33,309 nucleotides of DNA from Eubacteriaceae bacterium (GTDB lineage: Bacteria > Bacillota > Clostridia > Peptostreptococcales > Anaerovoracaceae): contig CABIWW010000006.1 of assembly GCA_902362435.1 (NCBI GenBank), positions 124,483 to 157,791 on the forward strand, in the 5' to 3' direction. The notes beneath the pieces are model-generated. The model searched no databases and had not been told where the DNA came from. It saw nothing but the letters and a program-made list of their open reading frames with translations. Shown one piece after another: positions 1 through 33,309 of this stretch. The number at the start of each line of letters is the position of its first letter. The first letter of the stretch is position 1. A program made the position numbers and the translations under genes.

Positions 1-84
1 CTGTTAGGGGCCTTGCTCTTTATACCTGAAATATAAGATACGCAAATTTTTACTAAAAGCGACCCCAATAATATCATAGCATGA

Positions 85-204
85 CATCACATCGCTGCAC
101 AGACCGGCGATGACAGCAATATGTTACCGTGGCTCCTTATCCTGCTTGCCAGCGGCGGAGCAGCAGCAGTACTTGTGAGCAGAAAGAGAAGATACGGCAG
201 ATAA
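85..204 (+). pseudogene. Remnant of a cell-wall-anchored protein: C-terminal sorting-like tail
   Basis: This frame reads QTGDDSN, then a hydrophobic stretch (MLPWLLILLASGGAAAVLV), then a basic end SRKRRYGR and a stop. That is the layout of a Gram-positive sortase tail: a TG(D) motif, one membrane segment and a positively charged end. The motif is QTG preceded by AA rather than a full LPxTG. An in-frame TGA at 82-84 closes the frame just upstream and there is no start codon, so only the last 39 residues remain. It is either the broken end of a surface protein or the 3' end of a gene frameshifted near the window edge. A similar tail remnant follows the intron at 12572. Confidence 0.5.
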
Positions 205-286
205 TCGATCTAGGCTATTCCTGATCGGAAATCGCGGTTTTTAAGCTAAAATCACAGCTTTGATCGCAGCTTTAAAGTAAAAACCT

Positions 287-315
287 TTGACAACGCTGTC
301 GCAGGCGTGTAAAAT
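287..315 (+). promoter_or_regulatory. Sigma-A-type promoter upstream of rplM-rpsI
   Basis: TTGACA at 287-292 and TAAAAT at 310-315 are separated by exactly 17 bases, a near-consensus housekeeping promoter. The predicted start (~322) falls inside the terminator-like hairpin at 317-348, so a transcript from here would lack part of the 5' arm. Confidence 0.7.
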
Positions 316-316
316 G

Positions 317-348
317 AATCTGTGTCGTGTGCACGGCACAGATTTTTT
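317..348 (+). terminator. Hairpin plus T-run overlapping the rplM promoter start region
   Basis: AATCTGTG (317-324) pairs with CACAGATT (337-344). Inner pairing continues through CG/CG with one T-G wobble, and six T residues follow (343-348). It has the shape of an intrinsic terminator. It may end transcription arriving from the left or act as an attenuator-like element for the ribosomal operon. Confidence 0.55.
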
Positions 349-585
349 CGTGTGAGCAGGATGGTGATCGTCCGGGCCAGCACGGCTAAAAGAATTATAA
401 GTTTTAGTTCGCCGAAAACGTTTGTCGCGTTCAGGCGCGGGCAGATCTTGCATGATCGATACGGCATGCATCATGAGGGACTCGACCCCCGGAGGGCGCG
501 CGCTTTGCACATTTACACGACAAATCAAGTAGGCAGGGCCGAAAAAGTTTGCATCGCAAACCCAGTAGGTAGAAAGGAAGAAAAG
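349..585 (+). promoter_or_regulatory. Untranslated leader of the rplM-rpsI operon
   Basis: About 240 bases separate the promoter/hairpin from the rplM start. An open frame runs through the leader, but it has no ribosome binding site of its own and its translation does not resemble a protein. An inverted repeat CTAAAA...TTTTAG lies near 388-407. Long leaders before rplM are known in Bacillota, where an L13 leader RNA motif has been described. I cannot confirm that fold here by eye. Confidence 0.35.
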
Positions 586-1014
586 ATGAGTTCATTTATC
601 GCAAAGCCTGCAGAAGTAGAACGTAAATGGTACGTTGTAGATGCTGAAGGCAAGAACCTGGGAAGAATGGCATCACAGATCGCAGCAATTCTCAGAGGAA
701 AGAACAAACCGACTTACACACCTCACGTAGACTGCGGAGATTACGTTATCGTTATCAACGCTGAAAAGGTAGAGGTAACTGGCAAGAAGAGAAAAGAAAA
801 GATCTATAAGAGACATACCGGATATCCTGGCGGTCTCAGAGAGCTGACTTTTGAAAAGATGATGGAAAAGCATCCTACAGAAGTCGTAAGACATGCTGTA
901 AAGGGCATGATGCCTAACGGCAAGCTCGGCAGACAGATGTACAAGAAGTTAAAGGTATATGCAGGTCCTGAGCATGATCACGCAGCTCAGAAGCCGGAAG
1001 TTCTGGATATTTAA
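586..1014 (+). CDS. rplM: 50S ribosomal protein L13
   Basis: L13 is an early-assembly protein of the large ribosomal subunit. The 142-residue product has the usual family length and the hallmark segments [18 protein letters not shown] near the N terminus, [13 protein letters not shown] in the middle, and KRHTGYPGG followed by [14 protein letters not shown] in the C-terminal half. I chose the ATG at 586 because AGGAAG sits just upstream and the protein then starts where L13 normally starts; the same frame is open further upstream but unlike L13. It precedes rpsI by 19 bases, the classic L13-S9 operon. Confidence 0.97.
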
Positions 1015-1033
1015 GGAAGGGAGGAATTAAACG

Positions 1034-1429
1034 ATGGCAAAAACACAGTATTACGGAACAGGAAGAAGAAAATCTTCAGTTGCTAGAGTTAGATTAGTCC
1101 CTGGTAACGGAAATATCACAGTTAACAAGAAGCCTCTCGATGATTATCTCGCTATGGAGATCGTTAAGAGAGAAGTAAAGAGACCTTTTGAGATCGCAGG
1201 CTGCGAAGGCAAGTTCGATGTTATCGCAACAGTTCACGGCGGCGGATACACTGGTCAGGCAGGAGCTTTAAGACACGGTATTTCAAGAGCCCTCTGCGAA
1301 GCAGACAGAGAAGCATACAGACCGGCCCTCAAGGCAGCAGGCTTCCTGACAAGAGACTCAAGAATGAAGGAAAGAAAGAAATACGGTCTCAAAAAAGCAA
1401 GAAGAGCGAGCCAGTTCTCGAAGCGTTAA
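1034..1429 (+). CDS. rpsI: 30S ribosomal protein S9
   Basis: S9 is a small-subunit protein whose basic C-terminal tail reaches the P-site tRNA. The 131-residue product shows [16 protein letters not shown] at the N terminus, [19 protein letters not shown] in the middle, and the conserved end [25 protein letters not shown] strong GGGAGG site lies 10 bases before the ATG. It is the last gene of the rplM operon; a terminator follows about 60 bases downstream. Confidence 0.97.
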
Positions 1430-1489
1430 TTGGGACGCGAGACCTATCCCAGCGAGGCGCGAGCCTCAAAACTCACATTCGTGTGGAAG

Positions 1490-1528
1490 ACCCCCGAATT
1501 CCAACCCTTGGAATCGGGGGTTATTTAT
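1490..1528 (+). terminator. Intrinsic terminator of rplM-rpsI
   Basis: A GC-rich stem ACCCCCGA-TTCC / GGAATCGGGGGT with one bulge is followed by TTATTTATTT. A smaller perfect hairpin, GAGGC-GCGA-GCCTC, lies just upstream at 1454-1467. Confidence 0.85.
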
Positions 1529-1765
1529 TTACAGATTTACAGACTGTTCTCTGCGCCAGGTAATTAGGTTTTAGAGATTATTTTTAAGTTTAGCTCTTAA
1601 GTTTACGGATATGGTCGACGGGAATAATTATAGCGACTAAAAGTAGGCCTGAAAGGACCTCTGTATACATAAAGTATGAAGGATATGCGCTGAACAGCGC
1701 ACAGACTATGAGAGGTGGTATTTGATAAAAAATAGTAAGGTAGGATTGGCACAAGTAAAGAACAC
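1529..1765. other. AT-rich intergenic stretch between rpsI and the ASCH-PIN-GNAT gene
   Basis: No convincing gene here. The minus strand carries a 62-codon frame (1590-1778) whose translation contains a hydrophobic stretch ending in a charged tail. It has no ribosome binding site and I recognise no family; it could be a decayed fragment of a membrane protein. Base composition becomes AT-rich at about 1560, which probably marks the left boundary of an acquired segment. Confidence 0.4.
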
Positions 1766-1794
1766 TTGTTCGTGACATATAAATGTGATATAAT
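1766..1794 (+). promoter_or_regulatory. Promoter of the ASCH-PIN-GNAT unit
   Basis: TTGTTC (1766-1771) and a perfect TATAAT (1789-1794) are 17 bases apart, about 46 bases before the start codon of the 620-residue protein. Confidence 0.6.
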
Positions 1795-1840
1795 TTGTAA
1801 AGGCGAGTAGTGGTTAAATATAAAAATGGGGGAGTGAAAA

Positions 1841-3703
1841 ATGAGAAATTATTATTTAAAAATTAGAGAAAAGTTTATTCCGGATATAGAAGCTGGCAAT
1901 AAAACACATGAATATCGGTTAGCTTCTCCAGATAGAGCTAGTATTAAAGTTGGAGATACGTTAGTACTCATTTCAAATCAAAACAAAAGTGTTTTTATAA
2001 AAACAACAATAAAAAGCATTAAACATTTTCCTGGATGGCAAGAAGCATTGGAAGAAAATTGGCAGAAAGATTTTAAAAGTCTGTATAGTACAATGGATGA
2101 AGCATTAAAAGAATGTTATAGATTTTATCCTAAGAGGGAAGTAGATGCTTATGGAATAAATGTATATGAAATAGAACCGTTAAAAGAAAATTTATCGGAT
2201 GCAAGTATATTGATTGACACTAATATTATAATCAAAAGAGAAAGCGTCAATAATGTTTCTTTTGAAGTTGTCAAGCTGTTTAATTGGTTTGCAAAAAAGA
2301 AAAATCGTATATTTGTGCACAAACTTTCTAAAGAGGAAATTGCCAATTATGGTAATGAAGAAGTAAAGCAGGCTGTTTTAACGAAACTTAATTCATACGA
2401 TGAATTACCATCTTTTTCATATATTAAGGACTCTTTTTTTGAATATATAGTTTCGCAATTTTCTAAAGATAGAAATAGCGAAATTGATAATAAACTATTA
2501 AAGGAAGTATATGATGGTAATGTAGACCTGTTATTGACTGATGACAATCTTATGCTTAAAAAGGCGGAGCAGTTATATCTTAGAGATAAAGTGTTAACTT
2601 CTGCTGAATTATTATCTAGGTTTGAGCATTCAGATCCTAAGAATATTGAGTATAAAATGTTAGCGGTAAAATTAAAAGATATTGCAGAAGTGAATCTTTA
2701 TTCGGAGTTTTTTGATACGCTCAGAGAGGATTACGGTGGAATAGTTTTTGATAATTGGTTTAAAAAGAAAGCGAGAGCTAAAGAAAAGGCATATGTTTTT
2801 GAAAATGAATTAGGGATTATTCAAGGGTTCTTGTACTTAAAAGACGAAGAGCCTAATGAAACTGGGTATTTACAGATGACTCCTGCGCTTTTACCGAAGC
2901 GTCGACTGAAAGTTGGAACTTTTAAGATTGATAGTACTGGATTTAGACTTGGTGAAAGATTTTTGAAAATAATATTTGATAATGCTTTAAAAAGAGGTGT
3001 TGATGAAATTTATGTAACTCTCTTTGAAAATAAACGCGATGATGTTAAACAACTGAAGGAATTGATGGAGCGTTGGGGTTTTTGTCGACACGGGTATAAA
3101 GATAATGGTGAAATTGTATTGGTTAAGAGTTTAGAAAAATATGATGACAGCAAAACACCGAAGTACAACTTCCCTGTAATTAAAGAAAATCCGAAAGTCT
3201 TTTGGTTGCCTATATATCCACAGTATCATACAGACTTGTTCCCTGATATGATCTTGAAGAATGAAGATATGCATTTATACGAAGAGAAAAAAGCACATCG
3301 TTATGCATTAGAAAAAATATATCTATCGGGATTATATAAAACAGATGCACAGCCTGGAGACATCATGATGATCTATAGAACTGGTGAATCATACCCCAAA
3401 AAATATTCATCGGTTATCACAGGTATAGCTGTAATAGAAAGCATAACGGATACAAAATCAGTTGATGAATGCTTGAAATTATGTAAGAATCGTTCTGTTT
3501 TTGAGGAAAAAGAAATAATAGAAATGCACAAGAAAAGGCCGAGAGTAATTAAGTTGATTGATTATAAACCTTTTGTTAACAAAGTTACTTTAGAGTATCT
3601 ATGGCAACAAGGTATCCTTAATTTTCCAAGTGGACCGCAAACTTTTGATACGATTACAGAAGAACAATATGAGAATATTCTTAAATATGGAATGGAGAGA
3701 TGA
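1841..3703 (+). CDS. Multidomain protein: ASCH + PIN nuclease + GNAT + C-terminal PUA-like domain
   Basis: A 620-residue protein of unknown function. Residues 1-112 read as an ASCH (PUA-like) domain: FIPDIEAGNKTHEYR, then KVGDTLVLIS. Residues ~122-255 read as a PIN nuclease: LIDTN with D126, acidic pair E165/E166, and LLLTDDNLM with D234/D235 near the end. Residues ~265-432 resemble a GNAT acetyltransferase: GFRLGERFLKIIFDNALKRG, then LKELMERWGF; the acetyl-CoA loop is not canonical. Residues ~450-620 look like a second PUA-superfamily domain (ASCH/EVE type): PGDIMMIYRTGE, then SVITGIAVIES. PIN domains cut RNA, while ASCH/EVE domains are thought to bind RNA or modified bases, so a toxin-like or nucleic-acid-sensing role is plausible (inference). 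GGGGGAG precedes the ATG. The gene is clearly more AT-rich than the housekeeping genes around it and overlaps the next ORF by an ATGA. Confidence 0.75.
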   Translation: MRNYYLKIREKFIPDIEAGNKTHEYRLASPDRASIKVGDTLVLISNQNKSVFIKTTIKSIKHFPGWQEALEENWQKDFKSLYSTMDEALKECYRFYPKREVDAYGINVYEIEPLKENLSDASILIDTNIIIKRESVNNVSFEVVKLFNWFAKKKNRIFVHKLSKEEIANYGNEEVKQAVLTKLNSYDELPSFSYIKDSFFEYIVSQFSKDRNSEIDNKLLKEVYDGNVDLLLTDDNLMLKKAEQLYLRDKVLTSAELLSRFEHSDPKNIEYKMLAVKLKDIAEVNLYSEFFDTLREDYGGIVFDNWFKKKARAKEKAYVFENELGIIQGFLYLKDEEPNETGYLQMTPALLPKRRLKVGTFKIDSTGFRLGERFLKIIFDNALKRGVDEIYVTLFENKRDDVKQLKELMERWGFCRHGYKDNGEIVLVKSLEKYDDSKTPKYNFPVIKENPKVFWLPIYPQYHTDLFPDMILKNEDMHLYEEKKAHRYALEKIYLSGLYKTDAQPGDIMMIYRTGESYPKKYSSVITGIAVIESITDTKSVDECLKLCKNRSVFEEKEIIEMHKKRPRVIKLIDYKPFVNKVTLEYLWQQGILNFPSGPQTFDTITEEQYENILKYGMER

Positions 3704-4080
3704 TTATCATGAAACTAAAAATACTTATATCAATAAACCCAGAACATGTGAAAAATATTATTTCTGGAGAGAAAAAATATGAATACCGAAAAATTGTAGC
3801 GAAAAAGGATATCGCAGCCATTATTATTTATGAGACAGTACCAACTAAAAAAGTTGTAGCGGAAGCAGAAATATTAAATGTGATAGAACTTCCCCCGGAA
3901 GAATTGTGGCAACAAACAAAAGAGGCTTCTGGAATTACAAAAGATTTTTTTGACAAATATTTTGAAAACAGAGAAGTTGCGTATGCATACAAATTAGGAA
4001 GAGTAAAGGTTTACGAAGAGAAAAGAGAGCTAAAAGATTATGGGTTAAGAATGGCGCCACAATCTTTTGTGTATATTTAA
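3700..4080 (+). CDS. Stand-alone ASCH (PUA-like) domain protein
   Basis: A 126-residue protein consisting of essentially one ASCH-like domain. The N-terminal part ISINPEHVKNIISGEKKYEYRK matches the family pattern of a residue run before a G-E-K/KxxEYR core, as in the N-terminal domain of the preceding protein. Similar proteins are annotated as predicted transcriptional regulators with a PUA-like fold, but function is unproven. The ATG at 3700 overlaps the previous stop (ATGA) with GGAGAG just upstream; a second in-frame ATG at 3709 is an alternative start. The overlap implies translational coupling, and the pair may work as effector and partner. AT-rich like its neighbour. Confidence 0.7.
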   Translation: MIIMKLKILISINPEHVKNIISGEKKYEYRKIVAKKDIAAIIIYETVPTKKVVAEAEILNVIELPPEELWQQTKEASGITKDFFDKYFENREVAYAYKLGRVKVYEEKRELKDYGLRMAPQSFVYI

Positions 4081-4124
4081 ACCTTGTAGTAATATGCAAT
4101 CCGTGGTGAAAATTCCCAGCCCGA

Positions 4125-4153
4125 TTGACAAGCTTTGTTCGTTGATATATAAT
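4125..4153 (+). promoter_or_regulatory. Promoter of the TetR-family regulator gene
   Basis: TTGACA (4125-4130) and TATAAT (4148-4153) are 17 bases apart: a full-consensus promoter. Confidence 0.8.
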
Positions 4154-4182
4154 TAGCGTTATATATAATCCGGGTTATATAT
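4146..4182. promoter_or_regulatory. Nested palindromic operator overlapping the TetR promoter
   Basis: Two overlapping inverted repeats share the middle half-site. TATATAA (4146-4152) pairs with TTATATA (4159-4165), and ATATATAA (4161-4168) pairs with TTATATAT (4175-4182). Both have 6-base spacers. The first covers the -10 box. Placement and symmetry suit autorepression by the TetR protein encoded just downstream. Confidence 0.6.
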
Positions 4183-4194
4183 GGAGGTGCGGAT

Positions 4195-4770
4195 ATGCCT
4201 GCGAAAGCAAAGGTCCCAAAAGAAATGATCATCGATGCAGCCTTTGCGGTTGCTCGTGAAACAGGTGCGGAAAACATCAATGCAAGGACAGTATCGGAAA
4301 GGCTGAATTGCTCTACACAGCCTGTCATGTATCATTTTGCAACGATCGAAGAATTGAAAAGGGCGGCCTATGCGAAGGCAGATCGTTATCATTCTGAATA
4401 TCTGATGGATATGAAAAAAACGCCAAAGGGTGCTGCGCTCGGTATCGGGATGAATTATATCCGCTTTGCGATCGAAGAACCGCATTTGTTCCGGTTCCTT
4501 TTTCAGTCGGATTTTTTCAGTGGAAGTACTCTGCTTGAGCTGATAGACGCTGAAGAGCTTACCCCTGTTCTTTCGGCTATGCAGGGAGCCCTGGGAGTCG
4601 ATATGGAACAGACCAAAAGTGTCTTTCTGACTGTTTTCCTGTTTGCTCACGGATATGCAAGCATCATCGCCAACAATTCATTGGAATACGACGAAGATAT
4701 CATAAATTCCCATTTGCAGCAGGCATACAGAGGTGCGATATTAGTAGCACAGGAGAAAATGCCGTTATGA
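4195..4770 (+). CDS. TetR/AcrR-family transcriptional regulator
   Basis: A 191-residue repressor-like protein. The N terminus carries the TetR helix-turn-helix: MIIDAAFAVARETGAENINARTVSERLNCSTQPVMYHFATIEELKRAAY. The C-terminal part (from about residue 75, with EEPHLFRFLFQSDF and a helix-rich end) resembles the WHG-type ligand domain found in some TetR proteins. GGAGGTGCGGAT precedes the ATG. It probably controls its own promoter through the nested palindrome. The target beyond itself is not evident: the next genes are a small zinc-ribbon protein and a DUF3795 gene. Confidence 0.85.
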   Translation: MPAKAKVPKEMIIDAAFAVARETGAENINARTVSERLNCSTQPVMYHFATIEELKRAAYAKADRYHSEYLMDMKKTPKGAALGIGMNYIRFAIEEPHLFRFLFQSDFFSGSTLLELIDAEELTPVLSAMQGALGVDMEQTKSVFLTVFLFAHGYASIIANNSLEYDEDIINSHLQQAYRGAILVAQEKMPL

Positions 4771-4816
4771 GATAGACGGGATACTCTTTGTGATCGCATG
4801 GATCGAGGTGGTGTGA

Positions 4817-5005
4817 ATGGCTGAAGCCTTAAAATTAAAATTGAATTGGCTTTGCTGCCCCAGATGCGGCGGCAAAACGAGAACGAAGATACGGGCACAT
4901 ACGGTGCTGGAGGACTTTCCCCTATTTTGCCCAAAGTGCAGATATACCTGCGTGATCCGTTTCAAGGGCGGAAAAATTGAAGAAATCAAAATGCCAGACG
5001 CTTAG
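4817..5005 (+). CDS. Small cysteine-rich KTR domain protein
   Basis: A 62-residue protein with two zinc-ribbon knuckles, CPRCG followed by KTRTKIRAHT, and CPKC near residue 38. This matches the Cys_rich_KTR family (my recall of the family, named for its KTR motif), which is common in Clostridia and often lies beside integrated elements and regulators. Function unknown; a metal-binding or nucleic-acid-binding adaptor is a guess. A GAGGTGG site lies 6 bases before the ATG. Confidence 0.75.
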   Translation: MAEALKLKLNWLCCPRCGGKTRTKIRAHTVLEDFPLFCPKCRYTCVIRFKGGKIEEIKMPDA

Positions 5006-5076
5006 ACGCAGTGCAGACCGGTGGATCGGTTTGTGCTGCGTTTGTTGTTTTAGAGGAGATTATGGAGGGATATAGT

Positions 5077-5433
5077 ATGAAAAACACGAACACATTTATC
5101 GGCTGTTGCGGCCTGGACTGCGAAACGTGCGATGCCAGAATCGCAACGATCACGAACGATAACACCCTGCGCGAGAAAACCGCTGCACTGTGGACGAAGC
5201 TCAACGGCGTAACGATCACACCGGAGATGATCAACTGCACAGGCTGCCGCATAGAAGGTGCCAAAACACCTTTCTGCGACAAGCTCTGCCCCGTACATAA
5301 CTGCGTCCAGGAAAAGGGGCTGGATACCTGCGCAGACTGCCCGCAGATGGAAGGATGCCCGACGCTGGGCTGCATCGCTGCAAACAGCCCGTTCGTTTTG
5401 GAAAATCTGAAGCAGCTTCGCGAGGCGAAGTAA
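5077..5433 (+). CDS. DUF3795 cysteine-rich protein
   Basis: A 118-residue protein with the DUF3795 pattern: an N-terminal GCCGLDCETCDARIAT, then CTGCR, and a cluster CxxxCPVHNCVxxxxxxTCADCPQMxGCPTLGC. The many cysteines suggest metal binding; no biochemical role is established that I know of. The open frame extends back to a GTG at 5011, but I chose the ATG at 5077 because GGAGGG lies 7 bases upstream and the DUF begins right there. Its stop codon directly abuts the start of the MATE remnant, as in a coupled pair. Confidence 0.8.
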   Translation: MKNTNTFIGCCGLDCETCDARIATITNDNTLREKTAALWTKLNGVTITPEMINCTGCRIEGAKTPFCDKLCPVHNCVQEKGLDTCADCPQMEGCPTLGCIAANSPFVLENLKQLREAK

Positions 5434-5753
5434 ATGAAACTGGAGCATAAGATCGAGCTTCGATGGCTGATCCTGTTTGCTCTGCCAACTATTTTTTCTA
5501 ACGTCTTTGGAAATCTATATACTGCGGTAGATGGCATCTTTGTTGCCCGGTTTGTGGACACGGATGCACTGTCTGCTATAAACATTTCTATGCCGATGGC
5601 ATACCTTACGTCGGCGCTGGGGATGATGTTCAGTACCGGTGGGAATGCGCTGATCGCGAAGAAAATCGCTTGTTCAGAAGCCTGTTTCGCGGATATATCA
5701 ACGGCATTTCATCGGTAATCAGCTACGATCTGGGGCGAGGAGATGCTGGATAG
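5434..5753 (+). pseudogene. MATE-family efflux transporter, internally deleted
   Basis: The first 78 or so codons read as the start of a MATE multidrug/Na+ antiporter: WLILFALPTIFSNVFGNLYTAVDGIFVARFV, then GGNALIAKKI. At about 5670 the frame diverges and stops at 5718. A second frame, from 5673 to a TAG at 5751, reads LFRGYINGISSVISYDLGRGD, which matches the middle MATE motif normally some 170-200 residues further on. The gene has therefore lost most of its length through an internal deletion with a frame change. MATE proteins are normally ~450 residues with 12 membrane segments; this copy cannot function. Confidence 0.8.
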
Positions 5754-5826
5754 GACAAAATAGCAAGGAACGTCGAGAGAAATTCTGTGCAGTACGGTAG
5801 AATGCATTTTGCAGGAGGTGGGAAGA

Positions 5827-6711
5827 ATGAAGGAACAGATACTGGCCGTACAGAGGATGCAGGACTACATAGAAAAGAATCGAACAGAGGAAATCAGTCT
5901 GTCAGATCTTGCGGGTGTCTCACTGTTTTCTCCGTGGTATTCTTATCGCTTATTTCGGGATTCCCTTGGGCTGACACCGACGGAGTATATCCGCAAATAC
6001 CGGCTGACACAAGCGGCATACCAGCTTCGCAGCGGTGAGGTAAAAGTCATCGATGCGGCCTACAATGCCGGATTTACCAATGTGGACACCTTTACGCGGG
6101 CATTTTACCGTGAATTCGGCATGAATCCGAGTGACTATATGCGAAATCCTGTTCCCGTTACATTCTTCATACCTTACGGCGCAAAATATCGTGAACTACG
6201 AAAGGAGAATATCGACGTGTCAAACATTCAACCGATTTTTATACAGGCCATCCGAAAACCTGAACGCCTGTGCATAATCAAACGCGGAGAGCAGGCAGAA
6301 GATTATTTCCAATACTGTGAAGAGGTCAGCTCTGACATCTGGGGCATTCTTATGAGCATGAAGTCGCTCTGCGGGGAGCCTGTTTCCATGTGGCTGCCCG
6401 AGAAATATAAAAAGCCGAATACTTCTACCTATGTACAGGGTGTGGAGGTCGAAACCGAATATATGGGTATCGTTCCCGAGGGTTTTGATACCATCCATCT
6501 GCCTGAAGCTGAATATCTGATGTTTCAGGGACCTGCTTTCTGTGAGGAGGATTACTGTGAGGCGATCCGTACCGTGCAGGCGGCAATGGACGGATATGAT
6601 CCGTCGGCCATCGGATACCGCTGGGACGATGAAAATCCGCGCATCCAGCTGGAACCCCGTGGTCAGCGCGGCTATATCGAGCTGCGGGCAGTCGGGAGGA
6701 TCGAGGAATGA
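5827..6711 (+). CDS. AraC-family regulator with a GyrI-like effector domain
   Basis: A 294-residue regulator. Residues ~8-105 contain two AraC helix-turn-helix motifs: ISLSDLAGVSLFSPWYSYRLFRDSLGLTPTEYIRKYRLTQAAYQL and VIDAAYNAGFTNVDTFTRAFYREFGMNPSDYMR. The C-terminal ~160 residues look like a GyrI-like small-molecule binding domain, as in Rob-type regulators. I chose the ATG at 5827 because AGGAGGT lies 7 bases upstream. The stop overlaps the ABC ATPase start (ATGA), so regulator and exporter form one unit, and the regulator probably senses a compound that the exporter removes (inference). Confidence 0.88.
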   Translation: MKEQILAVQRMQDYIEKNRTEEISLSDLAGVSLFSPWYSYRLFRDSLGLTPTEYIRKYRLTQAAYQLRSGEVKVIDAAYNAGFTNVDTFTRAFYREFGMNPSDYMRNPVPVTFFIPYGAKYRELRKENIDVSNIQPIFIQAIRKPERLCIIKRGEQAEDYFQYCEEVSSDIWGILMSMKSLCGEPVSMWLPEKYKKPNTSTYVQGVEVETEYMGIVPEGFDTIHLPEAEYLMFQGPAFCEEDYCEAIRTVQAAMDGYDPSAIGYRWDDENPRIQLEPRGQRGYIELRAVGRIEE

Positions 6712-7430
6712 TAGAAGCGATCTTTGTAGAAGGACTGACAAAATCCTACAATGAGAAAACTGTAGTCGATGATTTGAGCCTCTCAGTGAAAAGCGGCACG
6801 GTTTTCGGATTGCTCGGCGCAAATGGCGCGGGAAAAAGCACTGCGATAGAGTGTATGCTCGGCACGAAACAGGCGGATACGGGAACGGTTCGTCTGCTGG
6901 GGCAAGATCCGAAAAAACATCGCCGTGCGCTTTTTCAGCGTATCGGCGTGCAGTTTCAGGAAGGTGACTATCAGAAAGAAATCAAGGTTTCAGAGCTTTG
7001 TGAGGAAACCGCGAGTCTTTACCGCAAGCCTGCCGATTGGAAGAGGCTGTGCGCTAGGTTCGGTATCGGTGATAAGACAAACGTGGCAGTCAAAGGTCTA
7101 TCGGGTGGTGAACGGCAGCGGCTTTTTATTGTGCTGGCGCTGATCCCACGGCCGGAGCTTGTGTTTCTTGACGAGCTGACTACCGGGCTTGATGCAAAAG
7201 CGCGGCGCAGCGTGTGGAAAACGCTGGAATCGTTGAAAGAACAGGGTCTTACGATTTTTCTGACTTCTCATTTTATGGATGAAGTGGAGGCATTGTGTGA
7301 TGAGATCTGCATTTTGAAAAAGGGTGCTCCCGTTTTTCGTGGAACCGTGGAGCAGGCAAAGAAACAGTGCAGCTGCGAACGCTTTGAGGACGCTTATCTG
7401 CAGCTTTCGGATGAGGAGGTGGACGCATGA
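6708..7430 (+). CDS. ABC transporter ATP-binding protein (drug-export type)
   Basis: A 240-residue ATPase with Walker A GANGAGKST, Q-loop near VQFQE, signature LSGGERQRL, Walker B LVFLDE and an H-loop in LTSHFMDE. The residue after the catalytic E is L instead of the usual P (DELTTGLD rather than DEPTTGLD). It resembles the CcmA/DrrA type that powers ABC-2 exporters. It overlaps both the AraC gene upstream and the permease gene downstream by an ATGA. Confidence 0.92.
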   Translation: MIEAIFVEGLTKSYNEKTVVDDLSLSVKSGTVFGLLGANGAGKSTAIECMLGTKQADTGTVRLLGQDPKKHRRALFQRIGVQFQEGDYQKEIKVSELCEETASLYRKPADWKRLCARFGIGDKTNVAVKGLSGGERQRLFIVLALIPRPELVFLDELTTGLDAKARRSVWKTLESLKEQGLTIFLTSHFMDEVEALCDEICILKKGAPVFRGTVEQAKKQCSCERFEDAYLQLSDEEVDA

Positions 7431-8167
7431 AATGCTTTTTTACTTTTTTAAAAACGGAGCTGAAGCTAAGCCTGCGAGACATGAATATGGTGATATTTGC
7501 CGTTATCATGCCGCTTGTGATCTTCATTATCCTTGGCATCATTTATGGCACAAAGCCCGCTTATGACGGTGCAGACTATACATTCCTGGATCAGTCTTTC
7601 GGAGCTGTCAGTGCAGTTGCTGTTTGCGCAAGCGGATTGATGGGTCTGCCGCTGGCTGTATCCGGTCTGCGAGAGATGAAGATCCTGAAGCGGCTGCGCG
7701 TCACGCCGGTCAGTCCCGTGCTCATTCTTGGCGTTGAGCTGGCGATGTATGTTGTCTACTGTGCCGCTTCCATTGCGATGCTGGCGGTTGCAGCGCTTTT
7801 GTGGGGCGTACAGCTGCGCGGCTCGCTTCCGGCTTTCCTCGGGAGCTGGGCGCTTACCATGATTTCGACCCTTTCCATCGGTATGCTGGCAGGCGGCGTA
7901 GCAAAGGACACCAGGCAGGCCAGTGCCATTGCGTCGATTCTCTATTTCCCGATGTTGATATTTTCCGGCACGACGTTGCCGATCGAGGCCATGCCGCCCG
8001 TGATGCAGAAGGTCGTCAGCTTTTTTCCGCTGACGCAGGGACTTACGATGATGAAAAATGCTTTTTTAGGTATCGGCGCGGGAGGCATCCTGTTACCGAT
8101 GTGTATAATGCTTGGAGTTACCGCGCTTTGTGCGATTCTCGCTGTTCGCTTTTTCCGCTGGGAATAG
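7427..8167 (+). CDS. ABC-2 type transporter permease
   Basis: A 246-residue membrane protein with about six predicted segments: MVIFAVIMPLVIFIILGII near the N terminus, further hydrophobic stretches around residues 60, 105, 140, 175, and a last one at 220. The C-terminal part carries the ABC-2 type feature FPMLIFSGTTLPIEAMPPVMQKVVSFFPLTQG. It is the partner of the preceding ATPase, and the exported substrate is unknown. Its start overlaps the ATPase stop by an ATGA. Confidence 0.9.
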   Translation: MKCFFTFLKTELKLSLRDMNMVIFAVIMPLVIFIILGIIYGTKPAYDGADYTFLDQSFGAVSAVAVCASGLMGLPLAVSGLREMKILKRLRVTPVSPVLILGVELAMYVVYCAASIAMLAVAALLWGVQLRGSLPAFLGSWALTMISTLSIGMLAGGVAKDTRQASAIASILYFPMLIFSGTTLPIEAMPPVMQKVVSFFPLTQGLTMMKNAFLGIGAGGILLPMCIMLGVTALCAILAVRFFRWE

Positions 8168-8287
8168 ATATTCCTAGGGGAGACGCCATACGGGGAGAGT
8201 CGCTCGGTGGTTCTCTTTTATATTTTGGGAGAATATCCCCAATTATACCTTGTAAGGGCAATGAGGAGTGGTAAAAATATCATATAC

Positions 8288-8434
8288 GAAACTGTGGATA
8301 ACTCGGTTGATAAAAAAGCTATTGACAGCCATAATCGTTGAAATTTCAAGGTAAATCAAAAAAGTATTTATCCACAGGTGGTGTTGGATAAAATCGTATA
8401 CAATCAAAGCCGCTTTTGTGGATAAGTCCTGAAA
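8288..8434. repeat. DnaA-box module 1 (direct repeat copy 1)
   Basis: Three exact DnaA 9-mers: TGTGGATAA at 8293-8301, TTATCCACA at 8368-8376, TGTGGATAA at 8417-8425. It also holds a TTGACAGC...CGTTGAAATTT stretch and a 22-base block at 8383-8404 that is identical to one in module 2. The order and spacing of the elements are repeated 545-547 bases further on. Confidence 0.8.
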
Positions 8435-8834
8435 AAGCCTTATTTAGCGGCTTGCAGGGTTGTTCAAAAAACTTTACGGATTTTATCGATGAAGTTTACA
8501 TAAAATCGAAAAATGAGCGTTATTTGATAGCAGTAAAAAATTTTAACGGGTTTTTAGTGGAGTTCAGATGGTTAAATGCTTTCTGAGATCTGATTAAAAA
8601 CCTGTTTTTTGTAAAATTTCCATTAGTTCTATGTAATGGAAGCAATTTTTCAAAGTCATCAGTCAGTATCGAATTTTATGCCTGGGAAATATGGCATTAT
8701 CAGAACTCTATTATGTAAATATATTACAGTCAATCAGGGGAAGGGTTTTTACAGTTATCAACAACGCGAACAGTGGAAATGTTGAAAAATACGCTTTTGG
8801 CGAGGTTGTGTGCAATTTCCGGAAGAACATGAAT

Positions 8835-8979
8835 GAAACTGTGGATAACTATGTTCAAAAAAAGATACTTGACAGCTCTAAGCGTTGAAATTTAAACGAT
8901 AGTAAAAAAATGGTTATCCACAGGTTGCGTTGGATAAAATCGTATACAATTTCAAAAAAATAGTGGATAACCCCTGAAA
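8835..8979. repeat. DnaA-box module 2 (direct repeat copy 2)
   Basis: Two exact DnaA 9-mers, TGTGGATAA at 8840-8848 and TTATCCACA at 8914-8922, plus one with a single mismatch, AGTGGATAA at 8962-8970. Box-to-box distances are 74 and 48 bases, against 75 and 49 in module 1. The start (GAAACTGTGGATAACT) and the CCTGAAA end are the same in both modules. Confidence 0.8.
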
Positions 8980-9177
8980 TCCCTAAAAATCAACCTCTGA
9001 GGCCTTGTTGAAAAATGCATCCGCAAAAAAGAACACAGGTTGACATAATGCTAAAAATACAGCAAAACCCGTGCATAAAAAAAATTTTTGCCTGGATTTT
9101 TTCATGAACTTATGAACGACCGCGAACTGCAGCGCTTTACATGGATATCAAAATAATATTGAATTTTCGAAAAATTA

Positions 9178-9206
9178 TTGAAACTATATCGACCCTGTTT
9201 TATGAT
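9178..9206 (+). promoter_or_regulatory. Promoter of the sigma54-dependent regulator gene
   Basis: TTGAAA (9178-9183) and TATGAT (9201-9206) are separated by 17 bases. The predicted transcript starts near 9213, about 45 bases before the proposed TTG start codon. Confidence 0.65.
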
Positions 9207-9256
9207 ATAACCGTAATGTGATCGATCGGGGCAGGATCCCGAGAGAGGAGGCAGCG

Positions 9257-10663
9257 TTGAAAAAGGAAATCAGACTGGAACCGGAGGATTATCAGGCTAT
9301 ACTCGACAGGATGGATGACGGTATTTTCATCGTGAGCAGGCAGGGAAGCATCATTGCTGTGAATAAAGCTGTTGAGAAAAACGGCGGCAAGAAAATGCAT
9401 GAACTGATCGGGCGGAATATAGATGATCTTGTTAAGGAGGGCTACTGTTCTGAATTCGTGAGCCGGCGTGTCATCGAAAGCGGCAGGGAAGAGATCCTGG
9501 TGCAGCATACCAAGGATAATAAGGAGCTGCTTGTGACCGGAAGGCCCTATTACAAAAACGGGCAGCTTGAAATGGTGGTCGCCTGTGAAAGAGATGTGAC
9601 GGAGCTGGCCAAAACAAAAGAGAAGCTTTCCAAGGTAAAGATAATGAATGAAGAATACCAGAAGGAGCTGGAGTACCTGAGAAAGGTTAACAGCCAGAGC
9701 AGCGAGGTAGTGAGTGTCTCCAGGAACATGAAGCAGACTATCGAGATGGCTAAAAAGGTCGCGCGACTTGACACGACGGTGCTCATACAGGGCGAGTCGG
9801 GAACAGGCAAGGAGGTCATGGCGAAGCTGATCTGCAGCGAGAGCCCGCGGAGCAGGAAGCCTTTTATAAAAGTAAACTGCGGGGCTATCCCGGAGAATCT
9901 GCTCGAATCGGAGATGTTCGGGTACGTAGAGGGCGCTTTTACCGGTGCGAAGAAAGCCGGAAAGGAAGGATATTTCGGCATGGCCAACGGCGGCACGATA
10001 TTCCTGGATGAAGTGAATGAACTGCCTTTCAATCTTCAGGTGAAGCTGCTGAGAGTGATACAGGAGCGTGAAATGATGCCGGTGGGAAGCGACCGGCCGG
10101 TAAAGCTGGATATAAGGATCATCGCTTCGACGAACAAGGATCTGAAAAAACTGGTGGCAAGAGGAAAATTCAGGCAGGATCTTTACTACAGGATAAGCGT
10201 GGAGTCCATCAATATCCCTCCGCTCAGAGAGCGGCGCGAGGATATAGTGCAGCTCGTCAAGCATTTTATCGGGCAGTTCAACGTGAAATACGGGCTGAAC
10301 AAGCGCATCAGCGCAAAAGCTCAGAAACTTTTTCTCAATTATGACTGGCCCGGCAATGTGAGGGAGCTGGAAAACATGGTCGAGTGTCTCATCGCTGTTA
10401 CGGAGGACGACCTGATAACCGAGTCGGATGCCAGGCTTTATATAAACGGGGAAAGTGCACTGCGGCCGGGAAGCCGGTCAAAGGACATCGAGATCACGGG
10501 TTCTATGGAGGAAATGGTCGGCGAGTATGAGTCGCATCTTTTGAAAAGCATGTATGATAAATACGGAAGCACCGCAGAGATGGCAAAGCTGCTGAGGACG
10601 ACGAGGAGCACAATTAACAGAAAACTTAAAAAATACGGAATACGAGAAAATGACGACGCGTAA
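9257..10663 (+). CDS. Sigma54-dependent transcriptional regulator (PAS-AAA+-Fis)
   Basis: A 468-residue enhancer-binding protein. An N-terminal PAS sensor domain (ILDRMDDGIFIVSRQGSIIAVNKA, then GREEILVQHTKDNKELLVTGRPYY) precedes a short helical linker. The AAA+ domain has Walker A GESGTGKE, the intact sigma54-contact loop GAFTGA, and Walker B GGTIFLDE. The C terminus has a Fis-type helix-turn-helix (STAEMAKLLRTTRSTINRKLKKYGI). I prefer the TTG at 9257, because AGAGGAGG sits 5 bases before it, over the GTG at 9218. No sigma54 -24/-12 element was found by eye in the neighbouring promoters, so its targets are unclear; the catabolic cluster at 13113-17811 is a candidate. A group IIC intron sits directly behind its terminator. 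Confidence 0.92.
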   Translation: MKKEIRLEPEDYQAILDRMDDGIFIVSRQGSIIAVNKAVEKNGGKKMHELIGRNIDDLVKEGYCSEFVSRRVIESGREEILVQHTKDNKELLVTGRPYYKNGQLEMVVACERDVTELAKTKEKLSKVKIMNEEYQKELEYLRKVNSQSSEVVSVSRNMKQTIEMAKKVARLDTTVLIQGESGTGKEVMAKLICSESPRSRKPFIKVNCGAIPENLLESEMFGYVEGAFTGAKKAGKEGYFGMANGGTIFLDEVNELPFNLQVKLLRVIQEREMMPVGSDRPVKLDIRIIASTNKDLKKLVARGKFRQDLYYRISVESINIPPLRERREDIVQLVKHFIGQFNVKYGLNKRISAKAQKLFLNYDWPGNVRELENMVECLIAVTEDDLITESDARLYINGESALRPGSRSKDIEITGSMEEMVGEYESHLLKSMYDKYGSTAEMAKLLRTTRSTINRKLKKYGIRENDDA

Positions 10664-10676
10664 TTGCGTCGTCATT
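10649..10676 (+). terminator. Perfect terminator hairpin overlapping the regulator's stop codon; intron target
   Basis: AATGACGACGC (10649-10659) pairs perfectly with GCGTCGTCATT (10666-10676) around a six-base loop that holds the TAA stop. There is no good T-run after it. The group IIC intron begins only 6 bases downstream, which is the usual target structure for this intron class. Confidence 0.75.
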
Positions 10677-11193
10677 GCGCGAGTGTGCCAGGCATGGCAT
10701 AAGTCTTACGGGTGAAAGTCCCGTCACGGGTATTTACCGCCAAGTGTAGCGAACCACAAGCCGAAGACAACAATGTTTAGGGGGAGGAAGTGGTGTAGCA
10801 AAACCGTTGAGCCTACGAACAGAAACTGGATATGAGGCTAAATGGCGGGCGAGATTGCTCGACAAATCGAAGCCCAAAAGGTAAACGTAATGCCAAGAGA
10901 GTAAATCCAGAGGTTGTGCGGTGAAAGACTTGTGTCTTACCCTGGGAGGCCTAGGTAGCGCACCGAAAGGGCGTGCGATAAAAAGCTCATACCTAGGAGT
11001 CAGCTGAGGCCATAGTATCCCTAAGAAGCAATGGGAAAAGGGTCTAATGTCAATATATTGCAAATCGCTGTAAGCAAGGCAAGAATAGTCCGAAATCGAG
11101 GATATGCTTAACAAGTGGAAACGTATGTCTGCGGAAGCAAAAGGTAGAGGGGATGATTTCTAGCATCTTTACAAGCAGAAGGAGAAGCAACAA

Positions 11194-12492
11194 ATGGAAT
11201 TAATCGAGTGGATCTTACAAGATGAAAATATTGATAAGGCTATCAAATCAGTCAAGAAGAACAAAGGTGCATACGGAATTGATAAGATGTCCGTAGAAGA
11301 TCTTGATGAGTATTTTGCCGCACATAGGGAAGAAATTAAATCCCAAATACGTGACGGCAAATACAAGCCAACACCAGTAAGAAGAGTCTACATACCTAAG
11401 TCTAATGGTAAGAAGAGACCTCTAGGAATACCAACAGTTGTGGATAGAGTGGTACAACAAGCTACAGCGCAAGTTTTGTCGCTTGGATATGATAAGTACT
11501 TCTCAGAACATAGCTACGGATTCCGCCCAGGCAGAAGTTGTCAACAGGCAATAGAGGAAGCACTTGTATACCTCAACGAAGGATACGAATGGGTAATAGA
11601 CTTGGATATTGAGAAATATTTTGATACTGTAAACCACGACAGATTAATTTCGATACTCAGAGAACGTGTCAATGATGCGAAAACACTACGACTAATTCGC
11701 CAGTTCCTGCAAGCGGGGGTGATGGAAAACGGACTGATTAGTCCAAGCGAAGAGGGGGTACCTCAAGGCGGTCCTCTTAGTCCAGTACTGTCCAATGTAT
11801 ATCTAGACAAATTAGATAAAGAACTGGAAGCAAGAGGACTCTGTTTTGTCAGATATGCTGATGACTGTAATATCTTTGTCAAAAGCGAAATGGCAGCAAA
11901 CAGAGTAATGAAGTCTATCACAAGCTGGCTAGAACGTAAGCTTAGGTTAAAAGTAAGTGCAACTAAAACAAAAGTTGTCAGACCACCGAAAAGCAACTTT
12001 CTTGGATTCACATTCTGGAAATCCAAAGATGGATGGAAATGCAAGCCGGCAAATGACCGCAAGAAAAGACTGTATGACAAAACAAGAGCAATACTATGTA
12101 GAAGGAAGGCAGTCGCAAGACCTATGAAGTCCACATTTGAGCAACTTAACTGGTTAATTCGTGGATGGATAAACTACTACCGAATTGGCAGTATGAAGAT
12201 GTTCTTAGAAGAATATGGGCAATGGTTCAGACACAAGGTGAGAGTGGTGATACTCAAGCAATGGAAGAAACCTAGGCGCATATACCTGAATCTTCATAAA
12301 CTGAACCAAATCGTAGGATGTGGGTTCACACACGAGGAAATTTTTAAGGTCGCAAATAGTAGACTAGGATGGTACAAAAGAAGCGGAATGTATGTAGTGA
12401 ATTTTGCAATCAGTCCAGAGATACTTGGACGAAAAACAAAGAGCCGACCAGGATTGGTCGACCCATTAGCGTATTATCTGAGCAATATTTGA
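11194..12492 (+). CDS. ltrA: Group IIC intron reverse transcriptase/maturase
   Basis: A 432-residue intron-encoded protein. The reverse transcriptase fold starts with KNKGAYGIDKMSVEDL and has PKSNGKKRPLGIPTVVDRVVQQA, FRPGRSCQQAIEEAL, and the catalytic FVRYADDCNIFV with the YADD aspartates. The C-terminal part has the maturase segment with WLIRGWINYYRIGSM. There is no HNH endonuclease domain. Length and sequence resemble GsI-IIC RT. It binds the intron RNA for splicing and copies it during retrohoming. The ATG is preceded by AGAAGGAGAAGCAACAA. Confidence 0.95.
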   Translation: MELIEWILQDENIDKAIKSVKKNKGAYGIDKMSVEDLDEYFAAHREEIKSQIRDGKYKPTPVRRVYIPKSNGKKRPLGIPTVVDRVVQQATAQVLSLGYDKYFSEHSYGFRPGRSCQQAIEEALVYLNEGYEWVIDLDIEKYFDTVNHDRLISILRERVNDAKTLRLIRQFLQAGVMENGLISPSEEGVPQGGPLSPVLSNVYLDKLDKELEARGLCFVRYADDCNIFVKSEMAANRVMKSITSWLERKLRLKVSATKTKVVRPPKSNFLGFTFWKSKDGWKCKPANDRKKRLYDKTRAILCRRKAVARPMKSTFEQLNWLIRGWINYYRIGSMKMFLEEYGQWFRHKVRVVILKQWKKPRRIYLNLHKLNQIVGCGFTHEEIFKVANSRLGWYKRSGMYVVNFAISPEILGRKTKSRPGLVDPLAYYLSNI

Positions 12493-12507
12493 TTCTATAT
12501 TGATGTA

Positions 12508-12571
12508 GCGCCGTATACGAGAACCGTACGTACGGTGCAATGGGAGGGTGAGTATACTCACTCTACCCTAT
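12508..12571 (+). ncRNA. Group IIC intron domains V and VI
   Basis: Domain V starts with G-CGC-CGTATAC, pairs with GTACGGTGC and contains a GAGAACC loop region. The CGC triad in place of AGC is typical of class C. Domain VI (GGGAGGGTGAG...CTCACTCTACCC) follows, with a likely bulged A near its 3' arm and an AT at the intron end. Confidence 0.8.
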
Positions 12572-12635
12572 TCTGCTTGCACTGGCAGCCGCAGCAGGTG
12601 CAGCCGGAACACTTTACAGAAGAAAGACGAACTAA
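12572..12635 (+). pseudogene. Remnant of an anchored surface protein tail behind the intron
   Basis: The frame directly after the intron reads LLALAAAAGAAGTLYRRKTN and stops at 12633. A hydrophobic alanine-rich segment and a positively charged end is the same layout as the last part of a sortase anchor. The upstream part of the gene is missing: the bases before the intron belong to the sigma54 regulator and its hairpin. It is therefore a truncated gene end. Confidence 0.5.
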
Positions 12636-12695
12636 TAATCGGATAACAGTAAGGCGCGCTTTACAGTAGCGCATGATGTATAAAAGGGTGCATGG

Positions 12696-12729
12696 AAAAC
12701 CGGTCCGCGGATAACTTGGGCCGGTTTTT
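12696..12729 (+). terminator. Intrinsic terminator behind the surface-protein remnant
   Basis: AAAACCGGTCC (12696-12706) pairs with GGGCCGGTTTT (12718-12728), with one T-G wobble, and the T-run continues to 12729. It probably terminated the lost surface-protein gene. Confidence 0.75.
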
Positions 12730-12774
12730 CTATTGCATGCGTTCGGCAAGATAAGCGTAGTGAGCGGGGTCTGA

Positions 12775-13031
12775 TACCAAAAAGAAATTCACAACGCAGT
12801 TCTTTTGGTAAAATACACCACCATAGAGGCATCAACAGAGAGGGATAATACCAAAAATAAAAGCCGGCAACTGTGTTTTTAGCATTTTTTCTTGCATAAA
12901 TCCCTGTTTTTCATTAATATTTTACCAAAAGTAATCATTTAAAATTGGAGCCTTAGTAAACGGCATTGCAGATCAAAGCGATTTTTATGTAAAATTGCTA
13001 AAACCACGTGGCAGGGAAGAGGATTTTGGTA
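12775..13031. repeat. Array of five TACCAAAA / TTTTGGTA sites before an AraC gene
   Basis: Exact 8-mers at 12775-12782 (+), 12803-12810 (-), 12849-12856 (+), 12923-12930 (+) and 13024-13031 (-). The first two form an inverted repeat, with A/T-rich neighbours extending the symmetry. The sites flank the predicted promoter of the AraC regulator, so they may be binding sites for that or another regulator. Confidence 0.5.
12966..12995 (+). promoter_or_regulatory. Probable promoter of the AraC regulator gene
   Basis: TTGCAG (12966-12971) and TAAAAT (12990-12995) are 18 bases apart. The inferred leader of about 110 bases contains a stem made of ATCGTG-CGCGA (13032-13042) and TCGCG...CACGAT (13047-13062). 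Confidence 0.5.
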
Positions 13032-13112
13032 ATCGTGCGCGACCCATCGCGACAGCCACGATCCGCCACGAACGACAGCAGCTCGCCGCACCCCACCGGC
13101 AAGGAGGACGCC

Positions 13113-14048
13113 ATGAGTTTTGAAAATATAGTAAAAATAAAGAACACACCGCTGAGCATCAGCGTATATGCAGTCAAAGACAAGCCACTAAACATGCATG
13201 AAGCCGGGACGCTCGAGATCATATTCTGCCTGACGGGCACGATAAAGTTCGCATACGCATATGAAGAATTCACGCTGAATGCCGGAGAATACGTGTCCGT
13301 CGACAGAGACGCGTACTATCTTTACAGCGACGGATACAACATGTGCGTCTCATTTTATGTTGATTTAATGGCGTTTAAACAGAAATATCCCAATATAGAA
13401 CATCAGCTGTTCGTATGTGAAGGCTGTTCCGAAACCACGACAAAGTATATGGCACCGTACCATGACCGCCTGCGCGGCAAGCTGATAACACTGCTGAAGA
13501 TAGTCCTGGACGGGAATCCGGCGGACAGCGCAGAGAGGACAACCGCGATCACGGAGTCGATAGTAGACTTGTTCATATTCCATTTCAACATCGTCATCTA
13601 TCACTACGGCAGGAATGAGATGCCGAAGGACGTGCTCGAAAGAGTGCAGCAGATATATGCGTATCTCGGGACCCACTTTGAAAACAAGATAACGCTTGAG
13701 GAACTGGCGGCACATCTCGGACTCAGCAGCAGTTATCTGTCTGAATTCATGCGAACCTTTTCCATAGGCTTCAGGCGCATGCTGGCGTATATCAGGGCGA
13801 ACAAATCCGAGTGGTATCTGATAAACACAGATCATACTATCGTTGAGATTTCAGAGCTCTGCGGGTTTTCAGACCCGCAGTACTACTACCGCGCATTCAA
13901 GGAATGGTACAAGTCCACACCTAAACAGTTCAGGGAAAAATACGTGAAGCATCAGGCAGACAGTACGGTATACTACGAGCCCCATGTCGTCAGGAGCATA
14001 GTGGATGATCTTCTTGTAAAGCACTATATCACCATGTTCGAAAACTGA
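13113..14048 (+). CDS. AraC-family transcriptional regulator with N-terminal cupin-like domain
   Basis: A 311-residue regulator. The N-terminal half looks like the cupin-type ligand domain of AraC (HEAGTLEIIFCLTGTIKFAYAYEEFTLNAGEYVSVDRDAYYLYS). The C-terminal part has two helix-turn-helices: ITLEELAAHLGLSSSYLSEFMRTF and IVEISELCGFSDPQYYYRAFKEWYKSTPKQFREKY. I chose the ATG at 13113 because AGGAGG lies 6 bases upstream; the frame is open back to 13008 with un-AraC-like sequence. It precedes the APC permease, amidohydrolase and DUF3237 genes and is the likely controller of that cluster (inference from context). Confidence 0.88.
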   Translation: MSFENIVKIKNTPLSISVYAVKDKPLNMHEAGTLEIIFCLTGTIKFAYAYEEFTLNAGEYVSVDRDAYYLYSDGYNMCVSFYVDLMAFKQKYPNIEHQLFVCEGCSETTTKYMAPYHDRLRGKLITLLKIVLDGNPADSAERTTAITESIVDLFIFHFNIVIYHYGRNEMPKDVLERVQQIYAYLGTHFENKITLEELAAHLGLSSSYLSEFMRTFSIGFRRMLAYIRANKSEWYLINTDHTIVEISELCGFSDPQYYYRAFKEWYKSTPKQFREKYVKHQADSTVYYEPHVVRSIVDDLLVKHYITMFEN

Positions 14049-14151
14049 TGCATGATGCAGGGGCTCAAATGGAAAATAAGCAGGCTTCCATATTGGAAAC
14101 GTCATATCTGCCGCATTTTGCATGACATGCATAGCGAACAGGTGAGCAGTA

Positions 14152-14187
14152 TTGTTGTTTTCGTCAAAAAAAGACGAAAAACAACAA
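14152..14187. repeat. Long AT-rich inverted repeat between the AraC and permease genes
   Basis: TTGTTGTTTTCGTC (14152-14165) pairs with GACGAAAAACAACAA (14173-14187), with one bulged base around a seven-A loop. There is no T-run on the + strand, so it is not a standard terminator. It could fold in the RNA or serve as an operator. Confidence 0.5.
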
Positions 14188-14197
14188 CAAAACAACA

Positions 14198-14226
14198 TTG
14201 AAGAAAAAGAATTTTCTGAATATTAT
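14198..14226 (+). promoter_or_regulatory. Promoter of the APC permease-amidohydrolase-DUF3237 unit
   Basis: TTGAAG (14198-14203) and TATTAT (14221-14226) are 17 bases apart, about 75 bases before the permease ATG. Confidence 0.55.
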
Positions 14227-14301
14227 AAACGTGTAATGAGCACTGCGAAAAGAGTTCATTAGCGGAATCATTTTTATCAAATTATATTCAGGAGGTCTAT
14301 C

Positions 14302-15663
14302 ATGAGTGAAAGAAATCAGAATGGCGAAGCGCAGCTGAAACGAAGTCTGACTTTGCCGCTTATAATCATGTTCGGGCTGTCATATCTGGCGCCCACAGTA
14401 GTATTCAACTACTACGGACTGTTCACACCCAGCACGGGAGGCATGTATACACTGTCGATCTGTGCGACAGCAGTCGTAATGCTGTTCACGGCATACAGCT
14501 ATACCCAGATGGTAAAAGCTTATCCGTCAGCAGGTTCGGCCTACACGTACATAAGCAAATCCGTTCAGCCGCACGTGGGGTTCCTGTCAGGCTGGGCTAT
14601 GCTCGTCGACTATCTGCTGCTGCCGATGATCTGCTATCTGCTGCTGGGAGTTTACATCAATGAGTATTTCCCTATGATCCCTGTATGGGCGATCGTTATC
14701 GTCATCGCAGTGATCGGAATGATCATCAATATCGTCGGAATAAAGACCGCAAGCATCATAGAAACGATCTGCACATGTGCAGCGATCGGGTTCACGATCC
14801 TCTTCATCGCATGCATCGTGAGATACGTTACGAACGGAGGCGGATCCGGCACACTGTTCGATCCTACAGCATTCTACAATCCTGAGAATTTCCAGATAAA
14901 GGGCACGCTCGCCGCATCAGCAGTTCTCTGCGCATCATTCGTAGGTTTTGACGCTGTAACTACTCTTGCAGAAGAAGCAAAGGATCCGCAGAAGGTCATG
15001 GGCAAGGCTATCATGGGAGTAGTTATCGGTGCAGGCGTCATTTTCGCCATCGTTGCATACTTCTCACAGATCGCATGGCCTGAAGCTTATGCGAACATCG
15101 AGGACCCTGACACAGGAATATTCGAGCTGTTCCCTCACATCGGAATGAGCTGGCTCGGAACTGTATTCTTCATCGTTGATAACTGCGGAAGCTTCGTATG
15201 CGCACTCGCGGGAATGGGCGCGGTTTCACGTATCCTCTACGGAATGGGACGCGACAACATCCTGCCTAAGAAATTCTTCGGAAAAGTTTCTCCTAAGTTC
15301 CAGACTCCTGTGAACAACATCGTGCTGACTACACTGATCGCTCTGACAGCACTGTTCTACCAGGAAAACGTAATGGGCGCAGCATCGCTCGTATCGTTCG
15401 GAGCAGTATGCGGATTCTTCATGGTAAACTTCTCCGTTATCGGACATTACATCATCAGAGGCAAAGAAAGAGGCGCAGGTGCGATGATCAGGCATCTCAT
15501 CATCCCGGCACTGGGAATGCTGAGCCTGCTGGTAGTATTCTACTTCATCGAGACCCCTGCGAAGATCCTGGGAGGCATCTGGCTCGGAGTAGGAATAATC
15601 TACCTGGCTGTAAAGACAAAAGGCTTCAGAGAGCTGCCGCCTGAAATGAAGATCGACGAATAA
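14302..15663 (+). CDS. APC-family amino acid/polyamine permease
   Basis: A 453-residue transporter with about 12 membrane segments, starting with LKRSLTLPLIIMFGLSYLAPTVVF and the typical APC segment YTYISKSVQPHVGFLSGWAMLVDYLLLP. It also has the conserved FVGFDAVTTLAEEAKDPQK loop. It resembles PuuP-type or other amino acid/polyamine importers; the substrate is unknown. GGAGG lies 8 bases before the ATG. It is followed 25 bases on by an amidohydrolase, so the transporter probably supplies that enzyme's substrate. Confidence 0.9.
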   Translation: MSERNQNGEAQLKRSLTLPLIIMFGLSYLAPTVVFNYYGLFTPSTGGMYTLSICATAVVMLFTAYSYTQMVKAYPSAGSAYTYISKSVQPHVGFLSGWAMLVDYLLLPMICYLLLGVYINEYFPMIPVWAIVIVIAVIGMIINIVGIKTASIIETICTCAAIGFTILFIACIVRYVTNGGGSGTLFDPTAFYNPENFQIKGTLAASAVLCASFVGFDAVTTLAEEAKDPQKVMGKAIMGVVIGAGVIFAIVAYFSQIAWPEAYANIEDPDTGIFELFPHIGMSWLGTVFFIVDNCGSFVCALAGMGAVSRILYGMGRDNILPKKFFGKVSPKFQTPVNNIVLTTLIALTALFYQENVMGAASLVSFGAVCGFFMVNFSVIGHYIIRGKERGAGAMIRHLIIPALGMLSLLVVFYFIETPAKILGGIWLGVGIIYLAVKTKGFRELPPEMKIDE

Positions 15664-15688
15664 TGCGACATAGCGGAGGAAAACAGAA

Positions 15689-17365
15689 ATGACTACGATA
15701 ATAAAAAATGCCGATATATATACTTCCGATGAAAAAAATCCCAGAGCGAACTGCATAGTTTTCAGCGGGAAAAAAATAGATTTCGTCGGTGATGAGGCGG
15801 ATCTGGATATGGAAAAATATGCAGATGCCGATATCCATGACATCGGCGGAAAATGCCTGATGCCTGGTTTCATAGACAGCCATGTGCATCCCGGCTGGAT
15901 CACCAAGAGTCTGTGGCACGTGAGACTGCCGTGGACAGAGGACGTCGATGAACTGCTGGCATTTGTGAAGAAGTTCGGAGAAGAACACCCGAAATCAGAA
16001 TATCCGTTCATATACTTCGAGTATTACCCTACATCCATGTTCGACGAGCACGGCCCGACAAAAGAGCTGCTGGACACAGCAATCAGCGACAGACCTGTGC
16101 TCTGCCAGGATTTCGGCGAGCATCTCTGCTGGATAAACACGAAGATGCTGGAACTCCTTGGAGTGGATAAAAACACGCCCGACCCGGGGCCTCTCGAGAC
16201 ATTCGCAAGAGACGAAGACGGCAATCCGACAGGCTGGGTAAGGGAAATGGCATGGATGAAGTTTGCCGACAACATGTTCAGCGCTCTCGACTGGGCACCG
16301 CCGGAAACGATAACGCCTGATACGATCAAAGAGTTCTTTGATTTCATGGAGGACAGCGGCATCACGGCGATGGCAGACGGATTCATAGAAAACGACGATC
16401 AGATCAGATCCATATACGAGCTCGATAAAGCAGGAAGGCTCAACGCATACTACGACGGCATGGTGAGGTTCTGGAGCTATGAGGATCTGCCTGAAAAGAT
16501 CGCAAAACTGAGAGAATATCAGAAACTTTACACGACAGACCACATAAAAGTCAACACGATGAAGCTGTTCCTCGACGGGACCAACGAAAGCGGCAACTCC
16601 GCATCTTTGCATGAGCACATCAACGATCCCGGCAACTACGGCGAGATCATGATGGAGACCGACGAGCTGACGAAGTGCTTCCTGCTCTGCAACAGGGAAG
16701 GCCTGGATCTGCACATCCACATGGTGGGAGACAGAGCGTTCAGGGTAGGCTGCGATGCTGTCGAAGCTGCAAAGGCGCAGGCTGCGGCAGCCGGAGAGCC
16801 ATGGGTCTGCCAGCCGGTATTCGCGCACTGCGAGGTTGTCGATCCGTCGGATATGGGACGCCCGGCAGAGCTCGGCATAGACATCAACTGGTCGTGTCAC
16901 TGGTCGGGAGGATATTTCGGCGAAGAAGCGATGAACTACTACACTGAGGAAAAGTGGAGAAGGATGTATCAGTTCAATCCGATGATCGAAAGCGGTGCGA
17001 TGCTTGCATTTTCAAGCGACGTTGTGACGGGCTACGAGATGCACAGAGCATATCCGTTCTTCGGTATCCAGGTCGCAGCGACAAGAGTCGATCCTGAGTT
17101 CCCGCTCGATCCTGACAAGTACCCTGGATCAGTCAGACCTGACGAATCGGCGAAGCTGAGCCTGCCGGTGCTGTTCAAAGGCTACACGATAAACAGCGCA
17201 AAGCAGATCCACTGGGAGAAGATCATGGGATCACTTGAAAAAGGCAAGCTCGCGAACATGATCATCACAGACAAAGACATGTTCAAGACACCGCCAGGCG
17301 AGATAAAGGACATCGTGACAGAAACCGTGATATTTGACGGAAAGGTCATCAAAGGTACGCTATGA
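15689..17365 (+). CDS. YtcJ-like metal-dependent amidohydrolase
   Basis: A 558-residue TIM-barrel hydrolase of the amidohydrolase family 3 type. It has DSHVHPGW (metal ligands H65 and H67), the HIHMVGDRAF strand, a further histidine in FAHCEVV, and SSDVVTGYEMH near the C-terminal part. Relatives hydrolyse cyclic amides or N-formyl/N-acyl compounds; the exact substrate cannot be read from sequence. GGAGG precedes the ATG. Its stop overlaps the DUF3237 start by an ATGA. Together with the APC permease it looks like an uptake and hydrolysis pathway for an amide or amino acid derivative. Confidence 0.85.
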   Translation: MTTIIKNADIYTSDEKNPRANCIVFSGKKIDFVGDEADLDMEKYADADIHDIGGKCLMPGFIDSHVHPGWITKSLWHVRLPWTEDVDELLAFVKKFGEEHPKSEYPFIYFEYYPTSMFDEHGPTKELLDTAISDRPVLCQDFGEHLCWINTKMLELLGVDKNTPDPGPLETFARDEDGNPTGWVREMAWMKFADNMFSALDWAPPETITPDTIKEFFDFMEDSGITAMADGFIENDDQIRSIYELDKAGRLNAYYDGMVRFWSYEDLPEKIAKLREYQKLYTTDHIKVNTMKLFLDGTNESGNSASLHEHINDPGNYGEIMMETDELTKCFLLCNREGLDLHIHMVGDRAFRVGCDAVEAAKAQAAAAGEPWVCQPVFAHCEVVDPSDMGRPAELGIDINWSCHWSGGYFGEEAMNYYTEEKWRRMYQFNPMIESGAMLAFSSDVVTGYEMHRAYPFFGIQVAATRVDPEFPLDPDKYPGSVRPDESAKLSLPVLFKGYTINSAKQIHWEKIMGSLEKGKLANMIITDKDMFKTPPGEIKDIVTETVIFDGKVIKGTL

Positions 17366-17811
17366 ATATGAAGAAGATATTCGATATAAAGATAGAGCAG
17401 TCGGATGACATAGAGCTCAAAGGTACCTCGGAGGGCGATCTGCTGGTGTCCGTCAACAGCGGAGGACAGTTTGCGGGAGAACGCCTGAGCGGCAGAGTAA
17501 TGCCGGTCGGATGCAGCACATCATATTCGCCGGAAAGCGGCCTGAACAGGATATACGAATCCGTGCTGCTGGAGACGGACGACGGGGCGCACATCTTCAT
17601 GAAGATAGACGCGTATCTGCAGCTGCCGCAGGAGCTCGAAGACAGATTCCTCGCGGGTGAAGCGGTGCCGGCAGAGGAGTATTATTACAAAGGCTCGGTC
17701 TGCTTCAATGCCGGAGACAGCCGCTGCAAATGGCTTGAGAACAGGGTCTTCATGTGCGACGGCATCATAGAAGACTGGAGCTCACTGCGTTTCGCGGTAT
17801 ATGAGGTGTAA
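17362..17811 (+). CDS. DUF3237 family protein
   Basis: A 149-residue protein with the DUF3237 pattern: GGQFAGERLSGRVMPVG near residue 33, LLETDDGAHIFMKIDA near 70, and a C-terminal KWLENRVFMCDG. The family is predicted to form a small beta-barrel, with members beside catabolic genes; I know of no firm activity. Start overlaps the amidohydrolase stop (ATGA), so translation is coupled. It is probably the last gene of the cluster. Confidence 0.85.
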   Translation: MNMKKIFDIKIEQSDDIELKGTSEGDLLVSVNSGGQFAGERLSGRVMPVGCSTSYSPESGLNRIYESVLLETDDGAHIFMKIDAYLQLPQELEDRFLAGEAVPAEEYYYKGSVCFNAGDSRCKWLENRVFMCDGIIEDWSSLRFAVYEV

Positions 17812-17879
17812 AAGCCGGAGCCTGTGGAGGTCCGCAGGTCATGAAAAACAGAAACAGCACAACCAGTAATAAAAGCAGG

Positions 17880-17923
17880 AAGCTGCCGGAAAGATCATGA
17901 GAATGGTCAGCCGGCAGCTTTTT
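17880..17923 (+). terminator. Intrinsic terminator of the catabolic cluster
   Basis: AAGCTGCCGG (17880-17889) pairs with CCGGCAGCTT (17911-17920), followed by TTT. An inner stem, GATCA with TGGTC, lengthens the structure. Confidence 0.85.
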
Positions 17924-18041
17924 GTGTAAAATCCATGTAAAAAATATTAGATATAGAAAATTTTCTCAAAAACTACAAATATGAAAGCCGGTTTCATGGT
18001 ACGATAGTAAATAAAAATGATGAAGTCAGTAAAGAGGAAAG

Positions 18042-19487
18042 ATGGATAAATACGGCAAACTAGTTTCAAATACGATGCTTCTGAGCATAGGCTCGTTTGG
18101 TTCGAAGCTGCTGGTTTTCTTCATGGTGAGATTCTATACAGGATACCTCACTCCGGCAGATTACGGAACGGCGGATCTGATAACGCAGACGGCGACGCTG
18201 CTGATACCGCTAGTGACGCTGGGGATCACGGAAAGCGTGTTCAGATTCGCAGTCAACGTGTCCTCCGGAAGCAGGCGGAGAGTTTTCTCGGCAGGCCTTT
18301 ACATCATCACAGGCGGATGCATGATAATGGTGATGTTCGCTCCGCTCATGGCTCATGTAAAGACGCTGGGTGCCTATACGGCGATGATATTCTGTTATGT
18401 GGCGGCTTCTTCGTATCACAGCCTCTGTGCACAGTACGTGCGCGCACTGCAGAAAGTAAGGCTTTACGCGGTTCAGGGACTCATCAACACGATGCTGGTG
18501 ATCGTGCTGAACATACTGTTCCTTGCGGTTTTCGACATGGGGATACAGGGATACGTGATGTCAGTGATAATCGCAGACGTGGCGGTGACGGTCATACTGA
18601 TATTCAGAGAAAAACTGTGGCGGCATCTGGTGGTCCGCACGGGAAACATCCTGGTCAAAAAGATGCTTCTGTACAGCGTGCCGCTGATCCCTACGACGAT
18701 GTTCTGGTGGATCATGAGCGTTTCGGACAGATATATGATAAACTATTTCATAGGTGCGGCGGCGAACGGAATATATGCCGTGGCGTACAAGATACCGACG
18801 ATACTGTCGATACTCTCCGGAGTGTTCATGGAGGCGTGGAACATATCGGCGATCTCAGAGACACAGAGCGGCGAGTATGCGCACGGGCGGTTCTTTACAA
18901 AAGTATGGGGCTCGTTCATCTCAGTGATGTTCATCTCAGCGTCGTTCATAACGGCGGCATCACCGGTGCTGATAAGCCTGCTGGCGGACGAGGAGTACTA
19001 CATCGCATGGCAGTACATGCCTGAGCTCGCGCTGGCGATAGTCTTCACGGCATTCTCGTCGTTTATGGGGAGCGTTTATGTCGTAAAGAAAAAGAGTGTG
19101 CTGTCGTTTGCGACGTCTGTTGCAGGCGCAGCAGTCAACATCGTGCTCAACCTGGTGCTGATACCGTCTCCGATGGGAGTATGGGGTGCGGCAACGGCAA
19201 CGCTGGTGAGCTGTGCAGTAGTATTTGCAATAAGGGCTGCAGATGTGAGAAAATATATATCTATGGATATGCATACGGGAAGCATAATACTCAGTCTGCT
19301 GGTGGCAGGCGTACAGATCGTGCTCACACTGATGATCGCGGAAAGCACGCCGGTATACTGGCTGGCGCAGACTGTATCATTTGCCCTGATGATATTTATA
19401 AACAGGAAAACGCTGAGACAGGGAATCGAAAAGTTCGCTGAATTATATGGAAAAAGAAAGTTAAGGTGTAAAAATAATGATAAATAA
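18042..19487 (+). CDS. Lipid-linked oligosaccharide flippase (polysaccharide biosynthesis protein)
   Basis: A 481-residue MOP-superfamily membrane protein of the RfbX/Wzx type. It begins LVSNTMLLSIGSFGSKLLVFFMVRFYTGYLTPADYGTADLI, typical of such flippases. About 14 hydrophobic segments follow, ending in a basic tail RKLRCKN. Such proteins move lipid-linked sugar units across the membrane. No glycosyltransferases lie nearby, so it is a lone copy. AGAGGAAAG precedes the ATG. Its end overlaps the DUF368 gene by 11 bases, and both work on polyprenyl-linked carriers, so the pairing is sensible. Confidence 0.88.
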   Translation: MDKYGKLVSNTMLLSIGSFGSKLLVFFMVRFYTGYLTPADYGTADLITQTATLLIPLVTLGITESVFRFAVNVSSGSRRRVFSAGLYIITGGCMIMVMFAPLMAHVKTLGAYTAMIFCYVAASSYHSLCAQYVRALQKVRLYAVQGLINTMLVIVLNILFLAVFDMGIQGYVMSVIIADVAVTVILIFREKLWRHLVVRTGNILVKKMLLYSVPLIPTTMFWWIMSVSDRYMINYFIGAAANGIYAVAYKIPTILSILSGVFMEAWNISAISETQSGEYAHGRFFTKVWGSFISVMFISASFITAASPVLISLLADEEYYIAWQYMPELALAIVFTAFSSFMGSVYVVKKKSVLSFATSVAGAAVNIVLNLVLIPSPMGVWGAATATLVSCAVVFAIRAADVRKYISMDMHTGSIILSLLVAGVQIVLTLMIAESTPVYWLAQTVSFALMIFINRKTLRQGIEKFAELYGKRKLRCKNNDK

Positions 19488-20559
19488 TATGATAAACGGG
19501 TTCTGCATGGCCATTGCGGACAGTGTTCCGGGAGTATCCGGCGGAACTATAGCATATATAATGGGTTTTTATCAGAAACTGGTGGATTCGGTCCACGATC
19601 TGTTCGGAAAAGACAGGGAAAAGCGAAATGTTGCAGCCAGATATCTGATAAAGCTCGGCATCGGATGGGCTGTCGGATTTCTGTCTGCTATGCTGGTGCT
19701 GGCAGCCATGTTCGCAAAAAACATATATTTCATGAGCTCTCTGTTCCTGGGACTCAGCATCGCGGCGCTGCCGTTCATAATCCATTCAGAGCGAAAAGTA
19801 ATAGCAGGAAAATATCTCAATATCGTGTATACGTTCCTGGGCTTTGCGATCGTTGCAGGACTCACACTGCTTAAAAACAGCGGGCATATCGGACTGTCGG
19901 TGAATTTTCATGATGCCGGCGCCGTGGATCTGATATATGTGTTCATCGCCGGTGTGATCGCTGTAACGGCGATGATACTTCCGGGGATCTCAGGGTCTAC
20001 TATGCTGCTGATAATGGGAGTTTATCTGCAGGCTGTGGAGGGCATACATGAAGTGCTGACGCTGGATTTCTCTTCCCTGCCTTCGATGATATGCCTGGCG
20101 GCCGGTATACTTTTCGGTATCATCTTCTCGATGAACCTGATAAGCAGAGCGTTCAAAAGGTTCAGATGCCAGATGGTATACCTGATAATCGGGCTGCTGA
20201 TCGGATCGTTTGTTGCCATCGTATACGGACCTACGACGCTTCCGGAACCGCTTCCGGTCCTCGATATGTCGAACTTCAGTATCGCAGGGCTTGTGCTGGG
20301 AGCAGCCATACTGCTTGCATTTGAGATACTCACGGGTATGAAAAAGAAAAAAATGGAGCAGGGCGAGCAGCCTGTGCAGGAAGTGCAGAATACACAGAAC
20401 GCCGGCGCAGAACAGTATGAGCAGAATGGGTATACAGGGAGTGGCCCTCAGAGCAGACGCGTCGAAAACGGTGAAAACGGTGTGCGCCGTGAACCGTTCG
20501 GGCGTGCCGGCTGCCCGGGACATACAGGTAAAGGCGCAGCGCGGGAGGAAGAACGATGA
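19477..20559 (+). CDS. DUF368 undecaprenyl phosphate transporter
   Basis: A 360-residue membrane protein of the DUF368 family, which recent work identifies as translocases that recycle undecaprenyl phosphate (PopT type). The family repeats MAIADSVPGVSGGTIAYIMGFYQK (N-terminal half) and MILPGISGSTMLLIMGVYLQAVEG (C-terminal half) are both clear. After the last membrane segment there is an unusual hydrophilic tail, residues ~288-360, rich in Q, G, N and R and poor in hydrophobics. It lies behind a flippase gene and in front of an MBL hydrolase, with overlaps on both sides. Confidence 0.88.
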   Translation: MINNMINGFCMAIADSVPGVSGGTIAYIMGFYQKLVDSVHDLFGKDREKRNVAARYLIKLGIGWAVGFLSAMLVLAAMFAKNIYFMSSLFLGLSIAALPFIIHSERKVIAGKYLNIVYTFLGFAIVAGLTLLKNSGHIGLSVNFHDAGAVDLIYVFIAGVIAVTAMILPGISGSTMLLIMGVYLQAVEGIHEVLTLDFSSLPSMICLAAGILFGIIFSMNLISRAFKRFRCQMVYLIIGLLIGSFVAIVYGPTTLPEPLPVLDMSNFSIAGLVLGAAILLAFEILTGMKKKKMEQGEQPVQEVQNTQNAGAEQYEQNGYTGSGPQSRRVENGENGVRREPFGRAGCPGHTGKGAAREEER

Positions 20560-21338
20560 ACGGGCTGAGGATCTATTCGCTGAGGAATGCGGGAGTATAT
20601 GTCGAGGCCGGCGGCAAGGGAGCGATGGTCGACGGACTGAACAGGCCGACTTCACATTTTGACGGAGTCACTGATGATGATTTTGCATCCATGATGACAA
20701 AGAACAGTTTTATCGAGAACTGTTCTTTTCTGCTGTACACGCATGCTCACCTGGATCACTTCGATGTGGAGAAAAATATAAAGTACATATCAGAGAAAAA
20801 GCCCGAAGCTGTTTTCCTGCCGTTTTCGGAAGATGCCAGTTACAGGAGACTGAGCGAGTGCGCTGTGCAAAACGGCACAGAGCTGGTTTCTCCGGTGTTC
20901 GGTCGTGATTCCGGCGGTATGGTAAAGTCTGGAGACGTCGCACTGAGATTTTTTGCGGCGGGACATACGGGAAGGCAGTTCGCGGATACGCCGCATTACT
21001 GTCTGCTGCTTGAGATCGGCGGATACAGTATATTCGTAAGCGGCGATGTGGATCATATGAGCAGTGGATGGCATCCTCCGGTACTTCGGAATCAGGTGGA
21101 TATCGCATTCGTCAGTCCGTTTTTCATAAATCAGGAGATCGGCAGGGAATTCATAGCTGAGATGTCGCCTGAAAAACTGTTTGTATATCATCTTCCTCCG
21201 GAAGAGCTTGATGAATTCAGGATGCGAAAGCAGGCGGAGACAGATTTTATAAAATACCGCAGGCAGCTGGAAAAATACGGCGCAGAGCTTGTGAGCAGCC
21301 CCATGGAGCTGATATTTGAAGCGGAGAAGAGAAGTTAG
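20556..21338 (+). CDS. MBL-fold metallo-hydrolase
   Basis: A 260-residue protein with the metallo-beta-lactamase core: YTHAHLDHFD (HxHxDH), a later histidine in AAGHTGRQF, and SGDVDH. These residues bind a dinuclear metal site. It resembles small Zn-dependent hydrolases or beta-lactamase-fold exonucleases/phosphodiesterases; the substrate is not identifiable. The start overlaps the DUF368 stop (ATGA), and there are no obvious export signals. Confidence 0.85.
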   Translation: MNGLRIYSLRNAGVYVEAGGKGAMVDGLNRPTSHFDGVTDDDFASMMTKNSFIENCSFLLYTHAHLDHFDVEKNIKYISEKKPEAVFLPFSEDASYRRLSECAVQNGTELVSPVFGRDSGGMVKSGDVALRFFAAGHTGRQFADTPHYCLLLEIGGYSIFVSGDVDHMSSGWHPPVLRNQVDIAFVSPFFINQEIGREFIAEMSPEKLFVYHLPPEELDEFRMRKQAETDFIKYRRQLEKYGAELVSSPMELIFEAEKRS

Positions 21339-21451
21339 ATAAAAAGTGCAATGTGTGATTTTATGCAGAGCTTATATCTTATGCAAAACTGCAGGCTTTC
21401 GGCCCTTGATCGTTTATGGGTGCCAGCCTGTGTTTTTTTGCATTTTTGACG

Positions 21452-21483
21452 GAACATACGTTTGCAATGTTGAACTTGTGTTC
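21452..21483. promoter_or_regulatory. Two LexA-type SOS boxes at the radical SAM operon promoter
   Basis: GAACATACGTTT (21452-21463) fits the Bacillus-type SOS box core GAAC-RNRY-GTTY. GAACTTGTGTTC (21472-21483) is a perfect GAAC-N4-GTTC palindrome that covers the -35 box. Their centres are 20 bases apart, close to two helical turns. Confidence 0.6.
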
Positions 21484-21498
21484 GTGCGGTGATAAAAT
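21470..21498 (+). promoter_or_regulatory. Promoter of the radical SAM / DUF4130 operon
   Basis: TTGAAC (21470-21475) and TAAAAT (21493-21498) are 17 bases apart. The -35 overlaps the second SOS box, so LexA binding would block it. Confidence 0.65.
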
Positions 21499-21533
21499 AA
21501 AAAGACCTAAAAAATATGTCATGGAGGCGTGGA

Positions 21534-23078
21534 ATGCAGGAAATAATGGAAAAGCTGAAAATACTGGCGGACAGTGCCAAATACGATGTGTCGTGTTCCA
21601 GCAGCGGAGCAGGGCGAAGAAATGACGGCAGGATAGGCAGTGCGCATGCTGCCGGCATATGTCACACGTGGGGCGCAGACGGCAGGTGCATATCGCTGCT
21701 GAAAGTGCTGTTTACAAATAAATGTGTTTACGATTGTGAATATTGTATCAACCGCAGGACGAATGACTTGCCCAGAGCCTCTTTCGAGCCGGACGAGCTG
21801 GCGCGTCTGACGATCGAATTCTACAGACGTAATTATATAGAAGGCCTTTTTCTCAGTTCAGCGGTGGAGGTGTCCCCGGACCATACGGCGGAGCGTATAC
21901 TGGAGTCGCTGGAGATACTGAGATACAGATATGGCTTTGCCGGATATATACATGCGAAGATAATACCGGGGGTCTCGTCTGACATACTGCACAGGATAGG
22001 TCTTGTAGCGGACAGGCTGAGCGTTAATATAGAGATGCCGACATCGAGAAGCCTGGAGATGTTTGCTCCGCAGAAAAAGGCGAAGCAGATATTCGCGCCG
22101 ATGCGTCAGATAACGAACTCCCTGATAGAACGGAACGCCCTGGTCGGGCCAGGGACGATGTTCAAGGGGCAGCAGCTTAACACAGCAGAAAATTATCTGG
22201 GGGATCCGGCCGGCAGGAGTACCGAGGTGCCGGATCTAAGTGCAGTGAAGGTGCTCGGCAGCAGCACCGGGAAGGCTTCGCACGGCAGTACGGTGAAGAC
22301 GGCAGGAAATCGCTCTGGAAAAAACGGCAGTCGTGGCGGCAGCTTTGATATGCCTGCACAGGCTGCGGACGGAAGATATGCCGTGCCGTCGGAGCGGCGC
22401 GGTAAATCGGATCATACTTTTGCGCCGGCAGGGCAGACCACGCAGATGATAATCGGAGCAGGAGGGGAGACTGACCAGAGCATACTGACCACGAGTGAAA
22501 ATCTGTACCGTACATTCAAGATGAAGAGAGTCTATTATTCGGCGTATATACCTGTCATGGATTCTCCGATCCTTCCTGACAGAAATACTGCCCCGCCTCT
22601 TGCCAGGGAGCATCGTATATACCAGGCAGACTGGCTGCTGAGATTTTATGGATTTACGGTGAGCGAACTGTTCAATGAAGAGAATGCGAACCTCGATCCG
22701 GATCTCGATCCCAAAGTCACATGGGCTCTCAGGAATCTGGAGGAGTTTCCTGTCGAGATCAACAGGGCTTCATACGAGATGCTGATGCGCATACCGGGGA
22801 TCGGCTCGGTCTCGGCGCGCCGTATAATCAGGCAGCGGAAGCTGTCGCCTGTAAAATTCGATGATCTCAAAAAGATGGGAGTCGTGCTGAAACGGGCGAA
22901 ATATTTTCTCACATGTTCGGGCCGATATTACGGAGAGAGGCGATTCGAGCAGGAGACTATAAGAAATTCGATTCTTCAGATGGAAAACGGCCTCCAGCTT
23001 TCCATGTTCGACAACAGCTGGAACAGGCTGGAAGAGGGAGCGCGTCAGGAAAAGCTTGCGTCAGCAGGGGTGATATGA
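21534..23078 (+). CDS. Putative DNA modification/repair radical SAM protein
   Basis: A 514-residue radical SAM enzyme of the family linked to uracil-DNA glycosylase-like genes. The [4Fe-4S] ligands are C64, C68 and C71 in TNKCVYDCEYCINR. Family segments FAPQKKAKQIFAPMRQI and FAPAGQTTQMIIGA flank the barrel. A helix-hairpin-helix (MRIPGIGSVSARRIIRQRK) near residues 400-430 suggests DNA binding. An unusual S/G/K-rich stretch at residues ~212-292 interrupts the conserved region. I chose the ATG at 21534 because GGAGGCGTGGA precedes it. Its stop overlaps the DUF4130 start. Confidence 0.88.
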   Translation: MQEIMEKLKILADSAKYDVSCSSSGAGRRNDGRIGSAHAAGICHTWGADGRCISLLKVLFTNKCVYDCEYCINRRTNDLPRASFEPDELARLTIEFYRRNYIEGLFLSSAVEVSPDHTAERILESLEILRYRYGFAGYIHAKIIPGVSSDILHRIGLVADRLSVNIEMPTSRSLEMFAPQKKAKQIFAPMRQITNSLIERNALVGPGTMFKGQQLNTAENYLGDPAGRSTEVPDLSAVKVLGSSTGKASHGSTVKTAGNRSGKNGSRGGSFDMPAQAADGRYAVPSERRGKSDHTFAPAGQTTQMIIGAGGETDQSILTTSENLYRTFKMKRVYYSAYIPVMDSPILPDRNTAPPLAREHRIYQADWLLRFYGFTVSELFNEENANLDPDLDPKVTWALRNLEEFPVEINRASYEMLMRIPGIGSVSARRIIRQRKLSPVKFDDLKKMGVVLKRAKYFLTCSGRYYGERRFEQETIRNSILQMENGLQLSMFDNSWNRLEEGARQEKLASAGVI

Positions 23079-23821
23079 GTATGATAGATTATCTTTATGA
23101 CGGGACCTTTGAAGGACTGCTCACGTGTATATATGAGAATTACTATACGGAAAAGGCGTCGGGTATATTCAGGGAAGAAGCATATCAGTCGAATCTGCTT
23201 GGCGGATGCATGGAAGTAAAAACAGACCCGCAGAAAGCGATAACTGTTTATGAGGCGATCGAAAAGAAGATTTCTTCATATGATCTCAGGCGTATCTACA
23301 AGGTTTTCCTTTCTAGTGACGAATACAAGGAGACCAAGATACTGCGTTATATAATACTGGGGTTCAGGACGGGCGGCAGGATCTCGCTGATGCACAGTGA
23401 TCCGGTCGTATTTGACATACAGTCGATAGAAAAAAAGGTGAATGTGGAGCGCGAAAGGATGATGCAATTCGTGCGTTTTTCCGTAATGGAAAACGATGTG
23501 CTGTATGCGGAGGTGGAGCCGGATAATGACGTGCTGGAGCTCATCGCAGGTCATTTCTGCGACAGGTATAAAAACGATCCGTTCATCATACATGATGTCA
23601 GACGAAGCAAGGCGCTTATCTCATATCAGCGAAGGTGGTACATTTCGAATTTTGACGGTTCCGATATCCCGGGCATTTCAGCTGATGAAGAGAAAATACG
23701 CGCGCTGTGGCGTGACTATTTCAGGAATATAGCGATAAAGGAGCGCACCAATCCGAGATGCCAGAAGAATTTCATGCCTGAAAGGTACTGGAAGCACCTG
23801 ACTGAGCTGACAGGCATTTAA
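23075..23821 (+). CDS. DUF4130 putative DNA metabolism protein
   Basis: A 248-residue protein of the TIGR03915/DUF4130 family, which pairs with the radical SAM protein and in some species is fused to a uracil-DNA glycosylase domain. Recognisable parts are MIDYLYDGTFEGLLTCIYE at the start and RRSKALISYQRRWYIS, then FFRNIAIKERTNPRCQKNFMPERYWKHLTE near the end. There is no glycosylase fusion here. The ATG at 23075 overlaps the upstream stop (ATGA); a second ATG follows at 23081. Function in DNA repair is inferred from its genomic partners. Confidence 0.85.
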   Translation: MSMIDYLYDGTFEGLLTCIYENYYTEKASGIFREEAYQSNLLGGCMEVKTDPQKAITVYEAIEKKISSYDLRRIYKVFLSSDEYKETKILRYIILGFRTGGRISLMHSDPVVFDIQSIEKKVNVERERMMQFVRFSVMENDVLYAEVEPDNDVLELIAGHFCDRYKNDPFIIHDVRRSKALISYQRRWYISNFDGSDIPGISADEEKIRALWRDYFRNIAIKERTNPRCQKNFMPERYWKHLTELTGI

Positions 23822-23847
23822 TTTTCCGGGAGATTTCGATGTATGTA

Positions 23848-23876
23848 TTGAAATGTACGGCATAAAACTATATACT
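23848..23876 (+). promoter_or_regulatory. Promoter of the AIM24-like gene
   Basis: TTGAAA (23848-23853) and TATACT (23871-23876) are 17 bases apart, about 54 bases before the start codon. Confidence 0.65.
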
Positions 23877-23930
23877 TTACTTGATTAAATGTCGAAAGCG
23901 ATAATGAGATGAGAAAGGAATGGTGCTGAT

Positions 23931-24611
23931 ATGAGATATGAAATAAAAGGAGAAACTCTTCCGGTGGTTATATGTCATCTTGATCCGGGCGAACAGATGC
24001 TTACAGAAGGCGGCGGGATGTCATGGATGTCACCGAACATGCAGATGCAGACGACGAGCAGCGGAGGAGTAGGCAAGGCGCTGGGAAGGATGTTCGCAGG
24101 TGAAAAACTTTTCCAGAATATATATACGGCGCAGGGCGGTCCGGGAATGATCGCATTCGCTTCGAGTTTTCCGGGATCGATAAAAGCATTCCAGGTGTCA
24201 CCGGGAAATGAGATGATATGCCAGAAGGGTGTATTCCTTGCAGGTGAAATGGGAGTGCAGCTTTCTGTATTCCTCAATAAGAAGCTCGGTACCGGATTCT
24301 TCGGCGGAGAAGGATTTGTGATGCAGCGTCTGAGCGGTAACGGTATTTTCTTTGGTGAATTTGACGGTCATATAGTCGAGTATGCTCTGGCGGCAGGGCA
24401 GCAGATCATTGTGGACACAGGGCATCTGGCAGCCATGTCGGCGACATGCAGGATGGAGATACAGTCGGTGCCGGGCATGAAGAACAAGTTCCTCGGAGGC
24501 GAAGGACTTTTCAATACTGTAATAACCGGTCCGGGACATGTATGGCTTCAGACCATGCCACTTGCAAATGTGGCAGGTGTGCTCAGACCGTATATGCCTT
24601 CAGGAAACTAA
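23931..24611 (+). CDS. AIM24 / TIGR00266 family protein
   Basis: A 226-residue protein with repeated beta-rich segments, typical of AIM24-like proteins: VICHLDPGEQMLTEGGGMSWM, GGPGMIAFASSFPGSIKAFQV, and FFGGEGFVMQRLSGNGIFFGEFDG. The role is not established in bacteria. The weak AAAGGA site lies about 10 bases before the ATG. It stands between the DNA repair operon and the sirtuin and appears to have its own promoter. Confidence 0.85.
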   Translation: MRYEIKGETLPVVICHLDPGEQMLTEGGGMSWMSPNMQMQTTSSGGVGKALGRMFAGEKLFQNIYTAQGGPGMIAFASSFPGSIKAFQVSPGNEMICQKGVFLAGEMGVQLSVFLNKKLGTGFFGGEGFVMQRLSGNGIFFGEFDGHIVEYALAAGQQIIVDTGHLAAMSATCRMEIQSVPGMKNKFLGGEGLFNTVITGPGHVWLQTMPLANVAGVLRPYMPSGN

Positions 24612-24638
24612 AACTATACAAAGATAACGGAGGCAGTG

Positions 24639-25364
24639 ATGGACAGCAGGGTAAAAGAAATAATCGACAGAAGCAGAAGTGTTGTGTTTTTCGGCGGGGC
24701 AGGCGTTTCGACTGAGAGCAATATACCGGATTTCAGATCCGAGTCGGGTCTGTACAAGGCTATGAACGAGTACGGATACTCCCCGGAGCATATGCTGTCG
24801 CATACTTTTTTCATGCGGCATACTGAGATGTTCTTTGACTATTACAAGAAAAATCTGATATACCCCGACGCAGAACCGAACAAAGCGCACAGGGCTCTTG
24901 CAGAGCTGGAACAGGCCGGCAAGCTGACGGGAATAGTGACGCAGAATATCGATGGACTGCATCAGAAAGCCGGAAGCCGCAAAGTGTATGAGCTGCATGG
25001 CTCAGTGATGCGCAACAGCTGCATGGACTGCGGCGAACATTACGATCTCGATTATATAATGAATGAAGACAACTGTGAGAATGGCGTTCCGATATGCAGC
25101 AAATGTCACGGGATAGTCAAACCCGATGTCGTGCTGTATGAAGAGCAGCTGGACGAGGCTGTGATCACAGGTGCGGTGAATGCGATAAGCAGCGCAGATA
25201 CACTGATAGTAGGAGGCACGTCACTGGTAGTGTATCCTGCGGCAGGACTGATAAATTATTTCAGAGGGAAAGATATCGTGCTTATAAACAAATCGCAGAC
25301 GGGATATGATGACAGAGCGACGCTTGTTATAAATGATTCGATCGGAAAAGTTCTTGGGGACTGA
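24639..25364 (+). CDS. cobB: NAD-dependent protein deacylase (sirtuin)
   Basis: A 241-residue sirtuin that removes acyl groups from lysines using NAD+. The Rossmann motifs are GGAGVSTESNIPDFRS and TQNIDGLHQKAG, the catalytic histidine is in ELHGS, and a zinc-binding set CMDCG...CSKC lies between. It matches the CobB/SIR2 class. I chose the ATG at 24639 because GGAGG ends 5 bases before it; a GTG at 24636 would be too close. It follows the AIM24-like gene by 27 bases. Confidence 0.93.
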   Translation: MDSRVKEIIDRSRSVVFFGGAGVSTESNIPDFRSESGLYKAMNEYGYSPEHMLSHTFFMRHTEMFFDYYKKNLIYPDAEPNKAHRALAELEQAGKLTGIVTQNIDGLHQKAGSRKVYELHGSVMRNSCMDCGEHYDLDYIMNEDNCENGVPICSKCHGIVKPDVVLYEEQLDEAVITGAVNAISSADTLIVGGTSLVVYPAAGLINYFRGKDIVLINKSQTGYDDRATLVINDSIGKVLGD

Positions 25365-25448
25365 CATGCGTGAAGCATTGAAGTTTAAAGGAATTTGTCA
25401 GATGTGAAAAAATAGAAAAAGATTGAGAAAAAATTAACAATATTCGGG

Positions 25449-25477
25449 TTTCCATTCTGTTTTTTTTGTGATATAAT
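25449..25477 (+). promoter_or_regulatory. Probable promoter of surE
   Basis: A perfect TATAAT (25472-25477) with a weak TTTCCA (25449-25454) at 17 bases, about 37 bases before the surE ATG. Confidence 0.5.
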
Positions 25478-25513
25478 CAACAGCAAGCAAGAAACGGAGA
25501 TGTTTTTAAGAGA

Positions 25514-26287
25514 ATGAATTTATTACTTGTAAATGATGATGGCATAAAGGCGCAGGGCATACACGAGCTCGCAGAAGCACTGTCTTCGGAAGCATCGATA
25601 TATGTCTGCGCGCCGGACGGACAGCGCAGTGCCAGCGGGCACGGTATAACTGTTTCAACTTATATAGCCGTGCAGGAGGAAAAGTTCAACTGTGCAGAAT
25701 ATGCATTCAGCACTTCGGGAACTCCTGCGGACTGTGTGAAGCTTGGAATGAAGCTGTTTGAACGGCAGGGTGTGAAGATAGACATGGTGTTTTCCGGCAT
25801 AAATCACGGAGGCAATCTGGGTACGGATACTCTGTATTCGGGAACTGTTTCTGCAGCGATCGAAGGCAGTCTTTGCGGAGTTCCGTCGGTAGCGGTTTCG
25901 GTAAACAGCCATGAAGCGAAACACTTCGAATATGCATGTTATCTTGCCAAAGGAGCGTTGAACAAGGCTTACGGCAAGCTTCCACCGGAAGTGGTGTTCA
26001 ATATAAACACACCTGACCTTCCGCGCGAGGAGATAAAAGGTCTGAGGTATACGACTCTGGGTAGAAGAGAGTACAGGGAAGTCTTTGAGCCTGTGGAGAT
26101 AGGCGGGGGAAAAACAGGGTACAGATATACTGGAGACCCTGTTGTATACGAAGGCCTTCCGGAAACTATAGACGTGATAGCGATGCAGGATGGATTTGCT
26201 AGCATCACACCTATTCACCGGGATCTTACATCGTACGGAATGGTAGATGAAGTGAAGAAATGGAGGATAGACCAATGGGATTACTGA
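25514..26287 (+). CDS. surE: 5'/3'-nucleotidase SurE
   Basis: A 257-residue metal-dependent nucleotidase that removes phosphate from nucleoside monophosphates. It shows LLLVNDDGI at the start (metal aspartates D8/D9), PDGQRSASGHGIT, SGTPADCVKLG, and FSGINHGGNLGTDTLYSGTVSAA. Length fits the family. AAGAGA precedes the ATG weakly. The end overlaps the start of the isochorismatase-like gene by 13 bases. Confidence 0.94.
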   Translation: MNLLLVNDDGIKAQGIHELAEALSSEASIYVCAPDGQRSASGHGITVSTYIAVQEEKFNCAEYAFSTSGTPADCVKLGMKLFERQGVKIDMVFSGINHGGNLGTDTLYSGTVSAAIEGSLCGVPSVAVSVNSHEAKHFEYACYLAKGALNKAYGKLPPEVVFNINTPDLPREEIKGLRYTTLGRREYREVFEPVEIGGGKTGYRYTGDPVVYEGLPETIDVIAMQDGFASITPIHRDLTSYGMVDEVKKWRIDQWDY

Positions 26288-26820
26288 CAAGGGACGACAC
26301 GGCATTTGTTGCGATCGACTTTCAGGAACGTCTCGTTCCTGCGATGAGCGGCAAGGAAAAACTGACAGAGAAGACTGAAAGACTGGCAAAGGGAATGCAG
26401 GCGCTCGGGATACCGACTGTAGTGACACAGCAGTATACGAAAGGGCTAGGATCAACGATCCCTTCTATTGCAGAGGCTCTTGGGGAGTTTGAACCGATAG
26501 ACAAGTTCACTTTCGGCTGCATGGAAAATGAAGAATTTGCAGCAAGGATAAAAGAACTCGGCAGGAAGAATATCGTTATATGTGGTATAGAAGCTCACAT
26601 ATGCGTGCAGCAGACAGCATTGCAGCTCATGGAAGCCGGATATAATGTATATCTTGTGGTGGACTGCATATCATCCAGATCAGAAGAGGATAAGCTCTGG
26701 GCAGTTACCAGAATGGGAGAAGCAGGCGCTGTGATAACCACTTATGAAGCAGTATTGTATGAGATACTCAGAAATTCAAAGGCGGACGGCTTCAAAGCTG
26801 TTTCGGCCATTGTAAAATAA
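26275..26820 (+). CDS. Isochorismatase-family cysteine hydrolase
   Basis: A 181-residue protein with the family triad: D15 (FVAIDFQERL), a downstream lysine and the nucleophile cysteine in GIEAHICVQQTAL. Such enzymes hydrolyse amides or isochorismate-like compounds; the substrate is not clear. I chose the ATG at 26275 (starting MGLLTRDD) because GGAGG sits 9 bases before it; an in-frame ATG at 26260 is an alternative. Confidence 0.85.
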   Translation: MGLLTRDDTAFVAIDFQERLVPAMSGKEKLTEKTERLAKGMQALGIPTVVTQQYTKGLGSTIPSIAEALGEFEPIDKFTFGCMENEEFAARIKELGRKNIVICGIEAHICVQQTALQLMEAGYNVYLVVDCISSRSEEDKLWAVTRMGEAGAVITTYEAVLYEILRNSKADGFKAVSAIVK

Positions 26821-26873
26821 TGGAAATATTTATATTTTAATCAATAATAAATGATTCAAGGAGGAAATTCATT

Positions 26874-28052
26874 ATGAGAGATGTTGTAATTGCAAGTGCA
26901 GTAAGAACTCCGATCGGCAGTTTTGGCGGCAGTCTTAAAAATACTGCTGCAAGAACTTTAGGAGCTATCACGATCAAAGAAGCTATCAAGAGAGCAGGAA
27001 TCGATCCGGCAACTATCGATGAAGTTGTATACGGATGTGTTCTCCAGGGCGGACTTGGACAGAACGTTGCAAGACAGGCAGCTTTAGACGCAGGAATTCC
27101 AAAGGAAGTTCCGGCTATGACTATCAACAAGGTTTGCGGTTCCGGATTAAGAACGGTTTCAATGGCAGCGCAGATGATCAAGGCAGGCGATGCTGATATC
27201 ATTGTCGCTGGTGGTACAGAAAACATGTCGGCAACAGCATATGCTATCCCTACAGCAAGATGGGGAGCAAGAATGAACGACAATAAGATCATCGACATGA
27301 TGACAAACGATGGTCTGACTTGTGCATTCAACAACTATCACATGGGTATCACTGCTGAAAACGTTGCAGAGCAGTGGGGTCTCACAAGAGAAGAACTCGA
27401 TGCATTCGCAGCGAAATCACAGCAGAAAGCAGTTGCAGCAGTAAAAGCAGGCAAATTCAAGGATGAAATCGTTCCTGTTGAGATCCCTCAGAGAAAGGGC
27501 GATCCTGTTGTCTTCGATACAGATGAATATCCAAAAGACGGCGTAACTCCTGAAAGTATCGCTAAGCTCAGACCTGCATTCAAGAAGGATGGAATGGTTA
27601 CAGCAGCTAACGCATCAGGAATCAACGATGCAGCAGCAGCTCTGGTTATCATGTCAAAGGAAAAGGCTGACGAACTCGGAATCAAGCCTCTCTGCACGAT
27701 CAAGTCATATGCGTCAGCAGGTGTTGATCCTGCTATCATGGGCGTTGGTCCTGTACCTGCATGCCGCAAGGCACTTGACAAGGCTGGACTTACTATCGAC
27801 CAGATCGATCTGATCGAAGCGAATGAAGCTTTCGCAGCACAGTCAGTAGCAGTAGGCAAAGACCTCGGATTCGATCCTGAAAAGCTCAACGTAAACGGCG
27901 GAGCTATCGCACTCGGACACCCTATCGGAGCATCCGGCGCAAGAATCCTTATCACTCTGATCTATGAGATGATCAAGAGAGACGCAAAGACTGGTCTTGC
28001 TACACTTTGCATCGGTGGTGGACAGGGAACTACAGTTATCGTAGAAAGATAA
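26874..28052 (+). CDS. Acetyl-CoA C-acetyltransferase (thiolase)
   Basis: A 392-residue biosynthetic-type thiolase that condenses two acetyl-CoA to acetoacetyl-CoA. The acyl-carrying C88 lies in [13 protein letters not shown]349 in [11 protein letters not shown], and the base C379 in [10 protein letters not shown]. Length and motifs are complete. In Clostridia it begins butyrate/butanol-type pathways, but no partner genes follow here. AAGGAGGAAATTC gives a strong ribosome binding site. The codon choice is biased to few codons, as expected for an abundant enzyme. Confidence 0.95.
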
Positions 28053-28096
28053 GATCCCGGGCATACCGAAATAACAGAATCTTAATAAAGACAAGC

Positions 28097-28122
28097 AGAG
28101 CGCGGCAGTATTGCCGCGCTCT
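28097..28122 (+). terminator. Intrinsic terminator of the thiolase gene
   Basis: A strong stem AGAGCGCGGC / GCCGCGCTCT with a short loop, followed by TGTTGT with a moderate T content. Confidence 0.8.
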
Positions 28123-28191
28123 TGTTGTATCGTCAACTGCTGTATTATCAGAGGCTTTCAGGTTTACAGAGGAAATTATCGTCTGCGACCA

Positions 28192-28221
28192 TTGCATTTA
28201 CAAGTGCAGTTAGGATATAAT
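28192..28221 (+). promoter_or_regulatory. Promoter of glnS
   Basis: TTGCAT (28192-28197) and TATAAT (28216-28221) with 18 bases between. The ~105-base leader that follows holds no T-box core motif. Confidence 0.6.
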
Positions 28222-28331
28222 AAAAAAGCGTGCAGGAACGGAACGGTGCGCGCACTGTTTCTGCAGCAAGAGCGAAATCGGTGAAAACAGATATTTCTGT
28301 AATATAAAATATTAAATTCAGGAGGAACGAT

Positions 28332-29975
28332 ATGGCTGAAAAAGCGGATGTTAACAATTTTATCCATAATATAATTGACAAGGATCTGGAAGCACAGAAA
28401 TACGGAGACAAGGTGCATACCAGATTTCCTCCGGAGCCTAACGGCTATCTCCATATAGGACATGCAAAATCGATATGCCTCAATTTTTCAACAGCTGAAA
28501 AATACGGCGGCAAATGCAATCTCAGATATGACGATACCAATCCGGTCAAAGAAGACGTGGAATATGTAGATTCCATAGAAGAAGATGTAAGATGGCTCGG
28601 TTTCCAGTGGGACAAAAGGCTGTGGGCATCCGACTATTTCGACGAAATGTACGATTGTGCAGTTACTCTGATAAAAAAGGGAAAAGCATATGTATGCGAT
28701 CTGAATGCCGACCAGATCAGAGAATACAGAGGAACGCTCAAGGAGCCGGGAAAAGAAAGTCCGTACAGGAACCGAAGCGTTGAAGAAAATCTCAGCCTTT
28801 TCGAAGAAATGAAGCAGGGAAAATATGCTGACGGTGAAAAGGTCCTCAGAGCAAAGATAGACATGGCGTCACCGAATATGAATATGAGAGACCCTGTCAT
28901 ATACAGGATAGCTCACGTGGAACACCACAATACAGGAGACAAGTGGTGCATATATCCTATGTATGACTTTGCACACCCGATCGAAGATGCGATCGAAGGC
29001 ATAACGCACTCGATATGTACTCTTGAATTCGAGGATCACAGACCCCTTTACGACTGGGTGCTCCAGGAAATCGGCAAGTGGCCGACGCCGCCGCAGCAGA
29101 TAGAATTCGCAAGACTCAACCTCACTAATACAGTCATGAGCAAGAGATATCTCAAGGCGATGGTGGACGACGGCACAGTTGACGGATGGGACGATCCTAG
29201 AATGCCGACCATTGCAGGCATAAGAAGAAGAGGTTACACGCCGGAGGCCGTACGTGATTTCTGCGAGAGGATAGGTGTGTCCAAAGCAAACAGTACAGTG
29301 GATATCAGCCTGCTCGAACACTGCGTGAGAGAAGATCTCAAGCAGCAGGTCGAAAACAGGAATGTAGTCGAAAATCCGATAAAAGTAGTGATAACGAACT
29401 ATCCTGAAGATCAGACCGAAGAAATGGAAATCGAAAACAACAGGGAAGTCCCTGAAATGGGCAACAGAACTGTTCCGTTCAGCAGAGAACTCTACGTTGA
29501 CGGGGACGATTTCATGGAAGTCCCTGTAAAGAAATATTTCAGACTGTTCCCTGGCAATGAGGTGAGATTCAAGGGCGCATACTTTATAACATGCAATGAA
29601 GTCGTAAAAAATGAAGACGGAAGCATAAAGGAGCTGCTCTGCACATACGATCCTGAAACGAAGAGCGGAAGCGGTTTCGAAGGCCGTAAGGTGAAGGGTA
29701 CGATCCATTGGGTGGATGCTAAAACAGCTGTGCAGATAAAGATCAGGAATTATGACTATCTGATGATCGAGGATGAAAACGGTGAAAATGTGCTGAATCC
29801 GGATTCTCTGACGGAGTCGGTCGCATATGCGGAGCCGTCGGTTGCAGAGGCAAAACCGGGCGAAAGATTCCAGTTCTTCAGAAAGGGATATTACATCGCA
29901 GATTCGAAGCTTACGGCAGATACGGAAAAAGTGTTCAACAAGATCGTAGGCCTCAAGAGTTCATGGAAGAAATAA
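28332..29975 (+). CDS. glnS: Glutamine-tRNA ligase
   Basis: A 547-residue class I aminoacyl-tRNA synthetase charging tRNA-Gln. The HIGH-type signature is [15 protein letters not shown], the KMSKS-like motif is VMSKRYL, and the GlnRS-type C-terminal beta-barrel anticodon domain follows ([33 protein letters not shown]). Many Bacillota lack GlnRS and use the transamidation route, so a direct GlnRS is of interest here. AGGAGG lies before the ATG. Confidence 0.95.
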
Positions 29976-30013
29976 ACAGCAGCAGGGTATTACAGTAAAG
30001 AGGAGATTTATAA

Positions 30014-31168
30014 ATGGATTACTACAAGGCATCCCTGAAGATGCATGAGGAACATAAAGGGAAAATGGCGGTGGCCAGCAAGGTAAAGGTCGAAAACAAG
30101 GACGACCTTTCCACTGCATACACACCGGGAGTCGCAGAGCCGTGCAGGAAAATACACGAAAACCCGGAAGATGTCTATAAATACACGAACAAGTCCAATA
30201 TAGTAGCAGTCGTTTCAGACGGCTCAGCTGTGCTTGGGTTGGGAAATATCGGCGGACTGGCATCTATACCCGTAATGGACGGAAAATCGCTCCTGTTCAA
30301 AGAATTTGCGGGCATAGACGCATTTCCTATCTGTCTTGAGACTCAGGACGTCGATGAGATCGTTAATATAGTGAAAAACATCGCGCCGACTCTCGGCGGA
30401 ATCAACCTCGAGGACATTTCGGCGCCGAGGTGCTTTGAGATAGAGGAAAAACTGCAGGCGCAGGTCGATATACCTGTATTTCATGACGACCAGCACGGCA
30501 CGGCCGTGGTTGTATCAGCTGCAGTGATAAATTCTGCAAAGTTCACAGGCAGGAGCCTCGAGTCTATCAAAGCTGTTATCAACGGCGCAGGAGCTGCCGG
30601 AACGGCGATAGCCAAGATGCTTATGAATCTGGGCATCAAGGATATCGTGGCATGTGACAGCAAAGGTATACTTACGAATGACAGAGATGATCTGAACGAG
30701 GCGAAGAGAAGACTCGCGGCAGTTACGAACAGGGATCAGATAAAGGGATCTCTTGCAGATGCAGTAAAGGGCAGAGACCTGTTTATCGGTGTGTCTGCTG
30801 CAAAAGTGCTCACACAGGACATGGTGAAAACGATGAACGATGACGCTATCATCTTTGCTATGGCAAACCCAGAACCTGAGATACAGCCTGATCTTGCAAA
30901 AGAAGCGGGTGCTGCGGTAGTGGGAACAGGCAGATCCGATCACCCTAATCAGATAAACAACGTGCTGATATTCCCGGGATTGTTCAAAGGTGCGCTTGCA
31001 GCCCGTGCAAAGCGAATAACCGAAGAAATGAAGACGGCGGCAGCCTTTGCACTTGCAGGGATCATCAAAGATGATGAGCTTTCCGCCGACTATATAATCC
31101 CGAGCGCATTTTACCCCGGCGCAGCTGATATAGTTGCTGCCGCAGTAGAAAAAGCCTGGAAAGAATAA
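30014..31168 (+). CDS. NAD(P)-dependent malic enzyme
   Basis: A 384-residue enzyme that oxidatively decarboxylates malate to pyruvate. It has [10 protein letters not shown] and [20 protein letters not shown] in the catalytic N-terminal part, [10 protein letters not shown] with metal-binding acidic residues, and the Rossmann motif [13 protein letters not shown]. It resembles the short bacterial type of malic enzyme. AAAGAGGAG precedes the ATG. It follows glnS by 38 bases, so the two may share a transcript. Confidence 0.93.
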
Positions 31169-31220
31169 GCCTGGCCGACGTGCCTGGGCGGTATACGGAT
31201 ATATGAGAAGATGAAAAACA

Positions 31221-31270
31221 ACAAAGACCTCTGAAAAACAGAAACGATCTGTGAGACAGAGGTCTTTTGT
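31221..31270. terminator. Bidirectional terminator between malic enzyme and the AI-2E transporter gene
   Basis: ACAAAGACCTCTG (31221-31233) pairs with CAGAGGTCTTTTGT (31257-31270). A-rich and T-rich flanks on the two sides allow termination in both directions, fitting the convergent genes. Confidence 0.8.
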
Positions 31271-31271
31271 A

Positions 31272-32495
31272 TTACATATCGCGCGGCGGTTCTGTTTCGG
31301 TGCGTTTTGCACGGGATTCCTTGCCGGAAGCCCACTTCACCACGAAAACCTGTATGATACCGGCAAGCGGAACGGCCAGGATCATGCCGAGTATGCCGCC
31401 GAAGTACCCGAAAACGCTGACTGCCAGAAGCACCATGAGCGGATGGAGACCAGTCGAGGAGCCGACGACTTTCGGATAGATGAAGTTGGCGTCGATCTGC
31501 TGTATGGCAAAAAGTATCGCGATCGCCAGGACGCCGTGCCAGAATCCTCCGGTGCAGAGCCCCATAAGAAAAGCGGGGATCATACCGATCACCGGTCCGA
31601 AATACGGTATCACATTCGAGATGCCGGCAAATATACCTATAAATACCGCAGCTTCCAGCCCCATGATAGAAAGCCCGATCGATGACAGCACTGCGACGAT
31701 CAGAGCGTCTAGCAGCGCGCCTCTGATGAATCTTGACAGTACGGCATTCATTTCACTCAGAGTTTCGATAAGGACTGCGTGCCCTTTCTGCGGCATCACC
31801 AGATGCATGAACTTTCTCCACAGACCGAGGAAAAACTGCTTGTCCTTCATCAGGTATATGCTTATGATGATCCCGACCAGGATATCGAGCAGGCTGCCGC
31901 TGATGCTTGTGAAAAATGAAATGACGGATGAGGCACTGACATTGTTGCCGATCCATTTCATTACGGCGTCGGTCACCTCGGTCATTTTGTCAGAGAGGAT
32001 ACCGGCAGGGATATTGGTGGTTATCCATCTCTGGAAAATACTTTCGTATTTCATTATCCCGGCAAGCAGATCAGATACGGTCGTAGGTATATCAGCCACG
32101 GAAACTTTGCCAAGTATCATGGCGGCGAAGCCGTATATCAGCGCAATGACAGCTGCGATCACAAGCAGGTAAGTGAGGATCACACTCAGAAGATGACGCG
32201 TATTGTGACGTTTATCCGCCTTGACAGGGTCGGATGGCAGCTGCATTACACGGCTCATCAGTCTGGAATCGATAAGTTCGGCGAGCGGATTCAGCAGATA
32301 AGCCAGTATGAGACCTAGAATAAGCGGCCAGAACGCATCAAGCAGTGTGCAGATGATTTTGTACAGGATCGAGGATATATTCCCCAGGTTTTTGATTATA
32401 AAATACATGAGACACAAAAGCGCAGCATTGAATACTATAAAAAAGCTGCCCTTCATGAAATTGCGGTCTTTAAGTAATTCTTTCAGTTTATCCAT
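31272..32495 (-). CDS. AI-2E family transporter
   Basis: A 407-residue membrane protein of the AI-2E/UPF0118 family, related to TqsA and PerM. About eight membrane segments; family landmarks are WPLILGLILAYLLNPLAELID, then SNVIPYFGPVIGMIPAFLMGL, and a C-terminal FGGILGMILAVPLAGIIQV. Reported roles include autoinducer-2 export and Na+/H+ antiport; none can be assigned here. The minus-strand start has GGAGG 7 bases upstream. It is the only clear minus-strand gene in the window. Confidence 0.9.
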   Translation of the reverse strand: MDKLKELLKDRNFMKGSFFIVFNAALLCLMYFIIKNLGNISSILYKIICTLLDAFWPLILGLILAYLLNPLAELIDSRLMSRVMQLPSDPVKADKRHNTRHLLSVILTYLLVIAAVIALIYGFAAMILGKVSVADIPTTVSDLLAGIMKYESIFQRWITTNIPAGILSDKMTEVTDAVMKWIGNNVSASSVISFFTSISGSLLDILVGIIISIYLMKDKQFFLGLWRKFMHLVMPQKGHAVLIETLSEMNAVLSRFIRGALLDALIVAVLSSIGLSIMGLEAAVFIGIFAGISNVIPYFGPVIGMIPAFLMGLCTGGFWHGVLAIAILFAIQQIDANFIYPKVVGSSTGLHPLMVLLAVSVFGYFGGILGMILAVPLAGIIQVFVVKWASGKESRAKRTETEPPRDM

Positions 32496-32518
32496 ATATA
32501 TTCCTCCGATATCAGATA

Positions 32519-32547
32519 ATTATATAATAAGGAGCCTGCTGCATCAA
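32519..32547 (-). promoter_or_regulatory. Promoter of the AI-2E transporter gene (minus strand)
   Basis: Read on the minus strand, TTGATG (32542-32547) and TATAAT (32519-32524) are 17 bases apart. Confidence 0.7.
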
Positions 32548-32730
32548 TACATTATATATGCAAAACTGCACATATAGGGAGGTTGGACATAATGGCGGGT
32601 TTTAATACACGAAGAAGTATGCATATTATAGAAGCGTGTATCCTATATGTCGAAAGCCTGTAAAATCAATGCACAGAGCCTGTGAGTGACAAAAATACAC
32701 TATAAAACAATAAAAAAATGAGAAAAGCGG

Positions 32731-32759
32731 TTGACAGCAGAGTATAACTTTGGTAATAT
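32731..32759 (+). promoter_or_regulatory. rRNA operon promoter P1
   Basis: TTGACA (32731-32736) and TAATAT (32754-32759), spacer 17. It is the first of two tandem promoters before the 16S gene. Confidence 0.75.
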
Positions 32760-32836
32760 AAACAAGCTGTCGCACAGATGCGGTAACGCAAAACGAGGTC
32801 AGCGAAAATTCATCGAAAAAAGATGAAAAAAAGTAG

Positions 32837-32865
32837 TTGACAAACGAAGCGACATGCGATATACT
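32837..32865 (+). promoter_or_regulatory. rRNA operon promoter P2
   Basis: TTGACA (32837-32842) and TATACT (32860-32865), spacer 17. It lies 106 bases downstream of P1, with an A-rich stretch just upstream. Confidence 0.8.
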
Positions 32866-33144
32866 GAAAAAGCTCGCCAAGAGCGAGCGAGATCGAAAGA
32901 TCGAGAACATTGAAAACTTCATAGTGTAGAAATTTAAGTCGAAAAAACAGCAATAAGCTGAAAGATTTAAAAGAGAAACTATACACAACCAGAGAATGGT
33001 AAAAGTAAAGTTTCCGGCAATTTCTAAAAAAGACAATGATTCGGATAAGAAAGAATCGAGTAGCGAAAAACAAAAGCTAAGCGTTAAAGAGTTAGAAATT
33101 CAAACGATTTAAACTCTTCTGCAGAGGAAGAGATTAGATACCAT
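32866..33144 (+). promoter_or_regulatory. 16S rRNA leader with processing/antitermination hairpins
   Basis: The leader has a hairpin GCTCGC-CAAGA-GCGAGC (32872-32888), a small GATC-GAAA-GATC hairpin (32891-32902) and a GAACATTGAAAAC stretch similar to the leader motif near boxA in other Bacillota. It separates P2 from the mature 16S start. Confidence 0.55.

Positions 33145-33309
<165 letters not shown>

Follow-up and report, generated by a model that had tools for sequence, protein, structure and literature searches.

Within a window of 33,309 nucleotides, by which we mean the whole stretch of DNA analysed here and which probably stems from a gut clostridial bacterium, an AT-rich cassette of two genes, A and B, lies 3' of rpsI, the stop of the first overlapping the start of the second by 4 bases (ATGA). 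This raises the questions of what the two proteins do together and whether they represent a known system. The preliminary description of this DNA had proposed an ASCH-PIN-GNAT-PUA protein with the acidic residues of a PIN nuclease and an overlapping ASCH gene in an AT-rich segment, and this layout was confirmed by the open reading frames and the domain matches (Table 1). We favour the reading, with a probability of about 0.6, that A and B form a mobile two-gene defence module of toxin-antitoxin type, belonging to the (PIN-)GNAT-EVE/ASCH family, in which B restrains A.

Table 1. Features of the A-B locus, in window coordinates.
Feature	Coordinates	Strand	Basis
A, 620-aa ASCH-PIN-GNAT-EVE protein, PDC-M11A family with an extra N-terminal ASCH domain	1841..3703	+	ORF; PADLOC; model and fold matches
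B, 126-aa stand-alone ASCH protein, ZmASCH type, PDC-M11B / GevA family, probable antitoxin	3700..4080	+	
N-terminal ASCH domain of A, residues 1-115, PH0355/PF0455 type, K21-E24-R26	1841..2185	+	
PIN nuclease domain of A, residues 117-266; D126, E166, D216, D235	2189..2638	+	Pfam PIN models in homologous segments; conserved acids
GNAT acetyltransferase domain of A, residues 269-436; RLGE loop 369-372, Y391/T393, GF413-414, E424	2645..3148	+	
EVE/PUA-superfamily domain of A, residues 440-620; H463, K492, Y494	3158..3700	+	
LexA/SOS-box-like palindrome GAACACTTGTTC (GAAC-N4-GTTC), overlapping the -35 of the operon promoter	1760..1771	+	Exact match
Promoter-like element: -35 TTGTTC 1766-1771, 17-nt spacer, TATAAT 1789-1794, TGA before it	1766..1794	+	Sequence; geometry shared with L001 and L002
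Terminator-like hairpin 3' of rpsI, left border of the variable site	1503..1522	+	Terminator scan

The pair is a member of a catalogued family and not a new system. Both genes, adjacent and overlapping, match the PADLOC candidate system PDC-M11, taking the model matches apart from the PADLOC system rules: A matches PDC-M11A over residues 123-617 (E 7.2e-153) and B matches PDC-M11B (E 3e-41). PDC stands for phage defence candidate (PMC11514479); a literature search found no paper with the term PDC-M11. Bell et al. (2020) describe GNAT-EVE proteins, often with a PIN domain, that have an ASCH neighbour in almost all operons, and predict a toxin-antitoxin function where PIN-GNAT-EVE and ASCH genes form operons close to restriction systems; their paper gives credit to Iyer et al. 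(2013) (PMC7641849). The window pair shares with those operons the PIN, GNAT and C-terminal EVE domains as well as the ASCH neighbour, and a close relative is likewise found near a restriction system, whereas an ASCH-PIN fusion and SOS control go unmentioned in the parts of that text dealing with these operons (PMC7641849). An AAA_17 ATPase gene, frequent and optional in the operons of Bell et al. (PMC7641849), was not found by Pfam among the ten downstream ORFs of the window. Finally, Escherichia phage PhiR47_2 (PV340567.1) carries GNAT-EVE and ASCH genes deposited as toxin GevT and antitoxin GevA, names that come from the GenBank record, and both match the same PADLOC models as the window pair. 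As here, a GNAT-EVE gene is overlapped by an ASCH gene; unlike A, GevT measures 357 aa and has neither a PIN nor an N-terminal ASCH domain, and its genes lie 3' of cI in a lambdoid prophage. Literature searches, one of them swamped by unrelated words, found no paper on GevT/GevA, and none with toxicity, neutralisation or phage-resistance results for family members.

The earlier suggestion of an undescribed system is therefore ruled out, as PDC-M11, the operons of Bell et al. (2020) and the GevT/GevA deposit already cover the pair. The accompanying proposal, a defence unit that is toxin-like or senses bases and has a binding partner, fared better and is, at the level of sequence, partly supported by PDC-M11, the prediction of Bell et al., the names GevT and GevA, and the loss of A but not of B in several genomes. 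What is new here, as predicted from the DNA, is an extra N-terminal PH0355-type ASCH domain outside the PADLOC matches and a putative SOS-type box over the -35 of the promoter; new as well is the asymmetry in the loss of A and B.

All six PDC-M11A matches in A leave out the N-terminal ASCH domain, the earliest starting at residue 122. By sequence profile, this domain is of the PH0355 type (E 5.1e-12). A family search with A yielded 2590 proteins at E<=0.001 among 7997 candidates scored, and among the best 120 of the 2590, which were listed, the domain occurs in 118, i.e., those longer than 600 aa. Its residues K21, E24 and R26 were kept in 119 of 119 sequences (these 118 and the window protein). 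The PIN-GNAT-EVE proteins L029 and L030 are 41% and 42% identical to A, and the best 120 relatives listed for the 508-aa L029 all span 424-528 aa, and are thus too short to hold an N-terminal ASCH domain. As the N-terminal domain is of the PH0355 type and B of the ZmASCH type, the PUA-superfamily domains are no simple copies of one another. The extra domain, a third one of the PUA superfamily, possibly sets the choice of target.

The GNAT and PUA folds of A were predicted with good confidence by the structure model, as the preliminary description had anticipated. The fold-search list for A was filled by the GNAT domain, so the predicted PIN domain has its support from sequence alone: Pfam PIN_12 was found in seven of nine homologous segments, N-terminal to GNAT. 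Searched by sequence against solved structures, neither the PIN nor the EVE segment had a significant match. In two of 119 close relatives (P0019 and P0020) PIN acids are replaced (D126E together with D216G), and in locus L005 (8349-8798) the first PIN aspartate is a glycine, while GNAT is kept in all three. The PIN nuclease may be impaired in these proteins, and the cut is thus possibly dispensable in some members. For the GNAT domain, which precedes the C-terminal EVE domain, the best solved matches by sequence profile were Naa50 (E 5.7e-5) and then a spermine/spermidine acetyltransferase (1.1e-3), and N-alpha-acetyltransferases were also nearest in the VIA-align list. In a Foldseek search with A, the top match was an uncharacterised GNAT from Listeria; TmcA (2zpa), which acetylates tRNA cytidine, came at rank 50 and was the sole enzyme acetylating a nucleic acid among the fold matches listed for A. 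A site resembling that of N-alpha-acetyltransferases would suit aminoacyl-tRNA, and GNAT toxins acting on aminoacyl-tRNA are cited by Bell et al. (PMC7641849).

The structure of B was modelled with a pLDDT of 94.4 and a TM score of 0.86 to ZmASCH (ZMO0922, PDB 5guq/5gus), which was also the best sequence match of the B family profile (E 7e-29). ZmASCH is reported to cleave single-stranded RNA and not DNA, Tyr47 and Ser128 contributing to nucleic-acid binding or RNA cleavage (PMC5615036). These residues correspond to Y44 and S122 of B, invariant in 22 of 22 sequences, whereas the position of Lys53 (K50 in B) is variable across the family; by likeness, B might be an RNase. The closest solved relative of B thus being a crystallised ASCH-type RNase, biochemical work can start from a known structure.

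ASCH proteins also include YqfB (PDB 9kyf/9kyh), an amidohydrolase of N4-acetylcytidine (ac4C) that requires Lys21, Thr24 and Arg26 (PMC6972931), and B might likewise be an enzyme that removes the acetyl group placed by A. YqfB did turn up in the fold searches, at rank 19 with A (region of A unspecified) and at rank 14 with B (E 4.6e-3), and it shares with the domains studied here the ASCH fold and an equally spaced lysine and arginine. However, the YqfB-type Lys-Thr-Glu triad with its threonine nucleophile at K+3 is absent, B having K25, E28 and R30 in 22 of 22 sequences, and the glutamate at K+3 in B and in the ASCH domain of A (119 of 119) indicates that the nucleophile is replaced in both ASCH domains of this system. 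As B is, in addition, far closer to ZmASCH than to YqfB, we consider it very improbable that B acts in this way. A YqfB-like deacetylase partner is disfavoured by the residues. The GNAT likeness, the ZmASCH residues Tyr47 and Ser128 in B and the lack of the YqfB nucleophile together point to RNA, probably tRNA, as the target and favour B as a binding antitoxin; RNA or tRNA as the target of A is a tentative assignment, with the odds against it.

A toxin-antitoxin pair predicts that A is not found without B. In each of the 16 chromosomal loci open to assessment (L001-L008, G323, G340, G562, G570, G631, G660, G251 and G816), B lay adjacent to an intact A, in agreement with the conserved partner expected earlier. 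The window protein served as query for L001-L008, which are close kin, and the remaining loci came out of surveys that covered 391 class genomes and two sets of family genomes (296 and 200). In eight genomes B was intact and A absent or broken: no A was present within 1.5 kb of B in G357, G388, G441, G591 and G676, an EVE remnant lay beside B in G324, and B was kept next to a broken A in G151 and, in G509, next to an A disrupted by an IS21-type insertion. This survey covered 1.5 kb beside each B, the B of G676 lying near a contig end on one side. Left out of the count were G675 and G839, in which A ends at the contig end, G088, in which both genes are truncated, weak matches to A, and weak B-like ASCH matches (G421, G429, G433, G463, G726 at a contig end, and G873), which probably belong to other ASCH families. 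Such one-sided loss of A is as predicted for a toxin-antitoxin pair, and natural losses of this kind hint at which of the two genes carries the cost; where B stands alone, it could also have a separate role.

On mobile elements, 16 phage and 33 plasmid records matched A, and the five examined each had a B homologue, A being split into two ORFs in L040. Phage psiM100 has both genes; phage psiM2 has a B that is 95.7% identical to that of psiM100 and gave no match to A. No close relatives of A were found in viral contigs. GevT DNA was present in 274 of 5426 E. coli genomes (273 at a coverage of at least 80%) and GevA DNA also in 274 of 5426, the totals being counted separately and the genome lists not matched. 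In PhiR47_2, GevT/GevA (L037, 5243-7429) lies directly 3' of cI, with kil/gam on the other side. In phage lambda, rexAB occupies the place directly 3' of cI, and by analogy the position of GevT/GevA would suit expression in the lysogen and exclusion of other phages.

The phage-borne forms bear on a proposal of Bell et al. (PMC7641849), by which PIN-GNAT-EVE proteins would remove the toxic acetylated tRNAs produced by phage GNAT-EVE proteins, so that A would guard the cell against GevT-like toxins of prophages. While GNAT-EVE proteins without PIN do occur on phages, and PIN-GNAT-EVE is tied to host defence (PMC7641849), B goes with both forms, the retention of B where A is lost or broken fits A as the costly partner, and PIN-GNAT-EVE is also found on phage psiM100. 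Furthermore, A retains the GNAT signature, which would be unexpected in a pure remover. Such a guarding role is therefore very unlikely.

A had a patchy distribution among related genomes: of 391 class genomes nine contained it (E<=1e-20), and of 200 family genomes four did (E<=1e-15), centre genomes included in both cases. Comparison of the window with L001 showed that similarity ends after rpsI, restarts over 1823-4081 and ends again, and with L002 it was confined to 1721-4099. In L001, a Phd/ParE-type toxin-antitoxin pair (7104-7658) lies between rpsI and A. In the genus of G002, rpsI was found in 36 of 49 genomes; 30 loci were fetched, of which 24 were readable for 1.5 kb 3' of rpsI, and the cassette was present only in L059, from the same genome as L001, and absent within 1.5 kb in 23 of 24. 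DNA similarity between the window and L062-L064 crosses the rpsI hairpin, one of two terminator-like sites in a scan that expected 1.5, and stops at 1529-1531. The region downstream of rpsI thus varies within one genus and resembles a site of insertion. Also elsewhere, the flanking genes of the cassette vary from locus to locus.

In L002 (93%), the nearest relative with readable surroundings, genes for a 5-methylcytosine methylase and a HaeIII nuclease lie directly upstream, and in five ruminant-gut loci (L003, L004, L005, L007 and L008) an HNH_5-type gene directly follows B (by sequence; Pfam on two). These neighbours would suit the view of Iyer et al. (2013), as related by Bell et al. (2020), that GNAT acetylates a DNA base and that EVE and ASCH domains recognise the modified DNA, working with or against restriction. 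This view also draws on EVE and some ASCH domains binding, or being predicted to bind, modified bases, and on family members near type I restriction systems (PMC7641849). On the other hand, PIN is an RNase fold, the closest solved relative of B cleaves single-stranded RNA (PMC5615036), and the GNAT domain is nearest to Naa50 and spermine/spermidine acetyltransferases, with only TmcA, which acts on tRNA, among the listed fold matches. In addition, Pfam recognised no methylase or nuclease beside the pair, nor any other defence gene, among the ten downstream ORFs (up to 14048). Thus, we regard DNA modification as rather unlikely. In the five ruminant-gut loci (L003, L004, L005, L007, L008; 10237-11058, 7602-7985) an XRE-type regulator, A, B and the HNH_5-type gene appear as a four-gene set. 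In L058 (1495-3198) a distant B-like ASCH protein adjoins, as judged by eye, a cytosine-5 DNA methylase-like gene, possibly another ASCH-restriction neighbourhood.

An SOS-type promoter of the A-B operon is an addition to the preliminary description. The motif GAACN4GTTC, the SOS box consensus of B. subtilis as quoted in PMC4234289, was picked after the conserved block had been seen, and exact matches in the window numbered 2 against 0.45 expected, with at least 2 in 9 of 100 shuffles. The two closest readable loci, L001 and L002, keep the box and the 17-base spacing upstream of A, although the spacer sequence of L001 differs, and the -10 of L002 reads TACAAT. A consensus promoter scan found 10 promoters against 12.4 expected from shuffles and missed that of the operon because TTGTTC matches the -35 consensus at only 3 of 6 positions. 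In 22 upstream regions of 900 bases, the box lay within 100 bases of the start in three (window, L001, L002) and was absent near A in 19 (14 chromosomal, 5 phage or plasmid), the match in L039 being at -713 only. L003-L008 had no box in the 900 bases before A, and in L003, L004, L005, L007 and L008 an XRE-type gene lies upstream of A (by sequence; Pfam on one). SOS control would thus apply locally at most.

For recA and lexA, G001 (the genome of L002) and G002 (that of L001) stood in for the genome of the window. In both, recA is preceded by the same box (L102 and L101), whereas recA of G003-G005 lacks it. Four of the five genomes, G001 included, had a LexA_DNA_bind match, and G002 had none; the lexA-type gene loci of G001 (L096), G003, G004 and G005 contained no exact box. 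Counts of the motif against a reversed-pattern control were 19 vs 11 in G001, 5 vs 35 in G002, 24 vs 128 in G003, 23 vs 50 in G004 and 11 vs 112 in G005, without clear genome-wide enrichment. The argument for SOS control draws on position, recA and the cassette having one site each in G001 and in G002. As judged from the sequence, the operon promoter may be switched on by DNA damage, and a LexA-type operator would predict when the system fires. An SOS-type promoter and a place behind rpsI would also suit a housekeeping or stress-response RNA processing unit with no tie to phages. However, the patchy distribution, the occurrence on phages and plasmids, the differing flanks and the 23 of 24 loci of one genus without the cassette within 1.5 kb 3' of rpsI make this most improbable.

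For the favoured toxin-antitoxin module, the following course is proposed. LexA would repress the operon until DNA damage or an infection that activates RecA releases it. The ASCH and EVE domains of A would then pick out their nucleic-acid target, most probably a tRNA or transcript with a particular modified base, GNAT would acetylate it or its charged amino acid, and PIN would cut RNA, so that translation and phage growth would stop. B would restrain A, either through direct binding or by occupying the target that A acts on. A more elaborate version is a damage-gated device in which, once LexA is lifted, GNAT marks a nucleobase or tRNA, the EVE and PH0355-type ASCH domains read, PIN cleaves RNA that bears the mark, and B protects self molecules by shielding their mark or erasing it; the reading domains may recognise the acetyl mark of GNAT or a pre-existing modification. 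This version is unlikely; if true, it would amount to restriction-modification at the level of RNA, under an SOS switch. The (PIN-)GNAT-EVE/ASCH family is widespread and listed as a candidate defence system.

About 33 bases upstream of a putative DNA-repair pair, TIGR03916 (rSAM_link_UDG)/TIGR03915 (21516-23821), is the only other exact SOS-type box of the window (21472-21483), which suggests that this pair may be regulated by LexA. A further box with one mismatch was seen by eye beside it (21452-21463). Elsewhere in the window, a 94-aa MatE fragment (5434-5718) 3' of a DUF3795 gene looks like a truncated efflux gene, a group II intron (Rfam RF02001) containing an ORF for a reverse transcriptase/maturase occupies 10764-12492, and the window closes with the start of a bacterial 16S rRNA gene, up to model position 148 (33145-33309).
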